Shown in pieces: positions 1-64,000 of a stretch of 64,000 nt of DNA. The first letter of the stretch is position 1, and each line of letters opens with the position of its first letter. A program made the translations under genes and the position numbers. Under the pieces are notes generated by a model that saw only the letters and a list, made by a program, of their open reading frames with translations, did not search any database and was not told where the DNA came from. Origin of the DNA: Mechercharimyces sp. CAU 1602 (lineage in GTDB: Bacteria; Bacillota; Bacilli; Thermoactinomycetales; JANTPT01); the NCBI RefSeq assembly GCF_024753565.1, contig NZ_JANTPT010000001.1:558001-622000 (forward strand), given 5' to 3'.

Positions 1-306
1 CCTCACCCTATTCAAATCCGCAATTTTTTTCCATACATTTCCGATATGAGTTTCGTTTCTATCAGCGATGATCCAGATGGCATTCATGCATTGGAGAAGA
101 ACATTCCTGCATGGGGTGTCAAGTTAAAAATGGATGTAGATGCGATTCGAGCCCTCGATGTACCGGTAGTTAATGTAGGCCCTTATGGCATGGATGCGCA
201 TAAACAGTGGGAGCGCGTTGAAATTCCATATTCGATGGAAATCGTACCGGAGATGTCGTATCGAATTATTCGCTATTTACTAGAGGATGGGAAGGATCAC
301 GCATGA
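1..306 (+). CDS. rocB: RocB-like M20-family hydrolase, C-terminal fragment
   Basis: The frame is open from the first base, so only the last 101 residues of a larger protein are present and the start lies outside the window. The stretch with FFPYISDMSF, followed by a W-G motif and a conserved NVGPYGMDAHKQWERV region, resembles the C-terminal part of RocB, the M20-type amidohydrolase-like protein of arginine use in Bacillus. In M20 enzymes this region forms the closing part of the catalytic domain. The terC-like gene follows after 31 bases, so the two may be co-transcribed. The family call is from memory; the exact substrate is not established. Confidence 0.6.
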   Translation, partial: PHPIQIRNFFPYISDMSFVSISDDPDGIHALEKNIPAWGVKLKMDVDAIRALDVPVVNVGPYGMDAHKQWERVEIPYSMEIVPEMSYRIIRYLLEDGKDHA

Positions 307-337
307 GGATGTGTGCGGTGGAAGGAAGGGTTAGACG

Positions 338-1012
338 TTGACAGATTTACAGTTTTGGTCTGGATTTATCAATATTATTATTTTGGATCTTGTATTAAGT
401 GGAGATAATGCTGTTGTTATTGGTATGGCATCAAGAAAATTGCCATTGGAACAGCGGAAGAAAGCAATCATATATGGTAGCTTGATAGCGGTTTTTTTGC
501 GAATCACACTTACACTGGTAGCGTTAACATTGTTGTCGATTCCATTATTAAAAACGGTGGGCGGTATCTTGTTGATCTGGATCGCCATTCGCTTACTGGC
601 AGATGAAAGTGAAGATAGTCATATTGGTGCAGGCGGTCCTACCATGAAAAGTGCGATTAAGACAATCATCGTAGCAGATGTTATTATGAGCTTGGATAAC
701 GTTTTGGCGGTGGCAGGTGCTTCCCACGGTAATTTTTATTTGGTTTTATTTGGATTAGCTTTGAGCATTCCGATTCTAATGTGGGGAAGTAAGATGATCG
801 CAGGCATCATCAATCGGTTTCCTTCGATTGAATATATTGGATCGGCAATTTTAGGGTATACAGCAGGTGAATTATTAGTGAGTGATGATTGGTTCAGTAC
901 GTGGTTACGAGAACAGCAGTTTGAAGAGATGAGTTGGATGATCTCAGCTATCCTAGCGATGATCGTGGTTGCTGTCGGCTGGGGTTTAAAGAGAAGAGCG
1001 CGGATGCAATGA
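338..1012 (+). CDS. TerC/YjbE-family membrane protein (likely metal ion exporter)
   Basis: A 224-residue polytopic membrane protein. Two related acidic motifs mark the TerC family: DLVLSGDNAVVIGMA near residue 17 and DVIMSLDNVLAVAG near residue 113, each ending in an acidic-Asn pair inside a membrane helix. Family members in Bacillus (YjbE, YkoY, YceF) are linked to Mn2+ export and metal insertion into exoenzymes; which ion applies here is inferred. The start is TTG with GGAAGGAAGGG just upstream. It sits 31 bases after the RocB-like gene and ends at a strong shared terminator. No yybP-ykoY riboswitch was seen before it, although that switch often precedes family members. Confidence 0.85.
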   Translation: MTDLQFWSGFINIIILDLVLSGDNAVVIGMASRKLPLEQRKKAIIYGSLIAVFLRITLTLVALTLLSIPLLKTVGGILLIWIAIRLLADESEDSHIGAGGPTMKSAIKTIIVADVIMSLDNVLAVAGASHGNFYLVLFGLALSIPILMWGSKMIAGIINRFPSIEYIGSAILGYTAGELLVSDDWFSTWLREQQFEEMSWMISAILAMIVVAVGWGLKRRARMQ

Positions 1013-1020
1013 AATTAAAC

Positions 1021-1055
1021 AAGCCCAACCACCAGAAGGTGATTGGGCTTTCGTT
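1021..1055. terminator. Bidirectional intrinsic terminator
   Basis: A 13-bp stem, AAGCCCAACCACC at 1021-1033 pairing with GGTGATTGGGCTT at 1038-1050 (one mismatch), with an AGAA loop. It lies between the convergent terC-like gene and the metallophosphoesterase gene and can serve both. Confidence 0.85.
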
Positions 1056-1059
1056 ATGA

Positions 1060-1881
1060 TTAAGACTTTTGTAGATGATGAAAGGTGATTTCTGGACGAG
1101 AACGGAGTCGCAGGTTAAATGCGGTCTGTCCTAGCCCCTCACTAATATAAAAGGCACGTTCCTCATGATAATGAAGTCCCTTGATCATTTTTAATTTGGG
1201 TAGTTGTCCCATGCGTCGTAGATGATAGGGACGTGGCCAATGGATTTGTCCACCGTGAAAGTGTCCAGATAGGAGATAGTCGAATGAATGATTCTCCATC
1301 TGCAAAACGATATTAGGATCATGGGTTAACACGAGATTAATCCCATTCTCTTCATCGATGCCGGCGTAAGACTTCTCTGCGTCACTGCGACGAGTATGAT
1401 GATCATCAATGCCGATGATGTTGAGGGTACGGCCATTAATGTTTAAGGTATGATTTTCGTTTTGTAATACCACACATCCATACTGTTCCATGCGCTTACG
1501 GATTTCAGGAATGCGATGAGCAATTTTATAATCATGGTTTCCGAATACAGCATACATGCCGTAACGGGGCTTAAGGGACGCCAGTTCGTCCATATATGCA
1601 AAAAAACGATCTATCATCGGTTCAGTATCCATATAGTCACCGGTTAAGGCAATCAGATCGATCGGCTTTCCATCGGATACGTACTCTTTTAAACTTTGGG
1701 GACTGACCGACAGTCGTTCCATGTGTAGGTCGGACAGGTGTAAGATACGTAAACCCTCTTTATCCAAGGGTCGTTTAACCTTGAGGTCAATATGATTAAC
1801 CTCTGGTCGGTAGGTGTTTAGACGGGCAAATCCCCATAGCGATAAGATCGTCCCAGCTACAATTGACGATAACACAAACAT
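1060..1881 (-). CDS. Membrane-anchored calcineurin-like metallophosphoesterase
   Basis: A YkuE/YaeI-type phosphoesterase of 273 residues. An N-terminal hydrophobic segment (about residues 2-20) would anchor it in the membrane with the catalytic domain outside. The dimetal motifs appear in order: LHLSDLHM, LTGDYMD, FGNHDY, LTHDP and SGHFHGGQ. Relatives act on phosphoesters such as UDP-sugars or lipid headgroups, but the substrate here cannot be read from sequence. ATG at 1881 is preferred: the GAGGGG ribosome site lies 8 bases before it, whereas it overlaps the in-frame GTG at 1890. The gene is monocistronic and convergent with the terC-like gene. Confidence 0.85.
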   Translation of the reverse strand: MFVLSSIVAGTILSLWGFARLNTYRPEVNHIDLKVKRPLDKEGLRILHLSDLHMERLSVSPQSLKEYVSDGKPIDLIALTGDYMDTEPMIDRFFAYMDELASLKPRYGMYAVFGNHDYKIAHRIPEIRKRMEQYGCVVLQNENHTLNINGRTLNIIGIDDHHTRRSDAEKSYAGIDEENGINLVLTHDPNIVLQMENHSFDYLLSGHFHGGQIHWPRPYHLRRMGQLPKLKMIKGLHYHEERAFYISEGLGQTAFNLRLRSRPEITFHHLQKS

Positions 1882-1996
1882 AGGATTCACCCCTCACGAG
1901 TAAATGTATTGCGAAAAAACTCTCCCCCATTATATAGGGAGAGAGAGGATAACGTCCAGTGCAATATATGTCATATTATGCGCTAAAAAGGATGAG

Positions 1997-2068
1997 CTGG
2001 GAAGGCAGGGTTCGAACCTGCGCATGACGGAGTCAAAGTCCGTTGCCTTACCACTTGGCTACTCCCCA
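1997..2068 (-). tRNA. tRNA-Gln (anticodon TTG)
   Basis: A 72-nt cloverleaf on the minus strand. The acceptor arms TGGGGAG and CTTCCCA pair with one G-U, and the anticodon arm has loop CTTTGAC, giving anticodon TTG. The T-arm carries GGTTCGAACC. The 3-prime CCA is not encoded. It stands alone, away from the tRNA cluster at 21 kb. Confidence 0.95.
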
Positions 2069-2289
2069 TTGTTCTCAAGAGATAGGATGAACAAGTATCG
2101 TCCAATTTATCCAAAGATAAAAAGAGTAAATGATGAAGTGAAGAGAATGTGAACGTTATCATCGCGAAGAATAGAACGTGATTTCCAAATTTGCATTAAT
2201 TATTTAGAAAATAAAGAGGAATAATAAATATATTTGTTGAATTATGACTACGAAAAAGATTTTCTTTATATCTGCAGAGGTGGTGGGAG

Positions 2290-3378
2290 TTGGATATTAT
2301 TTCGTTTATGGATGAGATGATAACAGAGGCTGTTTTGATGGATGCTAGCGACATTCATCTAGAGCCTATGCGTGACGGATTGCGTATACGCCAACGTGTA
2401 GATGGGTTATTGATGGAGGTGACTCGGATTTCTCGCAGTGAGGGACAGGCTGTGATATCACGCCTTAAAGTAATGGGGGAGCTTGATATCGGAGAGAAGA
2501 GATTGCCACAAGATGGAGCATGTAAGCTACTGATTACAGGACGAGTGGACAAAGTAGATATACGTCTTTCTACGATGCCTACAGTGTTTGGTGAAAAGGT
2601 CGTGCTACGTCTTCTTCACAGCCGCGCTCACAGTATTCGTTTAACGGATCTGGGCTTAGAGCCACTCCAGCGGAAGCGACTTCATCGTTTAATAACGCAA
2701 CCGCATGGTTTGATTGTAGTAACAGGTCCGACGGGTAGTGGGAAAACAAGTACGCTGTATGCCCTTCTACAGGAGTTAAATCAGACTAAGGTTAATATTG
2801 TTACACTCGAGGATCCAATCGAATGTCAGTTGGATGGGATTAATCAGGTGCAGATTAGGCCCAAGGCTGGGCTTACGTTTTCCTCTGGTTTGCGAGCTCT
2901 GTTGCGCCAGGATCCCAATGTAATGATGGTGGGAGAGATTAGAGATCAGGAGACTGCTGAAATTGCTTTGCGTGCCGCCTTGACAGGACACTTGGTGCTA
3001 ACAACACTACACACCGTAGATACTTGTAGTGCGATTACCCGGTTTTTAGATATGAATATTGCCCCGTATCGTGTTGCGGCTGCGTTAAGTGGGGTGGTGG
3101 CCCAGCGCTTAGTAAGACTTCTTTGCACCATATGTAAGGGCGAAGGGTGTACATCTTGCCACCAGGTGGGGTATCGCGGTCGGAAAGGGATTTTTGAGGT
3201 GCTAAGCATTACAGAGCATTGGCAACGCATGATTGTACAAACCTCATCGCTTTCACAGTTTCGTGAGCGTTTAAGGGAAGAGAGGATTGCTACCTTGGCA
3301 GAGATAGGACAAGCGCGAGTGAAGGCTGAAGAGATTGACCTTCATGAGTTTCACCGGGTGGTGGAAGCCTTTGCTTAG
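2290..3378 (+). CDS. comGA: ComGA competence secretion ATPase
   Basis: GspE/PilB-type traffic ATPase of 362 residues, the cytoplasmic motor that assembles the competence pseudopilus for DNA uptake. Walker A GPTGSGKTSTL is at residues 146-156, the Asp box VTLEDPIE follows, and MVGEIRDQETAEIA is the Walker B region with LTTLHT after it. Near the C-terminus a four-cysteine cluster (CTICKGEGCTSC) matches the zinc site of longer PilB relatives. The start is TTG with AGGTGGTGGGAG upstream. It is the first gene of comGA-GG, which ends at 6445. No clear ComK box (paired A4-N5-T4 motifs) was seen in the AT-rich 220 bases upstream. Confidence 0.95.
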   Translation: MDIISFMDEMITEAVLMDASDIHLEPMRDGLRIRQRVDGLLMEVTRISRSEGQAVISRLKVMGELDIGEKRLPQDGACKLLITGRVDKVDIRLSTMPTVFGEKVVLRLLHSRAHSIRLTDLGLEPLQRKRLHRLITQPHGLIVVTGPTGSGKTSTLYALLQELNQTKVNIVTLEDPIECQLDGINQVQIRPKAGLTFSSGLRALLRQDPNVMMVGEIRDQETAEIALRAALTGHLVLTTLHTVDTCSAITRFLDMNIAPYRVAAALSGVVAQRLVRLLCTICKGEGCTSCHQVGYRGRKGIFEVLSITEHWQRMIVQTSSLSQFRERLREERIATLAEIGQARVKAEEIDLHEFHRVVEAFA

Positions 3379-4417
3379 ATATAGAAGGGAATGGAGTGAT
3401 AATAAGGTAGCTACATTTAGTTTGCATCTATCCGATCTACTGAAAAGCGGCTTTCCATTACTGGCCAGCATTCGTTTATTAGCAGAACAAAAAGTATTGT
3501 CACGAACAGAAGCAGACCGTATCTGTGACCGTTTGCGGGAAGGAGAAGGGATGGCGGAAGTACTGACGTATGAGCGTTTACCCAGCCTCTCCTTGTCTTT
3601 TTTGCGGGCGGCAGAAGAGCACGGAGACTTCGCATTCGGACTGGACCAATGTACTACCTACTATCGGGCGCGGGAAAAGTTGGTGCGCGAGTTGAGACAA
3701 GCATTGCTCTATCCCTCAGTGGTCATGATCTTTGTTGTGAGCGCACTTTTCTTTCTACTATTTATAGTGATTCCTCGTTTTGCCACTCTTTATGATTCGA
3801 TGGGCGTAGAGTTGCCTATCTTTACTCAGATGATGCTCTCTTCTTATACATGGATCCGGACTGGTATAATCTTAATCTCTATATTTTTTCTTTTCTCTTT
3901 ATTCTGCTATTTAACCAGCAGATTTTTCTCTCCCTATCAGCGCAGTCGCTGGTTGGAGGTAGCGATGCGCCTACCTTGGATTCGCTTCTATATTCAACAA
4001 CGGATGACTCACTATTTAGCTATTCAATTAGGCTCATTGTTACGGGCGGGGCTACCGTTGCTGGATGCACTACAGCTTATGTGTCAATTCTCTCCTTGGT
4101 ATCCGCTCTCCATTCGCCTGAAGAAGTTGGAACAGCATTTATTAGCCGGTTATCCCTTACATGAGGCGATCCGTGCTGTAAATCAACATATGTTTTTGTC
4201 GACGCTTCCTCAAATGGTTGCCATAGGAGAACAGACAGGTAAATTGGATGAATCGCTGTTAACTCTAGCAAAAAGCATTGCAACGACGATACAAGAACAT
4301 TCCCAACAGCTAACAAAAAGCTTAGAACCGCTGTTGATATTCATGATTGGAATATGGATTGCTTTTACAGTAATCACGTTGTTTTTACCTATGCTTAAGC
4401 TAATTCAAACGATTTAG
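3371..4417 (+). CDS. comGB: ComGB pseudopilus platform protein
   Basis: Inner-membrane platform of the competence pseudopilus, GspF/PilC family, 348 residues from this start. Two homologous GspF cytoplasmic halves are visible, one near residues 14-120 and one near 215-325, separated and followed by hydrophobic helices (about 115-145, 165-190 and 318-345). ComGA would couple ATP hydrolysis to it. TTG at 3371 is chosen because GGTGGTGG precedes it and because family members begin just before the REWSDNKVATFSLHL segment. It overlaps the comGA stop, consistent with translational coupling. In-frame TTG 3335 and ATG 3344 are alternatives. Confidence 0.9.
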   Translation: MLRYRREWSDNKVATFSLHLSDLLKSGFPLLASIRLLAEQKVLSRTEADRICDRLREGEGMAEVLTYERLPSLSLSFLRAAEEHGDFAFGLDQCTTYYRAREKLVRELRQALLYPSVVMIFVVSALFFLLFIVIPRFATLYDSMGVELPIFTQMMLSSYTWIRTGIILISIFFLFSLFCYLTSRFFSPYQRSRWLEVAMRLPWIRFYIQQRMTHYLAIQLGSLLRAGLPLLDALQLMCQFSPWYPLSIRLKKLEQHLLAGYPLHEAIRAVNQHMFLSTLPQMVAIGEQTGKLDESLLTLAKSIATTIQEHSQQLTKSLEPLLIFMIGIWIAFTVITLFLPMLKLIQTI

Positions 4418-4436
4418 ATGAATAGGGGGAGATAAG

Positions 4437-4775
4437 GTGCAGGCATGGCGAGATGAACGTGGATTTACCTTGATTGAGATGCTGGTTGTTCTCTTTATTA
4501 TTGGAGTGGTGATAGCGATTGCACTCCCTAATTTGATCTCTGCGGGTGAAAAAGCACAGCAGCGTGCGTGTGCGGCTAGTCGTAAAATGATTGGAGCTCA
4601 AGCCGATAACTATTTTTTGGAAATGGGAAAGTATCCAGCCACGGTCGCAGCATTGACTGAGGCACAGTATTTACGTTCTACTCCCACGTGTCCAGCCGGG
4701 GGAAAGTACACAATCGATACAGGGGCAGTAAGTGAAAAGCGTGTTGTTTGTACCAAGCATCCACATAAGGAGTGA
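4437..4775 (+). CDS. comGC: ComGC major competence pseudopilin
   Basis: A 112-residue type IV prepilin-like protein, the main subunit of the pseudopilus. A short basic leader ends at the ComC cleavage site (RGFTLIEM), followed by a hydrophobic helix to about residue 35. Two cysteines near the C-terminus (CPAGG and VVCTK) match the conserved disulfide of ComGC. GTG start, with GGGGGAG seven bases upstream. The gene lies 19 bases after comGB and 6 before comGD, inside one operon. Confidence 0.93.
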   Translation: MQAWRDERGFTLIEMLVVLFIIGVVIAIALPNLISAGEKAQQRACAASRKMIGAQADNYFLEMGKYPATVAALTEAQYLRSTPTCPAGGKYTIDTGAVSEKRVVCTKHPHKE

Positions 4776-4781
4776 ATAGGG

Positions 4782-5216
4782 GTGATACGCAGAACAGAAG
4801 GACATACAGTGATTGAACTATCCATTACACTGCTCGTTGTTGGGACTGTGTTGACAGTGGTATTACCGGCATGGAGCGCATTGGGACAACAAAGTAAGGA
4901 AGGGTTGTTTCTACAGCAATTGGTTTCTGATTTGCGATTTGCACAGCGGGAAGCAGAGAGCAAAGAAGAGGCGGTGTATGTGCAGGTAATCGGGGAAGAG
5001 CGCTACCGTTTGCTACAGGGAGGTAGTCTACTACAAGCTGTACAGTTACCGGGGGGTTATCATTTACAGCACAACTATCCAGAGAAAGGACTTGTTTTTC
5101 ATGCGACCGGCCAGGCTCGGGGTGGGCGGTTTGTGTTGATGTATGGAGAAGAGGCGGTTGCAGAGGTGATTGTGCAGGTTGCCTCGGGACGTCCCAGGGT
5201 GGAACGGATTCCATGA
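4782..5216 (+). CDS. comGD: ComGD minor pseudopilin
   Basis: A 144-residue minor pseudopilin with leader and processing site EGHTVIELS, in which His replaces the usual Phe at position +1. A hydrophobic helix follows to about residue 33, then a beta-rich globular domain like GspH. It contributes to initiation of the competence pseudopilus. The GTG start has AGGAGTGAATAGGG before it. Its TGA stop overlaps the comGE ATG in an ATGA junction. Confidence 0.85.
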   Translation: MIRRTEGHTVIELSITLLVVGTVLTVVLPAWSALGQQSKEGLFLQQLVSDLRFAQREAESKEEAVYVQVIGEERYRLLQGGSLLQAVQLPGGYHLQHNYPEKGLVFHATGQARGGRFVLMYGEEAVAEVIVQVASGRPRVERIP

Positions 5217-5620
5217 AGTTAGGATCGGAGCAAGGTTTTACTTTCGTAGAAGTCGTTACTTCGTTGCTCATTCTTAGTATTGTAGCAGGTGCGGCATTGC
5301 CGATGGTAGTGGAACTGCGTACACAACAACAGAAGCAAGATGAGCGATTTGAAGCGATGCATCACCTGCAAGCGCGACTAGAACAGACTCAACGTGCGAT
5401 GGTGAGGGTTCCTGAGCAGGGGATGGAAGAAAAGGAGAGTAAGTGGACGAAAGGAGTTACGTACCAGGTGATATGGCGAAAAACGCGATACGACAGGTTT
5501 TTGTACAAAGCAGAAGTAAAAGTGACATGGAAAGGCAGACAGGGAGAGAAGCAGACAGTAAGTCGAAGTGCCTTGCAGTATGCTCCTGTGGAGAGCGGGG
5601 TTTCACTTATATTGAAGTGA
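5213..5620 (+). CDS. comGE: ComGE minor pseudopilin
   Basis: A 135-residue minor pseudopilin. After a short leader, the site QGFTFVEVV begins a hydrophobic helix of about 20 residues, followed by a coiled, charged segment and a short beta-rich tail. The start codon overlaps the comGD stop (ATGA). The 3-prime end overlaps the next gene in another frame for roughly 90 bases. The assignment as ComGE rests on operon position plus the prepilin signature, since ComGE proteins diverge strongly in sequence. Confidence 0.8.
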   Translation: MKLGSEQGFTFVEVVTSLLILSIVAGAALPMVVELRTQQQKQDERFEAMHHLQARLEQTQRAMVRVPEQGMEEKESKWTKGVTYQVIWRKTRYDRFLYKAEVKVTWKGRQGEKQTVSRSALQYAPVESGVSLILK

Positions 5621-6057
5621 TTCTGTCGCTATCGTTATTGGCGCTACTTTTGCCGACACTGTTCTCATTAGGATGGATCGTGGAAAAAGAGATGAAGGAG
5701 ATGATGGGTAGGCAGCGGCTGGAGGTGGCATGGGATACTTTTTACGGCGATCTTTATGAGGAGATTGGGGAAGGCAGTGATTTTCGTCTGGATGAAAGAG
5801 GAGATTTTCACTTTGAACTGGGGGATGGAAGAAGGGTGCGTTATCGCCAAGATAGTCGTACTCGGAGCGTTGTTAGGGAAGTGAAGCGAGTGAATGAGTC
5901 GCATTACAAGGGGAGAACAGTGTTGTTACAGGAGGTGTATTATGCGGCTTTTGTTCCGATGCAGGAGGGAGTGTACGTGGATATAGGCTTGCAGAACTGG
6001 ACAGCAGATTTAGAGATAAACACCTTTATTCGCAGTCGGAGGGAGAGGTTGGATTAA
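5527..6057 (+). CDS. comGF: ComGF minor pseudopilin
   Basis: About 176 residues, with the prepilin signature RGFTYIEVILSLSLLALLLP followed by a globular domain. The frame is open from 5443, nested in comGE. ATG 5527 is the start nearest to the signature, giving a leader of about 25 residues that contains three cysteines, unusually long for a pseudopilin. GTG 5443 and ATG 5473 are alternatives. No strong ribosome site precedes any of them, suggesting coupled translation within comGE. Position between comGE and comGG supports ComGF. Confidence 0.75.
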   Translation: MERQTGREADSKSKCLAVCSCGERGFTYIEVILSLSLLALLLPTLFSLGWIVEKEMKEMMGRQRLEVAWDTFYGDLYEEIGEGSDFRLDERGDFHFELGDGRRVRYRQDSRTRSVVREVKRVNESHYKGRTVLLQEVYYAAFVPMQEGVYVDIGLQNWTADLEINTFIRSRRERLD

Positions 6058-6058
6058 G

Positions 6059-6445
6059 GTGCGGAAAGGATGGCACGAGGAAGAAGGGTTTGCGCTTCCC
6101 ACCGCTGTAGCGGTTACATTTATCATATTTTTATTGCTCTCAGCCACGATTGCGCATACCGTTCGCAGTCAGTATAGTACCCGAATCCAGTGGGAAGTGT
6201 ATGCAGCCCAAACAGCGGCGGAAAGTGGAATTGCGAAGATGCAAGCACGGCTTAGAGATCAGCCGCAGTGGCAAGGAAAAGAAGAGTTGCGCTGGAACGA
6301 TGTGGACGTGACGATCACTGTATTTCAGAATGGGAACGGTCAAATAACAATCGTATCCATCGGTCGAGCTAAGCAAGGGGTGAAACAAACCATTCGAGTC
6401 GTGTTGGAAAGTGAAAAATATACGATCATAGAGTGGGAGGGGTAG
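6059..6445 (+). CDS. comGG: ComGG / PilX-like competence pseudopilus protein
   Basis: A 128-residue protein. A short charged leader precedes GFALPTAVAVTFIIFLLLSA, a hydrophobic helix with the pre-pseudopilin-like junction, followed by SQYSTRIQWEVYAAQTAAESG, a pattern common to PilX-type minor pilins, and a small beta domain. GTG start directly after the comGF stop, with GGAGGGAGAGG upstream. It is the last comG gene; a hairpin with a T-tract follows at once. In B. subtilis ComGG is the least conserved member, so the name rests on position and architecture. Confidence 0.78.
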   Translation: MRKGWHEEEGFALPTAVAVTFIIFLLLSATIAHTVRSQYSTRIQWEVYAAQTAAESGIAKMQARLRDQPQWQGKEELRWNDVDVTITVFQNGNGQITIVSIGRAKQGVKQTIRVVLESEKYTIIEWEG

Positions 6446-6471
6446 CAAGCACCCCACCTCTCTTTTTTTCT
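6431..6471 (+). terminator. Intrinsic terminator after comG operon
   Basis: GGGAGGGGT at the end of comGG pairs imperfectly with ACCCCACCTC downstream, followed by a run of seven T. It would end comGA-GG transcription before the regulator gene. Confidence 0.65.
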
Positions 6472-6580
6472 GTTTGAGACGAAGAAGGAGTAATCGTTTC
6501 GAAAAGGTGGAGTGAACAGTTAACGGTTTATTGATTAATGATGTAGAAGCATTTCTGTAATAATTGACGAATAAATCGGT

Positions 6581-6610
6581 CTATTCAATGATAAGTGAAT
6601 AGGGTATAAT
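6581..6610 (+). promoter_or_regulatory. Promoter with inverted repeat for the XRE-TPR regulator
   Basis: A TATAAT hexamer at 6605-6610 lies upstream of the AGAGGAGGAGTAGG ribosome site. A perfect 7-bp inverted repeat, CTATTCA at 6581-6587 and TGAATAG at 6596-6602, covers the expected -35 position and spacer. The placement suggests an operator, possibly for autoregulation by the helix-turn-helix product; that is inference. Confidence 0.5.
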
Positions 6611-6642
6611 AAAAGGAAAAATAGAGTTAGAGGAGGAGTAGG

Positions 6643-7965
6643 ATGGGAGAGTTACATACTAAAGAAGTGGGTGAAATCCTCCGACGAATTCGTAAAGAGA
6701 AAGCGCTACGAATTGAGGATTTGGCAGATGAACATATTTCCTCCGCTACTATAAGCAATATTGAGCGTGGTGTACCTCATGTAATGCTAGAAAAGATCCA
6801 ATATTTGATGGACCTATTAGGAATTGACGAAACGGATCTGAAGCGAATAAAAGAAGGGGTAGAGCAAGAGTGGTCGTTTGTAGAGTTAGAGTTACTCGCA
6901 ATTGAGACCATGAGCGATGTGGATGAAGTAGACGAGGCTTTAAAGAAGCTAAAGGAGTTCCGCAATATCTCCTCGGAACACCCAACGGCGCTTTTAATCT
7001 CGTATATAAAAGGGAAGTGTCTAAACAAAAAAGGGGAGTGGGAGAAAGCGAGGAAAGAGCTTTTAAATGCGATTCGACTCTCTCCTTCACATCCACTAGA
7101 AAATATTGAAGCGTGTGCTTACTGTGAGCTTATGCGCCAGGCATATTATACAAATGATTTGGAACAAGCAGTGCGCTATGCGGAAAAGGGACTAGATGCA
7201 TTTGTACCAGAAGGGAAGCATGAGCATATGTATGATGTGCTCATGGTCAATAAGATTAGTTGTCTCAATCGCCTCAACCGTGTGGGTGAAGCATTTTCGA
7301 TGATAAGCGAAATCTGGTCACGGAAAGAGGAAATTCAAAAGCCATCGTTACTTTTATTGTTGTACTTTTTGCGTGTTAATCTCTTACGAAAGACGGGTCA
7401 TTATGAAGAAGCGATTGAGACTGGACGAGAGGGGATTCGTCGGGCTCGTATGACCAATGAATACGATCGCATTCTTCTTCTCTGGGATTCTCTAGGAAGT
7501 GTTTACCTGCGCTTAAATGATTTGAAAACAGCTGAAGTTTGCTTTGACTTTACGACGATGGTACAAAAGAAAGTTCACATTAAAGATCCATATGTATCTA
7601 CACTTACCAAACATGGAATCCTTTATATGAGAAAAGGGGATTTACCGGGCGCAGAACGGAAGTTGGAGGAAGCTATCTTGCTCGGGAAAAGGTCGAGCGC
7701 ACAGCTGTACCTTATAGATGCCTTAGTTATCATGGGAGATCTACAAAAAGAGAAAGGGAATATTGAACAAGCTATTACCTATTATCGAGAATCACTTGAG
7801 CGAATTGAAGGTTTGGGCCTTAATAAGAAGAAGCACGCAATTCTCTTCCGTCTAGTAAAATGTCTGGAAGGTGGCGACCAGCAAGAATTTCGTGAGCAAT
7901 TGACCAATATGTTTTATGTGCAGAAAGAGATTTCGGGCGATTTTTCTTTTGAAGGTATACTGTAG
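6643..7965 (+). CDS. XRE-family regulator with TPR domain (RRNPP-like)
   Basis: A 440-residue protein. Residues about 8-62 form an XRE helix-turn-helix, with IEDLADEHISSATISNIERG as recognition region. Residues about 105-420 are helical repeats of TPR type, with clear units such as DPYVSTLTKHGILYMRKGDL and SSAQLYLIDALVIMGDLQKE. This is the layout of the RRNPP quorum-sensing receptors (PlcR, NprR, Rap relatives), though no propeptide gene was found beside it. It lies between comGG and aroK, where Bacillus relatives usually have none. A palindrome overlaps its promoter. Targets and any ligand are unknown. Confidence 0.8.
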   Translation: MGELHTKEVGEILRRIRKEKALRIEDLADEHISSATISNIERGVPHVMLEKIQYLMDLLGIDETDLKRIKEGVEQEWSFVELELLAIETMSDVDEVDEALKKLKEFRNISSEHPTALLISYIKGKCLNKKGEWEKARKELLNAIRLSPSHPLENIEACAYCELMRQAYYTNDLEQAVRYAEKGLDAFVPEGKHEHMYDVLMVNKISCLNRLNRVGEAFSMISEIWSRKEEIQKPSLLLLLYFLRVNLLRKTGHYEEAIETGREGIRRARMTNEYDRILLLWDSLGSVYLRLNDLKTAEVCFDFTTMVQKKVHIKDPYVSTLTKHGILYMRKGDLPGAERKLEEAILLGKRSSAQLYLIDALVIMGDLQKEKGNIEQAITYYRESLERIEGLGLNKKKHAILFRLVKCLEGGDQQEFREQLTNMFYVQKEISGDFSFEGIL

Positions 7966-7998
7966 TTGGGTAAGTGAGAAGGCAGGTGGATATGGAGC

Positions 7999-8529
7999 AT
8001 GCGTCAAACATCTATACACCATATTATATTAATCGGCTTTATGGGTACAGGCAAAACTTCGGTGGGGAAGTGTTTAGCGACAGCGATGGGACGTGCGTTT
8101 ATCGATACAGATAACGAGGTGGAACGAAAGAGTGGGAAAAGCATCAATGCGATTTTTGCAGAGGATGGGGAGACTCACTTTCGAAAGTTAGAAACGGAAA
8201 CACTCCACTTTCTTGCTATCTTATCAGAACCCCATGTAATTGCTACCGGTGGTGGTATCGCTGTAAATAAAGAAAACATTCCGCTGTTACAGGCATTAGG
8301 TTGGGTTGTTGCTCTTACCGCTAGTGAAGCCGAATTAATCAGACGCTTACGTGATGCGAGCAACCGTCCCTTGTTGCTGGAAAACGCTGAACAAAAGGTT
8401 TATGACTTGCTGCAAGTGAGAAGGGATTCGTACAAGTGTGCAGATTGGACGATGGATACCACGGGTCGTACAGTGGAAGAGATAAGCACGTCAATCCGAG
8501 TGCGATACGAACAAGAATTTTACGTTTAA
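7999..8529 (+). CDS. aroK: Shikimate kinase
   Basis: AroK phosphorylates shikimate at O3, step five of the chorismate pathway. At 176 residues the size is typical. The P-loop GFMGTGKTSVGK is at residues 13-24, the shikimate-binding acidic motif AFIDTDNEVE is near 33-42, GGGIAV near 84-89, and the lid region with RPLLL near 118. The start ATG has AGGTGG about nine bases upstream. It lies 33 bases behind the XRE-TPR regulator and may share its transcript. The trp-tyrA-aroA block at 39-47 kb feeds on the same pathway. Confidence 0.92.
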   Translation: MRQTSIHHIILIGFMGTGKTSVGKCLATAMGRAFIDTDNEVERKSGKSINAIFAEDGETHFRKLETETLHFLAILSEPHVIATGGGIAVNKENIPLLQALGWVVALTASEAELIRRLRDASNRPLLLENAEQKVYDLLQVRRDSYKCADWTMDTTGRTVEEISTSIRVRYEQEFYV

Positions 8530-8575
8530 GAAGACGCTTCTGCGGTCATGCTAGGGACAAAGGGGGAGTTGTGGC

Positions 8576-8779
8576 ATGTCTTCAGAAGCGTTTTTGAAGT
8601 ATTTGGTTAAAGAGATGGTAACCTATATGGATATGCCCAAAGAGGAAATAAAGAAAAAAAAGGAAGAGAAAAAACAGCAGCGGATGCCGTTTTTGATGAG
8701 GTGGTTTGGCTTAATTCCGTTATCTGTTCGGTTATTTGCTCAGCAACAGCAACATCGTTTCCGTAAAAAAGAAAATTAA
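8576..8779 (+). CDS. yqzE: YqzE-family small protein
   Basis: A 67-residue basic protein with start SSEAFLKYLVKEMVTYMDMP, a lysine-rich central stretch (about residues 24-40), and the ending MRWFGLIPLSVRLF. The pattern is that of YqzE, a small conserved protein of Bacillales encoded next to comG. AAGGGGGAG precedes the ATG. Its function is unknown. The position downstream of comG and aroK supports the call. Confidence 0.8.
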   Translation: MSSEAFLKYLVKEMVTYMDMPKEEIKKKKEEKKQQRMPFLMRWFGLIPLSVRLFAQQQQHRFRKKEN

Positions 8780-8852
8780 CGGGAAGATAGATCTTGTGTG
8801 GGAGTACGGACTGATTTCTTGTGGAATCCTATTTTCCAGGAGGTGGATTGCA

Positions 8853-9104
8853 TTGAACCGCAGAGTAGCAGTGGAAAATGGTTTAAGCCCTGTATCTGAG
8901 CTGCTGAAGAATCAGGGTTTCGATGTGGTTGAATTTTCCCAAGAGCTTCGTTCAGGGGATTGTGATTGCTGTGTCATTTCCGGAATGGATAAAGATATGA
9001 CGGGAGCGAGTGACATCTCAACTGGAGTATCTGTGATTAATGCACGTGGGATGTCCCCGCAAGATGTTCTGCAAGAAGTGGCGGAGCGTGTCAATCTTAT
9101 CTAA
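8853..9104 (+). CDS. ykuS: YkuS / UPF0180-family protein
   Basis: An 83-residue protein beginning NRRVAVENGLSPVSELLKNQGF, with a conserved cysteine pair (DCDCCVISG) and a motif GASDISTGVSVINARGMS. This matches the UPF0180 family (B. subtilis YkuS), of unknown function. TTG at 8853 is chosen because AGGAGGTGG is seven bases upstream; the open frame upstream overlaps yqzE and has no ribosome site. A terminator follows at 9141. Confidence 0.82.
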   Translation: MNRRVAVENGLSPVSELLKNQGFDVVEFSQELRSGDCDCCVISGMDKDMTGASDISTGVSVINARGMSPQDVLQEVAERVNLI

Positions 9105-9140
9105 AGTATAACTCATCAGAATAGATGTAGGATCACCACG

Positions 9141-9163
9141 AGGAGCCGTTGGCTCCTTTTTGT
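9141..9163 (+). terminator. Intrinsic terminator after ykuS
   Basis: AGGAGCC and GGCTCCT (9141-9147 and 9151-9157) form a stem with a GTT loop, followed by a T-rich tail. Confidence 0.85.
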
Positions 9164-9327
9164 TGTGTAGGATAGAATGATGGACAGATCATGTGTAGGC
9201 AGTTACTGCTTTGCATGATATACTAGAGAATGATTTTTAACTTGAAGCAAGTCAATGTGTTATGATGAGTGAGGAAGAAAGTATGTAAAGTTCTTTTCAC
9301 CATGCTTCTAAAGGAGCGACTTAAAAA

Positions 9328-10410
9328 ATGTTTCATCGCAGAGAGACCCGCCCTGTTACTGTAGGAGATGTGCAGATTGGCGGGAATGATCAAGTGGTTA
9401 TTCAAAGTATGACCACTACGAAAACTCATGATGTAGAAGCGACAGTAGCTGAAATTCAACGTTTATCGGAGGCAGGGTGTCAGATTGTACGTTTAGCTTG
9501 TCCAGATATGCGTGCAGCAGAAGCGATTCCAGAAATAAAAAAACAAGTGGATGTCCCTCTTGTAGCGGATATACACTTTGATTATCGGTTAGCATTAAAA
9601 GCGATTGAAGGCGGAATCGATAAAATTCGTATCAATCCAGGGAATATTGGGAAGCGCCATAAGGTAGAAGCAGTTGTAAAAGCGGCTAAAGAGCGTGGAA
9701 TTCCGATTCGTATCGGAGTGAATGCAGGTTCTCTGGAGAAACGAATTTTAGATAAGTATGGCTATCCGACCGCAGAAGGTATGGTTGAAAGTGCCTTATT
9801 TCATATCGGTATTTTAGAAGAGCTAGATTTCCATGATATTATTGTTTCTTTAAAAGCATCTGATGTGCGATTGGCGATTGAAGCGTATCAGAAAGCGGCA
9901 GAAGCTTTTCGTTATCCACTTCACCTGGGTATAACCGAATCAGGTACACTCTTTTCTGGCACTGTGAAGAGCTCCGCCGGTATGGGTGCCCTGCTTGCCC
10001 AAGGAATTGGTTCTACCATGCGGATCTCACTTAGTGCTGATCCGGTCGAAGAAGTAAAAGTGGGGCGTGAGTTATTAAAAAGCTTTGGATTGGCAGCTAA
10101 CGCGGCTACATTGATCTCCTGTCCGACATGTGGACGTATTGAAATCGACCTGATCAGTATTGCCAACGAAGTGGAGGAGTATATCTCCAATATTAAAGCG
10201 CCAATCAAGGTATCTGTCCTCGGCTGTGCTGTAAATGGTCCAGGCGAAGCGAAGGAAGCAGATATCGGGATTGCGGGTGCACGTGGAGAAGGGTTACTTT
10301 TCCGTCATGGAGAGATTATTCGTAAAATCCCTGAAGATCAAATGGTAGAAGAGCTGAAGAAAGAAATTGATAAATTGGCTGCTGAGCACCAAGCAAAGCA
10401 AGAAGCATAA
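9328..10410 (+). CDS. ispG: 4-hydroxy-3-methylbut-2-enyl diphosphate synthase (IspG)
   Basis: IspG (GcpE) reduces methylerythritol cyclodiphosphate to HMBPP, the sixth step of the non-mevalonate isoprenoid route. At 360 residues it is the short bacterial form: an N-terminal TIM-like barrel and a C-terminal [4Fe-4S] domain. The cluster ligands are visible as Cys265, Cys268 (SCPTCGR), Cys300 ([10 protein letters not shown]) and Glu307. ATG at 9328 with AAAGGAG upstream. It is monocistronic, with terminators on both sides; a possible -10 (TATACT, 9219-9224) lies upstream. Confidence 0.96.
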
Positions 10411-10424
10411 GGAAGTACAATCAA

Positions 10425-10458
10425 GGATGTGGAGTGAGTCTCTCCACATCCTTTTTGT
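10425..10458 (+). terminator. Intrinsic terminator after ispG
   Basis: GGATGTGGAG at 10425-10434 pairs perfectly with CTCCACATCC at 10442-10451, with a 7-base loop and a TTTTTG tail. Confidence 0.92.
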
Positions 10459-10545
10459 TTATTTGTAGCAGTTAAGGATAATTTGAATTGAAGCGAGGGA
10501 GACTATGACTAAATCACTCTAATTCGCAGTTAGGAGGAATAGTGG

Positions 10546-10767
10546 ATGGGTGGATTTTCACGAGCAGCATTGGTATTAGTTATTATTGGAGCAGTAAATT
10601 GGTTACTTGTAGGTCTCTTTCAATGGGATTTAGTAACTGCTATCTTCGGTGGAGATATAGTCCGTGAGTCTTCGGGTATCAGTCGCATTGTATACGTGTT
10701 AGTAGGACTGGCGGGTATCTATGCCATTCGGTTCTTATTTGATAGCTCCACTGAGCGAGCGCAGTAG
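10546..10767 (+). CDS. DUF378 (YuzA-like) membrane protein
   Basis: A 73-residue protein with two hydrophobic helices, about residues 5-25 and 45-63. The pattern ALVLVIIGAVNWLLVGLFQWDLV and RIVYVLVGLAGIYAI is that of the DUF378/YuzA family, in which members have unknown function. TAGGAGG precedes the ATG. It is flanked by terminators and so forms its own transcription unit. Confidence 0.85.
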   Translation: MGGFSRAALVLVIIGAVNWLLVGLFQWDLVTAIFGGDIVRESSGISRIVYVLVGLAGIYAIRFLFDSSTERAQ

Positions 10768-10813
10768 TAATCCACATTTTTCGGTAGGTTATACAGTTAT
10801 ACAATAGCAGGTG

Positions 10814-10853
10814 GGGTGCAGTGGATGTGATTACATCTTCTGCACCCTTTTTG
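10814..10853 (+). terminator. Intrinsic terminator after DUF378 gene
   Basis: GGGTGCAG (10814-10821) pairs with CTGCACCC (10840-10847), with an inner GATGTGA/TTACATC helix and then TTTTT. Confidence 0.85.
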
Positions 10854-10965
10854 CGTGGATGAGAAGAGATTTTTGTGGACATGAAGCATCTCTTTTACGT
10901 ATACATATGAATACATAAGAAGGCATGAGGCATTGCCACTTTGATTAAAAGAAAGAGGGAGCTAG

Positions 10966-11667
10966 ATGAGACCTTTGATCGGGGTTACAGCATCACTACG
11001 GGAAGAAACATTTTTAGCACTGCATCGTGATAATGTAGACGCCATTCTGCGTGCAGGGGGAATGCCATTGGCTCTTCCGTATACAGTGGAGGCGGAGTTG
11101 ATCGAGGAGATGGTGTACCATATGGATGGTTTATATTTAACAGGAGGAGGTGACATCGACCCTTCTTTTTTTCATGAAGAACCATTACCGGGATTGCGTG
11201 AGATTATATGGGAGCGGGATCAGATGGAGGTTCTGCTTATTCGTCGAATGATGGAGCTGGATAAACCTATCTTTGCTGTTTGTCGCGGTTGTCAAATGTT
11301 AAACATCGCTCAGGGGGGGGATATGTACCAAGATATTACGAGCCAATGTAATTTCGTACTACAACACGAACAAGAAGCAGCCCGTCATCATTGTTCACAC
11401 AGCATTGAAATCGAAGAAGATTCGCGCCTTTTTCGTATCTATCAAAAAAAAGAAGCGCGAGTAAATAGTTTCCATCATCAAGCATTACGTCAATTAGCTC
11501 CTTGTTTTATTGGGAGTGCACATAGCAAAGATGGGTTGATCGAAGCAATCGAAAGTAAGGAGCATTCCTTTGTGTTAGGGGTGCAATGGCATCCCGAAAA
11601 TTGTAGTAATGATGAGGGTACACAAAAGTTATACCGGGCTTTTATTCGGGCAGCCAATGCTAATTAA
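10966..11667 (+). CDS. Class I glutamine amidotransferase-like peptidase C26
   Basis: A 233-residue protein of the gamma-glutamyl-gamma-aminobutyrate hydrolase (PuuD) type. The catalytic triad can be traced: nucleophile Cys in FAVCRGCQMLN (about residue 106), and the His-Glu pair in QWHPE near residue 205. The GGGDIDPSFF motif at about 57 is typical of the C26 family. Relatives cleave gamma-glutamyl bonds in putrescine or peptide catabolism; the substrate here is not known. AGAGGGAG before the ATG. It is monocistronic and ends at a shared terminator. Confidence 0.88.
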   Translation: MRPLIGVTASLREETFLALHRDNVDAILRAGGMPLALPYTVEAELIEEMVYHMDGLYLTGGGDIDPSFFHEEPLPGLREIIWERDQMEVLLIRRMMELDKPIFAVCRGCQMLNIAQGGDMYQDITSQCNFVLQHEQEAARHHCSHSIEIEEDSRLFRIYQKKEARVNSFHHQALRQLAPCFIGSAHSKDGLIEAIESKEHSFVLGVQWHPENCSNDEGTQKLYRAFIRAANAN

Positions 11668-11747
11668 AACAAAGAGCACCTAAATATTAAAGAATGCAAA
11701 GTGGGAAGGTTTTGAAATAAGCTGAAGGAGAATTTTACTTAGGAATT

Positions 11748-11787
11748 CAAATAACTAAAGGGTCAAACTTGGCCCTTTAGTTATTTG
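11748..11787. terminator. Bidirectional intrinsic terminator
   Basis: A perfect 15-bp inverted repeat, CAAATAACTAAAGGG at 11748-11762 and its complement at 11773-11787, between convergent genes. The A/T flanks give a U-tract on either strand. Confidence 0.9.
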
Positions 11788-11838
11788 AGATAACCTTTTA
11801 GTCTCTGCTTCCTTGAAGTTTTAGTTGATGCTTGATCT

Positions 11839-12687
11839 CTAAGTTTCTAACAGAGCTGTGGCATATTCTTTCGTTGAGTCCACTTGGAGGAAATGCCCTG
11901 AATTTGGTAAGGTTTTAATTTTTGCTGACGGAAATGTTTCCCTAAGTATTTTTCCCGGTCCATCCCATGGTTGATTGGGATCCTTAAGTCCCCACACTAA
12001 TGAGACTGGTACTTGAACTTTTTTTAGGGCGGGCATAATTTCGATGGTATGCTGTGGATTCAGTTGACCAAGCATTCTCTGGAATTTCGTGCGGCCATTC
12101 TTAGTACTTACTTTTTTATCCCAAAATATCCTTGAAACAACGCTTTTGGTTAAATGTCTTTTGTCAGATACTGCATTTTGAAGGGTAGATCTACCGATAG
12201 ATGTGCTCCAAATTCCGGTTGAGGCAATGGGTGTGAATAATTTTAGCTTGGCAAGCTTAATCAGCGCCTCTATTCCTGGAACTGGCCATGAATCAGAGGT
12301 GATCGAATTGCTCAGCGTAAACTTATTAAATTTTTCTTCTATGTCTGTAATAAGTATTTGAGCTACACCGCCACCAATATCATGACCTATCAACCAAATA
12401 TCTTCCATTCTTTCTTCCTTAATCCAATTAGCTAGAAGGTTAGCGGCTCCTTTTATTGAGTAATCTCCATCTGGCGGTAATTCTGTTTCTCCGTAACCTG
12501 GTAAATCAGGTGCTAAGCAATGCCATCCTTCATTACTTAAAAGCTCCATTACACCTCTCCATAACTCAGCATTGGCAGGGATACCATGGATCAAAAGAGC
12601 AAGTGGTCCATCTTTTGGACCAGATTCTAAATAAGAGAGTGAACTTCCATTCACAGTGCTCTTCTTTCTATCTACAAAGGGATTCAT
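11839..12687 (-). CDS. Alpha/beta hydrolase, epoxide hydrolase/dehalogenase type
   Basis: A 282-residue alpha/beta hydrolase. The HGIPAN oxyanion motif is near residue 34. The nucleophile elbow reads GHDIGGG near residue 100, so the nucleophile is Asp rather than Ser, as in epoxide hydrolases and haloalkane dehalogenases. The acid is likely in WGLKDPNQPW and the His in NSGHFLQVD. ATG with AAGGAGG upstream. The gene looks more AT-rich than its neighbours and lies downstream of cydB on the same strand, 118 bases away, perhaps as an acquired gene. The true substrate is unknown. Confidence 0.85.
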   Translation of the reverse strand: MNPFVDRKKSTVNGSSLSYLESGPKDGPLALLIHGIPANAELWRGVMELLSNEGWHCLAPDLPGYGETELPPDGDYSIKGAANLLANWIKEERMEDIWLIGHDIGGGVAQILITDIEEKFNKFTLSNSITSDSWPVPGIEALIKLAKLKLFTPIASTGIWSTSIGRSTLQNAVSDKRHLTKSVVSRIFWDKKVSTKNGRTKFQRMLGQLNPQHTIEIMPALKKVQVPVSLVWGLKDPNQPWDGPGKILRETFPSAKIKTLPNSGHFLQVDSTKEYATALLET

Positions 12688-12805
12688 GTCATTTCCTCCT
12701 TGTATAGAGTAATAGACTGTACTAGTTATATCTTGATTTTTTCATCGAAGTATCATCCGTTCTTGTAAGGGATATGAAGGGCTTAGGTTTCTCTATGCGC
12801 GCGCC

Positions 12806-13831
12806 TTACTTTGTCTCTCCGCGCACATAGTTGGCGTCAAATATAAATAATCGCAGGAGTAATAAGAGCGAGGGTACTAACAAGATTAATCCTGCGAGAA
12901 AAGCGATGACGAGTGCCCACCCCATCGCCCCATTGGTAAATCCAGAATCGATCGTAATATACGGATAAAGTAAATAAGGTAGATGTGATGCCCCATATCC
13001 ATAGAAAGCAAAGGCGAACTGAAGCATCACACATAGAAAGGCCCATCCCAGATATCGTTTTTTCCAAATTAAAATGACAGCGACAATAAAGAAGAGCAGG
13101 GACAAGATAAACATCCACCATAGACTCATCATATTAGCGAAATGAATAGGATTATGGTTTTCCAAAGCGACAAAGACGAGAAAGCTCGCTAGGATAGTTG
13201 GCAAGCTCCATACTAATGCATAGTTACGCAGAATGGACAATGCAGGCTCGTCTTGGGCGCGATGAGCATAGTAAGTGAGAAAGCTCGCACTGATAAACAA
13301 AATACTGATAAGCGCAAGCCAAACGACTGACCAGGAATAAGGACTGAGGAAAAATGTTTTGACAAGAAAGGTGACTTCTCCCTCAATAATGGCGATGTAT
13401 CCTCCTTCTGATATGGTGAGTACAGTAGCCAGTGAGGCAGGGATGAAAAGACCCGTTATACCATACAGAAACATATAGATACGGCTTTGACGGGCACCGT
13501 ATTGAGCAAAAGCATAGAAGGAGCCGCGAATCGTGAGTAGTACCAGTGCTACACTTGCGGGTAAGAGTAAGGCAGTACCATAATAATAAGCGGTATCAGG
13601 AAAGAAACCGATCATCCCGACAAAGAAGAAGACGAGGAAAACGTTGGTTACTTCCCACACGGGTGACAGATAGCGATTAATCACTTTGCCTACGATGGAA
13701 TCTTTCTTGGTTAACATGCTGTAATAGGAGAAAAATCCTGCTCCAAAGTCGATGGAAGCAATGATCAGGTATCCGTATAAGAAAGTCCATAATACAGTGA
13801 TCCCGATATATTCAAGCGGAAGCCAGTCCAT
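12806..13831 (-). CDS. cydB: Cytochrome bd oxidase subunit II
   Basis: A 341-residue membrane protein with about eight to nine hydrophobic helices and the CydB start motif ITVLWTFLYGYLIIASIDFGAG. It pairs with CydA to form the bd-type menaquinol oxidase, the high-affinity terminal oxidase in the cytoplasmic membrane. ATG with AGAAGGAGGACG upstream. Only 20 bases separate it from cydA, so the two form an operon. No cydCD (heme/thiol exporter) follows; instead an alpha/beta hydrolase gene lies downstream. Confidence 0.93.
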   Translation of the reverse strand: MDWLPLEYIGITVLWTFLYGYLIIASIDFGAGFFSYYSMLTKKDSIVGKVINRYLSPVWEVTNVFLVFFFVGMIGFFPDTAYYYGTALLLPASVALVLLTIRGSFYAFAQYGARQSRIYMFLYGITGLFIPASLATVLTISEGGYIAIIEGEVTFLVKTFFLSPYSWSVVWLALISILFISASFLTYYAHRAQDEPALSILRNYALVWSLPTILASFLVFVALENHNPIHFANMMSLWWMFILSLLFFIVAVILIWKKRYLGWAFLCVMLQFAFAFYGYGASHLPYLLYPYITIDSGFTNGAMGWALVIAFLAGLILLVPSLLLLLRLFIFDANYVRGETK

Positions 13832-13851
13832 ATGCGTCCTCCTTCTAGATG

Positions 13852-15186
13852 TTAGTTGTGATCAGTCATGTGATCGATTTGAGCCAGCTCTGGTTCAGCT
13901 GGATTTTTCCGGAATAGGCGTAGCAGCACTGCGATCGCAATGGTAGCAAGTGCAATGTAGAGTAGGGTGAAGACCAAGAGTAGAAGTCCCACATTATTTG
14001 CAGTGGTAGCGGATTCGCTCACTTTCAAAAGTCCTGTTACCATCCAGGGTTGTCGTCCACGCTCGGCATACATCCATCCGAGTTCAACTGCAATGAAGGA
14101 GAGCGGACCACCTAAAAGAATACCCCGTAGAAGCCACCGATTCCATTCGTTTCCACGTTTCCACACCCATAATATGATAAAAAGGGCAGAGATAAAAAAG
14201 AGATACATACCGATCATTACCATGCCGTCAAAGTAGTAATGGACGAAAAGAGGAGGGCGGAGCTCTGCTGGTGTCTCATTTAACCCTTCTACTGTACCAT
14301 CCAGTTTCCCTGTAGCTAAGAAGCTGAGCGCATAAGGAATCTCGATTGCTCCTCTGATCTCTTGTGTCTCTTCATCGAGGGTTCCTCCGAGGATTAAAGG
14401 TGCTTCTTTTGCTGTTTCGAAATGCCATTCAGCTGCCGCTAATTTTTCTGGTTGATACTGTGCCAAAAACTTGGCAGATAAATCTCCGGCTACGATGGTC
14501 GCAAGCGATAAGATCAGCCCTGTTACCATCGTAAATTTGATCGCTTTTTTATAGTACACATGGGTGCGTCCGCGTAGTATCAGGAATGCACTGATTGCAG
14601 CTAATAAAAAGGCACCTGTAAGGTAAGAAGAGGAGACTACATGTGCTACCTTCGTTGGCGTAGCCGGATTAAGCATTGCGGCGATGGGATCAATATTGGT
14701 AAGTTCTCTATCTTTTAACGTAAATCCAGCGGGTGTATTCATAAATGCGTTTACCGTTGTAATAAAGACGGCTGACATTGTTGATCCAATCACAATCGGG
14801 ATTGAAGTAAGCCAGTGAACAATCGGTTTGAAGCGATCCCATGTATATAAATAGATCCCGAGAAAAATAGCCTCGAAAAAGAAAGCGAACGTTTCCATAA
14901 AGAGAGGGAGGCTGATGGCGTTTCCCACCAACTGCATAAAACTTGGCCATAGTAAGGAAAGCATCATGCCGATACATGTTCCGGTGACAACACCGACAGC
15001 AACGGTGATAACAAACCCACGCGTCCAGCGCTTGGCAAGAAGAATATAGTGTGGATCTCTTTTATAAATGCCCCACCCTTCAGCTAACGAGATTAGAAGT
15101 GGCAACCCGACACCGATGGTCGCCCAAATAATGTGGAAAGCGAGGGTTTCTCCCGTTAAGATTCGACTAAGCATGGTGCTATCCAT
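13852..15186 (-). CDS. cydA: Cytochrome bd oxidase subunit I
   Basis: A 444-residue subunit with nine or so membrane helices. His18, in the first helix (TGETLAFHIIWATIG), is the expected heme ligand; the conserved SLPLFMETFAFFFEAIFLG helix follows. The quinol-binding loop is short, as in Bacillus-type and CIO-like enzymes. It oxidises menaquinol and reduces oxygen at low tension. CAAAGGAGG precedes the ATG. An Fnr/Rex-like palindrome lies about 120 bases upstream (15305-15320), matching the oxygen or redox control known for cyd operons. The shorter length resembles B. subtilis YthA as well as CydA. Confidence 0.95.
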   Translation of the reverse strand: MDSTMLSRILTGETLAFHIIWATIGVGLPLLISLAEGWGIYKRDPHYILLAKRWTRGFVITVAVGVVTGTCIGMMLSLLWPSFMQLVGNAISLPLFMETFAFFFEAIFLGIYLYTWDRFKPIVHWLTSIPIVIGSTMSAVFITTVNAFMNTPAGFTLKDRELTNIDPIAAMLNPATPTKVAHVVSSSYLTGAFLLAAISAFLILRGRTHVYYKKAIKFTMVTGLILSLATIVAGDLSAKFLAQYQPEKLAAAEWHFETAKEAPLILGGTLDEETQEIRGAIEIPYALSFLATGKLDGTVEGLNETPAELRPPLFVHYYFDGMVMIGMYLFFISALFIILWVWKRGNEWNRWLLRGILLGGPLSFIAVELGWMYAERGRQPWMVTGLLKVSESATTANNVGLLLLVFTLLYIALATIAIAVLLRLFRKNPAEPELAQIDHMTDHN

Positions 15187-15304
15187 GGTGATTCCTCCTT
15201 TGTGCCAGACACAGTCTGATATGTGATGGATGCAGTGAATCCATTTGTCCAGGTATTGTTTTATATCGTTATCATAGCGGAAACAGGGGAGAAGGATACT
15301 TATA

Positions 15305-15320
15305 TGTGATTCTTTTCACA
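15305..15320. promoter_or_regulatory. Fnr/Rex-like operator between cydA and vanW-like gene
   Basis: TGTGA (15305-15309), six bases, and TCACA (15316-15320) form the classic CRP/Fnr-type palindrome. The wider context ATGTGA...TCACAA also approaches a Rex box, but the inner A and T of Rex sites are only partly kept. It lies 119 bases upstream of cydA and 121 upstream of the VanW-type gene. Confidence 0.5.
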
Positions 15321-15441
15321 AAAGCATCACGCCGTGTTCACAGCCTCCTCACAAGCTGATCACACAATTGCAATAGAGTGTTGGAGTTTGTGATACCTTT
15401 TCTCTTTTCGACACAAGCTAACGAAGAGAAGAGGTAGGTGG

Positions 15442-16419
15442 ATGCGGATGAAAATGTATATTGGTGTCTTTATGACCTGTGTCGTTATGTTGCTATCGGT
15501 TTCGTCTTCTATGTCGGTACATGTACCCTCCTCTGTGGTTTCTCTCTTACAGGAAGAAGGAACGACCGAGTTAGTCATGGAATGGAAGGGTCAGCGTTGG
15601 AAATTGGATCTCGCTCAGATCGGCTATGATGGTATTGATCCGATGAGCATAGATCGACGTGCTTTTTATGAATGGCTGCGAGTATTGGAGTTGCAAGTAA
15701 ATCGTCTACCGCAGAATGCCTATTTTAGGGATCACAAAATTAAGCCCCATCGTAATGGCATTCAGATAGATCGAAATCAAATTGACGATTGGTTGGAGAT
15801 GATTCATCTCTATCTACACCAACCGCAACCCCTACCCATTATTCAGATTCCCCCAGCGATTACGACTGAAACTTTGCGAAAAATCAAAGGGAAAAAATTG
15901 GGGTCGTATATGACTCGATTTAATCCTTCTAATCAGAACCGAGCCCATAATATTATGTTATCAGTGGAAGCATTGGATCATCGTGTTGTAGATGTTGGAG
16001 AGTATTTTTCTTTTAATGAAGTGGTGGGAGAGCGAACTGTGGAACGTGGCTATCGTCAAGCGCCTGTTATTGTGCGGGGGGAATATTCTGAGGGGATAGG
16101 TGGGGGGATTTGTCAGACTTCCTCGACACTGTTTAATGCAGTTGATGGGGCGGGCTTACGTATTGTCCAGCGGGTAAGTCATAGTAAGGAAGTAACCTAT
16201 GTACCTGTTAAACGAGACGCTACGGTTTCCTGGGGTGGCCCCGATTTTCAATTTCAAAACCAGTTGAACCGCCCCGTATTAATTGTTGCTAAGGTAAGTC
16301 ATGGTTGGCTTACGATTATGGTATATGGAACTGAAGAGATTGCACATCAGACGCGTGAGGTTCCACGTGCTCCAGAAAAAGAACCTCGGACACAACCTGC
16401 TCCTGCAAGAGTGGATTAA
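15442..16419 (+). CDS. VanW-family wall-associated protein
   Basis: A 325-residue protein with an N-terminal membrane or signal segment (residues about 5-25). A peptidoglycan-binding-like region follows, then the VanW domain (about 150-300), marked by VDVGEYFSFNEVVGERT and GIGGGICQTSSTLFNA. VanW proteins occur in glycopeptide-resistance clusters and in many spore formers (YoaR), with an uncertain role at the cell wall. GAGAAGAGGTAGG precedes the ATG. It is divergent from cydA, and a 3D-domain wall protein follows, so the local theme is cell envelope. Confidence 0.87.
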   Translation: MRMKMYIGVFMTCVVMLLSVSSSMSVHVPSSVVSLLQEEGTTELVMEWKGQRWKLDLAQIGYDGIDPMSIDRRAFYEWLRVLELQVNRLPQNAYFRDHKIKPHRNGIQIDRNQIDDWLEMIHLYLHQPQPLPIIQIPPAITTETLRKIKGKKLGSYMTRFNPSNQNRAHNIMLSVEALDHRVVDVGEYFSFNEVVGERTVERGYRQAPVIVRGEYSEGIGGGICQTSSTLFNAVDGAGLRIVQRVSHSKEVTYVPVKRDATVSWGGPDFQFQNQLNRPVLIVAKVSHGWLTIMVYGTEEIAHQTREVPRAPEKEPRTQPAPARVD

Positions 16420-16557
16420 GTAAGTATTAGGGATTAATCATTCCAACTTAGGGAGTTTTTTAGTGAGGTCGAAATTGGGAATGATGGGGCTCGATTTGGT
16501 TTTATATTCCAAAAGCATGTTATTCACGATGATCTTCTGGATCATTTGCTCCTTCTC

Positions 16558-16566
16558 TGGTATAAT
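16558..16566 (+). promoter_or_regulatory. Extended -10 promoter for the 3D-domain protein
   Basis: TGG followed by TATAAT at 16561-16566 forms an extended -10 element, about 47 bases upstream of the gene start. No good -35 was seen. Confidence 0.45.
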
Positions 16567-16612
16567 TGTAGGCATCATTGTGCTTATTTGTTTAACACAA
16601 AGGAGGCGTTGG

Positions 16613-17596
16613 ATGAAGAAGGGTCTCATCATAACGTTAAGTGTTGTTGCGTTGCTCATCGTATCCGTTGTAGTGACGGCATATTCGATGAAAGCAGATG
16701 TAGCGGTTGCCTTTAGTGACAAGAAAGAGGATGTAGAGGTAACCGTGTTGGGCGGAACTGTAGAAGAGGCTTTAGAGAAGAGTGGATATAATCTCAAAGA
16801 GATTAAAGATAAATATGAATCCAATATAGCATGGGATGAACCGGTGAAGAACGGCATGAAGATTTCGTTAACTTGTCGCTGTGAAGTTAATCTCCAAGTG
16901 GGAGATGACGATCTGGGCACTGTAGAGACGAGTGTGAGGACAGTAGGCGACTTGTTGAAGGAGCAAGAAGTGGAATTAGGAAAATGGGATCAAGTAAATC
17001 ACCCCTTAGAGCAGACGATTACCGATGGTATGGAAGTCTCGGTCGATCGAATTGAAAAGAAAGTGAAAAAAGAAGTAAAAACGATCGATTATAAAGTAAA
17101 GAAAAAAGATGATGATGATCTTGCTAAAGGGGAAGAGAAAGTTGTTCGTGCAGGTAAAGAAGGTAAGAAAATTTATGAAGTTTCCATGATTTACAAAAAT
17201 GGAAAATTAGTTGAATCTGAAACGGGAAAGCGGCTGGTTAAAGAGATTGCCGCTGTTGATAAGGAAGTAACGGTGGGAACGAAGGAGATCGTTGAGGTTG
17301 CTTCGGGTTCGATTGAAGGGTTAGAGTATAGCAAAGTGATTGAAGGTGAAGCGACTGGGTACACGGCTACTGGTAACCGCACAGCGACGGGAACCGTGCC
17401 GAAACGTGGAACGATTGCTGTCGATCCTAGCGTGATTCCATTAGGAACGAAACTTTATATTCCCGGTTATGGTTATGGTGTTGCTGAAGATACGGGTGGT
17501 GCAGTTAATGGAAACATTATTGATTTGTTTTTTACCTCGCGTAGCGAAGCATTGCAGTGGGGCAGACGTGGCGTCACTATTTATGTCCTCAAGTAG
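16613..17596 (+). CDS. G5 and 3D domain-containing wall hydrolase (YabE/Rpf-like)
   Basis: A 327-residue exported protein. An N-terminal membrane segment (5-25) is followed by DUF348 ubiquitin-like repeats (about 30-140), a G5 domain (about 150-230, with KTIDYKVKKKDDDDLAKGEE), and a C-terminal 3D domain (about 240-327). In the 3D domain the three Asp residues occur in IAVDPSVIP, GVAEDTGGA and NIIDLFF. Such proteins act as lytic transglycosylase-like wall hydrolases in growth or spore revival. ATG 16613 has AGGAGGCGTTGG before it; upstream open frame lacks a ribosome site. A strong terminator follows. Confidence 0.9.
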   Translation: MKKGLIITLSVVALLIVSVVVTAYSMKADVAVAFSDKKEDVEVTVLGGTVEEALEKSGYNLKEIKDKYESNIAWDEPVKNGMKISLTCRCEVNLQVGDDDLGTVETSVRTVGDLLKEQEVELGKWDQVNHPLEQTITDGMEVSVDRIEKKVKKEVKTIDYKVKKKDDDDLAKGEEKVVRAGKEGKKIYEVSMIYKNGKLVESETGKRLVKEIAAVDKEVTVGTKEIVEVASGSIEGLEYSKVIEGEATGYTATGNRTATGTVPKRGTIAVDPSVIPLGTKLYIPGYGYGVAEDTGGAVNGNIIDLFFTSRSEALQWGRRGVTIYVLK

Positions 17597-17626
17597 TTAC
17601 AGCATTGATGCTGTAACTTTTTTTTG
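17595..17626 (+). terminator. Intrinsic terminator after 3D-domain gene
   Basis: An 11-bp perfect stem, AGTTACAGCAT and ATGCTGTAACT, with a TG loop, followed by a run of T. It starts inside the stop codon of the gene. Confidence 0.93.
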
Positions 17627-17766
17627 TAAATAAAGGCGAACATTTATTGAAAGATTTCGTTTATCAGTATAAAATGTGTGGACAAGGACTTTTTGTTTGG
17701 ATTTTTGTCGAATCTATCTTTCTTGTATACTGGAACCAATGATGTCCTAGATACGAGGTGTATACC

Positions 17767-19230
17767 ATGCCGGGCCGTAATGATCCGTGCTCCTGCGGTA
17801 GTGGGAGGAAATATAAGAAATGTTGTGAGCGAGTGGTGGCGATTAAGGCAGCAGAGAGTGCGCGTGATGTACGGGAAGGAAAGCAGAAGTCGGGATTACT
17901 AAATGATTTGTATGGTTGGTATGAAAAACAGCTGCTGAAGAGGAACATAGACGAATGGACTGATTTATTTAAACGAGAGATGGGCTTATCACTTCATGCG
18001 CCTCTCCCGGAGAGTCTTTATTTTGCCTACCACTATTGGATGATTTTCGACACGCCTTGCTTTGCAGGCAGACGTCCAGTTCAGTGCTGGGCTGAATCGT
18101 TTATACCGCAAAAATGGGACAAACCCGTGGTAGAAGATCTCTGTTCTGTTCACCTCACGTACTATGAAGTGATGCAGGTACAAGGAAGCCGCGTGCGCCT
18201 CTATGCTCCTTTGTCGCAGGATTATTATACAGTGTATGTGGCTGAACCTTTGCAGGAAGAAATGCTTGTGTTTGCTCGTCTTTCTCGTTTAGGTAATCGC
18301 TATCAGATGATTGGTCCCTATACATTATTTAGATCAAGTTTAAAGGAGGAGATTCTCTTGCACATACGAAAAAATGCAGAACGTAGCGGAGAATCAGAAT
18401 CCACTTATTGGGAGAGGCATCGACTTCAAGTAGTAGGGTGGTCGCTCCAACGTGCGCAGGAACGGGGACGAGAAGAGCGTGAGAATAAAGAATCCACTTT
18501 AATTTCTTCTCCCTCAACACAGGAGCAACGACGTTTGCTCTCGCCGCCTCTTGCTAGTGAGACGGGCCTTTCAGATGGAATAGCGGAACAGCTGAGTCGT
18601 TTCTACTCAGAGTACGTCTCCACATTGCAAGAGCGAACACGCAATCTATACCAACAAACATTGGATTGGCTATGTGAGTACATCTCCTCCTATTTCGGAC
18701 TCTCTTTTCACTGGAATTCTTTAGATGAAAAGGCACTCCTTCATTTCCTCGCTGTATGGTACCCACAAGTAGGTCCGAAAAGCGCTGTACGAGCGAAGAT
18801 TTTTCTCAATACGCTTAAACAATTATTTCGCTGGTTAGACCAAGTAAAGATAGGTCCTGTCTATACGCATTTCCGTCCTTTATATCATGTTTTGATCGGG
18901 GCGCTGCCCGCTGCTTTCGAGGCAAAGAATTGGATGATCGAGGAAAGTGTTGGCACAGATCCTGTCTCATCTGCTGAAGAGAATCGTGCGGGGATATTTC
19001 GTGTCGATGTTACGGCTACTGGACCAGTGGCTTGGATCGATGGCAAGATGGCACCAGTTAAAAGTAAAGGTTTACCTTCACCGTGCGTGGAGATGGATTT
19101 CTGGGTACAGGGAGTACTTAGAGTTGTTAAAGGGCAAGTGGAGTTTGAGCGATTAGAGCGGGTTTATCCCATGATGGCAGAAGAGAGTGCGTCACAGGAG
19201 CAATTGAAGAAGGAGAGTTGGAGTAGGTAG
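17767..19230 (+). CDS. SEC-C motif protein with an integrase SAM-like segment
   Basis: A 487-residue protein. Residues 1-22 are a SEC-C zinc motif: Cys8, Cys10, Cys19 and Cys20 in the pattern CxCGSGRKYKKCC. The middle (about residues 30-215) is unrecognised. Residues about 280-370 (SRFYSEYVSTLQERTRNLYQ onward, ending KQLFRWLDQV) resemble the helical core-binding domain of tyrosine recombinases, but no catalytic recombinase domain follows. The C-terminal part has a beta-rich look and is unassigned. ATG 17767 is chosen since GAGGTG is six to eight bases upstream; an in-frame GTG lies at 17758. Function is unknown. Confidence 0.7.
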   Translation: MPGRNDPCSCGSGRKYKKCCERVVAIKAAESARDVREGKQKSGLLNDLYGWYEKQLLKRNIDEWTDLFKREMGLSLHAPLPESLYFAYHYWMIFDTPCFAGRRPVQCWAESFIPQKWDKPVVEDLCSVHLTYYEVMQVQGSRVRLYAPLSQDYYTVYVAEPLQEEMLVFARLSRLGNRYQMIGPYTLFRSSLKEEILLHIRKNAERSGESESTYWERHRLQVVGWSLQRAQERGREERENKESTLISSPSTQEQRRLLSPPLASETGLSDGIAEQLSRFYSEYVSTLQERTRNLYQQTLDWLCEYISSYFGLSFHWNSLDEKALLHFLAVWYPQVGPKSAVRAKIFLNTLKQLFRWLDQVKIGPVYTHFRPLYHVLIGALPAAFEAKNWMIEESVGTDPVSSAEENRAGIFRVDVTATGPVAWIDGKMAPVKSKGLPSPCVEMDFWVQGVLRVVKGQVEFERLERVYPMMAEESASQEQLKKESWSR

Positions 19231-19316
19231 ATATTTCTTGTTGGTGTACTGATGGAGATCACTAACTTGAGATATACTATGAGGGCACTCAACAAATAGG
19301 CGAGGAGGCGCTCTCA

Positions 19317-19535
19317 TTGCTCCGCTTTCTACAAAAATTTGCGCGGAATATGAACATGGGTGACGATGATAAACAGGCCGGTAGCACTCCAGGTGATGAT
19401 CGGAATTTGGAGAAACTCATGAATGAATTTGGCGAGGAATTTTTGCAAAAGGAAGGGAAAGACTCGAAAGGGTCTGATGCGAGTAAGGAGCAAATCGGAA
19501 AGATGCTAGAAGAAGAGTTGAAAAAATTGACCTGA
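19317..19535 (+). CDS. Small acidic hypothetical protein
   Basis: A 72-residue protein starting at TTG with GAGGAGG ten bases upstream. It is rich in Asp, Glu and Lys, with a central low-complexity stretch of Gly, Asp and Ser, and a C-terminal helix (EQIGKMLEEELKKL). No family was recognised. A perfect terminator lies just downstream, which supports it as an expressed unit. Confidence 0.6.
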   Translation: MLRFLQKFARNMNMGDDDKQAGSTPGDDRNLEKLMNEFGEEFLQKEGKDSKGSDASKEQIGKMLEEELKKLT

Positions 19536-19547
19536 TGTTGAGTGTAA

Positions 19548-19580
19548 GAGCACCCCTAATTAGGGGTGCTCTGTTTTTAT
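19548..19580. terminator. Bidirectional intrinsic terminator
   Basis: A perfect 26-base palindrome at 19548-19573 with half-site AGAGCACCCCTAA, followed by a T-rich tract, between the convergent small acidic gene and the GNAT gene. Confidence 0.85.
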
Positions 19581-19583
19581 CTT

Positions 19584-20018
19584 TTACAACTTTTTGCGCA
19601 TGCGGATGTGTTCGATCCCTGCGTCCATGAAGGTATCCCCTTCGGCTTGGTAGCCGGCACGTTCATAAAATCCCTGGGCTTGTACTTGGGCATTTAAGAT
19701 GATGCCAGTTGCTTGTTTCTCTTTAGCATGCTCCTCCATCTTTTGGAGGAGCTTCATTCCGATTCCGCCTTTACGGTATTCTTTGAGTACAGCGATACGC
19801 TCCGCTTTGGCTGTGTTTTCATCTATGAAGCGGATTCGGCTGGTGGCAACATGTTTTTCGTCAGGGGTGATGATGAGAAAGTGGGTCGCATCCTCTTCGT
19901 GATGATCTATCTCCTCGTCGGCAGGGACATGTTGTTCTTCCACAAAGACAATTTTACGAATATAAAAAGCCTGCTCGATTTGTTGGCGCGATTTGGCTGT
20001 AATGACTTTTAGGTTCAC
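19584..20018 (-). CDS. yjcF: GNAT N-acetyltransferase (YjcF-like)
   Basis: A 144-residue GNAT acetyltransferase. The acetyl-CoA loop reads RIAVLKEYRKGGIGMKLL (about residues 79-96), followed by the NAQVQAQGFYERAGY strand-helix typical of the fold. The acceptor is unknown. GTG 20018 is preferred because AAAAGGAG lies about ten bases upstream and the start falls 16 bases after the preceding gene; an in-frame ATG at 20051 would overlap that gene. The partner upstream is a YjcG-like 2H phosphoesterase, the same pair as yjcF-yjcG in B. subtilis. Confidence 0.8.
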   Translation of the reverse strand: MNLKVITAKSRQQIEQAFYIRKIVFVEEQHVPADEEIDHHEEDATHFLIITPDEKHVATSRIRFIDENTAKAERIAVLKEYRKGGIGMKLLQKMEEHAKEKQATGIILNAQVQAQGFYERAGYQAEGDTFMDAGIEHIRMRKKL

Positions 20019-20034
20019 GGGATTTTTTCTCCTT

Positions 20035-20571
20035 TTATTCCTTATGTCCATTTAAAATAAAGCTTTGGTATAAGCACCACGATTGATTTTCCAACTGGTA
20101 GAGAAGATGAAAGCGATCAATCTTGGTTTCAATACTTATGTTAGTCATTCTGAGACTTCCGTACACATCGAGAAGCTCATCTTCAGAAAGCTTTTGTCCG
20201 ATTGTGATATGGGGGATAAAAGCGTAGGTCTCAGGGTGGCTGAGCGGACCCTCATTGATCAGATCGTGTAGTTGGATAATATCAGCCCCGTCGTACATGG
20301 AGACGTATATCGTATTGCTGTTGGGATGAAAGGTGCCGATTTTGTTGAGGAAGATGGTGAAGGGAGCTGTCCTTTCAGCTACTTTTTCTAAATGCTGTAC
20401 AATATTGGTGATCGTCTCCTCTTGATTCCCTGTTTCCTCCTCGAGCGTGAACGCTTCTTTTAACGTGATATGTGGTGGGATGAGACCGTAATGGGGATCA
20501 TATCGTTTCCGATATGAGTTGGCAATGTCTTGTACTTTTTTTTCAGGGAATATCGCTACTCCATATTTCAT
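20035..20571 (-). CDS. yjcG: 2H phosphoesterase (YjcG-like)
   Basis: A 178-residue protein with the two His-x-Thr motifs of the 2H phosphoesterase superfamily: PPHITLKE near residue 33 and IPHITIGQ near 120. Relatives hydrolyse or transfer 2-prime,5-prime or cyclic phosphodiesters in RNA or nucleotides. The physiological substrate of YjcG is not known. ATG with AGAAGGAGG upstream. It is first in a two-gene operon with the GNAT gene 16 bases downstream. Confidence 0.87.
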   Translation of the reverse strand: MKYGVAIFPEKKVQDIANSYRKRYDPHYGLIPPHITLKEAFTLEEETGNQEETITNIVQHLEKVAERTAPFTIFLNKIGTFHPNSNTIYVSMYDGADIIQLHDLINEGPLSHPETYAFIPHITIGQKLSEDELLDVYGSLRMTNISIETKIDRFHLLYQLENQSWCLYQSFILNGHKE

Positions 20572-20804
20572 GAAAATCGCCTCCTTCTAGTAAATGAAAG
20601 ATGATATGACTTTAGACACCCATCTGAGCGTATGATAGTGAGCTAGCGATAGTTTTGCTTTTCTGTGTGGTGTTGGAAATAAGAATGGTTGCCAGGTGGA
20701 GGGTTGATTTCTATATTATGCCCCACAGAGTGTAAATAAAGGTCTTTGGCAGAAATTATAGCAAAAAAACGCTTCATTTGCGAGGGATGGAGAGAGCGAT
20801 TATC

Positions 20805-20902
20805 AAAAAAGAGCAGCGTCAAAGCTGCTCATGTTCGAGGAGGGAACATCTGTCCAATGGCAGGTACAGATGGTCTTTGGCAAACGATTGTTTCGTTTGC
20901 TG
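20805..20902 (-). ncRNA. Candidate small RNA with anti-Shine-Dalgarno loop
   Basis: Read on the minus strand, about 97 nt hold four successive hairpins. The first is GCAAACGA/TCGTTTGC (20900-20880), the second ATCTGT/ACAGAT (20871-20848), the third ATGTTC/GAACAT with loop CCTCCTC (20849-20831), and the last GAGCAGC/GCTGCTC (20830-20811) followed by TTTTTT. The last is an intrinsic terminator. The CCTCCTC loop is the exact complement of GAGGAGG, as in base-pairing sRNAs of Firmicutes. A sigma-G-like -10 (CATACTA) lies at the right distance. The layout recalls CsfG, a forespore sRNA of Bacillales, but that identity is not verified. No open frame is evident. Confidence 0.55.
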
Positions 20903-20907
20903 ATCTA

Positions 20908-20938
20908 TAGTATGCGAAACGTAGAAGAACTGGTATCC
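20908..20938 (-). promoter_or_regulatory. Candidate sigma-G (forespore) promoter for the small RNA
   Basis: On the minus strand CATACTA (20914-20908) equals the sigma-G -10 consensus. A GGATA motif at 20938-20934 is a weak -35 with a 19-base gap, slightly longer than usual. The predicted start near 20902 falls directly before the first hairpin. Confidence 0.45.
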
Positions 20939-20997
20939 GCTCATGAATGAAATATGCGTTTATCCTGCAGTTTTATATAAAATATTCGAGTGAACCC

Positions 20998-21026
20998 TTG
21001 CGCATTTTTTTTGTATGTAGTATAGT
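20998..21026 (+). promoter_or_regulatory. Promoter of the tRNA cluster
   Basis: TTGCGC at 20998-21003, 17 bases, then TATAGT at 21021-21026: a sigma-A-type promoter about 50 bases upstream of the first tRNA. The rest of 20572-20800 shows nothing I can assign. Confidence 0.65.
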
Positions 21027-21075
21027 ATTAATTGTCGCTGATAAACATGCTTCGCTTTTAGAGGCGAAATATTGA

Positions 21076-21151
21076 CGCGGGATAGAGCAGTTGGTAGCTC
21101 GTCGGGCTCATAATCCGGAGGTCGCAGGTTCAAGTCCTGCTCCCGCAACCA
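21076..21151 (+). tRNA. Initiator tRNA-fMet (CAT), copy 1
   Basis: A 76-nt cloverleaf with encoded CCA. C1 faces A72, the unpaired first position of initiator tRNAs, and the anticodon loop is CTCATAA. In the anticodon stem the third pair next to the loop is G31-U39 instead of G-C. The acceptor stem ends with A7-U66. Confidence 0.93.
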
Positions 21152-21187
21152 CATATCATATCAGATTGATTATCGCACATACATTGA

Positions 21188-21263
21188 CGCGGGATAGAGC
21201 AGTTGGTAGCTCGTCGGGCTCATAATCCGGAGGTCGCAGGTTCAAGTCCTGCTCCCGCAACCA
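21188..21263 (+). tRNA. Initiator tRNA-fMet (CAT), copy 2
   Basis: Identical to copy 1 over its whole length, including G31-U39 and A7-U66. The spacer that follows is nearly identical to that behind copy 1, so copies 1 and 2 are a recent tandem duplication of about 112 bp. Confidence 0.93.
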
Positions 21264-21300
21264 CATATCATCTCAGATTTGATTATCGCACATACATTGA

Positions 21301-21376
<76 letters not shown>

Positions 21377-21384
21377 AATAATGC

Positions 21385-21460
21385 GGAGCTGTGGTGTAGG
21401 GGTTAACATGCCTGCCTGTCACGCAGGAGATCGCGGGTTCGAATCCCGTCAGCTCCGCCA
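21385..21460 (+). tRNA. tRNA-Asp (GTC), copy 1
   Basis: A 76-nt cloverleaf with acceptor GGAGCTG/CAGCTCC, anticodon loop CTGTCAC (anticodon GTC), T-loop GGTTCGAATCC and encoded CCA. Confidence 0.95.
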
Positions 21461-21561
21461 TGTTATTTAAAGATATATATGGTACAGTGAATTAAGTGAC
21501 TGCTACGCATATTCGAGATCGTTAGCGCCCATCGTTACTTTATCTTTTGCAACCAAATAAT

Positions 21562-21637
21562 GGAGCTGTGGTGTAGGGGTTAACATGCCTGCCTGTCACG
21601 CAGGAGATCGCGGGTTCGAATCCCGTCAGCTCCGCCA
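21562..21637 (+). tRNA. tRNA-Asp (GTC), copy 2
   Basis: Identical in the mature region to copy 1. The 14 bases ending at its first nucleotide (21549-21562) repeat the 3-prime end and flank of the third fMet gene, showing the copy arose by duplication of an fMet-Asp junction. Confidence 0.95.
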
Positions 21638-21647
21638 CTTTACTTAA

Positions 21648-21723
21648 GGGCCTATAGCTCAGTTGGTAGAGCAGTCGGCTCATAACCGATAGGTCACAGG
21701 TTCGAGTCCTGTTGGGCCCACCA
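21648..21723 (+). tRNA. tRNA with CAT anticodon (elongator Met or Ile2)
   Basis: A 76-nt cloverleaf with fully paired acceptor GGGCCTA/TGGGCCC (one wobble), loop CTCATAA and encoded CCA. The paired first position excludes an initiator. CAT may be read as Met, or as Ile after lysidine modification; sequence alone does not settle it. Confidence 0.9.
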
Positions 21724-21745
21724 GTCGTTGTATAAGATAACGTAA

Positions 21746-21820
21746 GGGCAGTTAGCTCAGGGGGAGAGCGCTTCCTTGACACGGAAGAGGTCGTTGGTTC
21801 GATTCCAATACTGCCCACCA
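21746..21820 (+). tRNA. tRNA-Val (GAC)
   Basis: A 75-nt cloverleaf with acceptor GGGCAGT/ACTGCCC, anticodon loop TTGACAC (anticodon GAC), and encoded CCA. It is the last gene of the cluster; a terminator follows at 21879. Confidence 0.95.
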
Positions 21821-21878
21821 GATGCAATCTTTGTTATACTTTATGGAGTATGTAGCAAGGAGAAATATAAAAGTTTCT

Positions 21879-21912
21879 AACATTTTTCTAGCGCAGAAAA
21901 ATGTTTTTTTAA
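21879..21912 (+). terminator. Intrinsic terminator after the tRNA cluster
   Basis: AACATTTTTCT pairs with AGAAAAATGTT around a five-base loop, followed by a T-run. Confidence 0.8.
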
Positions 21913-21937
21913 TTTGATCAGCAGTGATGTTAGACGA

Positions 21938-22104
21938 TTTGCTCATCTGTTGCTGAAACAATGTAATTTTCAACAGATGAGCAAATGAACCAATAAAAAT
22001 ATCTAATCGCTGTGTTTAGACGGATGGCATGATGAAATCTACCTTTATGACAGCGTTTAATAGATCTGTTCAAAAGGGGTTTTCAACTAATTGCTCATCT
22101 GTTG
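21938..22104. repeat. Three copies of a GCTCATCTGTTG repeat, two forming a hairpin
   Basis: TTTGCTCATCTGTTG (21938-21952) and its exact complement (21971-21985) form a perfect 15-bp inverted repeat with an 18-base loop. A third copy of TTGCTCATCTGTTG lies at 22091-22104. No open frame is apparent between 21913 and 22158. The role is unknown; it could be a remnant of a small mobile element or a regulatory site. Confidence 0.7.
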
Positions 22105-22158
22105 TAATCTTTAGTAAGCTTACAGAAAAGATAATCTTATAGAAATCCTTATATAAAG

Positions 22159-22671
22159 TCACTTTAAAGAAGCAGAAGCAAAATTAACAGAGAACCTTTC
22201 ACACCATATAGAGACGGAACGAAATTTATCCAGGTCTACATGATCCGGTATTTCATAGTTCTGATCACCTTTATTTCCTTTCATTTTACCGAGCGAGATG
22301 TAGTTATCTTTCGAGATATCCGTACTCTTTTTGATTTCGGGGAGTGCAACAAGATAGATTTTGACATCAGGCCCATTATCGGTTTCGAACTGTGTAAACC
22401 GTAACATACGTTTACCATTAGCCAATTGATATATGGTAGCCTTTCCTTTTCCATCATGAGAACGGTCCCCTTTTTGGAAGTTACCTTGGTAGAGTATCTG
22501 AGGTTCTTCTGTCCTTTCATTTGGAGACGTTTGTGATGGTTGGGATTGAGGATGAGGGAACTCTTCATCTACTTGTTGATCCAAAATGAGTGTTTCGGGA
22601 CGGAAGACCAGCCATAATCCGAGGAACGCGACCACTACAAGACCGCATAGAATCCACTTGTTTTTCGTCAT
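22159..22671 (-). CDS. DM13 domain lipoprotein-like or membrane-anchored protein
   Basis: A 170-residue protein. An N-terminal membrane segment (about residues 5-23) is followed by a Pro/Ser/Glu-rich linker and a DM13 domain (about 70-170). The domain is recognised by KGKATIYQLANGKRMLRF, NGPDVKIYLV, KGNKGDQNYEIPDHVDL and a conserved Cys in SVSIWCERFSVNFA. DM13 is a proposed extracytoplasmic electron-transfer or binding module with that cysteine central. ATG 22671 has AAGGA at nine bases; in-frame ATGs at 22680 and 22707 are less well placed. Confidence 0.85.
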   Translation of the reverse strand: MTKNKWILCGLVVVAFLGLWLVFRPETLILDQQVDEEFPHPQSQPSQTSPNERTEEPQILYQGNFQKGDRSHDGKGKATIYQLANGKRMLRFTQFETDNGPDVKIYLVALPEIKKSTDISKDNYISLGKMKGNKGDQNYEIPDHVDLDKFRSVSIWCERFSVNFASASLK

Positions 22672-22934
22672 CTTCACCATTCCTTCATCTCTTAGAGTGG
22701 AAACCATGATTTTCTCGTAGCCTGTTGCTTACTCAAAAGCGAGGAATAACGCAAGCATGAGCACCACTGAAAACATAAATAGCCTCGTATAAGTATCTTT
22801 CAACACACACAGAGGTCAACCATGGGATACAGACATCTTACTACATATAAATTTCAAAAGAATTTCTAATTGATTGCAAGCACCCATTAGAGTGCATAAC
22901 TGTATATTGCTAACTTTAGCGAGTGCAGTGATCC

Positions 22935-24152
22935 TTAGATATGGTGTCCGCCGATTTTAGTTGTGTGATCTTTGAATAGACTTGCTTCTAAGAGTGAGTG
23001 AGCATAACACATGCTTTTTACTCCATAGCGCTGTTGGATCGAATCGATTGCTGTAGTTAGCTTTTTATATTTCTCATTATTTCCAAATAAATCTAGTTGG
23101 ACGCCATTCTCTTCTCGCTGGAGATTGGATAACGTGATCCCGATTTGACGCACAGGTCGATGATTCCAATGGCGCTGGAACAGTATTTCGATGGCTTGAT
23201 AAATCATGCGACCAATCTGGGTCGCTTCATCGAGGCTGAGGCTGCGGTGGATGGAGAAGTCGTTTCCGCGCAAGGCTAACGTGATTGTTCGTCCTAAGGA
23301 AGCTGCCAATCGTGCCCTTCGTGCTACATTTTCTGCTAACTCATAGAGGACGAGTAGAATATCTTTCGCCTCAATGTAATCGTAAGGGAGGGTAAACTGG
23401 TGGCCGATGGAGTGGTTGATATCTAGTGAATGCGGATCGACGGGACTCTGATCCATTCCATGTGCAGATTGATAAAGGACGCGACCAATAATACCGAAGC
23501 GATGTTCTAGTCGGGTTGGATCAGTATGAGCTAAGTCACCAATTGTGCGAATCCCCATCTTATTGAAGTGAAAATTCATGCGCGAACCCACCCCGAACAG
23601 CTTGTTGATGGGGAGTGGCCATATCTTCCTAGGAACCTGGTTAGCAGTGATTGAAGTGAGTCCATCTGGTTTTTCCATCTCAGCTGCCATTTTGGCGAGC
23701 AATTTGTTTGGTCCGATACCGATTGAACAGGAGACACCTAGCTCTGTGCGAATACGTTGCTTGATTTGATGAGCGACATGCTCTTTTTTTCCCAGCAATT
23801 TTTCACTACCCGTTAGTTCAAGGAACGCTTCATCAATGGAAAAGGGCTCAACCGAGGGAGAAAATTGTTGTAGAAGTTGAATAATCCGTGTAGAGACTTG
23901 AATATAGGTACCCATATGGGGAGGAACTAGTTGAGCAGTTGGGCAAAGGCTTTTAGCTTCATGAACGGGCATCGCTGTTTTTACGCCATAATGTTTAGCT
24001 TCATAAGAGGCGGCTAAAACGATGCCACGCCGTTTTTGAGGATCACCACAAACAATGAGCGGCTTTCCTTGGTACTGTGGATGTAGCGTTTGCTCTACAC
24101 TGGCATAAAAAGCGTTCATGTCGGCAAGTAGGATAGTACGGTTATCTTCCAT
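22935..24152 (-). CDS. dinB: Y-family DNA polymerase (DinB/YqjW-like)
   Basis: A 405-residue translesion polymerase. The palm motifs are present: LLADMNAFYASVE with the first catalytic Asp, EPFSIDEAFLEL with the Asp-Glu pair, and CSIGIGPNKLLAKMAAEMEKP. The end KIGGHHI matches the PolY2/UvrX-type subgroup of Bacillus (YqjW), and QLDLFG resembles a beta-clamp binding site. GGAGG precedes the ATG, and a LexA box at 24172-24183 overlaps the promoter region, so it is likely SOS-induced. YqjW-type genes usually have a YolD-like partner; none is adjacent. Confidence 0.92.
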   Translation of the reverse strand: MEDNRTILLADMNAFYASVEQTLHPQYQGKPLIVCGDPQKRRGIVLAASYEAKHYGVKTAMPVHEAKSLCPTAQLVPPHMGTYIQVSTRIIQLLQQFSPSVEPFSIDEAFLELTGSEKLLGKKEHVAHQIKQRIRTELGVSCSIGIGPNKLLAKMAAEMEKPDGLTSITANQVPRKIWPLPINKLFGVGSRMNFHFNKMGIRTIGDLAHTDPTRLEHRFGIIGRVLYQSAHGMDQSPVDPHSLDINHSIGHQFTLPYDYIEAKDILLVLYELAENVARRARLAASLGRTITLALRGNDFSIHRSLSLDEATQIGRMIYQAIEILFQRHWNHRPVRQIGITLSNLQREENGVQLDLFGNNEKYKKLTTAIDSIQQRYGVKSMCYAHSLLEASLFKDHTTKIGGHHI

Positions 24153-24171
24153 AGTGTTTCCTCCATGTATA

Positions 24172-24183
24172 GAACGTTTGTTC
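24172..24183. promoter_or_regulatory. LexA (SOS) box upstream of dinB
   Basis: GAAC-N4-GTTC at 24172-24183 is a perfect core of the Bacillus SOS box, 20 bases upstream of the dinB start. Confidence 0.8.
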
Positions 24184-24231
24184 CTATTCTTATTATATGA
24201 ACTGGAGGATAGAAAACAACAGGGAATATTT

Positions 24232-24624
24232 TCAATCTTGGAAGGATTGGACGCGTCCGTTAAATAACGTAAGTTTAGCCTGATGTAGAGTAGCTAAATA
24301 GCGACACAGTTCATTAGCCTTCCCTTTATCTCCGAAAGAAGCTGTCGAGGGAAGTAGTACATGAATCGTGCTAGTCCCACTCGGTTCCTCTTGCACTCCT
24401 ATCATCAAGGTGCGATAGCGCGGTGGGGAAGTGCTCTTCAATAGAAGCCACTCGTCAGAATATTGATGATACATTTGGATTTTATAGGGGAAAGCTGCCT
24501 CTTCATAAGGCCAACTCAGTTGTTTACCAGTACGGGCTAACTTTTGCTGATATTCTATAAGCGTGTGATGTAGATCGGCTAACGATATGGTTTCTTGTAG
24601 GTGAATATAGGCGCAAGTTGTCAT
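24232..24624 (-). CDS. DUF1885-family protein
   Basis: A 130-residue protein with the features I recall for DUF1885, a small alpha-beta family of Bacillales: GKQLSWPYEEAAFPY early on and SFGDKGKANELCRYLA with KLTLFNGR near the end. Function is unknown. ATG 24624 is preferred since AAAGGG lies nine bases before it; ATG 24633 overlaps that site. It lies upstream of dinB on the same strand, with the LexA box between the two. Confidence 0.7.
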   Translation of the reverse strand: MTTCAYIHLQETISLADLHHTLIEYQQKLARTGKQLSWPYEEAAFPYKIQMYHQYSDEWLLLKSTSPPRYRTLMIGVQEEPSGTSTIHVLLPSTASFGDKGKANELCRYLATLHQAKLTLFNGRVQSFQD

Positions 24625-24873
24625 CAGATCCATCCCTTTCTATCTGAAATACCGAACTATTCACAGTATAGCATGAATGGTATCGGTAGATAAAGGAAGA
24701 GCGGGTATGATAAAAATAACCAATCCACTAGATTTAGAATGAATAAGTGTTCAAGTTTATGTGAATAAATGGAATGTAAATGCTGAGAATGATTTGAAAT
24801 CAATGGAATAATGAAGGTTCGTTGGATGGAATCAGGAAATGCGTGTGAGATAGAATCTATAAAATATTATGAT

Positions 24874-24903
24874 TTCACATTGTAAAAAGGTGGCTTCTAT
24901 GAT
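24874..24903 (+). promoter_or_regulatory. Likely promoter of the GAF-domain gene
   Basis: TTCACA at 24874-24879, 18 bases, and TATGAT at 24898-24903. The rest of the 24625-24946 gap is AT-rich and shows nothing else. Confidence 0.5.
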
Positions 24904-24946
24904 AAGATGAAGCCGACTGGATAAAGATGCGATGGGAGATGAACGG

Positions 24947-25396
24947 ATGCATAAAGCGGATCTTTTGGACGAAGTCCGTGCTGACATCGGTCTTGCTTCC
25001 GATAAACTCGGTCAAGATATCGGAAGACTGTATCAGATAGCGGGAGAGATTATGTATCAGAAAGTGCCTGCTTATCAGTCCGTAGCAGTCTACCTGTCAA
25101 ATAGGACTCAGTTTGAGTGCGTATTTCAGGAAGGGTATAGTCCCTATCCACCCGTTATCCGTTTTGGTGAAGGCTTACATAGTTTGGCAGCAGTACGTGG
25201 CAGTGTAGTGCGTGAAAAAGTAGGTGTAAATATAGAGATATATGTTCCTTTTTACCATGGTCATCATTTAGTGGGTGAGTTAGTGGTTATGGGAGAAGAG
25301 TTTGGAAGTATTGATGAGGAGGACGTTGCGCTATTTAGCGAGGTTGCCTCTTTATTTGAAACAAAAGTGAAGGACGCGATCCGAGATGAGGGCTAG
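24947..25396 (+). CDS. GAF domain-containing protein
   Basis: A 149-residue single-domain protein. After an N-terminal helix (about 1-45) the pattern SVAVYLSNRTQFECVFQEGY, FGEGLHSLAAVRGSVVREKV and IYVPFYHGHHLVGELVVMGE is that of a GAF sensor domain, like the free-standing YtsP/methionine-R-sulfoxide reductase type. The Cys pattern of that reductase is missing, so a sensory role is more likely. GGGAG lies nine bases upstream of ATG 24947; ATG 24932 is an alternative. A hairpin and T-run follow. Confidence 0.8.
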   Translation: MHKADLLDEVRADIGLASDKLGQDIGRLYQIAGEIMYQKVPAYQSVAVYLSNRTQFECVFQEGYSPYPPVIRFGEGLHSLAAVRGSVVREKVGVNIEIYVPFYHGHHLVGELVVMGEEFGSIDEEDVALFSEVASLFETKVKDAIRDEG

Positions 25397-25451
25397 TTTG
25401 TAGCGTGACGATACAGATGAATAGATTGAATAGATGTGAGTGGGAAAGAAG

Positions 25452-25480
25452 AGGGCGGTCTTAAGCTCTCTTTTTTTGTT
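25452..25480 (+). terminator. Intrinsic terminator after GAF gene
   Basis: GAGGGC pairs with GCTCTC (one G-U) around a short loop, followed by seven T. Confidence 0.65.
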
Positions 25481-25496
25481 TACCTTCATTTAGGCG

Positions 25497-25542
25497 TTGA
25501 CTTCTATTAGTGTGACGCAATATAATAAATGTAACACACTAT
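25497..25542 (+). promoter_or_regulatory. Promoter and inverted repeat of the SR1P-like gene
   Basis: TTGACT at 25497-25502, 18 bases, and TATAAT at 25521-25526 make a strong sigma-A promoter. TAGTGTG (25508-25514) and CACACTA (25536-25542) form a 7-bp inverted repeat around the -10, a likely operator. In B. subtilis SR1 is repressed by CcpN under glycolytic growth; I cannot match a CcpN site with confidence here. Confidence 0.6.
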
Positions 25543-25578
25543 AGAGGGAAATAAAGACGAATTAGGAGGGGAACATGT

Positions 25579-25710
25579 ATGGAGATGATTGTTTGTCAAT
25601 CATGTGATCAAGTGGTGTCGTACATGAATGCGGAGAAGTGCGGGACATTGTACGGCCGTTGCGACTCATGTAAGGATGGAAAGCACAAAGCAGAGAGACG
25701 AACAAAGTAG
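25579..25710 (+). CDS. SR1P-like micropeptide
   Basis: A 43-codon gene with AGGAGGGG seven to eight bases before the ATG. The start MEMIVCQSCDQVV and the motif EKCGTLYGRC with CDSC match SR1P, the small peptide made from the dual-function RNA SR1 of B. subtilis (there MGTIVCQDC and TTLYG). SR1P binds GapA and stimulates RNase J1-dependent RNA decay. Four cysteines in two C-x-x-C pairs suggest zinc binding. The tail (KHKAERRTK) is more basic than in SR1P. It has its own promoter and terminator, giving a short transcript of about 270 nt, like SR1. Confidence 0.75.
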   Translation: MEMIVCQSCDQVVSYMNAEKCGTLYGRCDSCKDGKHKAERRTK

Positions 25711-25760
25711 TAAATGATAAGGAATTGGGAAAGAAGGAACTCCATAATTGGATATGATGT

Positions 25761-25815
25761 CAAATAAAAAAAGAGCATCCACAGTGAGTACCACGGGATG
25801 CTCTTTTTTTATTTG
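25761..25815. terminator. Bidirectional intrinsic terminator
   Basis: A 20-bp perfect inverted repeat (25761-25780 and 25796-25815) whose core is AGAGCATCC/GGATGCTCT, with A and T tracts outside. It ends both the SR1P-like transcript and the arginine decarboxylase gene. Confidence 0.93.
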
Positions 25816-27266
25816 ATCACATGAATGGTGTTAATATCTGGATCTTGCGGGCCTTGTACTGGTAAACCGGCATCAATATGCTTCTCAATATAACTGATAT
25901 TCTCTTGCGTAATGCGTTCACCCGGTAAGAGGACTGGAATGCCTGGTGGGTAAATCATAACAAATTCGGCGGTAATCGCTCCTGCTGATTCTTTGAAAGG
26001 AATTGCGATGGTGTCCGCGTAAAAAGCATCTCGTGGCGAGACAGCCAGTTCGGGAATGTCAGGAAGACGTACGGTTTCACGGTTGCGCTCATCGGGAGTA
26101 TAAAAGCGTGAAGCTAATTCTGTAAGGGCATTAAGTAGTGCTGAGATGGAAGCTTCGGAATCGCCTGGTGTAATGATGCACAAGATGTTGTATAGATCGC
26201 TTAACTCTACTTCTATACGGTGCTCATTACGCAACCACTTCTCTGCGTCGTAACCTGTGATCCCAAGTTGATGTAGATGGATTGTTAACTTGGTTTCATC
26301 CATATCATAATGGGCATCCCCATCGAGAAGCTCTCGTCCAAAACAGTATAGTCCATCGATTTGATTAATTTTATCTCTGGTGAAACGAGCTAAACGCAAT
26401 GCTTCGTCTAGGCGCTCCCTTCCCTTGGTGGCTAAATAGCGACGTGCAGTGTCAAGAGAGGCCAGGAGTAAATACGAAGTAGAAGTTGTTGTCAACATAC
26501 TGATAATAGCTTGTACACGATGGGGGTTGATACGCTCTGTACGGATATTGAGTACAGAACTCTGTGTAAGAGACCCTCCTAATTTGTGCATACTGGTAGC
26601 CGCCATATCAGCGCCTGCCTGCATCGCTGAGAGTGGTAGCTCATTGTGGAAGTGAGTGTGAACACCATGTGCTTCATCTACGATTACGGGGATACCGCGT
26701 TGGTGTATACGAGCGATAACCTGTTCTAGATTGACGGTAATTCCGTAGTATGTTGGATTGATAAGAAGAACGGCTTTTGCATCAGGATGAGCGCGTAAAA
26801 CGCGTTCTACTTCATGTTCTGTTACACCATGCGCAATGCCAAGTTGTTCATCCATCACAGGGTGGGCGAACACGGGGTGGGCACCAGCTAAGATCACGGC
26901 GGTAAGTACAGATTTGTGTACATTTCGTGGAACGATAATTTTATCTCCTGGTTTGACGACAGACATGACCATGGTCATAATAGCGCCACTGGTTCCCTGA
27001 ACAGAAAAGAATGTATAATCAGCTCCAAATGCTTTGGCGGCAAGCGTTTGCGCTTCTTCAATTGCTCCATGAGGGCGATGAAGGTCATCTAACGGTTCAA
27101 TATTTATCAGGTCGATGGAGAGAGCATTGGGACCGATAAAAGAACGAAACTCAGGATCCATGCCTTGCCCCTTTTTATGACCTGGGATATGAAAAGGAAT
27201 CGTTTGCCGGTTGGCATGTTCTTGTAGACAAGTGAATAGCGGTGATTGGTTTTGATTGTTTGACAT
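25809..27266 (-). CDS. speA: Arginine decarboxylase, Bacillus type (SpeA)
   Basis: A 485-residue, fold-type I PLP enzyme of the Orn/Lys/Arg decarboxylase family. The sequence opens with FHIPGHKKGQGMDPEF and SIDLINIEPLDDLH, a region nearly identical to B. subtilis SpeA as I recall it. The PLP lysine is Lys228 in TSMHKLGGSLTQSS, and the Asp-Glu-Ala-His motif is VDEAHGVHTHF. It makes agmatine from arginine as the first step to putrescine and spermidine. ATG 27266 is chosen because CAGGA lies eight bases upstream; ATG 27272 is too near. It stands alone as a transcription unit. Confidence 0.9.
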   Translation of the reverse strand: MSNNQNQSPLFTCLQEHANRQTIPFHIPGHKKGQGMDPEFRSFIGPNALSIDLINIEPLDDLHRPHGAIEEAQTLAAKAFGADYTFFSVQGTSGAIMTMVMSVVKPGDKIIVPRNVHKSVLTAVILAGAHPVFAHPVMDEQLGIAHGVTEHEVERVLRAHPDAKAVLLINPTYYGITVNLEQVIARIHQRGIPVIVDEAHGVHTHFHNELPLSAMQAGADMAATSMHKLGGSLTQSSVLNIRTERINPHRVQAIISMLTTTSTSYLLLASLDTARRYLATKGRERLDEALRLARFTRDKINQIDGLYCFGRELLDGDAHYDMDETKLTIHLHQLGITGYDAEKWLRNEHRIEVELSDLYNILCIITPGDSEASISALLNALTELASRFYTPDERNRETVRLPDIPELAVSPRDAFYADTIAIPFKESAGAITAEFVMIYPPGIPVLLPGERITQENISYIEKHIDAGLPVQGPQDPDINTIHVIK

Positions 27267-27362
27267 CGACATATCCTGCTTTCATTGTGGTAAATATCTC
27301 TGCACAGTATAGCAAAACCAATCACCAAGTGAAAGTGAAAGCGAAGTATCGCCATAAAAAAA

Positions 27363-27581
27363 TTAATAACGATACGGAGGAAGAGAATATGTGTGCTGAA
27401 GGGATTGCGGTATAACAGGACGACCAGGAGCTTGTTTTCCAGGGTCTACTATAATCGGACGGGGGTGAGCAGGACGAGGGTGAGGGTTAGGGCTAGGATC
27501 AGGAAGTTGCGCTTTTCCATAAACAGGGACCCAGTGCACACAAACCATCGGAATCCAGCCAGTTGGACAGGGAGGATACAT
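27363..27581 (-). CDS. Proline-rich small protein, probable spore coat component
   Basis: A 72-residue protein starting MYPPCPTGWIPMV, with about one quarter proline and repeated P-x-P and HPRP units, ending in a Tyr-rich tail. ATG 27581 is chosen because AAAGGAGGTG lies seven bases upstream; the in-frame ATG 27599 is in front of that site. It follows a second proline-rich gene after 22 bases on the same strand, behind a sigma-K promoter. No signal peptide, no recognised domain. A role on the spore surface is inferred from composition and promoter. Confidence 0.6.
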   Translation of the reverse strand: MYPPCPTGWIPMVCVHWVPVYGKAQLPDPSPNPHPRPAHPRPIIVDPGKQAPGRPVIPQSLQHTYSLPPYRY

Positions 27582-27603
27582 AAAGGCACCTCCTTTCATG
27601 GAG

Positions 27604-27828
27604 CTAATAAAGACCAGGGTAATAGGGATAGATGGGCTCTCCAGGTGTAGGGATGATGGGTCGAGGGCGACGGATGGGACGTGGTTCTATTGTAACGGGT
27701 CGTCCAGGAAGGATGGGAAAAGGAGCGGGTGATCCTGCATGGAATGGATGGGGAGGATGAGTGATAGGTGGCCGAATGTCCCCCGGAATATGGGCACTCC
27801 AATAGAAAGAGGATAGTGAAGGGAACAA
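27604..27828 (-). CDS. Proline-rich protein under a sigma-K promoter
   Basis: A 74-residue protein with start TTG 27828, seven bases after AAAGGAGG. It is rich in Pro, His and Arg (EPRPIRRPRPIIPTPGE) and ends IYPYYPGLY. The GRPV...RPRPII pattern recurs in the downstream gene, so the two are probably paralogues. A second open frame over the same DNA (start ATG 27847) contains the ribosome site inside it and looks like Ser/His noise, so it was set aside. The exact sigma-K match upstream suggests expression in the late mother cell. Confidence 0.6.
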   Translation of the reverse strand: MFPSLSSFYWSAHIPGDIRPPITHPPHPFHAGSPAPFPILPGRPVTIEPRPIRRPRPIIPTPGEPIYPYYPGLY

Positions 27829-27868
27829 GAAAGAATCCTCCTTTCATAGTGACGAAGAAGAGCTATGA

Positions 27869-27896
27869 TAACCTATGAAAGGAAGAGGAGAAGCGT
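27869..27896 (-). promoter_or_regulatory. Sigma-K promoter of the proline-rich gene pair
   Basis: On the minus strand AC (27896-27895), 17 bases, then CATAGGTTA (27877-27869): an exact match to the sigma-K consensus AC-N17-CATANNNTA, about 40 bases upstream of the first gene. Confidence 0.65.
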
Positions 27897-28043
27897 TCAC
27901 CCGTGCATCATAAGAAGGGTATTTGCCCATCTTGAGGACAGGTAGGGCTTTACCAGTAGATTCTACTTTACGTAGGGGAATATTTAAAGTATAATTTTTT
28001 AAAAATATATACAATATCGATTTTATAAAGAAATAGTAGATTT

Positions 28044-28682
28044 TTATGTGGAGGGCACTCGTAAAGCCAGTTCATATAAGGGCGAGAGTGCGGCAAAGGT
28101 AGACTCTATCAAGGAAAGGAGTTGTTCCTCATCTTGTATGCGAGTATCTGTGGCGGGGATGACGACACCACAGAGGAATTCCTCTTTTTTGATACGGGTG
28201 AGTCGTTCCAGTCGCTGCTCCATAGCAGTAAAATCCAATTCCTCAAGGGGGGTAGTATCTGGTTTAGTGTGGTCATTGGACACGACAAAATGATTGGGAA
28301 GAGATTGCCACAACGAATCTTCCTTCTGGAGCGATTGAGCAAAATTAGCTTTGTAAGGGTATTCGTAAATGAGTGCGAACAAGATGAAGAGTTCATTTTC
28401 GCGTAACCCTACTTGAAAATGAGGCAAGGATTTATAGCCCCTTTTATTTGTTGACCAGGCTACCCATGTTTCATCAGGTGGATTTACACTGCGACGTGCA
28501 TGTTTAGCTACATGGGGTGTAAATTCAGCTCCGAGTGAGGCGGACAGATAAGGAGTGATAACCTCTCCAATTGCTTCAAGCTTGGGACGAATCTCCGCCT
28601 TAAGTGCTTCCATCCGGGCATTTAATCCAGGTATCGCAAAAACGGCAAAGTCATTCTGATTAAACTGAATGTGTGTACTCAT
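28044..28682 (-). CDS. yktB: YktB / UPF0637 (DUF1054) protein
   Basis: A 212-residue cytosolic protein. The motifs FNQNDFAVFAIPGLNARME, HVAKHARRSVNPPDETWVAW and LPHFQVGLRENELFILFA match the DUF1054/UPF0637 family (B. subtilis YktB), of unknown function. ATG with GGATGGTGAT upstream, a modest ribosome site. It is monocistronic and convergent with nothing; the upstream 280 bases hold no gene. Confidence 0.87.
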   Translation of the reverse strand: MSTHIQFNQNDFAVFAIPGLNARMEALKAEIRPKLEAIGEVITPYLSASLGAEFTPHVAKHARRSVNPPDETWVAWSTNKRGYKSLPHFQVGLRENELFILFALIYEYPYKANFAQSLQKEDSLWQSLPNHFVVSNDHTKPDTTPLEELDFTAMEQRLERLTRIKKEEFLCGVVIPATDTRIQDEEQLLSLIESTFAALSPLYELALRVPST

Positions 28683-28966
28683 CTTTTATCACCATCCTAG
28701 CTATAGGTTGTGCCATAATGTAACCCATAATAACATAGGCACCACCTTTTTATCCAAAAGCAAAATGTATGCAATAAAAGAAAGAAAATATTGATGATTT
28801 GGTATAATGCTGTGACCAATGAGGGGGGATTTGCGTAAATTATAGTAACAACCAGAAATACGGACTTCTTGATCACAAGGTTTATTTTCTCATTAATGCG
28901 GATATGCTGGATTCAGAAACAAAGAACATCTAGTGTAACCGAATAGAAAAGGGGTGCAGTGAAACG

Positions 28967-29158
28967 GTGGAAGAAGTGATTAAAGCATTTAAGTGTCGGA
29001 CGCCGGAGGAAAGAATCCCTGTTTTGCGGTTGGAGTTGGACTATGAGTTGGCACGTCTCCATGAAGCCATCGTCGAGCAAAACACCCATCGAAAAGATCA
29101 GTGTAAAGCACGACTGCGGGAAATTCGTAAGGAAATGATGATGCTAGAAGCGCTATAG
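28967..29158 (+). CDS. Small helical hypothetical protein
   Basis: A 63-residue protein with GTG start and GGGGTG eight bases upstream. It is all helical and charged (PEERIPVLRLELDYELARLH, then a Lys/Arg-rich helix), probably a short coiled coil. No family was recognised. It is preceded by about 280 bases without genes and followed by 196 bases with a hairpin (ACAAGTG/CACTTTTGT) before the GDPD gene. Confidence 0.55.
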   Translation: MEEVIKAFKCRTPEERIPVLRLELDYELARLHEAIVEQNTHRKDQCKARLREIRKEMMMLEAL

Positions 29159-29354
29159 ACGCACAAAGACGATAGAAAAATAAAAATATATAGATATATA
29201 GAGTGTACTCACAAGTGGGGGTGCACTTTTGTCTTGTGGGCAGCTTGCAGAGGACAAGTTGTTTGATAATCGACGCAAAGTATTCTATGATGGAATCGAC
29301 TATACTTTTTGTGGACACATGCGCTAAAATTGTGGGATGAGAGAGGAAGGAATC

Positions 29355-30089
29355 ATGCAACAGGTAAAAGTGTATGCACACCGTGGATTCTCTGCCCAAG
29401 CACCCGAAAACACGATGGGAGCCTTTCGGGCGGCGATTGAAGCAGGGGCTGATGGTATTGAGTTGGACGTACAATTAACCCGTGATGGTGAAGTAGTCGT
29501 GATCCATGATGATACAGTGGATCGGACGACAGACGGGAGAGGTGAGGTATCCGCCCTGTCGCTGTTGGAACTCCAGCGTTTAGAAGCGGGTAGCTGGTTT
29601 GCACAGGAGTTTGTAGGGGAAAAAATCCCGTCCCTACGAGATGTGCTCGCTCTAGTCAGTCAGCATGGGTTGGAATTAAATATTGAGTTGAAAAGCTCGT
29701 TAGCTAGGGATTCAGAATTGGAACAGAAAGTACTGGCACAAGTAAAAGAATTTGATTGGCTCGAGAAAACTATTTTTTCATCTTTCCAGCATGAACGTTT
29801 AAAACGGCTGTTGAGGATAGAAGCGGGTGTGTCGACTGCTCCTCTCTATATGGCTGGATTTTTAAAGCCATGGCGCTACTGTCAGCAAGAAGGCTTTACT
29901 TCTATTCACCCATATTATATGGGAGTACAGGAAGAAGTGGTGACGGGTTGTCACCAGCATGGAATTAAAGTAAGAACGTACACGGTCAACGAAGAAGAGT
30001 GGATGAAACGCTTCATCCATCTGGGTGTAGATGCTATTATGACAGATCATCCAGATCGTTTGCGCAAGCTGATCGATCAAGGATATTAA
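29355..30089 (+). CDS. Glycerophosphodiester phosphodiesterase
   Basis: A 244-residue GDPD-domain enzyme that splits glycerophosphodiesters into glycerol-3-phosphate and an alcohol. The motifs are AHRGFSAQAPENTMGAF (residues 8-24, His-Arg-Gly), ADGIELDVQLTRDGEVVVIHDD (metal-binding Glu, Asp and catalytic His), and ELKS further on. There is no signal peptide, so it is cytosolic like YqiK/UgpQ. ATG 29355 with AGGAAGG upstream; ATG 29337 is a less likely start. The nfo gene follows after 40 bases. Confidence 0.88.
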   Translation: MQQVKVYAHRGFSAQAPENTMGAFRAAIEAGADGIELDVQLTRDGEVVVIHDDTVDRTTDGRGEVSALSLLELQRLEAGSWFAQEFVGEKIPSLRDVLALVSQHGLELNIELKSSLARDSELEQKVLAQVKEFDWLEKTIFSSFQHERLKRLLRIEAGVSTAPLYMAGFLKPWRYCQQEGFTSIHPYYMGVQEEVVTGCHQHGIKVRTYTVNEEEWMKRFIHLGVDAIMTDHPDRLRKLIDQGY

Positions 30090-30129
30090 GGGAAGAAGTG
30101 CGCTATATCTGGCGAAAAGGAGCAAATTT

Positions 30130-30960
30130 ATGAAAATCGGTTGTCATATAAGTGTGGCCAAAGGGCTGTATAAAGCGTCACAACGTGCACACGAAGTGGG
30201 AGCGGAATCTTTTCAGGTATTTACAAAAAATCCGCGGGGGTTGCGTCCGAAAAAACTTAATTATGCAGATGCGGAAAAAGGTGTTGCTTATTGCCAAGAG
30301 CACGGGATTACATTAGTGGCTCATACACCCTATATTACAAATTTATCCACATATAAGGAAGACTTACATGAAGTGACGATCCGTTCCATTAAAGAAGATT
30401 TACATATTGCGGAAACCTACGGTGCAATTGGAGCCGTCGTTCACTGTGGAAAGCATACTGGCAAGGGAGAAGAGTATGGGACAGAGCGGATGGTTGAAAC
30501 ATTAAATAAGATATTACAGGAGTACGAGGGTCCAACGAAATTATTATTAGAAAATACAGCAGGACAAGGGACAGAGCTAGGGTTGCAGATTGAAGATTTG
30601 GTGAAGATCCGAAATGCAACGGAGTATCCGGAGAAGATTGGTTTTTGTTTTGATACTTGTCACGGTTTTGCTTCGGGAGCATGGTCGGAAGACAGTTTTG
30701 AACAATTAGTTGCAACCATGAAGGAGACAGGGTATCTGGATAGTTTAGTCGCTATTCATTTTAACGATAGCAAAACTCCTTTTAACAGCCGTAAAGATCG
30801 TCATGAAAAGATTGGAAAAGGGGAGATTGGTGAAGCGGCGCTGGCTAAGTTTTTACGCAGCGAGGCATTCCAAAACCAGCCCGTCATATTAGAAACTCCG
30901 GTAGACGATGAAGGGGAATATGAAGAGGAAATTCGCTACTTACATCATTTAAAAGGGTAA
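30130..30960 (+). CDS. nfo: Endonuclease IV
   Basis: A 276-residue AP endonuclease for base-excision repair. The family signatures are visible: GCHISVAKGL at the start, LENTAGQGTELG, GFCFDTCHGFASG, and HFNDSKTPFNSRKDRHEKIGKGEIG, which hold the three-zinc ligands. AAAGGAG seven bases before the ATG. It lies 40 bases after the GDPD gene and 27 bases before a ylaH-like gene, so a short operon is likely. In Bacillus nfo is expressed in spores as well; no such promoter was recognised here. Confidence 0.94.
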   Translation: MKIGCHISVAKGLYKASQRAHEVGAESFQVFTKNPRGLRPKKLNYADAEKGVAYCQEHGITLVAHTPYITNLSTYKEDLHEVTIRSIKEDLHIAETYGAIGAVVHCGKHTGKGEEYGTERMVETLNKILQEYEGPTKLLLENTAGQGTELGLQIEDLVKIRNATEYPEKIGFCFDTCHGFASGAWSEDSFEQLVATMKETGYLDSLVAIHFNDSKTPFNSRKDRHEKIGKGEIGEAALAKFLRSEAFQNQPVILETPVDDEGEYEEEIRYLHHLKG

Positions 30961-30987
30961 GCCGATTGTGAGAGGGGAGATAGATTC

Positions 30988-31272
30988 GTGGCGCAGATAG
31001 AGACGTGGTTACAAAACCCTTGGGTCGCCTATTTCGTTATTTTGCTGGCAACCATGCTTGTATACAAAGTGGCATTTGCGATAGAATTGCCGATTTTAAA
31101 GTCGGTCGTTATCTATCTTGTATTGGCGATTGTATGTTATTTCTTTATGCTGATGTATCTCATTTTGCAAGCACCTATTATACAAATCCTTTTGATTACA
31201 CTGTTCATTATTGCTATTGCCCGCTGGCGTATGCGAGGGCCGAAGCGATCTAGCCGCGAAAAGCCAGAATAA
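30988..31272 (+). CDS. ylaH: YlaH-like membrane protein
   Basis: A 94-residue protein with three hydrophobic helices (about 12-30, 35-58 and 62-76) and a basic tail. The pattern PWVAYFVILLATMLVYKVAF and LPILKSVVIYLVLAIVCYFFM fits the YlaH-like family. GTG start with AGAGGGGAG upstream. Its function is unknown. In B. subtilis ylaH is next to ylaI; a YlaI relative is found 450 bases away on the other strand. Confidence 0.82.
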   Translation: MAQIETWLQNPWVAYFVILLATMLVYKVAFAIELPILKSVVIYLVLAIVCYFFMLMYLILQAPIIQILLITLFIIAIARWRMRGPKRSSREKPE

Positions 31273-31302
31273 GAAAAGAAAGCAAAAAGGGAGAGGGCTT
31301 TC

Positions 31303-31578
31303 ATGCAGAGAGAAGAGGCACTTCTTAATTGGTTACAGATGAAGATCGTGTGTGAAGCCAGGCCGCATGATCGCGCAGCTAGAGATACAGAACAGTTTTT
31401 TGCTACCATGCTACGTGAAGATCATGGGATTGATATTCTTCATGTCAGTTTAGAAGACTCTTTCTTCCGTGTTCGGTATACATGTGAAGATAAGCAAGAG
31501 GAAAAAGAGTACCCGCAGCCGGTAGCGCGACAATTACTAGATATGATTCAGGCAGAACCGAAATATAATGAACAGTAA
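31303..31578 (+). CDS. Hypothetical small protein downstream of ylaH
   Basis: A 91-residue protein with AAAGGGAGAGGG before the ATG. It looks globular, with helix EEALLNWLQMKIVCEARPHD followed by DTEQFFATMLREDHGIDIL and a beta hairpin. No family was recognised. It lies 30 bases behind the ylaH-like gene and is closed by a terminator, so it is likely the last gene of that operon. Confidence 0.65.
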   Translation: MQREEALLNWLQMKIVCEARPHDRAARDTEQFFATMLREDHGIDILHVSLEDSFFRVRYTCEDKQEEKEYPQPVARQLLDMIQAEPKYNEQ

Positions 31579-31586
31579 AGAATAGT

Positions 31587-31620
31587 AAAAACCCTCTTCT
31601 ATCGTAGTGAGAGGGTTTTC
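31587..31620 (+). terminator. Intrinsic terminator
   Basis: AAAACCCTCT and AGAGGGTTTT form a 10-bp stem around a 12-base loop, with the T-run inside the right arm. Confidence 0.8.
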
Positions 31621-31723
31621 GTCTGATGTAAGTATGTGATAAGGGATAAGGGAAAAGTGCGTTTGGATGTTTGTGTTACAAAGAAATGAAGTGGGCGTAG
31701 TGGGAATAAAAGGAGGAATCTTT

Positions 31724-31921
31724 TCATTCAAACTTTCGTTGTGGGAAGGAAAGGGGATGACCGCTAGCTTTTTTCCCCCTGCGGGCCATGGTTTTGAACG
31801 TAATTCGCTCATCGCATTGTGGACAGAGAAACATGCGGTGCGGATGTTTCTGTAGTCGGCGGGATTGCTTATTATTAGGGGTAAAGGGCCGGTCGCATAA
31901 AATGCAAGTGAGCTGTTCCAT
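31724..31921 (-). CDS. ylaI: YlaI-family zinc-ribbon protein
   Basis: A 65-residue protein with two C-x-x-C pairs: TCILCDRPF at residues 5-8 and FLCPQCDERIT near 33-36. The fragment KQSRRLQKHPHRMFLCPQCDERITFKT matches the YlaI family of small zinc proteins as I recall it (there with RPIHTYMC). AAAGGAG precedes the ATG. Its role is unknown. Confidence 0.75.
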   Translation of the reverse strand: MEQLTCILCDRPFTPNNKQSRRLQKHPHRMFLCPQCDERITFKTMARRGKKASGHPLSFPQRKFE

Positions 31922-31944
31922 GGATCAAACTCCTTTTTCATGGT

Positions 31945-32280
31945 TTAAGGGGTGGACTGATCAACAATACTTTTCAGTTCACTAATTGTATCTGTTAAAA
32001 AGGGAAGATCGGATAGCTGAGATAAGAGGATACTGAGCAAACTGATGACGATAGCGGTACCGATTGTAAGCCCTAAGCCTCGGCTTAGACCAGCCAACAG
32101 ATTAATCCAGATCACACGCTTTGGATCGGTGTAGTGGAAGAGCAAGTCTTGGACACGAGACTGTTCCATCCACAGCGACAGCTTATGCAGGTGTTGGTTT
32201 AATTGATCTGTTTCCTCCGTTAACTTTTCAGTCTTTCTGATCCACTCAGGATACTCCGTCATCTTATTCGGTTTCATCAT
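31945..32280 (-). CDS. DUF5665-domain membrane protein
   Basis: A 111-residue protein. A charged helical N-terminal half leads to DPKRVIWINLLAGLSRGLG, the hallmark of the DUF5665 family, and one hydrophobic helix (about 68-95) follows. Function is unknown. ATG 32280 is chosen since AAAGGA lies seven bases upstream; the open frame extends to 32451 but has no ribosome site there. It is transcribed toward ylaI, 23 bases away, so the two may be co-transcribed. Confidence 0.8.
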   Translation of the reverse strand: MMKPNKMTEYPEWIRKTEKLTEETDQLNQHLHKLSLWMEQSRVQDLLFHYTDPKRVIWINLLAGLSRGLGLTIGTAIVISLLSILLSQLSDLPFLTDTISELKSIVDQSTP

Positions 32281-32417
32281 ACATCGTTCCTTTCTAAGTG
32301 AATTACTATACTCATACCCGTTTTTTTGCAAAAGAAGACTATTTTCGAAGGGGATGTTGGGTATCGTAAGGAAGTCAGAGAAGAGGACGACTATAATGAG
32401 TGAAAGGGGAATGCAGT

Positions 32418-32870
32418 ATGGCAAAGCAAATAACAACATTGGATCGACCACTGTATAATAAGTTACAGCGGGAAGGGTATGTATTATTAGCCACTATGGA
32501 CAAAGAGACAGGGGCACCACAGATGAATGCCATCTCTTGGGTCTATGCTCCAAGTGAACAACTTATTCGTATGGCAGTACATGATCAATCGCGCATTGTA
32601 GAAAATGTGCAAGCGCACCCGCTGTTAGCGATTACAATGATTGCAGAGGGCAGTACGTATGAAATCGCTTGTCGGGTTAAAGGCGTACAAGCTTCTATTC
32701 CAGATGTGAAAATTAAGCTAGCCTTAATTGAAGCTGAAGTACAAACGGTTCGAGATGTGATGTTTTATGGTGCGAAGATGATTCAAGAGCCCCGCTTCGA
32801 TAAAACGTATGATAAAGAAGCGGCCGAAAAGCTGGATCAACAAGTGATGGCCGCTTTGAAGCAAGGGTAA
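32418..32870 (+). CDS. Pyridoxamine 5-phosphate oxidase-family protein
   Basis: A 150-residue protein of the split-barrel FMN-binding family: YVLLATMDKETGAPQMNAISWVYAPSEQ then MAVHDQSRIVENVQAHPLLAITM. Members include flavin-dependent oxidoreductases and F420- or heme-binding relatives; the exact substrate is unclear. ATG 32418 has AAAGGGG upstream. A TATAAT lies at 32392-32397. It is divergent from the DUF5665 gene. Confidence 0.8.
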   Translation: MAKQITTLDRPLYNKLQREGYVLLATMDKETGAPQMNAISWVYAPSEQLIRMAVHDQSRIVENVQAHPLLAITMIAEGSTYEIACRVKGVQASIPDVKIKLALIEAEVQTVRDVMFYGAKMIQEPRFDKTYDKEAAEKLDQQVMAALKQG

Positions 32871-33002
32871 GTATAGGTGTGAAAGAGGGGGACTTTGTAG
32901 ATCATCTACCAATGTCCCTCTATCCATGGTGTGATTAGGCAATGACTTGACCGATTGGTCAGGTTAAGGCGGTCGAAGGTATGGAAGGGAGAGTGGAATG
33001 AA

Positions 33003-33644
33003 ATGAAAGTAAGTATGTTTCCTTTGGGGGCGTTGGCTACTAATTGTTATGTGGTTTATGATGATGAGAGTAGGGAAGCCCTTGTTATTGATCCTGGAAT
33101 GAATCCAGGAGTAGCTATAAAAGAGATAAAAGAAAAGAACCTCCAGGTACAAGCCATTTTGTTAACGCATGCACATTTTGACCATATTGGTGGTCTAGAA
33201 GAGGTACGAGCAGAAACAGGAGCCCCAGTATATATACATGCGGTAGAAAAAGATTGGCTTACCGATGCTAGCCGCAATGGTTCGGGTCTTTGGCCCGGCT
33301 TTTCACCCATTGTATGCCAACCAGCTGAACAACTCTTACAAGGGGGAGAAGAGCTTAGTTTCTTAGGTAAACATATCCACGTATTTTTTACACCAGGTCA
33401 TTCTCCGGGTAGTGTCACCTTTTATTTATCCGGGGTAGGGGCATTTAGTGGGGATGCATTGTTTGCAGGCTCTATTGGACGAACAGATTTACCAGGAGGA
33501 GATCAAACAGCGTTGATGAACTCTATTTATGAAGTGTTGATGGAACTACCAGGGCAAACAGTGATTTACCCAGGCCATGGGCCACGGACAACGATCGGGC
33601 AAGAACAAGCGACCAATCCGTTTTTAACGGGTATGATGCGTTAG
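33003..33644 (+). CDS. yqgX: MBL-fold hydrolase, glyoxalase II-like (YqgX)
   Basis: A 213-residue metallo-beta-lactamase-fold hydrolase. The dimetal site is THAHFDHIGG (His56, His58, Asp60, His61), with FTPGHSPGSV, SGDALFAGSIGRTDLPGGD and PGHGPRTTIGQE completing it. It matches YqgX-type proteins, linked to methylglyoxal and bacillithiol-conjugate hydrolysis. ATG 33003 is chosen because it begins the conserved start MKVSMFPLG; the frame extends upstream without a good ribosome site. Monocistronic. Confidence 0.85.
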   Translation: MKVSMFPLGALATNCYVVYDDESREALVIDPGMNPGVAIKEIKEKNLQVQAILLTHAHFDHIGGLEEVRAETGAPVYIHAVEKDWLTDASRNGSGLWPGFSPIVCQPAEQLLQGGEELSFLGKHIHVFFTPGHSPGSVTFYLSGVGAFSGDALFAGSIGRTDLPGGDQTALMNSIYEVLMELPGQTVIYPGHGPRTTIGQEQATNPFLTGMMR

Positions 33645-33734
33645 AAAAGTATTCGGGTATCGCTGGTCTGTAGGTTTATCTTTATGCGCGTGGAGGAATC
33701 TTAAGAATAAAAGGACACGTGAGGAGAGAATCAA

Positions 33735-34295
33735 ATGCCGAGACTACATGAACTTTTACAACATAATGAGCTGTTTGTAAAGCAGAAAAAGTACGAACCG
33801 TTTCTTACATCAGGTTTACCAGAGAAGAAATTAGTAGTAATCACATGTATGGATACTCGTTTGACAGAGTTACTTCCAAAGGCGATGAATCTTGTTAACG
33901 GTGATGCTAAGATGATTAAAACTGCAGGAGCGATAGTGCGTGAGCCTTTTGGTCAGGTAATGAGTAGCCTCTTCGTTGCTCTGTATGAATTAGGTGCGGA
34001 GGAAGTGTGCGTAGTGGGTCATCATGGTTGTGGGATGGGAGCGATTCAGCCGCAAAGCACTCTAAAAAAAATGGAAGAGCGCGGTATCCACGCTGAAACG
34101 ATCGCCACACTGGAACGCGCAGGTGTGGGTGTTAAAGAATGGTTGCGTGGCTTCAATTCTGTCGAGGAAAGTGTACAGCAAAGCGTTGATCTCATTCGCC
34201 AACATCCGCTGTTGCCTGCAGGAGTTTATGTTCATGGCCTTGTAATTGACCCTGAGACGGGAAAGTTAGATGTGGTAACGGATGGATATGAGTAG
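33735..34295 (+). CDS. Beta-class carbonic anhydrase (YtiB-like)
   Basis: A 186-residue protein. The zinc ligands are seen: Cys38 and the Asp40-Arg42 dyad in TCMDTRL, and His96 with Cys99 in VGHHGCGMG. It converts CO2 to bicarbonate, feeding carboxylases such as the acyl-CoA carboxylase in this window. The size matches the short YtiB type. GAGGAGAG precedes the ATG. A hairpin (AGAGGG/CCCTCT) overlaps and follows the stop. Confidence 0.88.
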   Translation: MPRLHELLQHNELFVKQKKYEPFLTSGLPEKKLVVITCMDTRLTELLPKAMNLVNGDAKMIKTAGAIVREPFGQVMSSLFVALYELGAEEVCVVGHHGCGMGAIQPQSTLKKMEERGIHAETIATLERAGVGVKEWLRGFNSVEESVQQSVDLIRQHPLLPAGVYVHGLVIDPETGKLDVVTDGYE

Positions 34296-34380
34296 AGGGA
34301 CAGGCAAACTTTGCTCCCCTCTGTACAAACCGATTTCGTTTCTGTTGAAAGGACTTTGTTATAAGAAAAAAATAGATAAT

Positions 34381-34424
34381 GGACATGATCGCATGTTTGC
34401 GACAAAGGAGCAAGGATCATGTCC
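34381..34424 (+). repeat. Perfect 10-bp inverted repeat with ribosome site in the loop
   Basis: GGACATGATC (34381-34390) and GATCATGTCC (34415-34424) enclose a 24-base loop carrying AAAGGAG. An ATG-started frame of 36 codons (34434 onward) follows. The hairpin may act in translation control or be a relic of a longer gene. Confidence 0.5.
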
Positions 34425-34537
34425 CATTCCCTCAATGTTTAATTACCTAATGGACATAATGAATAGCCTGTCCTCCGTGTATCATCTTTGGCGAATCAGA
34501 AAGCTAATGACTGAACATGTTCTAACTGAGCTCCGGA

Positions 34538-34858
34538 GTGGATAGTAGATGTGGAGATTGTAAACCTATGCTAGAAATATTTTTAGAATTAATCGAGGGA
34601 AGAGACGATATTTGCTTCTTCGTATATTTAAAAGTAGACACGAAACTAAGAGGGGAAAATCATTTTTCTCACTTATACTCTGAACTACCTATTGCCTTAG
34701 ATAATGGGGAGATAGCTAGGGGATATGGGGTAGTTGAATATCCATCTTTTATATATATTGATCATCATCACATCATTAGAGAAGTGACAAATAGTCCATA
34801 TGAAATCATAGCTAGGCAAGGGGAATATTCACTCTCTTACACTAGGGAAGTGAAATAA
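34538..34858 (+). pseudogene. Thioredoxin-like gene remnant, 5-prime truncated
   Basis: The 106-codon frame begins with SRCGDCKPMLEIFLELIE, a thioredoxin/TlpA-type C-x-x-C active site placed at residue 5, so the N-terminal strand-helix and any membrane anchor are missing. The C-terminal part YGVVEYPSFIYID has the cis-Pro position of the fold (Tyr-Pro). The GTG start has no ribosome site. An unrelated frame just upstream (ATG 34434, 36 codons, hydrophobic then basic) could be the remains of the anchor. A decayed MauD/ResA-type gene is the best reading; a functional short protein is possible. Confidence 0.5.
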
Positions 34859-34931
34859 CTAGCTGCTTTACCAGTAGATGAGGGAGAGTTTTCATCATTG
34901 TCTCTGTCGGTGAACCTGATATTCATATAGA

Positions 34932-37031
34932 TTATGAATTAAATTCCCCGCCACTTTTACCACGTGGTCCACGTGGACCACGTGGTCCTCTTGCTCCGGT
35001 CGGACCCGTCGGTCCTGGCACGGTAAGTGATCCCAATTTAAAGACAAAAGCTTGCTCACTGATAATACCTGTGGGACCGAAATTTCGTTGGAATGCGTTG
35101 AAGCTTACAGGGAAGTTAACTGAAAATGTACACCCTGTAAAGTAAGCATTTTGTTCTAAATCCAAGGCGACCGCCCTTCCTTCGTCTGCGCTGTTTCCTC
35201 CAAGATACGAAGAGAACACGAGACCACGTCCAGAATAGCTGATTTGTGTTATAAAGGCATCTGTGATTCCACCGAAAACTGGATTTCCTAATCGGTCTTG
35301 GAAAGCATCGGATGTGATCGGGAAATTATCGGAAGATGTACAGCCAGTCACCCATGCTGCGCCAAATTCATCAACTGCAATCCCAAATCCTTCTGAAACA
35401 TCACCTAGAAATGTTGAATAGTTGAGACTGCTCCCCTCAGCATTTAGGCTGGTGACAAAGGCTGAAAAATTTTGTTCACCAATAATGGTTTGAAAAGCGG
35501 ATTCTGTAATCGGGAAGTCAGAGGATCTTGTCAATCCAGTTACATAAGCATTATTGCCTCCATCAAGGGAGATACCGTTACCAAAATCATCACTATTTCC
35601 TCCTAGGAAGGTAGAGTAAACAAGCGAAGTGCCAGTGGTGTTCAATTTGGTGATGAATGCATCGCTAATCAATATCTGTGGGTTTGTGGGGAGTATGGTC
35701 TGAAACGCACCGGGAGTTGTAGGGAAATTCGTTGAAAAGGTTGTTCCAGTCACATAAGCTTGATTGTTCTCATCCAAGGCAATCCCACATGCTGTATCTT
35801 CTTGTAGCCCACCTAAGTAGGTGGAGTAAACGAGAGCTGTTCCGGTCGCGTTAAGTTTAGTCACAAATCCATCCGACAGTCCTCCGCCGTATACGGTCTG
35901 AAAGGCTCCTGTTGTAACTGGGAAATCGGAGGAGCATGTAAACCCGGTGACATATGCATTTCTATTCAGATCCGTTACAATGCCATCACCTGCTGTTTCT
36001 TCTCCTCCGGAACCACCTAAGTAAGTGGAATAGAGAAGGGAGCTCCCGTCGGCATTTAATTTGGTAACGAATGCATTGGTTTCGCCTCTTAACATAGATT
36101 GAAACGCCCCAGAGGTTATAGGAAAGTTATTGGATGTGGTAAGGCCAGTTATATAGGCGTTCTGGTCCGCATCTAATGCGATGGCATTACCTTGATCGAT
36201 GGCATCGCCGACAATTAATGTAGAATAGATCAGCGAACTACCAGAAGGATTAAATTTGGTGACGAATACGCTTTCCCCGATATTAATCGTCTGAAAGGCC
36301 CCGGACGTTACGGGGAAATTAGTAGATCTTGAAAGGCCAGTCACATAAGAATTTCCAGATGAATCTACAGCAATTCCAGTCCCAATATCTCTACTCGACC
36401 CTCCGAGGAAAGTAGAAAAGAAGACAATAGGATCGATGACGAGTAACTTCTCCGGATTATATCCTTCTTCTATCTCGAATCCGATCGTTTGGTCAGGATA
36501 CAGGTGAAAGGAAGTGGGTAATTCTAAGCGATCTTGTTGATTCCACTGAAAGCTTACGGGCTTTTTTTCATATAGTATTCCGCAACCTGTTTGAACTATC
36601 AAATCCCCGTGTTCACTACAAGTTAATCCTTCTCCACCATCATAGATAAATCGAATATCTTTGATTGAAGCGCCGGGATAAACGAAAAGATCATATTTTA
36701 ATTGTTGTTGGTTTCCAGAAAAGATGAGGTCGATTCCTGGCCATATGTCTTGATAGATCACTTTCTGATAGCGATACCTAGACGGATGATCTTGATCTTG
36801 AATCCATCCATTTTTTAGCTCTTGATCCGCTCTTAGTATCATTTTATCACTGGTGTTTAGTAAACGTAGCAAGAGGGGAGACATCCCCTCTTGCAAGGAA
36901 TTGGGGGTAAACAGAACACCTTCTGGACGGAATGTAAAACGAATTCCCTGACCTTCAGCAATATAACCTGATTTTCTTCCCTGAGTATCCTCTCGATCTA
37001 ATCCTTTGGGTGAACGATGGATCTTTTTCAT
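34932..37031 (-). CDS. SBBP-repeat propeller protein with collagen-like tail
   Basis: A 699-residue protein. Residues about 1-215 form an N-terminal domain found before SBBP repeats (GIRFTFRPEGVLF and IYQDIWPGIDLIFSG). About eight SBBP units follow (215-665), each of the type DAFITKLNATGTALVYSTYLGG plus an NNAYVTGLTRSSDFPIT part; they would form a beta-propeller. The C-terminus is a collagen-like tail of Gly-x-y triplets (GPTGPTGARGPRGPRGPRG), as in BclA-type spore filaments. No signal peptide. GGAGG precedes ATG 37031, and a sigma-K promoter lies upstream, which suggests a spore coat or exosporium protein. An ATG at 37049 precedes the ribosome site and is rejected. Confidence 0.85.
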   Translation of the reverse strand: MKKIHRSPKGLDREDTQGRKSGYIAEGQGIRFTFRPEGVLFTPNSLQEGMSPLLLRLLNTSDKMILRADQELKNGWIQDQDHPSRYRYQKVIYQDIWPGIDLIFSGNQQQLKYDLFVYPGASIKDIRFIYDGGEGLTCSEHGDLIVQTGCGILYEKKPVSFQWNQQDRLELPTSFHLYPDQTIGFEIEEGYNPEKLLVIDPIVFFSTFLGGSSRDIGTGIAVDSSGNSYVTGLSRSTNFPVTSGAFQTINIGESVFVTKFNPSGSSLIYSTLIVGDAIDQGNAIALDADQNAYITGLTTSNNFPITSGAFQSMLRGETNAFVTKLNADGSSLLYSTYLGGSGGEETAGDGIVTDLNRNAYVTGFTCSSDFPVTTGAFQTVYGGGLSDGFVTKLNATGTALVYSTYLGGLQEDTACGIALDENNQAYVTGTTFSTNFPTTPGAFQTILPTNPQILISDAFITKLNTTGTSLVYSTFLGGNSDDFGNGISLDGGNNAYVTGLTRSSDFPITESAFQTIIGEQNFSAFVTSLNAEGSSLNYSTFLGDVSEGFGIAVDEFGAAWVTGCTSSDNFPITSDAFQDRLGNPVFGGITDAFITQISYSGRGLVFSSYLGGNSADEGRAVALDLEQNAYFTGCTFSVNFPVSFNAFQRNFGPTGIISEQAFVFKLGSLTVPGPTGPTGARGPRGPRGPRGKSGGEFNS
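34959..34986. repeat. Perfect 28-base palindrome in the collagen-tail coding region
   Basis: The codons for the GPRGPRGPRG segment form a perfect palindrome, half-site ACCACGTGGTCCAC. It can fold into a hairpin in mRNA near the 3-prime end of the gene. Confidence 0.8.
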
Positions 37032-37066
37032 TTTGTTTCCTCCAGTCATATGGAACTTAATTGGTT

Positions 37067-37094
37067 TATCCTATGGAATGTTATGTTGACGAGT
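37067..37094 (-). promoter_or_regulatory. Sigma-K promoter of the SBBP-collagen gene
   Basis: On the minus strand AC (37094-37093), 17 bases, then CATAGGATA (37075-37067): an exact AC-N17-CATANNNTA match, 36 bases upstream of the start codon. Confidence 0.65.
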
Positions 37095-37180
37095 TACGGC
37101 TTTAGGATGAAATGTTTGTTAGTCATAGGATATGAAACAAAAGCAAGGGATTTTGTTAGATTAGTTGGTAGAAATTTTTC

Positions 37181-38704
37181 TTAATATATGAATAGATGTA
37201 ACAAGCCTACCTGCAAGGTAATACAGAGGATTGTACCGACTCCGACGATGATCATATGCTTAAGTAGTTGTCTTTCTTGAGCCCGTACGCCTCCGATAGA
37301 GGCACCGAGGACGACACGTGGAGGAGCTGCCATGATCAGATGAGCGGAAGCGGTGTTTTGTGCTGCGGCTATTAAGGTGGAGGGGAGTGTTAATTGTTGA
37401 GCAGCTTGTGTTTGCATTTGGATCAACATGGAGTTGGAACCGGTGTTGCTGCCGATAAGAAACCCTCCTAGCCCACCGATTAAAGGAGATAGATAGAGAA
37501 AGAAGGAGCCGAAGTTGTTCGCTGCCGCTTGTGCAAGTACTTGGGTCATACCAGCGCTGGACATGGTCTCCGCTATAATAACGAAGAGTAACGTGGAAGC
37601 GATAACGGGGTACCAATAGCCCCAAGTTTGAATCACACTTGTACGTATCGTGGCTAATGGAATACGGAAGAGAATAACGGTAAAGAAGGTAGAAAGAATC
37701 AGAAAAAATCCTGGGGAGTAGAGTAAAGGGATAGTATAGTTATAGGCTGGTAGAGAGATGACAGCATGAGAAATGAGGAAGTTAGAGACAGCAGGTATAA
37801 GGCGTGAGAAGAGCAATAGCCCAACTAGGAATAGGTAAGGGCTGAGTAGTTTCCACTTACTTTCATTGTGATGCATGGGTTCTTCTGTCGAGGAAGCAAC
37901 TTCGGTGTAAGTTAAGTGAAAAGGAGGCTTCGCGGCAAGAAGGCGAATAATGCCCATTTCAACTGATAAAGCAATCAATGCAGCGAAAACCCCTGCCAAC
38001 TCAACGCTTACCCAATAAGTAAAGGCCCAAGTGGATATACCTAGGGTAATAGCAACGATAAATATCTCGACTCCATACTTTTTGAGCGCTTGCCATCCAT
38101 CTGCGATTACTGTCATTATGAGCGCGAAATATACAAAGGTAGGTAGAGTAAGGAGGGCAGTAGCAGTTCCTAACTCCTGAGGTGATAATCCTGCCAATTC
38201 TGCTCCAATTACGGTTCCCGCGGCGAGTGATCCCCATGGTACGGCAGTTAAGCTGATTAAGGAGATCAATGTAGCACGGTACGGAGGAAATCCGAGAGCG
38301 ATCAGGATGGGGCAGATGACGATTGCGGCTAACCCAAATCCACTGGCAGACTCGACTAAAGGAGAGAAGGCGACGGCTAATATTAGTACTTGTCGGGTGG
38401 GAACAGATGTTGCTTGTGCAATCATGGCAGTGAAGGAACGGATGATTCCATGGTTTATCATCAGAATAAAGAGAAATATGCCGAAAAGGAGAAAGTATGC
38501 AACAGAAGCAGTTGTGAGAGAGCCTTTTATCGTAGTAGTAAAGAGCTCGCTTTGAGTTTTTTGAAAAAAGGAGAATGCTACGATAAATGTAAGAAGACAG
38601 CTGATTAGGCCCGCTCGAACAATTGACTGACGAAAGAGAAAGAGTAAAATCAGAATGGTTAGAATGGGTGAAAGTGCAAGTAGAATAGTAGTTATGGTGA
38701 TCAC
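37181..38704 (-). CDS. L-lactate permease (LctP/LutP family)
   Basis: A 507-residue permease with 12 to 14 hydrophobic helices. The lactate permease family pattern is evident: LAVAFSPLVESASGFGLAAIV, GSLAAGTVIGAELAGLSPQELG and, near the end, LIGGLGGFLIGSNTGSNSMLIQMQTQAA. It imports lactate (or glycolate) with protons. GTG is the only start, with AAAAAGG close in front, a poor spacing, so the true start is uncertain. It is monocistronic; no lutABC genes are adjacent. Confidence 0.88.
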   Translation of the reverse strand: MITITTILLALSPILTILILLFLFRQSIVRAGLISCLLTFIVAFSFFQKTQSELFTTTIKGSLTTASVAYFLLFGIFLFILMINHGIIRSFTAMIAQATSVPTRQVLILAVAFSPLVESASGFGLAAIVICPILIALGFPPYRATLISLISLTAVPWGSLAAGTVIGAELAGLSPQELGTATALLTLPTFVYFALIMTVIADGWQALKKYGVEIFIVAITLGISTWAFTYWVSVELAGVFAALIALSVEMGIIRLLAAKPPFHLTYTEVASSTEEPMHHNESKWKLLSPYLFLVGLLLFSRLIPAVSNFLISHAVISLPAYNYTIPLLYSPGFFLILSTFFTVILFRIPLATIRTSVIQTWGYWYPVIASTLLFVIIAETMSSAGMTQVLAQAAANNFGSFFLYLSPLIGGLGGFLIGSNTGSNSMLIQMQTQAAQQLTLPSTLIAAAQNTASAHLIMAAPPRVVLGASIGGVRAQERQLLKHMIIVGVGTILCITLQVGLLHLFIY

Positions 38705-38836
38705 GCCTTTTTATTGTGATAGATTAGCTAATACAAAGTACAAAGCGTGATTAAGATGAACTTAATTCACACTTAATAGGGTGGTATTATCAGGTATAGT
38801 ACTATACTTACTAATTAATTGCAATCTTTTCCTTTA

Positions 38837-39076
38837 TTAGCGGAATCGTTTAGCTGGAATTTCATATTGACAAAAGTACTTGACTGCTTTAAAGTATTTG
38901 TTATTACCTAAAAGTTGAACTTTGTGAGGAGTAGTTTCTCGGCTTGTGCCGTAGTTTTTTATAAGAACAGAAAAAATTTCTTTCCTTATGGATTTATTCG
39001 CTAGATTTTCAACATTGCGAAAAATGATGGGAGAGTACTGCTCATAAGGGGATAAAACGGAATGAAGATAGGCCAT
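38837..39076 (-). CDS. Hypothetical protein, antisense to the trp leader
   Basis: A 79-codon frame with AAAGG eight bases upstream. Composition is protein-like (aromatic and basic residues, e.g. KYFKAVKYFCQYEIP) and AT-rich. No family is recognised. It overlaps, on the opposite strand, the 240-base region that would be the trpE leader, so it may be spurious. Confidence 0.3.
   Translation of the reverse strand: MAYLHSVLSPYEQYSPIIFRNVENLANKSIRKEIFSVLIKNYGTSRETTPHKVQLLGNNKYFKAVKYFCQYEIPAKRFR
38867..38895 (+). promoter_or_regulatory. Candidate trp promoter
   Basis: TTGACA at 38867-38872, 17 bases, then TAAAGT at 38890-38895. It would give a leader of about 240 bases before trpE. Confidence 0.4.
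38938..38960 (+). terminator. Candidate attenuator in the trpE leader
   Basis: CTCGGC and GCCGTAG form a short stem (one bulge) around TTGT, followed by TTTTTT. It lies inside the gene-free region 38705-39140, about 180 bases upstream of trpE. No TRAP triplet array and no complete T-box was found, so the control type is open. A second weak hairpin (AGGCC/GGCCT) with a T-rich tail is at 39071-39097. Confidence 0.4.
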
Positions 39077-39140
39077 GTATAGGCCTTTCTTTCTTTATAT
39101 TACCGTCTTTTAGGGGACAAAAGATATAGGGGGGGATCTG

Positions 39141-40685
39141 ATGTATTTTCCAAGTATGACCGAAGTGAGGGAATTAGCGAAGCAATATGCTCTTATTCCT
39201 GTAGGTAAAAAGCTTTTTGCCGATACGCAAACACCTATTCGTTTATATCAGAGTGTAACAAAGAATCCATACTCATTTTTACTGGAAAGCGCAGAAGGAG
39301 GGGAGCGTAGGGGCCGATGGTCATTCATGGGCACAGACCCCTTCTTAATATTTCGTTCCCGTGACGGTGTCATCCATATAAAAGTAGGAGAGTTAGAGCA
39401 GGAGCTCACTAGCAATGAACCGGTAAATGTACTGCAAGAGTTAGTAGAGAAATACCGTTCTCCTCAATTAGCTGGGGCTCCGCCTTTTCTGGGTGGAGCA
39501 GTTGGGTATGTCGGATTTGAAGCAGTTACCACTTTTGAGGCAGTGCCCCGCCCGCAAGGGGATGATGATCCGATGACGGATGATATCCATGTTGCTTTCT
39601 ATGATCGACTCTTAATCTATGATCATCTAAAACAGGATCTCACTTTGGTGCTTAACCTTCATGTGGAGGAAGGGATGGAGGAAGAGGCGTTGATGAAGAA
39701 GTGGGAAGAAACAAAGCGAGAATTGGATCGTTGGACAGCAGAGCTACAAGCGCAAGCACCAGAAATGTCTAATATCTCTTCCCTACATCCAGCATCTACA
39801 GAGATTGCAGTTGCAGGAGAACGTATCTATTCCAACACGACGAAGGAGCAATATATGAGCGTAGTCGAACGTGCACAAGAGCACATCCGACGGGGAGATA
39901 TTTTTCAGATCGTTCCTTCACAGCGGTGGACGTGGGAAGAAGCCCCGTCTGCATTGGCGGTATATCGTGTACTACGCACTCTTAATCCGTCTCCTTATAT
40001 GTACCACCTCTCCTTAGGGGAGGAAGAGATTGTAGGAACTTCACCTGAAATGTTGGTACGCGTACAAGAAGGGAAGGTGGAAACCCGTCCGATTGCAGGT
40101 ACTCGTCCGCGCGGAGCGAGTGAGGCGGAGGACGAAGCGTTGGCTCAGGAACTGTTGGCAGATGAAAAGGAACGAGCGGAACATGTGATGTTGGTTGACT
40201 TGGGGCGCAATGATCTAGGACGAGTGGCGCGCTACGGTTCGGTAAAGGTAACAGAGGAAATGAAAATAGAAAAGTATTCACATGTCATGCATATGGTTTC
40301 TCATGTGGTAGCTGAGCTAGCGGAAGGTAAATCTGCGCTCGATGCGTTTATGTCCTGTTTTCCAGCAGGAACGGTGAGTGGTGCTCCCAAAGTGAAGGCG
40401 ATGCAATTGCTAGGGGAGATGGAGCCAGGAGCACGTGGGGTATATGCGGGAGCGATCTGTTATCTCTCCTTTTCCGGGAATTTAGATAGCTGTATTGCTA
40501 TTCGTACTCTTCATTTTAAAGGGGGACGTGCAACCATCCAAGCGGGTGGAGGTGTAGTCGCCGACTCTAACCCTGAAAAGGAATATGAGGAATCGTGTAA
40601 CAAAGCGCGGGGAATGATCCGTGCCTTAAATATGGCAGAGCATGTATTTCACACAGATAACCAGTTGAGGAGGGTGACGAGATGA
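39141..40685 (+). CDS. trpE: Anthranilate synthase component I
   Basis: A 514-residue chorismate-using enzyme that makes anthranilate with ammonia supplied by a TrpG partner. The chorismate-binding core is visible: GGDDDP early, RRGDIFQIVPSQRW, TSPEMLVRV, ETRPIAGTRPRG, ELLADEKERAEHVMLVDLGRNDLGRV and the Gly-rich end GGRATIQAGGGVVADS. The N-terminal feedback-site segment LLESAEGGERRGRWS is intact. GGGGGGG precedes the ATG. It is the first gene of trpEDCFBA-tyrA-aroA. No trpG/pabA is adjacent, as in B. subtilis where it lies in the folate operon. Confidence 0.95.
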   Translation: MYFPSMTEVRELAKQYALIPVGKKLFADTQTPIRLYQSVTKNPYSFLLESAEGGERRGRWSFMGTDPFLIFRSRDGVIHIKVGELEQELTSNEPVNVLQELVEKYRSPQLAGAPPFLGGAVGYVGFEAVTTFEAVPRPQGDDDPMTDDIHVAFYDRLLIYDHLKQDLTLVLNLHVEEGMEEEALMKKWEETKRELDRWTAELQAQAPEMSNISSLHPASTEIAVAGERIYSNTTKEQYMSVVERAQEHIRRGDIFQIVPSQRWTWEEAPSALAVYRVLRTLNPSPYMYHLSLGEEEIVGTSPEMLVRVQEGKVETRPIAGTRPRGASEAEDEALAQELLADEKERAEHVMLVDLGRNDLGRVARYGSVKVTEEMKIEKYSHVMHMVSHVVAELAEGKSALDAFMSCFPAGTVSGAPKVKAMQLLGEMEPGARGVYAGAICYLSFSGNLDSCIAIRTLHFKGGRATIQAGGGVVADSNPEKEYEESCNKARGMIRALNMAEHVFHTDNQLRRVTR

Positions 40686-41722
40686 TTCAGCAGACATTAG
40701 CCAAAATGGTGAGCGGTCAGGATTTGACACGGGCAGAAGCGACAAACTTGATGGAAGCTATGATGGAAGGCGTCATTACCCCTGCACAAGCAGGTGCAGC
40801 GTTGACCGCGCTTCGAATGAAAGGGGAGACAGTGGAGGAGCTAACTGGGCTAGTTTCTGCGATGCGTGCAAAAGCACTTCCTATGTTCGGTGTAGATCGT
40901 GATGCTGTGGATACATGTGGGACCGGAGGTGACGGTGGACGTACGTTTAATGTGTCAACTACCGCGGCGATCGTAGCAGCAGCAGCAGGAGTGAAAGTAG
41001 CAAAACATGGTAATCGAGCAGTCTCTGGTAAAAGCGGAAGTGCAGATGTATTGGAAGCATTAGGAGTAAATATTGGGTTATCGGAAAAGGAAGCAGTGCG
41101 TGCGTTAGAAGCGACGGGCATTTGCTTCCTTTTTGCGCCTCTTTTTCACCAATCATTAAAACATGTGATGCCGACACGAAAAGAATTAGGTTTTCGCACC
41201 AGCTTTAATCTTCTTGGTCCTTTGGCAAACCCAGCGGGGGTTAAGCGTCAATTGGTGGGAGTGTTTGATCCTACATTAACAGAACCCGTAGCGCGTGTGT
41301 TGGTTGCTCTGGGGGCAGAGCGAGTGATGGTAGTTGCAGGAATGGATGGGATTGATGAGATTTCTGTGTCGCGCGAAACACGGGTTACCGAAGGAATAAA
41401 TGGGGAGATAAGCTCCTACATGGTGACACCGGAGGAGTTAGGATTAACCCGCTCCAATCTGATGGAGTTGGCGGGTGGAGACGCACATACCAATGCTCAA
41501 TTGGTAAAGCAGGTTTTACAGGGAGAATCGGGGGGCAAACGCGATGTGATCCTTGCAAACGCGGGTGCAGTGATTGCTGTGGCGGGTATGGCTAAGAATG
41601 TGCAAGAAGGAATAGCAATTGCAGCAGAGACCATTGATTCAGGTGCTGCCATGGCGAAGTTGACCGAGATGGTTGCAGGTGATTTTCGCGGTAAAGAGGA
41701 GGGAGTCTCTTATGTTTCTTGA
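40682..41722 (+). CDS. trpD: Anthranilate phosphoribosyltransferase
   Basis: A 346-residue enzyme joining anthranilate to PRPP. The PRPP loop and metal sites are visible: DTCGTGGDGGRTFNVST near residue 78, KHGNRAVSGKSGSADVLEALG, and RTSFNLLGPLANPAG. The start overlaps the trpE stop by four bases (ATGA), with GAGGAGGGTGACG upstream, so translation is coupled. It overlaps trpC by 11 bases. Confidence 0.95.
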   Translation: MIQQTLAKMVSGQDLTRAEATNLMEAMMEGVITPAQAGAALTALRMKGETVEELTGLVSAMRAKALPMFGVDRDAVDTCGTGGDGGRTFNVSTTAAIVAAAAGVKVAKHGNRAVSGKSGSADVLEALGVNIGLSEKEAVRALEATGICFLFAPLFHQSLKHVMPTRKELGFRTSFNLLGPLANPAGVKRQLVGVFDPTLTEPVARVLVALGAERVMVVAGMDGIDEISVSRETRVTEGINGEISSYMVTPEELGLTRSNLMELAGGDAHTNAQLVKQVLQGESGGKRDVILANAGAVIAVAGMAKNVQEGIAIAAETIDSGAAMAKLTEMVAGDFRGKEEGVSYVS

Positions 41723-42494
41723 TCGGATTGTCCAAACAAAAAAAGAAGAGATTGCCTTGCTACGGGAACAGGTGGAGCTAAGGACGGATGTGATTTCTCC
41801 GTCTTTGCCCCCGTGTTATTCATTAAAAGAAGCGTTGTCTGTAAGAGGTGAGCGCCCTGCTGTTATTGCAGAGGTAAAACCCGCTTCTCCGTCCAAAGGC
41901 GTGATTCGTGCGTTAGTAGATCCGGTCAACGTGGCTACTTCATATGAAAAAGGGGGAGCGGCAGCGATCTCTGTTCTAACGGATCGCCCCTTTTTTCATG
42001 GCTCGCTAGAGAATTTAAAACGAGTGAAAAAAGCGGTGACGCTACCGGTCTTACGCAAGGATTTTATATTAGACGAAGTGCAAATATGGGAGAGTAGGAT
42101 GAGTGGTGCAGATGCCATTCTGCTTATCGCAGCCCTACTTTCACCTGCACGTTTGCGTGCGTTGACGAAATATGCGCACCAGCTGGGATTGGAAGTTTTG
42201 TTAGAGATTCATGAAGAGAGCGAAATAGAGGCTGCTTTAGCGGCGAAAGCAGATGTGATCGGTATAAATAATCGAGATTTATCTACCTTTGTAACGGACT
42301 TAAATGTAACCGAACGTCTACGTTTGCGCTTACCTGCTTCGGTCACTGTAATCGGAGAGAGTGGAATTCATAGTCGAGCTGATTTTGATCGAATGGCAGA
42401 GGCAGGAGTGGATGGGGTGCTTATCGGCGAATATTTGATGAGACAAGCAGATCCAAGTAGAGCATTGCGACAATTACAGGAGAGCGTGCAATGA
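41712..42494 (+). CDS. trpC: Indole-3-glycerol phosphate synthase
   Basis: A 260-residue TIM-barrel enzyme. The signature strands are AVIAEVKPASPSKGVI (Glu and Lys of the active site), PVLRKDFILDEVQIWESRMSGADAILLI, EVLLEIHEESEIEAAL, IGINNRDLSTF and VIGESGIHSRADF. ATG 41712 is preferred with GAGGAGGGAG upstream; the frame extends to 41673 within trpD but without a ribosome site. Separate from trpF, unlike the fused E. coli enzyme. Confidence 0.95.
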   Translation: MFLDRIVQTKKEEIALLREQVELRTDVISPSLPPCYSLKEALSVRGERPAVIAEVKPASPSKGVIRALVDPVNVATSYEKGGAAAISVLTDRPFFHGSLENLKRVKKAVTLPVLRKDFILDEVQIWESRMSGADAILLIAALLSPARLRALTKYAHQLGLEVLLEIHEESEIEAALAAKADVIGINNRDLSTFVTDLNVTERLRLRLPASVTVIGESGIHSRADFDRMAEAGVDGVLIGEYLMRQADPSRALRQLQESVQ

Positions 42495-43129
42495 GAACGG
42501 TCGTCAAGTTATGTGGTTTTCAACATCCACGTGAGATGGCATTTTGTGCGGAATTGGATATAGATTATGTAGGTTTTATTTTAGTGCCGGGTCGCAGGCG
42601 GTCACTTACTGTTGCGAGAGCAATTGCCATAATGGAAGAAGTTCCTGCTCATGTGCAGACGGTAGGGGTACTTCAAAATCCAACGCTTGCTGAGGTGGAA
42701 CAGTGGTGGGATCAGGTTGCATTTGATCGAGTACAACTCCATGGTCAAGAATCTCCTGAACAATGTGCAACGATATATGAGTCTCTAGGGGTGCCGATCG
42801 TGAAAGCGCTGCAGGTAAAGGAGGCGAAAAATCCGCAACTGGTACAAGCATACGCCCCGTATGTGCAGGCAATCTTGGTAGATGCAGGTGCTGGTGGAAC
42901 AGGAGAATCATTTTCATGGGGCACCATCCCTTTGATTGTTAAAATATGGGGAGAAGCAGGGATCCCGGTGTGGATTGCAGGAGGATTACAACCTGATAAT
43001 GTGGAGAGGTTGCTTACAGAATACTATCCGGCAGGGGTAGATGTTTCCAGTGGTATTGAGCATAACGGTTACAAGGATACGTTAAAGATGAAACAATTTG
43101 TAGAAAGGGTGAGGCGGTATGATAGTTAA
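42491..43129 (+). CDS. trpF: Phosphoribosylanthranilate isomerase
   Basis: A 212-residue TIM-barrel isomerase. [12 protein letters not shown] holds the catalytic Cys; [41 protein letters not shown] and [11 protein letters not shown] follow, with the second catalytic Asp in the LVDAG motif. The usual first motif is KICG; here KLCG. ATGA overlap with trpC. trpB begins 11 bases inside its end. Confidence 0.94.
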
Positions 43130-44342
43130 ACAAGATAAAGTAAATAAATTACAAAATGACGAACAAGTAGAAGGACGATTTGGTTCTTTTGGTGGTCGTT
43201 TTGTCCCTGAGACGTTGATGAATGCACTGATCGATTTAGAAGAAAAGTATAGAGAAGCGCAAGCTAATACTGCTTTTCAAGCGGAGTTGACGCACTTGCT
43301 TACGCAGTATTCTGGACGCGTCACACCTCTTACATTCGCCCCCAATTTAACGGAGCACGCAGGTGGTGCCCGTATCTATTTAAAACGGGAAGATTTAAAC
43401 CATACGGGTGCTCACAAAATTAATAATGCATTAGGGCAAGGTTTGCTCGCCAAATGGATGGGCAAAAAGAAGCTGATTGCCGAAACAGGTGCAGGCCAAC
43501 ACGGGGTAGCAACTGCTACAGTGGCAGCCCTGTTTGGAATGGAGTGCAAGGTGTTTATGGGGGCAGAAGATATAAAGCGGCAACAACTCAATGTATTTCG
43601 GATGGAGCTGTTGGGAGCTGAAGTTGTGTCTGTTACCTCGGGGACATCCACGCTAAAAGATGCGACGAATGAAGCCATTCGTCAGTGGGTCAATCACGTT
43701 GAAGATACGTTTTATTTAATCGGATCCGTCGTGGGACCGCATCCATATCCCACAATGGTACGCGATTTTCAGTCAGTGATTGGTGAAGAGACACGGACGC
43801 AGGTACTGGAACAGACCGGAGATTTGCCTAACGATGTTGTTGCTTGTATCGGTGGGGGGAGCAATGCGATAGGAATGTTTACTCCGTTTGTTGCCGATGA
43901 GGGCGTACGTCTACATGGGGTAGAAGCAGGGGGACTAGGGGTAGAGACAGGGCAGCATGCGGCAACGCTAACCATGGGTACCCATGGAGTGATTCATGGC
44001 TCACTCACCTATCTTTTGCAAGATGAGCACGGTCAAATTCTTCCTCCCTACTCTATTTCAGCGGGGCTAGATTACCCGGGTGTGGGTCCGGAACATGCTC
44101 ATCTGAAGGAGAGTGGACGTGTGCGCTATACGACTGCTACTGATGCGGATGCCTTACAAGCAGTAAAACTGCTAGCACAGAAGGAAGGAATTATTCCAGC
44201 GCTGGAATCAGCTCATGCAGTAGCAGAAGGCGTACGGTTGGCACGTGAACTGCGGCCAGAGAAGGTTGTTGTCATCTGTTTGTCGGGTAGGGGAGATAAA
44301 GATATGGAGTCGATTCGGAGTGGAATGGAGGGGATGGCATGA
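43119..44342 (+). CDS. trpB: Tryptophan synthase beta chain
   Basis: A 407-residue PLP enzyme that joins indole and serine. [18 protein letters not shown] opens the conserved part; the PLP lysine is in [13 protein letters not shown], and the phosphate-binding loop is [10 protein letters not shown]. Also [14 protein letters not shown] and [21 protein letters not shown] precedes the ATG. It would form the alpha2-beta2 complex with TrpA, whose gene overlaps by four bases. Confidence 0.96.
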
Positions 44343-45148
44343 GCCGGATTGCACTATCATTTCAACAAGTGCAAAGAAAAGTAATTCCCTTTATTACAGT
44401 GGGAGACCCTAGTTTGGAGATTAGTCTTCAATTGATAGACATGTTAGAAGAAGAAGGAGCATGTGCCATTGAGCTGGGAGTACCATACTCGGATCCACTG
44501 GCGGACGGTCCCGTTATACAGCGCGCTTCGACACGAGCGCTACAGGCAGGAACTACACTTACCGATGTTCTCCAGGTAGCAGAAGCATCACGACGCCGTG
44601 GAAGCGAAATCCCCTTAATCCTATTTTCTTACATTAACCCGTTGTTGCGATATGGGTTGGAGCAACTGATACATGAGGCGAAGCGATCGGGTATCGACGG
44701 GCTAATTATACCCGACCTTCCTTATGAAGAAAGTGATGAGCTCCGTCGACTTACAGCAGCTGAAGGTATTGATCTCATTCCGCTAGTGGCCCCAACTTCA
44801 AAGGAACGGGTGAAAAAGATAGCGGCGAGTGCTCAAGGCTTTGTCTATTGTGTCTCTTCCCTGGGGATTACTGGTACCCGCTCATCGTTTGCAGTTGGAT
44901 TGGAGTCTTTTTTGCGAGTAGTGAAAGAAGAGTCATCTGTCCCGACAGCGGTCGGTTTTGGTATTTCCCAGCGTGAACAGGTGGAAAGCTTACTTACTCA
45001 GGCCGATGCAGTAATAATTGGAAGCGCTTTGGTTCGAGAAGTGGAGGCGCAGGCGGAACGGTTGCTCGATGATACGACGCGAATCCAGGCATTGACTGAA
45101 ATTCGAACCCATTATCGGGATATGGTAGGAGGAAGTGATGAAGCATAA
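44339..45148 (+). CDS. trpA: Tryptophan synthase alpha chain
   Basis: A 269-residue TIM barrel that splits indole-glycerol phosphate. The catalytic Glu is in [20 protein letters not shown] and the catalytic Asp in [29 protein letters not shown] and [11 protein letters not shown] hold the phosphate loop. The start overlaps trpB (ATGA). Its end overlaps the tyrA start by 11 bases. In B. subtilis hisC follows trpA; here it is absent. Confidence 0.95.
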
Positions 45149-46277
45149 TTCACATACCAAACCTATAGCAGTGGTATTGGGCATTGGCTTGATTGGGGGC
45201 TCACTCGCTCTTTGTTTGCAGCAACGAACCCAGCTACAAGTGTATGGGTATGACGTGAATGAAGAAAGTTTGGCGATAGCGCAGGAGTTGCAGGTGATTA
45301 CAAAAGGGTTTACTGATTTGGAATCCGCTGTGGCGGAAGCGGATTTTATTTTTCTGGCTGTACCGGTTGAAGCATCAAAACGGTTGCTCTCACAACTATC
45401 TAACTTACAGCTAAAAGAAGGCTGCATTATATCAGATGTAGGGAGCACCAAGGATGAAGTGGTGCGTCATGCCGCTGAACTACCTGGAATAACTACGACT
45501 TTCATCGGTGGACATCCGATGGCAGGGTCTCACCAAACGGGGGTACGGGCATCACATTCCCTCTTATTTGAAAATGCTTATTATGTGCTCACTCCGTTGC
45601 CGCACACCCCTTTAGCGCAAGTAGCTGCCTTGTCACGCATCCTGGAACAAGCGACCCGGGCAAAGTTGGTGATCATGGCACCAGATCATCATGATCGCGT
45701 GGTGGGAGCGATCAGCCATTTGCCCCATGTCATTGCTTCAGGATTGGTGAATTTAGTAGAACGCTATAATGAAGAAAATGAGTGGTTTCATCATCTTGCA
45801 GCCGGTGGCTTTCGTGATTTAACACGGGTAGCGGCGGCTGATCCTGTGATGTGGAGGGATATCCTACTATCTAATCAACAAGCGTTGCTTCCTTTAATGG
45901 AGGATTGGATTTTAGAGATGAAAGAGATCTATACGGCAATCGCAGAAGCGAATCAAACTGGGATTGAAGATTTTTTTACACGAGCCAGGCGTTCACGCCA
46001 AGGTTTGCCCGAGCGGAAACGAGGGGCACTCCCTTCTTTTTACGAGTGTTATGTCGATGTCCCAGATCGCTTGGGAATGATTGCAGAAGTGGCAGCGGTG
46101 TTAGCGGAAGAAAAGATTAATATTCAAAACGTCGGCGTAATGGAGAACCGTGAAGAGCGGGCGGGTGTTATGCGATTGGTTTTTGCCGAAGAAGGTGAAC
46201 TCATGCAGGCACATGATGTGTTGCAAGCTCGTGGCTATCGTGTTTATGATGAGGAAGAGGAGAAAGGGAAGAGATGA
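45138..46277 (+). CDS. tyrA: Prephenate dehydrogenase with ACT domain
   Basis: A 379-residue NAD-dependent enzyme converting prephenate to 4-hydroxyphenylpyruvate for tyrosine. The Rossmann motif [15 protein letters not shown] is near residue 14; [31 protein letters not shown] and [16 protein letters not shown] mark the catalytic domain. Residues about 297-375 form a C-terminal ACT regulatory domain ([21 protein letters not shown]). ATG 45138 is preferred with AGGAGG upstream; GTG 45135 is too near. Overlaps trpA and aroA. Confidence 0.94.
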
Positions 46278-46288
46278 GAGGTGAAACC

Positions 46289-47581
46289 ATGGATCATATT
46301 AAAATGAATCCTCCACGTCGTCTACAGGGGCAAGTACAGGTACCAGGAGATAAGTCAATCTCACATCGCGCTGTCATGTTTGGCGCAGTGGCGAATGGAA
46401 CCACACGTGTTAATGGGTTTTTAGCAGGAGCTGATTGTAGGCAAACAGTGGCTTGTTTTCGCCAACTAGGGGTGGAGATTCAAGCGGAATCGGATACCTC
46501 CCTCCGAGTCATCGGAAAAGGATGGGAAGGATTACGCGAGCCACAAACGGTGCTGGATGTAGGTAATTCAGGGACCACGATCCGCTTATTGCTCGGTATC
46601 TTAGCAGGTCGTCCCTTCCATGCGACCATAATAGGTGATGAATCTATTGCTCGTCGTCCCATGGGGAGAGTGGTTCATCCATTATCGCGCATGGGGGCGC
46701 AGCTGGATGGACGGGAGAATGGGAAGTATACGCCGTTATCGATTCGGGGAGGAAACCTTTCTGCGCTCACATACGAAAGTCCAATCGCCAGTGCACAGGT
46801 GAAATCGGCCCTCTTGTTGGCAGGATTACAGGCTGAGGGCGTTACTCACTTGACTGAACCTACCCGCTCACGCGATCATAGTGAACGGATGTTGGCGAGT
46901 TTTGGTGTGGATATAGAAGTGACAGCAGAAGGGGTTTCTGTCCAGGGAGGACAATCGCTGAGTGCGACGAATGTGAAGGTTCCTGGGGACATCTCGTCAG
47001 CTGCTTTTCTCATCGGTGCAGCTTTGTTGGTACCTGATAGTGAAATTACGATTCGAGATGTAGGTTTAAATCCGACACGGACGGGCATCATTACGGCAGT
47101 ACGAGCGATGGGGGCAGATATGAATGTGAACCAGACGGATATTTGTTGTGGCGAGCCCATCGGCGATATCACCATTCGCACTTCGTCTTTACGCGGAATT
47201 CATATCGGAGGCGAATTAATTCCGCGCCTCATCGACGAGATTCCTTTGTTGGCGTTGCTGGCAACCCAAGCAGAAGGACGGACTGTTATTGCTGATGCGG
47301 CAGAATTAAGAGTGAAGGAGACGGACCGCATCTATTCCACTGCGCAGGAGTTACGAAAGTTAGGTGCTCGTGTGGAAGAGACGGAGGATGGTTTGGTGAT
47401 TGATGGTCCAACACCACTGATCGGGAATGAGTGTAATAGCTATGGGGATCATCGCATCGGCATGATGGCAGCAATAGCCGGTTTGATAGCTGAAGGTGGG
47501 GTGGAAGTGAAAAATGCCGGAGCAATTCAGGTCTCATTTCCTGGTTTTGTAGAATGCGTGCAGCATTTGTGTGTGGAGTGA
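46289..47581 (+). CDS. aroA: EPSP synthase (3-phosphoshikimate 1-carboxyvinyltransferase)
   Basis: A 430-residue enzyme making EPSP from shikimate-3-phosphate and PEP, called aroE in Bacillus nomenclature. Motifs: [75 protein letters not shown] and [15 protein letters not shown] Gly in the NSGTT loop (as in sensitive class enzymes) is present. ATG 46289 is preferred with AGAGGTG upstream; ATG 46274 overlaps tyrA (ATGA) and may be used instead. It is the last gene of the block. Confidence 0.95.
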
Positions 47582-47608
47582 AGAAACGTATTAAAAAGCA
47601 TATTGCAA

Positions 47609-47643
47609 CAAAAAACCGTACCGGTCAGGTGGCGGTTTTTTTG
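47609..47643 (+). terminator. Intrinsic terminator after aroA
   Basis: CAAAAAACCG and CGGTTTTTTTG enclose an ACC/GGT inner helix. It ends the trp-tyrA-aroA block. Confidence 0.88.
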
Positions 47644-47739
47644 TCCATTATATTTAGATGATCGTTTGAACATTGTAATGATCGTGTCCTTGTGCTACGC
47701 TATAATCAAATGATAGTGAGAATGAAAAGAGGGGAAACG

Positions 47740-48126
47740 ATGGCAGAGACGAGAGAGCAGATGAAGCAACACCAAGCAACATGTGACGTAGTCTGTTATG
47801 ACGAAGAGAAGGTAGTGCGATTAAAAGGGTTGGACTGGGAGTTGGGAGGTGTCTCCAGTATTTTTAAAGCATTGGCAGATGAAACTCGTCTTAAGATCGC
47901 CTATATGTTGGCACAGGAGGGAGAGTGTTGCGTCTGTGATGTAGCGAATGTACTGGAAACATCAATTGCAACTGCGTCCCATCATTTGCGACTGTTAAAG
48001 AATCAGGGGCTGGCAAAGTCACGCAAAGAAGGAAAGTGGGTTTTATATTCCCTTGATGATGACCATGTTCTCACATTGATTCAGATGGCATTGCACCATG
48101 CGAAAGAGGGGAAAAGTGATGAGTAG
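47740..48126 (+). CDS. cadC: ArsR/SmtB-family metal sensor (CadC-type)
   Basis: A 128-residue winged-helix repressor. All four ligands of the CadC alpha3N site are seen: Cys15 and Cys19 in ATCDVVCYDEEKV, and the Cys pair in GECCVCDVANVL (64 and 66, with an extra Cys63). The recognition helix is ETSIATASHHLRLLK. It should release DNA when Cd, Pb or Zn bind. ATG 47740 is chosen with AGAGGGGAAACG upstream; TATAAT at 47701-47706 is a likely -10. It overlaps the P-type ATPase gene by eight bases and probably represses it. Confidence 0.9.
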   Translation: MAETREQMKQHQATCDVVCYDEEKVVRLKGLDWELGGVSSIFKALADETRLKIAYMLAQEGECCVCDVANVLETSIATASHHLRLLKNQGLAKSRKEGKWVLYSLDDDHVLTLIQMALHHAKEGKSDE

Positions 48127-50209
48127 TACGTATAAGTTAGAGAATTTATCCTGCGCTCATTGCGCTAGTAAGTTTGAAGATAATGTGAATAACATTGAGG
48201 GTGTCAAGAAAGCGACGGTCTATTTTGGATCTCTTAAACTCAGGGTAGAAGGAGAAGCTAGTTTGGCCGAGCTAAACGAAGCAGGTAAGTTTGATGGTAT
48301 CAAGGTAGTAGAAGAAAAACAGATAGGGAATGAGAGGAAGAAAGCCTGGGACCCTACAACTGTACGTGTGGCTTCCTCTACGTTTTTGTTAATCTTAGGT
48401 GCTGTACTAGAGGGGACTGCACTTACTCCAACGATTGTGGCCATTGTCTTATATGGGGTAGCGGCACTTACAGGCGGGTATACGATGTTTATACGCGGGC
48501 TACGTAATCTGCCACGATTACAATTTGACATGAATGTTCTGATGACGATTGCTGTAATCGGTGCTGCCCTCATTGGAGAATGGCGGGAAGGTGCGGTCGT
48601 TGCAGTATTATTTGCCTTTAGTGAATTATTGGAAAAAGCATCGATGGATCGCGCTCGGCGCTCTATTCAATCTGTGATGGATCTAGCGCCTCGAACAGCA
48701 CTGGTTATTCGAAATGGTGAAGAAGTAACACTGTCTGTAGAAGAGATTGCTGTAGGAGATCGTGTGCTGGTACGTCCTGGTGAGAAGATTCCTGTAGACG
48801 GGATTGTACTTTCGGGTAAGAGTATGGTGAATCAAGCAGCGATTACAGGAGAATCGGTGCCGGTAGGAAAAGAGAATGGTAGTGATGTATTTGCTGGTAC
48901 ATTAAATCAACGTGGGGCACTGGAGATCGAAGTGACGAAGCGAGTGGAAGATACGACTATTTCAAAGATCATTCGCTTAGTGGAAGAATCGCAGGCAGAA
49001 CAGGCACCAGCCCAGGCCTTTGTTGATCGATTTGCACAATGGTACACACCTTTGGTGATGGGATTGGCCGTGCTGATTGCCTTACTTCCCCCTCTATTGT
49101 TATCAGCAGCATGGGAAGAATGGATATACCGGGCGTTGACCCTATTGGTTGTTGCTTGTCCTTGTGCCTTGGTGATTTCGACGCCTGTAACCATCCTGTC
49201 CGCAATCGGAAATGCAGCTAAGCACGGAGTGTTGGTGAAAGGTGGAATATATTTAGAACAGCTAGCAAGCCTGCAAGCGATTGCTTTCGATAAAACAGGT
49301 ACGTTGACGCATGGAGAGCCGGAGGTAACAGATCGTATTACCTTTGGTGGCATGGATGAAAAACTGTTGGTGCAGCGGGCCGCTGCGGTTGAACGGTTGT
49401 CAGAACATCCACTCGCACGAGCAGTTGTACACGATGCTAAGCACCGTAACTATCCCCTCCTCACTAGTGCTAACTTTGAAGCTTTTACGGGTAAAGGAGC
49501 ACGAGCAGAGGTAGAAGGTGGTGAAGTATATGTGGGTAGCCCTACTTGGTTTACTTCCTTTAATGTGGTGACAAGTGAGATGAATGCCCTTGCTGACCAA
49601 TTGCGTGCAGAGGGTAAGACGGTAATTATGGTAGGCACGAGAGAACAGGTGGATGGGATGCTTGCGTTAGCGGACCGACTGCGTGATGAAAGTGTAACGA
49701 CAGTGAGTCAATTACATCAAGCGGGAATAAAAGAGCTCGCTATGTTGACAGGAGATCATGAAGAGACGGCAAATGCAATCGCTAAACAAGTGGGGATAGA
49801 TGGAGTCTATGCTGAATTATTACCTGATGAGAAAGTAAAACAGGTAAAAGCTTTGACGAAGAAGTATGGTCATGTGGGGATGATTGGTGATGGAGTTAAT
49901 GATGCTCCTGCACTATCAACTGCTACTGTAGGTATTGCGATGGGGGCGGCGGGTTCGGATACTGCATTGGAGACGGCAGACATTGTATTAATGGGGGATG
50001 ACTTAACACGCTTGCCTTTCGCCATTCGCCTAGGAAAGAAAGCGATGACCGTCGTGAAGCAAAATATTACCTTTGCGCTTGTGACGAAGCTATTGGCAGT
50101 GCTACTTGTATTTCCTGGTATCCTCACTCTATGGATTGCTATTGCGGCTGATATGGGTGCGACATTGCTCGTAACTCTTAATGGAATGCGTCTTTTCCGC
50201 CATAAATAA
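48119..50209 (+). CDS. cadA: Cadmium/zinc-exporting P1B-type ATPase
   Basis: A 696-residue efflux ATPase. Residues about 3-65 form a heavy-metal-associated domain with SCAHCASKFE. Eight membrane helices include the CPC motif in VVACPCALVIST, typical of P1B-2 (Cd/Zn/Pb) pumps. TGES, DKTGTLTHGEPEV and GDGVNDAPAL give the actuator, phosphorylation and hinge motifs. ATG 48119 overlaps the cadC stop and has AGAGGGGAAAAG upstream. A putative copper chaperone gene follows after 73 bases. Confidence 0.94.
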   Translation: MSSTYKLENLSCAHCASKFEDNVNNIEGVKKATVYFGSLKLRVEGEASLAELNEAGKFDGIKVVEEKQIGNERKKAWDPTTVRVASSTFLLILGAVLEGTALTPTIVAIVLYGVAALTGGYTMFIRGLRNLPRLQFDMNVLMTIAVIGAALIGEWREGAVVAVLFAFSELLEKASMDRARRSIQSVMDLAPRTALVIRNGEEVTLSVEEIAVGDRVLVRPGEKIPVDGIVLSGKSMVNQAAITGESVPVGKENGSDVFAGTLNQRGALEIEVTKRVEDTTISKIIRLVEESQAEQAPAQAFVDRFAQWYTPLVMGLAVLIALLPPLLLSAAWEEWIYRALTLLVVACPCALVISTPVTILSAIGNAAKHGVLVKGGIYLEQLASLQAIAFDKTGTLTHGEPEVTDRITFGGMDEKLLVQRAAAVERLSEHPLARAVVHDAKHRNYPLLTSANFEAFTGKGARAEVEGGEVYVGSPTWFTSFNVVTSEMNALADQLRAEGKTVIMVGTREQVDGMLALADRLRDESVTTVSQLHQAGIKELAMLTGDHEETANAIAKQVGIDGVYAELLPDEKVKQVKALTKKYGHVGMIGDGVNDAPALSTATVGIAMGAAGSDTALETADIVLMGDDLTRLPFAIRLGKKAMTVVKQNITFALVTKLLAVLLVFPGILTLWIAIAADMGATLLVTLNGMRLFRHK

Positions 50210-50282
50210 GGGGGAGCGTTGACCGTTATTATGTTAATGAATACATGAAGGATCTTACTTCTTAAAAAGGAGTGACACAGAT

Positions 50283-50489
50283 ATGATTGAGCAGACGATT
50301 GATGTTAAGGGTATGAGCTGTGATCATTGTAAACGTGCAGTGGAAGCTGCTTTGATAGAGTTGGATGGGGTGAAGCGAGTTGAGGTGGATCTTACGGAGG
50401 GAACCGTTACGGTTTCCTTTACGCCGGAACAAACTTCCATTACGCAGATGGTAGCGGCAATTGAGGGACAGGGGTATGATGTGAATTAA
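50283..50489 (+). CDS. Heavy-metal-binding chaperone, CopZ-like
   Basis: A 68-residue ferredoxin-like metallochaperone. The metal site is KGMSCDHCKRAVEAAL (residues 9-24, MxCxxC), and the size and fold are those of CopZ. It would carry Cu(I), but it lies behind the cadmium/zinc ATPase rather than a copper pump, so its metal is uncertain. AAAAAGGAG precedes the ATG. A GAACAT/ATGTTC hairpin follows at 50503-50540. Confidence 0.88.
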   Translation: MIEQTIDVKGMSCDHCKRAVEAALIELDGVKRVEVDLTEGTVTVSFTPEQTSITQMVAAIEGQGYDVN

Positions 50490-50502
50490 GGAGTTGACGC
50501 TT

Positions 50503-50545
50503 GTAGGAGGGGTTGGAACATTTATGTTCTAGCCTCTCTTCATTT
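50503..50545 (+). terminator. Likely terminator after the CopZ-like gene
   Basis: GAACAT and ATGTTC form the inner stem, extended by AGAGG-type pairing outside (AGGGG/CCTCT), followed by a T-rich stretch. Confidence 0.6.
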
Positions 50546-50661
50546 TCTCACGACTTATTCACAAATAAAAAGGGTGGAAACGATATAATAGTAGGAGTAT
50601 GAGGGTGGCTTAGGATGGTTTACAATAGTTACATAATAGAGTGAACAAGGAGGAGAATGAA

Positions 50662-51270
50662 ATGCGGACACGTAACATAGTCATCTCTGCTATTCTGGTG
50701 ATCGCAGCGCTTGTCTCCGTGTGGCAAGGCCTTGAAAGGAATGGTTCACCTTCGTCAGTGACCGATCCGCAAGTGGTGGAGAAAGAAGCAGATAATCAGG
50801 CAGAAGAAACCCTTACGTTGGAAGAGAAAGCAGTACAAGCGGGGTTTAACAAGGGAGAGAGTCCTCCTTCCTTCTCCCTTGACACTCTGGATGGTAAGAG
50901 AGTGGAGATGGAGAAAGGAAAGCCAGTTCTCATCAACTTCTGGGCAACATGGTGTGGACCTTGTCGCAATGAGATGCCCTATATACAAGAGGCATATGAG
51001 AAATATAAAGACGAAATGCAGTTTATGATGGTAAATTGGACTTCTGAAGAGTTTAAAAAGAATGCTGTGCCTGATTATATGAAAGCGGAAGGCTATACTT
51101 TTCCTGTTCTAATGGATGAGACGGGGGAAGCCGCTGACTTATATCAAGTGATGGCAACACCTACAACGTATCTTTTAGATAAAGATGGGGTTATTCAGGT
51201 AAAAACAGTGGGCGAGTACGATCGTGAGCAATTATTTCGTGACCTAGATAAGGTGTTACAAAAAAAGTGA
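50662..51270 (+). CDS. TlpA/ResA-type membrane-anchored thioredoxin
   Basis: A 202-residue protein with an N-terminal membrane anchor (residues 5-22), an acidic linker and a TlpA-like domain. The active site is NFWATWCGPCRNEMP near residues 93-107, and the cis-Pro is in MATPTTYLLD. It would reduce or oxidise extracytoplasmic disulfides together with CcdA. ATG 50662 has AAGGAGGAG upstream. It is first in a set with ccdA and a second ResA-like gene, spacings 22 and 24 bases. Confidence 0.88.
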   Translation: MRTRNIVISAILVIAALVSVWQGLERNGSPSSVTDPQVVEKEADNQAEETLTLEEKAVQAGFNKGESPPSFSLDTLDGKRVEMEKGKPVLINFWATWCGPCRNEMPYIQEAYEKYKDEMQFMMVNWTSEEFKKNAVPDYMKAEGYTFPVLMDETGEAADLYQVMATPTTYLLDKDGVIQVKTVGEYDREQLFRDLDKVLQKK

Positions 51271-51292
51271 GTCGAAAAGAGGGATAGATAAA

Positions 51293-52009
51293 ATGGGAGA
51301 ATTAACGATCTGGTTAGCATTTGGAGCAGGTGTACTATCTTTTATCTCCCCGTGTTGTTTTCCGCTCTATCCCTCGTATATCTCGTATATAACAGGGATG
51401 TCAGTAAGTCAACTGTCTGATCGAGCGGGGCAAAGCAAAGAGATGCAGAGAGGAACACTATTACACACGTTCTTTTTTATATTAGGTTTTTCTATCGTCT
51501 TTCTTTCGCTCGGTTCGCTCGCTACATGGATAGGCGATATATTTAATGGCTATCAATCGCTGATCCGCATGCTGGGTGGGGTTTTAATCGTGGCGATGGG
51601 TCTCTTTCTGTTAGGGGTGTTTCAACCTAGCTTTATGATGAGAGAGAAAAAATTTGAGGTAAAGAACAAGCCAGTGGGTTATCTGGGCTCCAGCTTAGTA
51701 GGAATCGCCTTCGCTGCAGGGTGGACTCCTTGTGTCGGACCGATTCTGGGGGCTGTTTTGACGATGGCATCTTCTGATCCTAGTCGCGGAATGCTTTATA
51801 CCGTTGCTTATACATTAGGCTTTGCGATTCCCTTTTTTATAATGGCGTTTTTTGTTGGACGAACGCGTTGGATTTTAAAATACTCAGGTACGGTTATGAA
51901 GATCGGAGGGGGCATCATGGTTGTTTTCGGTGTTTTACTTTACTTTGACCAAATGACCGTGATTACTTCGTGGTTAAGCAATCTGTTTGGAGGATTTCGT
52001 GGGTTTTAA
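51293..52009 (+). CDS. ccdA: Cytochrome c biogenesis protein CcdA
   Basis: A 238-residue membrane protein with six helices and the two conserved cysteines: SFISPCCFPLYPSYISYITG in helix 1 and GWTPCVGPILGAVL in helix 4. It passes electrons from cytosolic thioredoxin to ResA-type proteins for heme attachment to c-type cytochromes and for sporulation disulfide control. Flanked on both sides by thioredoxin-like partners, which is a strong context. ATG with GAGGGATAG upstream. Confidence 0.93.
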   Translation: MGELTIWLAFGAGVLSFISPCCFPLYPSYISYITGMSVSQLSDRAGQSKEMQRGTLLHTFFFILGFSIVFLSLGSLATWIGDIFNGYQSLIRMLGGVLIVAMGLFLLGVFQPSFMMREKKFEVKNKPVGYLGSSLVGIAFAAGWTPCVGPILGAVLTMASSDPSRGMLYTVAYTLGFAIPFFIMAFFVGRTRWILKYSGTVMKIGGGIMVVFGVLLYFDQMTVITSWLSNLFGGFRGF

Positions 52010-52033
52010 GCGAGGAGTTAAAGGAAGGATGGA

Positions 52034-52585
52034 ATGTCGCTCATGAAGAAAGAAACGCGCTTTTGGGTACGGCGGATTACGTTTGTTATATTAATAGTCA
52101 TGGTAGGCTTCGCTATCTACCTTACACTAGAGCAGGGGAAAGAAAAAGAGTTACAGGTAGGAGAACAAGCTCCAGAGATCCAATTAGAGTCGCTGACAGG
52201 TGAACAGGTAAAATTAAGCGATTTACGTGGTAAATATGTGCTTCTCAATTTTTGGGCAACGTGGTGCGATCCTTGTGAAGCGGAGATGCCTGATTTAGAG
52301 AGAGTATCCCAGCAGTATAAAGATGAAGACGTGGTTGTGGTCGGTGTAAATATTGCTGAATCGAAGGTGACGGTTGCCAGTTTTGCACGGCAACATGAAC
52401 TTACTTTCCCGCTGTGGCTGGATAGCAAAAGAATAGCGATGGATGATTATCATGTGGGAAATCTACCTGCCTCTTTTTTTATTTCACCTGAGGGTGAGAT
52501 CCAACGGAAGTATGAAGGTGCGATGACAGAAGCGCAAATGCAGATGTGGATTCATGATATGATGGCAGAGGATCAAAAAGAGTAG
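52034..52585 (+). CDS. resA: ResA-like thiol-disulfide oxidoreductase
   Basis: A 183-residue protein with an N-terminal anchor (about residues 11-30) and a TlpA domain. The active site is NFWATWCDPCEAEMP (CDPC), cis-Pro in GNLPASFFISPEG. CxPC variants with acidic residue match ResA (CEPC in B. subtilis), which reduces apocytochrome c. AAGGAAGG precedes the ATG. It follows ccdA. ResB and ResC, which are needed for heme ligation, are not in the window. Confidence 0.87.
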   Translation: MSLMKKETRFWVRRITFVILIVMVGFAIYLTLEQGKEKELQVGEQAPEIQLESLTGEQVKLSDLRGKYVLLNFWATWCDPCEAEMPDLERVSQQYKDEDVVVVGVNIAESKVTVASFARQHELTFPLWLDSKRIAMDDYHVGNLPASFFISPEGEIQRKYEGAMTEAQMQMWIHDMMAEDQKE

Positions 52586-52605
52586 GATAGGTGGGAGGAA
52601 TGAAA

Positions 52606-52926
52606 ATGAACCAGTCTTACCAGGATGTGGAGGCACGAGAGCTGAGTACCGCCTCGGTTGAAGAGCGTCAACAGTATATATGGGTCGATGTTCGTACGGA
52701 TGAGGAGTATGAGGAGGCTCATATTCCGGATAGTTATCATATCCCTGTCAATCAATTGGAGGAGCGAATACACGAATTGGAGCCGCACCGCAATCAGAGC
52801 TTGGTACTCATTTGTCGTAGCGGTCGGCGTAGTGAATTGGCCGCTCATTTTCTAGCAGGAAAAGGGTTTACTTCTCTTTTTAATCTTAAGGGAGGTATGC
52901 TCGAATGGACAGGCCCGCTTGAATAG
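52606..52926 (+). CDS. Rhodanese-like sulfurtransferase
   Basis: A 106-residue single-domain rhodanese. The catalytic Cys70 lies in LICRSGRRS, with VDVRTDEEYEEAHIP upstream. It can carry sulfane sulfur and probably takes part in thiol or sulfur handling. ATG 52606 is preferred because GGGAGG lies seven bases upstream; ATG 52600 and GTG 52591 are alternatives. It lies 20 bases after resA and is last in the row. A large hairpin follows. Confidence 0.87.
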   Translation: MNQSYQDVEARELSTASVEERQQYIWVDVRTDEEYEEAHIPDSYHIPVNQLEERIHELEPHRNQSLVLICRSGRRSELAAHFLAGKGFTSLFNLKGGMLEWTGPLE

Positions 52927-52950
52927 AATGGTACTCTAGTTCTATTGATT

Positions 52951-52991
52951 GATGTAACCTATCTGCTACTTTGAAAGCAGGAGGTTACATC
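52951..52991 (+). repeat. Long hairpin downstream of the rhodanese gene
   Basis: GATGTAACCT and AGGTTACATC (52951-52960 and 52982-52991) enclose a CTGCT/AGCAG inner helix. A second stem CTAGC/GCTAG with a TCCG loop follows directly. There is no T-run, so it may stabilise mRNA or be an unusual terminator. Confidence 0.6.
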
Positions 52992-53074
52992 TAGCTCCGG
53001 CTAGTGTGGGAAGTGAAGATATCGTAATGAGAATTTAGCCAATCAATCAAATTTTAAGATTGAAGGGGAGAGTC

Positions 53075-54181
53075 ATGGGAAGAGAAAATAAACTATTATC
53101 ATTGCTCCTGCGAGAGATTGAGCAAAGTCCGTCCCACACTATTTCCTGCGAACATTATATGACACAAGCGTTGTATCATCCTCAGTGGGGATATTATCAG
53201 CGTGATCGTCTTAAGGTTGGAAAGGAGGGAGACTTTTATACAAGCCCCGTCGTAAGCCCAATCTTCGCCCGATCCTTAGGTAAAAAGTTGCTCGAAATGA
53301 GCCGAGACTTTGACCAGTGGCAAGTAGTGGAACTGGGAGCTGGAGATGGACGTTTATGCGCTCACTTATGGGAGGTATGGGAGCAAATAGGGGGTGGTCC
53401 GCAACGGTACTATTTGCTAGAAACGAGTAAGTACCATCGCTGCCTGCAATCCGATCGATTACAGCCGCTATTAACTAGTGATCGCTGTCAGTGGATCGAT
53501 CAGCTAAGCGATGTCTGCAGAAAGGAACCTGTCATCGTTATTAGCAATGAATTTTTTGATGCCCTGCCCGTTCATAGGGTTAGGAGAGGAGAGCGGGGAT
53601 GGGAGTTAGGAGTGGTGACAAAATCCACCGACGGACAAGGGTTAGCTGAGGATTTTTGTTCTCCTCCAACCTACATGGAGAAGCAAATAGGCGCTTACTT
53701 TGATTTGTTAGGAACTACCCTTGAGAAAGGGCAGATTGTAGAGGTGGCATTTAGCGCACAGAAATGGTGGAAGCAAATAACAGATCATTTGACGCAAGCC
53801 ATTGTCGTGACGATTGATTACGGAGGCGAGATGGAAGAAGTATACCATTCTGGGCGTTTAGAAGGTTCCTTGCGCTGTTTTCGCAATCATCGTGTCCATC
53901 GTCGATGGCTTACTTGCCCAGGAGAATCAGATATTACATATGATGTAAACTTCACTGCTTTACACAAGTGGGCAGAACAGCTAGGGTGGAGAAGAGTGAG
54001 TTATGAGAGCCAGGGATCTTTTTTAGTAGGAGCGGGAATATTAGAAGAGATAGCGGTCACGGCAGAATATCAAGATCCGTTTTGTGCGGCGGCTCGTGAA
54101 CGTAGGGCAGTGATGCAGTTGATACTGCCAGAGGCGATGGGTGAAGTGTTTAAGGTCATGATTCATGCAAAAGGATGTTAA
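53075..54181 (+). CDS. SAM-dependent methyltransferase, MidA/NDUFAF7 family
   Basis: A 368-residue protein of the DUF185 family. The motif I loop is VVELGAGDGRLCAHL near residue 89. EGDFYTSPVVSPIFARSLG and VIVISNEFFDALPVHRV are the family marks, and VVTIDYGGE precedes the C-terminal part. The human relative NDUFAF7 methylates an arginine of complex I; the bacterial target is not known. ATG 53075 with AAGGGGAGAG upstream. Single gene, ended by a terminator at 54190. Confidence 0.87.
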   Translation: MGRENKLLSLLLREIEQSPSHTISCEHYMTQALYHPQWGYYQRDRLKVGKEGDFYTSPVVSPIFARSLGKKLLEMSRDFDQWQVVELGAGDGRLCAHLWEVWEQIGGGPQRYYLLETSKYHRCLQSDRLQPLLTSDRCQWIDQLSDVCRKEPVIVISNEFFDALPVHRVRRGERGWELGVVTKSTDGQGLAEDFCSPPTYMEKQIGAYFDLLGTTLEKGQIVEVAFSAQKWWKQITDHLTQAIVVTIDYGGEMEEVYHSGRLEGSLRCFRNHRVHRRWLTCPGESDITYDVNFTALHKWAEQLGWRRVSYESQGSFLVGAGILEEIAVTAEYQDPFCAAARERRAVMQLILPEAMGEVFKVMIHAKGC

Positions 54182-54189
54182 AAACGAAA

Positions 54190-54212
54190 AAGACTCCCTT
54201 GCGGGAGTTCTC
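54190..54212. terminator. Bidirectional intrinsic terminator
   Basis: GACTCCC and GGGAGTT pair around TTGC, with A- and T-rich flanks, between convergent genes. Confidence 0.8.
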
Positions 54213-54216
54213 TTTA

Positions 54217-54444
54217 TTAATGCATGAAGAAGAAGGAATAGGTGACCATCCCAATAAAGGTGACGATCATATAAGCATGAAAGAGGTACATATAGGTACG
54301 TTCCGTGAAACGCATATAGCCGAGAATAACAAAAAAAGCAGTCTCAATTAAGAAGAGAACGGCTAAATTATACATTTGTCCAGCGAGGAACATGAGCGCA
54401 ATCACAAATGTCCAAAATCCGAGTACTCTAAACATCTTATCCAA
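54217..54444 (-). CDS. yqgY: DUF2626 (YqgY-like) membrane protein
   Basis: A 75-residue protein with three hydrophobic helices. MFRVLGFWTFVIALMFLAGQM and TAFFVILGYMRFTERTYMYLFHAYM match the DUF2626/YqgY family. Function is unknown. The TTG start has GGGGTGAG five to six bases upstream. Convergent with the methyltransferase gene; the 160 bases to the next gene hold the divergent promoters. Confidence 0.83.
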   Translation of the reverse strand: MDKMFRVLGFWTFVIALMFLAGQMYNLAVLFLIETAFFVILGYMRFTERTYMYLFHAYMIVTFIGMVTYSFFFMH

Positions 54445-54603
54445 TGGTTCTCACCCCTTTTTGCGTATGTAACGATGAAAAACCGTTATTCGTTAGCATC
54501 CCAAGATCTGACCGAATGATACCCACAGTTATGATACCATAAAAAAGAGGGTTGCAAAAAGGCGATTTTAAAGGCGATTTATTGACAGAAAGGAGAACGA
54601 TCA

Positions 54604-55377
54604 TTGGAAACGTTACGGACAAGCATAAAAAATGGAGTGGGATGGGTGGTTTTCACTCGTCCACATGTGCGTCACGCAGTTAATCAGGAGATGATGGCAG
54701 AGTTGGAGGAGGTTATTGTAGCGTACGAGAGCAATACCGAAGTGAAGGTGATTGTTTTTACTGGGGATGAACGAACCTTTGTGTCTGGGGGAGATTTAAG
54801 TGAGTTTCATCAGAAAGAGACGTATGAAGATATATTCCCCCTGATGAAGCGGATGAATAACTGTCTCCAAAAGTTGAGGGAGATACATAAACCGACCATT
54901 GCAGCAGTGGAAGGTGTTGCTGTGGGAGGCGGTTGCGAGATCGCGGTAAGTTGCGATTTGATCTATGCTAGTGAACATGCTTCTTTTGGTTTTATTCAAG
55001 TATTACTCGGTATTACATCAGGATGGGGCGGTGGCACTCGCTTGCTTCAAAAAATAGGTACCAACAAAGCACTTCCATTATTGCTGAGTGGGGAACGTAT
55101 AACGAGTAGGGAGGCGGAACGAATAGGGCTTGCTGATCGCATATTTCCTTCAACCGGATTTTTAGAGATGATGCAAATAGAGGCAGAGCGGTTAACGCAA
55201 GCATCTCTGCCAGTAATTCAAGCATATATGAAGATGGCACGCGCTGTGGAAGAAAGAGAAGAGAGGGAGTTTTTTTTACATGAGAGTCATTCATGCTCAC
55301 TATTGTGGGAATCGCCAGAACATCGGAATGCGGTTGATGCATTTTTGCAAAAAAGAGTAAAAAAAGAAGAGGTATAA
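54604..55377 (+). CDS. Enoyl-CoA hydratase/isomerase family protein
   Basis: A 257-residue crotonase-fold protein. ERTFVSGGDLSEF forms the oxyanion region and PTIAAVEGVAVGGGCEIAVSCDL the second; the second catalytic Glu position of true hydratases is replaced (LLGITSGWGGGTRL has no Glu in the usual place), so isomerase or other crotonase chemistry is possible. TTG start with AAAGGAG upstream. It stands apart from the leucine operon at 57 kb, so it may serve another CoA pathway. Confidence 0.82.
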   Translation: METLRTSIKNGVGWVVFTRPHVRHAVNQEMMAELEEVIVAYESNTEVKVIVFTGDERTFVSGGDLSEFHQKETYEDIFPLMKRMNNCLQKLREIHKPTIAAVEGVAVGGGCEIAVSCDLIYASEHASFGFIQVLLGITSGWGGGTRLLQKIGTNKALPLLLSGERITSREAERIGLADRIFPSTGFLEMMQIEAERLTQASLPVIQAYMKMARAVEEREEREFFLHESHSCSLLWESPEHRNAVDAFLQKRVKKEEV

Positions 55378-55600
55378 TTAAAGGCGAAAATAGAGAGTAA
55401 AGAGAGGAATTAATCTTATTTGACAGGCGATAGATAGGGGTTGTCTATCATCCCTCATACCACCAATCACGTTGAATGTGTATAAGGAGAAGCGATTTAG
55501 GATATAAAAAATACTAGATCATATACTACGTTTTATATCTCTAGCATACAGATTAAACAACGTGGGTTTTATCAAAGTAGAGGTATGGGAGGTTCGATGG

Positions 55601-56212
55601 ATGGTTGCTAAAAGACAGGATGCATGGACGTCTGAAGACGATCTCATCTTGGCGGAAGTAACGTTACGCCATATAAGAGAAGGAAGTACGCAGCTACTCG
55701 CATTTGAAGAGGTAGCTGAGAAACTAGGGAGAACACCAGCTGCTTGTGGGTTTCGTTGGAACAGCGATGTTCGTAAGAAGTACGACGCTGCCATTCAAAT
55801 TGCTAAGTCACAGCGGCAAAAAAATGCGCAGGCACGTGGGAAATCAGCTCGTATGACCTTTACCGATGAATTTGGTAAAGAAGAAAATTTATCAATTGAC
55901 TCGATCATCCGCTTTTTGCGTCACTATAAGAATGAACTGCGTGACATGAAAGCTTATCAAGAAAAATTAGAGCGGGATTTGGAAGAACGAGAAGAAAAAA
56001 TCTCGCGTTTAGAGCATGAAAACATGAATATGCGTGGAAGACTCGATCATGTTGAAACCGATTATCAAGTGGTGAATGATGATTATAAAGCGCTTATTCA
56101 AATCATGGATCGTGCGCGTAAGATGGCGTTCTTAGAGGAACAAGAGAGTGATCACTTACGCTCTAGGTTTCGTATGGACTCTAATGGGAATTTAGAGAGA
56201 GTGGATAAGTAA
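55601..56212 (+). CDS. RsfA-type prespore transcription regulator (YlbO-like)
   Basis: A 203-residue protein. Residues about 4-70 are a Myb/SANT-like DNA-binding domain (WTSEDDLILAEVTLRHIREG and RTPAACGFRWNSDVRKKY). Residues 105-180 form a long coiled coil. This is the RsfA family, which modulates sigma-F and sigma-G dependent genes in the forespore; B. subtilis has RsfA and YlbO. The downstream neighbour is YlbP-like, as for ylbO in B. subtilis, which favours the YlbO branch. ATG 55601 has GGGAGGT upstream. Confidence 0.88.
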   Translation: MVAKRQDAWTSEDDLILAEVTLRHIREGSTQLLAFEEVAEKLGRTPAACGFRWNSDVRKKYDAAIQIAKSQRQKNAQARGKSARMTFTDEFGKEENLSIDSIIRFLRHYKNELRDMKAYQEKLERDLEEREEKISRLEHENMNMRGRLDHVETDYQVVNDDYKALIQIMDRARKMAFLEEQESDHLRSRFRMDSNGNLERVDK

Positions 56213-56220
56213 AAAAGACG

Positions 56221-56250
56221 ACCCACCAAGTAGACTGGTGGGTTATATTT
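56221..56250. terminator. Intrinsic terminator between rsfA-type gene and ylbP
   Basis: ACCCACCA and TGGTGGGT pair perfectly around seven bases, with A-rich and T-rich flanks. Confidence 0.75.
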
Positions 56251-56283
56251 ATGGGGTATTATCTTGAACAGTTGTCGCTTTGT

Positions 56284-56751
56284 TTATGCGTCCCGTAATT
56301 GGACTCCGATCGGTAACCAGACATAAGGGTTTTCTCCGCGATCACGCACAGGGTTATAGTTTACAGGAGTAAATCCCATTTTCAACCAAAAATCATCCGA
56401 ACCGCGACGAGCATTGGTTTTAATAGGTAGGCCTAGTGTTTTTGCGTGTTCAACCAATGCGGTGCCATAATGTTGACCGCGATATGGGGGAAGAACTTCG
56501 AGCTTCCATAGTTCGAAATAATCTTGTGCAGGTTGGAAAAAGGGATCGTATTTTTTATTGATGCGATATAAGCTGATACGAGCGACCAATTCTTCACCTT
56601 TACGAATTCCATAAAAGGGAGAGTCGCTGTCATTCTCGATGAGATTGGCTTCTAAGTCTTCTAACATGGAAAGCTCTTGTAATCCGTACTCTTGGAACTT
56701 GCGAAACTCTTCCAATGTTTTGTAATTGATCTTTAATCGTTCTACCTGCAT
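56284..56751 (-). CDS. ylbP: GNAT acetyltransferase YlbP
   Basis: A 155-residue GNAT protein. The acetyl-CoA loop is LEVLPPYRGQHYGTALVEHA, followed by IKTNARRGSDDFWLKMGF. The ending NPVRDRGENPYVWLPIG matches YlbP of Bacillus as I recall it. The acceptor is unknown. GGAGGGATAG precedes the ATG. It is convergent with the RsfA/YlbO-type gene, a neighbourhood kept from B. subtilis. Confidence 0.8.
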   Translation of the reverse strand: MQVERLKINYKTLEEFRKFQEYGLQELSMLEDLEANLIENDSDSPFYGIRKGEELVARISLYRINKKYDPFFQPAQDYFELWKLEVLPPYRGQHYGTALVEHAKTLGLPIKTNARRGSDDFWLKMGFTPVNYNPVRDRGENPYVWLPIGVQLRDA

Positions 56752-56926
56752 GACTATCCCTCCATAAATCCAAACATCAAGGCTATTATAACATGTTCTT
56801 AACTGATGGAGGGGTAGTTTTTACTGTTTTCGAAATCAATCCCAAGGAGGAAAAACACTCTTTTTGTCGAATTTTTCTTCATGAAACCTTTATTTCGAAT
56901 TTTATTAGTTATATTGGAGGGTTAAG

Positions 56927-58273
56927 GTGATACAGAAAGTATTGATTGCTAATCGTGGAGAAATTGCTGCTCGTGTCATTCGTACATGTAAAAGGTTAGG
57001 GATTGCTAGTGTTGCGATATATTCTGATGCGGATCGTGAACTTCCGTATGTATACGCGGCAGATGAAGCCGTTCATATTGGTGCATCACAAGTAAAAGAA
57101 AGTTATTTAAATATGGAGAAGGTTATTGAGGCTGCAAAGAGAACCGGTGCAGATGCTATTCACCCTGGATATGGTCTCCTATCTGAAAATAGTCTTTTTG
57201 CTGAGGAAGTGGAGAAGGCTGGTATTATCTTTATCGGTCCGCGGCCAGAAGTGATTGCACAGATGGGAGAGAAAGTGCTAGCACGCCGAATGATGAAAGC
57301 GGCGGGTGTTCCGATCATTCCTGGTACCGAGGATGTAGCTGACGTAGAGCAGGCTGTAGTAGCGGCAGCGGAAATCGGCTATCCTATTATGGTGAAAGCG
57401 AGTCATGGGGGTGGGGGAGTTGGAATGGCTGTCTGCCATGATGAGAATGAATTGCGTAAACACTTTTCATCTGTGCAAACTCGCTCGGCCACTTACTTTG
57501 GTAATGGTACGCTGTATTTAGAGAGATACGTTCAATACCCCCGCCATGTGGAAGTGCAGATCATGGGAGATAAAGAGGGAAATGTCATGCATCTGTTTGA
57601 ACGAGAGTGTTCAGTGCAACGGCGTAATCAAAAAGTGATAGAAGAAAGTTTATCCCCTTCTATTCATGACTCAACCCGAGAGCGTTTATATGAAGCGGCA
57701 GTGAAAGCGGGGAAAGCTGTACATTACACAGGCGCAGGCACAGTAGAGTTTATTGTAGATAAGGAAGAAAACATATATTTTCTGGAAATGAATACGCGCT
57801 TGCAGGTTGAGCATCCTGTTACGGAACAGGTGACAGGCTGGGATTTGGTAGAGTGGCAGTTAAAGATTGCTGAAGGGGAAGAACTTCCCGTGCATGTGCC
57901 TTTGCGTCCACAAGGTCATGCACTAGAATATCGTATTTACGCTGAAAATCCAGAAACTTTATTTCCGTCTCCCGGTCATATTAGTGAACTGAAGTGGCCA
58001 CTGGGAGAAGGCATTCGTATAGATAGCGGAGTAGAGGCAGGTAACGATGTCTCTCCATTCTACGATCCTATGATTGCGAAATGTATTGTAAGCGGTTCCA
58101 CGCGAGAAGAGGCTCTCGCGCGCAGTATGGAGGCACTCTCTTCTATGGAGATTAAAGGGATCAAAACAAATATTCCGCTCTTGATACAAGTGTTAAAGAG
58201 CAACTCTTTTCAGGCAGGTCAGGTGGATACGCAGTATCTTGAACGCATGCTAGCGGAAGCGCGCAAAAAGTAG
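56927..58273 (+). CDS. Acyl-CoA carboxylase, biotin carboxylase subunit
   Basis: A 448-residue biotin carboxylase. VLIANRGEIAARVIRTCKRL opens the domain; the ATP-grasp Gly-rich loop is VKASHGGGGVGMAV, and EMNTRLQVEHPVTEQVTG carries the catalytic residues. With the biotin carrier and carboxyltransferase genes downstream it forms a multi-subunit acyl-CoA carboxylase, equivalent to YngH and probably specific for 3-methylcrotonyl-CoA in leucine degradation. GTG start with TTGGAGGG upstream. The promoter region holds a direct repeat TCGAATTTT (56867, 56895). Confidence 0.9.
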   Translation: MIQKVLIANRGEIAARVIRTCKRLGIASVAIYSDADRELPYVYAADEAVHIGASQVKESYLNMEKVIEAAKRTGADAIHPGYGLLSENSLFAEEVEKAGIIFIGPRPEVIAQMGEKVLARRMMKAAGVPIIPGTEDVADVEQAVVAAAEIGYPIMVKASHGGGGVGMAVCHDENELRKHFSSVQTRSATYFGNGTLYLERYVQYPRHVEVQIMGDKEGNVMHLFERECSVQRRNQKVIEESLSPSIHDSTRERLYEAAVKAGKAVHYTGAGTVEFIVDKEENIYFLEMNTRLQVEHPVTEQVTGWDLVEWQLKIAEGEELPVHVPLRPQGHALEYRIYAENPETLFPSPGHISELKWPLGEGIRIDSGVEAGNDVSPFYDPMIAKCIVSGSTREEALARSMEALSSMEIKGIKTNIPLLIQVLKSNSFQAGQVDTQYLERMLAEARKK

Positions 58274-58397
58274 TAACAGAGTAATAGAAATGAGAGATGA
58301 TGCTGGGCTTCGGGGCAGGATATTTTTTGCTATGCGCCAATATTAGGTAGTAAAAGATAAATGGTTGTGAGATTGAGAAGAGAAAGGGTGAATGAGG

Positions 58398-58610
58398 ATG
58401 AGTCAGATATGTGCTTCAATGGCAGGAACTGTATGGAAAGTGTTAGTACAAGCTGGAGATGAAGTAAAAGCAGGTCAAGAAGTTGTCATTTTAGAGTCAA
58501 TGAAAATGGAGGTGCCTATCACGGCAGAAGCTGATGGGGTTGTTCATGAGATTAAAGCAGAGAGCGGCTCGTTTGTGGGCGAGGGGGATATATTGATAGA
58601 GCTAAAGTAG
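58398..58610 (+). CDS. Biotin carrier protein (biotinyl-lipoyl attachment domain)
   Basis: A 70-residue carrier domain. The biotinylated lysine lies in ILESMKMEVPI, with Ser in place of the common Ala before Met. The complete domain with no extra segment corresponds to YngHB (BLAP) of B. subtilis. It links the carboxylase upstream with the carboxyltransferase downstream. ATG 58398 is preferred with GGGTG at seven bases; ATG 58392 is the alternative. Confidence 0.88.
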   Translation: MSQICASMAGTVWKVLVQAGDEVKAGQEVVILESMKMEVPITAEADGVVHEIKAESGSFVGEGDILIELK

Positions 58611-58639
58611 AATGAGATTTGAAAAGGAGAATGGGGCCC

Positions 58640-59533
58640 GTGGTGAAAATTGTAGAAGTAGGATTACGTGATGGCTTGCAAAATGAATCCACTTTTATTC
58701 CCACGGAAATAAAGGTGGAGTGTATTCAAGGGTTAATCGCTGCTGGGTTAAAGCACCTAGAAGTAACTTCTTTCGTACATCCGAAGTGGATTCCGTCTTT
58801 ACGCGATGCGGACAAGCTTGTGACATCTCTCCCACGTGTACATGAGGTGAGTTATCGGGCGCTCGTACCTAATCGGAGAGGGTTGGAGCGTGCTTTGGCA
58901 GCTGATATCGATGAGGTAGCGGTCTTTTTATCAGCGAGTGAAACACATAATAAAAAAAATATAAATCAGTCGATCGCGGACTCTTTAACGTCTATGCAGG
59001 AAGTGACTGCCCTTGCTATTTCTGCTAAGAAAAAAGTGCGTGGATATGTTTCAACAGTATTTGGTTGTCCTTACGAAGGAAAGGTTTCCCACCGACAAGT
59101 GATAGAAATTTGTGAACGGCTACTATCGTATGGTGTATATGAAATTTCTTTAGGAGATACGATTGGAGTTGCAACTCCGAAACAGGTAAAACAAATGTTG
59201 CGTAGTCTAGGTGAGTACGTTCCTATGCGGACGTTGGCAGGTCATTTTCATGATACACATGGGACTGCTTTAGCAAATAGTTATGTTGCTCTCGAAGAGG
59301 GAATCTCAACACTGGATAGCTCCTTTGGTGGGTTGGGAGGGTGTCCCTACGCCCCTGGAGCAGCAGGTAATATGGCAACGGAGGATTTGATCTACATGCT
59401 AGAAGGAAACGGTGTGTCAACTGGAGTAAACTTATCCAATCTCTGTGCAGTTAGTGTAAAACTGCAAGAATGGTTGCAAAAACCACTTCCTTCTCGCGTA
59501 TTACATCATTATGTGGCAGCAGCGAAAAGATAG
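58640..59533 (+). CDS. mvaB: Hydroxymethylglutaryl-CoA lyase
   Basis: A 297-residue TIM-barrel lyase that cleaves HMG-CoA to acetyl-CoA and acetoacetate, the last step of leucine breakdown. IVEVGLRDGLQNES opens the active site (Arg-Asp); HFHDTHGTALANSYVALEEG holds the metal His; GLGGCPYAPGAAGNMATED the catalytic Cys. The second residue pattern VGLRDG replaces the usual VGPRDG. GTG 58640 is ten bases after AAAGGAG; ATG 58631 and TTG 58619 are other choices. YngG equivalent. Confidence 0.9.
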   Translation: MVKIVEVGLRDGLQNESTFIPTEIKVECIQGLIAAGLKHLEVTSFVHPKWIPSLRDADKLVTSLPRVHEVSYRALVPNRRGLERALAADIDEVAVFLSASETHNKKNINQSIADSLTSMQEVTALAISAKKKVRGYVSTVFGCPYEGKVSHRQVIEICERLLSYGVYEISLGDTIGVATPKQVKQMLRSLGEYVPMRTLAGHFHDTHGTALANSYVALEEGISTLDSSFGGLGGCPYAPGAAGNMATEDLIYMLEGNGVSTGVNLSNLCAVSVKLQEWLQKPLPSRVLHHYVAAAKR

Positions 59534-59560
59534 CTTGGCATCATCACATTATGAGGTGAG

Positions 59561-60346
59561 GTGGCGAAGGCAGTGAAAGCGATGGAGTGGGAAAGAAGAG
59601 AGGGTATTTCTGTTATAACGTTGCAACGACCCGAAGTATATAACGCACTTAATCTAAATGCGCTGCACGAATTACAACGGATTATTGAAGAACTATCCTA
59701 TTCAAAAGCGACACGCGCTGTCATTCTTACGGGTAGGGGGCGCGCGTTTTGTTCGGGTGCGGATTTGAAAGAACGGCGTGGTATGCCTCCTGAACAAGTA
59801 CGTCGTTATGTAAAAACGATACGAGAGACATTTTATGCACTCTCACAACTGCCGAAACCAATTATTGCAGCGGTTAATGGATTGGCGCTTGGCGGAGGCA
59901 TGGAGCTCGCCTTGGCAGCGGATATTCGCTTTGCTTCTACAGAAGCGATCTTTGGTTTGACTGAAACTTCATTAGGGATTATCCCTGGTGCGGGTGGGAC
60001 ACAATTGCTTCCTCGAATCGTGGGCAGTGCTAAGGCAAAAGAGTTGATCTTTACTGCGCGGAAAATCGATGCTGCCGAAGCGGAACGCATCGGATTGGTG
60101 ACACAGGTGACTACGGCAGAGGAACTGATGCCTACAGCAATGGGGATAGCGGCGCTTATCTGTGATAACGCACCCCTGGCGGTGGCACAAGCAAAGTCGG
60201 CTATAAACCTCGGGAAGGAAGTCGATCTTGAGACAGGATTGATGATTGAAGCGAAATCTTATGAAACCCTTATTCCAACGAAGGACCGTATCGAGGGGCT
60301 ACAATCATTTCGTGAGAAGCGCAAACCGATCTATTTAGGAGAATGA
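59561..60346 (+). CDS. Enoyl-CoA hydratase (methylglutaconyl-CoA hydratase-like)
   Basis: A 261-residue crotonase. FCSGADLKERRGMPPEQVRRY is the first oxyanion region; PIIAAVNGLALGGGMELALAADI the second, and FGLTETSLGIIPGAGGTQLLPR holds the catalytic Glu. DLKERRGM is typical of AUH-type methylglutaconyl-CoA hydratases, which bind RNA in mammals. It lies between the HMG-CoA lyase and the carboxyltransferase genes, as YngF does. GTG 59561 is kept, though GTG 59573 is possible. Confidence 0.88.
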   Translation: MAKAVKAMEWERREGISVITLQRPEVYNALNLNALHELQRIIEELSYSKATRAVILTGRGRAFCSGADLKERRGMPPEQVRRYVKTIRETFYALSQLPKPIIAAVNGLALGGGMELALAADIRFASTEAIFGLTETSLGIIPGAGGTQLLPRIVGSAKAKELIFTARKIDAAEAERIGLVTQVTTAEELMPTAMGIAALICDNAPLAVAQAKSAINLGKEVDLETGLMIEAKSYETLIPTKDRIEGLQSFREKRKPIYLGE

Positions 60347-60365
60347 GAAGAAGGAGTGGAGCACA

Positions 60366-61901
60366 GTGAGAAAAGAGACAGAAGCTCAATTACAAGATCG
60401 TCGAGCTACGATAGCGACGGGAGGAGCACCTAAGTATCACGAGCGCCTCAAAGAGCAACAGAAATGGTTTGTCCGTGAACGCTTACAAAGGTTATTCGAT
60501 GATGGAGAGATAGTGGAAGACGGCTTGTTTGCTAATGGTTTAGAAGAAGGGTTGCCAGCCGATGGTGTGATAACCGCACTGGGGAAGATTCATGGGCAAC
60601 AAGTATGTGTGATGGCAAATGACTCCACTGTGAAAGCAGGCTCATGGGGATCGCGGACAGTAGAAAAAATTATCCGTATTCAAGAGACAGCGGAACGACT
60701 ACAGGTTCCTCTTTTATACTTGGTCGATTCCGCGGGGGCTCGTATTACCGATCAAATTGAAATGTTTCCGGGGCGGCGTGGAGCAGGCCGCATATTTTAT
60801 AATCAGGTGAAGTTGTCTGGACAAATTCCGCAAATATGTCTGCTCTTTGGCCCTTCGGCTGCTGGCGGTGCATATATTCCGGCTTTTTGCGATATTGTAA
60901 TCATGGTTGACCAACGCGCTAGCATGTATTTAGGATCGCCACGAATGGCTGAGATGGTGATTGGTGAAAAAGTGACGTTGGAAGAGATGGGCGGCGCGCG
61001 GATGCACTGTACTAAGAGTGGCTGTGGGGATGTATTGGCTGAATCAGAGGAAGAGGCAATCCAACTCGCACGTAACTATTTATCTTATTTTCCACGGAAT
61101 TATGAACAGAGACCTCCGTTAGCACCGGTGCACGCACCTCTTGCATCAGCGAAAGCGATCGAAGAGATTGTCCCTGATCATCAAAATATGCCGTTTGATA
61201 TGTATGAAGTGATAGAAGCATTAATTGATAAAGACTCCTTCTTTGAAGTGAAGAAATTGTTTGCAGGGGAATTGATCACTGGGTTGGCACGAATCGAAGG
61301 TCGATCAATTGGAATAATAGCGAACCAGTCGAAAGTGAAAGGTGGGGTGCTTTTTGCTGATACGGCCGATAAGGCGGCTCGCTTTATCACATTATGTGAT
61401 GCGTTTAATATTCCCTTGCTCTTCTTAGCCGATGTGCCTGGGTTTATGATTGGCACGCAAGTAGAGAAAAACGGAATTATTCGTCACGGCGCCAAAATGA
61501 TCGCTGCTATGTCGGAGGCGACGGTTCCTAAAATTTCAGTAGTTGTTCGTAAAGCATATGGAGCGGGTTTATATGCCATGGCAGGACCGGCATTTGAACC
61601 AGATTGCTGTTTAGCACTGCCGACGGCACAAATTGCTGTTATGGGTCCTGAAGCAGCGGTAAATGCCGTTTACAGTAACCATATCGCGAAGCTAGAAGGT
61701 GAGGAGCGTACTGCATTTATTCAAGCAAAACGGGCAGAGTATGTAGAGGACATTGATATATATCGTTTAGCGGCGGAACTAATCGTAGATGATATCGTTC
61801 AACCATCACGATTGCGACAAGAATTACATTTGCGTTTTGCAGCGTATGAAAACAAAACAGTTACCTTCTCGCGACGGAAACATCCCGTATATCCAGTATA
61901 A
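60366..61901 (+). CDS. Acyl-CoA carboxylase, carboxyltransferase subunit
   Basis: A 511-residue carboxyltransferase of the PccB/MccB type. The two crotonase halves are seen: TVKAGSWGSRTVEKIIRIQE with GPSAAGGAYIPAFCDIVIM, and ITGLARIEGRSIGIIANQSK with LFLADVPGFMIGTQVE and RKAYGAGLYAMAGPAF. The substrate is most likely 3-methylcrotonyl-CoA, as in YngE. GTG start with AAGGAGTGG upstream. It is the last gene of the operon; a strong terminator follows. Confidence 0.9.
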   Translation: MRKETEAQLQDRRATIATGGAPKYHERLKEQQKWFVRERLQRLFDDGEIVEDGLFANGLEEGLPADGVITALGKIHGQQVCVMANDSTVKAGSWGSRTVEKIIRIQETAERLQVPLLYLVDSAGARITDQIEMFPGRRGAGRIFYNQVKLSGQIPQICLLFGPSAAGGAYIPAFCDIVIMVDQRASMYLGSPRMAEMVIGEKVTLEEMGGARMHCTKSGCGDVLAESEEEAIQLARNYLSYFPRNYEQRPPLAPVHAPLASAKAIEEIVPDHQNMPFDMYEVIEALIDKDSFFEVKKLFAGELITGLARIEGRSIGIIANQSKVKGGVLFADTADKAARFITLCDAFNIPLLFLADVPGFMIGTQVEKNGIIRHGAKMIAAMSEATVPKISVVVRKAYGAGLYAMAGPAFEPDCCLALPTAQIAVMGPEAAVNAVYSNHIAKLEGEERTAFIQAKRAEYVEDIDIYRLAAELIVDDIVQPSRLRQELHLRFAAYENKTVTFSRRKHPVYPV

Positions 61902-61914
61902 TTGCTCCCACGGC

Positions 61915-61944
61915 TAATAGCCGTGGGCTTTTTACATAGCGTTA
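61915..61944 (+). terminator. Intrinsic terminator after the leucine operon
   Basis: CCCACGGC (61917-61924) pairs with GCCGTGGG (61930-61937), followed by CTTTTT. Confidence 0.9.
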
Positions 61945-62028
61945 GCGCTTTGGAGGACACTATATCACTGTACCGCTGTATTGCATGATATAATAAGTGA
62001 AATAAAATGAGTACTGGGGGTGGACAAA

Positions 62029-62970
62029 TTGCGCACAGCAATCTGGGGAGGCGGTTCACTCGGTTTGCTATGGGGAGCGCGGGTGGCAAGGTGGAATTCC
62101 GACGTAACGATTGTTACACGAACGAAAATGCAAGCACAGGCATTGATGACAGCCGGACTTACATTAAAGCACTTAGACGGTAAAGAAGAAACGATACCGA
62201 TAAAAGCGTTCGCGGAAGATTCATTTAAGACAGATGAAGTAGCTTCTCGCTTTGATTGTATCTTTGTCACCGTCAAACAGTTTCATCTGCCAGAAGTGGC
62301 CGCTAATATATTAGCTTGTGCTCATGAGGAAACGGTTGTCCTTCTGTGGCAAAATGGTTTAGGTCAGGACAATTATTTTGTTGAAACTCCTCATCCTCAC
62401 CTGTGTGCGGCGGTTACAACGGAAGGGGCTTTGCGCCGGCATGATAATTTTATCTGGCATACAGGAACCGGTCATACGTGGATTGGAGCATTAGCAAAAG
62501 AGCGCCGGCTCCCCTCATGGTTTCTGCATGAAGTTAAGCGGTGGGAGAGAAGTGCTCCACTCTCATATGAAGAAAATATCCATCTACGTATGTGGGAGAA
62601 AGTGATGATTAATAGTGTCATCAACCCACTGACCACCTTATTGGATGTCCCTAATGGTTTTTTGACTCGTCTCCCTATGAATGAGATGATGGAAGGGATA
62701 TTGCAAGAAGCACATACAGTCGCACGTGCTGAAGGAGTTGATGTAGGTGAGTTAGGTGCTCTTAAAGAAAAAGTGGCAACGGTGTACCAACTTACCGCGG
62801 CAAACACATCCTCCATGTTACAAGATCGCAAAGCAGGGCGTAGGACTGAGATTCAGTCTATTAATGGCGCGATCGTAAAAATAGGTCGCCAGCATGGGAT
62901 TGCTACCCCCATTCACTCTCTTTTGGTGCACTTGGTAGAGGCGCTATACGATAAAGGAGATCTAGTCTAA
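62029..62970 (+). CDS. 2-Dehydropantoate 2-reductase (PanE/ApbA family)
   Basis: A 313-residue NADPH-dependent reductase of the ketopantoate reductase family, which feeds pantothenate and CoA synthesis. The Rossmann loop is AIWGGGSLGLLWGARVA (one extra Gly), with FVTVKQFHLPEV and LLWQNGLGQD; the catalytic Lys is near MWEKVMINSVINPLTTLL. The ending SSMLQDRKAGRRTEIQSINGAIV is the family hallmark. TTG 62029 is five bases after GGGGGTGG; GTG 62020 overlaps that site. Many paralogues are not PanE, so the substrate is likely but not sure. Confidence 0.85.
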   Translation: MRTAIWGGGSLGLLWGARVARWNSDVTIVTRTKMQAQALMTAGLTLKHLDGKEETIPIKAFAEDSFKTDEVASRFDCIFVTVKQFHLPEVAANILACAHEETVVLLWQNGLGQDNYFVETPHPHLCAAVTTEGALRRHDNFIWHTGTGHTWIGALAKERRLPSWFLHEVKRWERSAPLSYEENIHLRMWEKVMINSVINPLTTLLDVPNGFLTRLPMNEMMEGILQEAHTVARAEGVDVGELGALKEKVATVYQLTAANTSSMLQDRKAGRRTEIQSINGAIVKIGRQHGIATPIHSLLVHLVEALYDKGDLV

Positions 62971-63020
62971 CTGTTTTGTAGACCGCTTAAGTGAACGTTA
63001 GAGGTAGGAGGCATTCATAC

Positions 63021-64000
63021 ATGAAGGAACAACGGTCGTTGGCTATGGAGACGTATATCATCGCTTTTTTTATCAGTGCATTGGACTTGTCCATGATGGC
63101 ACCGTTGTTGTCATATTTACAGCGGGTGTTTCTGCTTCCGGTTGAGTGGGGAGCGTGGTTGATTGCACTCCATTTAGCTGTCTTCACTGTTTCGCTACCT
63201 CTGATGGAGATGGGATCTTCACTTATAGGGAGGAAGAAATGGTTTATTCTATCCCTCTGCTGGTTTTCAGTGGGCTCATTGTTAGCAGCTAGCAGTAATA
63301 GTTGGTTGTTGCTCCTCTGTGGAAGATTGTTGCAGGCGGTCGGTGCGGGAGGGTTTGTCCCACTCTTTTCTGAAAGTTTTAATCGTGTGATGGTGCAAAG
63401 TGCATCCTGGATTCGTAATGTACTGACGGGTAGCTTTATTGTCATCATGATCGTTAGCCCCTGGGTCTCATCGATGATACTCATGTGGTTGGGGTGGAGA
63501 ACTGTTTTTCTTTTCTACTTTGCCGCTGCTGTTTTCATGATGCTTATTTTTCCTCGTTATATTAATGATAATGTTCCAGAGGAGAAAAAATCCCTTCCGT
63601 ATGATAGTTTATCGCTGTTTTTTCTATTGCTACTGGCGTTGATGACGGCGGTGACACGAGCCGATTTGCGAGATTTCCCTCATTCTTTTCTAGATCCGAT
63701 GGTACTTCCATACTGGATTATCGGTTTAGGGCTGTTTCTGCCTCTGTATATGATGGAACGGATTTCTCCTCGTCCACTGTTTCGCGGGCATTTTGCGAAA
63801 GATCCAAACATGATTATTACCCATGTAGTGGTTATTTTGACGGGGATGAGTTGGATAGCGGTAGTTTATCTGCCTGGCTGGGCGATGTTGATATGGGATG
63901 AGGTTGGAGCTGGTTGGCTCTCTTTGTCAATTGTAGCTGCGAGTGTCTGGGTAATAATTCCGTTTGTGCAGCATTTATCAACACGATTTGGATATACATT
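63021..64000 (+). CDS. MFS transporter, DHA2 (EmrB/QacA)-type, 3-prime truncated
   Basis: The frame begins at ATG 63021, with GAGGTAGGAGG upstream, and stays open to the window edge (326 codons). Helix 1 has the ISALDLSMMAPLLSYLQRVF pattern of the DHA2 drug-transporter group (usually ALDxTIVNVALP). Then LIALHLAVFTVSLPLMEMGSSLIGRKK and FILSLCWFSVGSLLAASS; the motif C-like GRLLQAVGAGG is at about 107. Around eight to nine helices can be counted in the part present. The substrate cannot be told. Confidence 0.82.
   Translation, partial: MKEQRSLAMETYIIAFFISALDLSMMAPLLSYLQRVFLLPVEWGAWLIALHLAVFTVSLPLMEMGSSLIGRKKWFILSLCWFSVGSLLAASSNSWLLLLCGRLLQAVGAGGFVPLFSESFNRVMVQSASWIRNVLTGSFIVIMIVSPWVSSMILMWLGWRTVFLFYFAAAVFMMLIFPRYINDNVPEEKKSLPYDSLSLFFLLLLALMTAVTRADLRDFPHSFLDPMVLPYWIIGLGLFLPLYMMERISPRPLFRGHFAKDPNMIITHVVVILTGMSWIAVVYLPGWAMLIWDEVGAGWLSLSIVAASVWVIIPFVQHLSTRFGYT

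Follow-up and report, generated by a model that had tools for sequence, protein, structure and literature searches.

The region analyzed here is a 64,000-nucleotide stretch of the Mechercharimyces sp. CAU 1602 genome (the window), in which a short segment without a protein-coding gene lies between a tRNA cluster and a yjcG-like gene. The minus strand of this segment carries the features of a small RNA gene. The features of the locus, in order of position, are as follows.

20035..20571, minus strand: yjcG-like gene (2'-5' RNA ligase superfamily), the downstream neighbour and synteny anchor
20805..20901, minus strand: proposed small RNA of about 97 nt, its ends deduced from the -10 element (5') and the U-run (3')
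20805..20830, minus strand: intrinsic terminator GAGCAGC-TTTGAC-GCTGCTC-TTTTTT (stem 20830..20811 plus a six-U run)
20831..20849, minus strand: alternative hairpin AUGUUC-CCUCCUC-GAACAU, not conserved
20837..20846, minus strand: C-rich motif UUCCCUCCUC, predicted to be single-stranded, the complement of GAGGAGGGAA; present in 22 of 22 orthologs, partly by selection
20847..20872, minus strand: hairpin 2 (CATCTGT-loop-ACAGATG), its sequence almost fixed among the closest genomes
20880..20900, minus strand: hairpin 1 (GCAAACGA/TCGTTTGC), with pairing kept despite varying sequence in 12 tabulated orthologs
20906..20914, minus strand: -10 element CATACTATA, which fits CATANNNTA (sigma-K type) and, in the window genome only, also CATACTA (sigma-G type)
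20932..20937, minus strand: -35-like region GATACC, read from the sequence
20950..20958, minus strand: CGCATATTT, which by sequence comparison resembles a conserved CACATTTT-type block (TTCATGCC...GCACATTTT) upstream of the orthologs' promoter
21076..21820, plus strand: tRNA cluster (Met, Met, Met, Asp, Asp, Met, Val), divergent from the small RNA

A Met-Asp-Met-Val tRNA cluster adjoins the element in divergent orientation in the relatives scanned. The tRNA-Met and tRNA-Asp genes in the window are duplicated or triplicated with repeated spacers, and the clusters of relatives are smaller.

The minus-strand RNA of positions 20800-20910 is predicted to fold far more stably than its composition would suggest, with an MFE of -37.8 compared to -18.6 +/- 3.4 for shuffled sequences (z -5.7, 0 of 200 shuffles as good). 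The earlier note had described four hairpins ending in a terminator; the strong fold and the TTTTTT terminator are borne out, but the best fold contains three hairpins. The fourth was the one that placed CCTCCTC (20843..20837) in a loop as an exact anti-Shine-Dalgarno sequence. The complementarity itself holds, CCUCCU being complementary to AGGAGG, but the hairpin lies 1.8 kcal/mol above the best fold and its pairs form with a probability of about 0.08. Its 3' arm, GAACAU, is confined to the window, no ortholog having it. The motif is instead an unpaired linker, and the conserved C-rich unit, UUCCCUCCU(C), is longer than CCTCCTC. It is predicted to be unpaired, with probabilities of 0.60-0.99, in all 22 orthologs.

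No open reading frame of at least 60 aa covers the element and the frames on either strand are not conserved, in agreement with the original observation that no protein frame explains the sequence. One short frame was considered as a gene, MFPP... (ATG TTC CCT CCT), and rejected: 5 of 22 orthologs have no ATG there, and the codons diverge after the first four. Rfam, at gathering as well as lax thresholds, places no family at the element, only tRNAs and one chance snoRNA match, and a literature search found no small RNA paper on the Thermoactinomycete group.

Orthologs were collected in two steps. The element was found by blastn in 10 of 60 relatives in addition to its own genome, and a covariance model of hairpin 2 and the C-rich motif (R1), followed by yjcG synteny, was then used to extend the set. 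Together these methods place the element at the same chromosomal position in 22 of the 42 sampled genomes of the order, representing 15 genera. The carriers include Melghirimyces thermohalophilus, M. profundicolus, Marinithermofilum abyssi, Marininema halotolerans and Kroppenstedtia guangzhouensis. Since TTCCCTCCT itself served to select several of the orthologs, its invariance is in part a product of that selection and carries no independent weight, unlike the blastn set, the synteny, the promoter and the terminators. In several other genomes, among them G005, G010, G020, G031, G035 and G040, the yjcG locus is present but no copy of the RNA can be recognised, which implies that the RNA is dispensable.

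Two wider scans were also carried out. Searching 84,980 species for the exact pattern returned 5 loci from Thermoactinomycetes and 12 unrelated ones, the latter rejected as orthologs since their flanking sequences are unlike the small RNA. A class-wide model scan of 250 genomes returned 12 matches inside the order and two weak outsiders (L220 and G238), and on reading the L220 match is an unrelated terminator. As far as these sequence searches reach, the family is confined to one spore-forming order, the Thermoactinomycete group.

The elements that recur across the orthologs are UUCCCUCCU, the terminator and two hairpins, of which the 5' one shows compensatory changes. The arms of hairpin 1 vary by genus yet pair in 12 of 12 tabulated orthologs, with 6 to 9 pairs each. 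For example, the pair following a fixed CAA/TTG is A-T, T-A, C-G or G-C depending on the genus, a fourfold compensatory column. In about six orthologs hairpin 1 is poorly formed or lacking. Hairpin 2 is replaced by an unrelated hairpin or is absent in distant genomes, the replacements at its site being TTGGCC/GGCCAA in G006 and GTCGG/CCGAC in G009 and G030. A terminator hairpin, differing in sequence, closes every ortholog. In Melghirimyces thermohalophilus (L008/G011) a nested insertion of about 45 nt enlarges hairpin 1 while the outer stem is kept.

The conservation of the terminator hairpin bears on whether the element is an independent gene at all. It could instead be a leader or attenuator of yjcG, a gene that is co-directional and lies within about 120-235 nt both here and in three other genomes (G013, G022 and G004). 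In most of the orthologs checked, however, the terminator is separated from the yjcG-type gene by a gene in the opposite orientation, and we regard a leader as highly improbable. The earlier suggestion of an unlisted small RNA has held up well, given the lack of an Rfam match and the syntenic orthologs in 15 genera, and the sequence comparisons indicate that the element very probably encodes a stand-alone, trans-acting RNA.

The promoter was compared across the same 22 orthologs. The consensus letters of the sigma-K, sigma-E, sigma-F and sigma-G promoters are general knowledge in the field. The -10 region fits CATANNNT in 22/22 orthologs and CATANNNTA in 18/22; by position, C-A-T-A and the T at position 8 are present in all 22 and the A at position 9 in 18. 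The earlier note had read the -10 as sigma-G-like and assigned the RNA to the forespore. CATACTA is indeed present, with hairpin 1 beginning 5 nt after CATACTA(TA) at 20914..20906, but the sigma-G form CATNHTA, with its T at position 6, is unique to the window (1 of 22 orthologs). The conserved pattern resembles that of mother-cell sigma-K and lends no support to expression in the forespore.

The -35 region was read in the same way. Published sigma-K promoters have a 5-nt -35 and a 10-nt -10 element about 15 nt apart (PMC517825), so an 'AC' is expected about 17 nt from CATA. Such an 'AC' was found 16-17 nt upstream of the -10 in 12/22 orthologs from 7/15 genera, the other 8 genera being without it (P ~1e-4 against the local AC frequency, or 8e-4 when only genera with all members positive are counted). 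The window's own 'AC' lies at N18 from the -10, one off the optimum.

Sigma-E also uses a CATA-type -10, and an ATA is found 18 nt upstream in 6 orthologs. The RNA might therefore be under other regulation, either sigma-E or vegetative, with the match to CATANNNTA being incidental. The published sigma-E layout is shorter, however, with an 8-nt -35 and a 12-nt gap (PMC517825), the sigma-E -10 CATACANT is present in 0/22 orthologs, and an ATA at N15-17 is present in 1/22. Such regulation is accordingly judged fairly unlikely. On these promoter comparisons, expression in the mother cell (from a sigma-K promoter, less likely a sigma-E promoter) is modestly favoured.

The element had also been proposed as a forespore RNA and a possible relative of CsfG, and several properties are in keeping with this: the C-rich motif, the hairpin at the 5' end close to the promoter, the CATACTA -10 of the window and a CsfG-like overall layout. 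For the Rfam CsfG covariance model suggested for the comparison, these searches of Rfam turned up no such family. The csfG region appears there only as RF00516, 'ylbH leader', which spans the csfG interval in antisense orientation (L045:1766-1890 and L065:1868-2044); for this reason RF00516 may be a mis-stranded csfG. A dedicated model of the CsfG core (R2) was built from csfG-type RNAs of Bacillaceae ylbG-rsmD intervals, which were traced through 81 genomes and aligned. R2 finds csfG in 40 of the 42 genomes of the order. This includes the window's own genome, where a full-length core scoring 88.6 bits (G000:C1:1388860-1388918) is flanked by rsmD and coaD, gene names that were read from the sequences. 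R2 gave no match to the window element (20805-20938) or to its orthologs.

The two RNAs have in common a sporulation-type promoter, a 5' hairpin, a C-rich single-stranded region, a terminator and likely Shine-Dalgarno pairing. The differences are as follows. First, the CsfG core, a CTTACG-UUUCCCC-AUAAG hairpin with CGGUUUCUCCUCUCCC, is not found in the window RNA, and neither are the CTTACGTTTCCCCATAAG hairpin and CGGTTTCTCCTCTCCC of CsfG. Secondly, CsfG (csfG/S547) lies between ylbG and ylbH (rsmD), whereas the window RNA lies between the tRNA cluster and yjcG. Third, CsfG has a forespore sigma-F/sigma-G promoter; in these same genomes csfG mostly shows GTATA...GGCAATNATA, unlike the promoter of the window RNA and its orthologs. 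With a genuine csfG beside rsmD in the same genome, and csfG near-universal in the order, even a close relative of CsfG is quite unlikely, and on sequence grounds identity with CsfG itself is excluded.

Other known C-rich small RNAs were considered as well. RoxS/RsaE (RF01820) resembles the window RNA in having a C-rich region expected to pair with the Shine-Dalgarno sequences of several mRNAs, but its locus and regulation differ. The RF01820 covariance model gave no match at E values up to 5 in 20500-21080 and none over its cut-off in the 42 genomes of the order, which rules out this identity. FsrA uses C-rich regions on its mRNA targets (PMC8216469); it is C-rich like the window RNA but Fur-regulated, a comparison made by description only (PMC8216469 and general knowledge). 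The window RNA shares with this functional class a conserved Shine-Dalgarno complement (UUCCCUCCU) predicted to be single-stranded in the 22 orthologs.

From these properties the following mode of action can be proposed. A sigma-K-type RNA polymerase would transcribe the RNA late in the mother cell, and its hairpins would leave UUCCCUCCU exposed in a single-stranded linker. The UUCCCUCCUC linker would pair with GAGGAGGGA-type Shine-Dalgarno sequences of several mRNAs, and this pairing would occlude ribosome binding in the manner of the C-rich regions of RoxS and FsrA. Potential partners are numerous: in 8 genomes, each carries 22-38 copies of GAGGAGGGA-N3-10-ATG, compared to 1-6 of a reversed control. 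Twenty of these starts were read, and they include those of ribosomal protein L13 (three genera) and Mur ligases (two genera), names read from the sequences; these are leads at most. Exact complements are found at the starts of L13, Mur-ligase-like, dacA-like and panD-like genes. In a search for targets no start stood out from ordinary strong Shine-Dalgarno sequences, the complement being common.

The linker might alternatively act through a protein or a G-rich sponge RNA, without covering Shine-Dalgarno sequences. A G-rich sponge for C-rich small RNAs, RosA, exists in B. subtilis (PMC8216469), and hairpin 2 is near-invariant in the closest genomes, beyond what pairing alone needs. However, UUCCCUCCU is a plain Shine-Dalgarno complement, and sequences that match it exactly are present at many start sites, so that an action of this kind is judged rather improbable. 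Shine-Dalgarno pairing is the likely mode of action as judged from the motif. Taking the parts together, the best explanation, to which we assign a probability of roughly 0.6 on sequence comparisons, is that the locus encodes a new, order-restricted, C-rich base-pairing small RNA that would occlude Shine-Dalgarno sequences late in the mother cell.

Many sporulation-specific small RNAs are found in B. subtilis and few have a known role (PMC12456014, PMC9147052). The family described here has a defined structure and a readily apparent pairing motif, and its promoter is probably of the mother-cell type. As a compact family coexisting with CsfG, it would allow a clean test of compartment-specific RNA silencing of translation in late sporulation. 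It is conceivable, though we hold it only tentatively, that the two form a two-compartment system, with CsfG in the forespore and, in the mother cell, an unrelated sigma-K-dependent RNA that in late sporulation silences many mRNAs whose ribosome-binding sites contain GAGGAGGGA.

Several observations concern the neighbouring sequence. A conserved protein of about 58 aa (...DWWVYGYESPEEVEVFQSKKGRYGVRYIW) is encoded divergently between the small RNA and the tRNA cluster in L002, L004, L008, L009, L105 and others; it has no Pfam match and was not found in the window's genome. Its ribosome-binding site in three closely related genomes is AGGAGGGAACA, an 11-nt match to the small RNA that is not kept elsewhere. 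Upstream of its gene lies GCATG-N18-CACNATA, which is sigma-G-like by eye, and the strongly conserved TTCATGCC...GCACATTTT block is perhaps part of this divergent gene's promoter.
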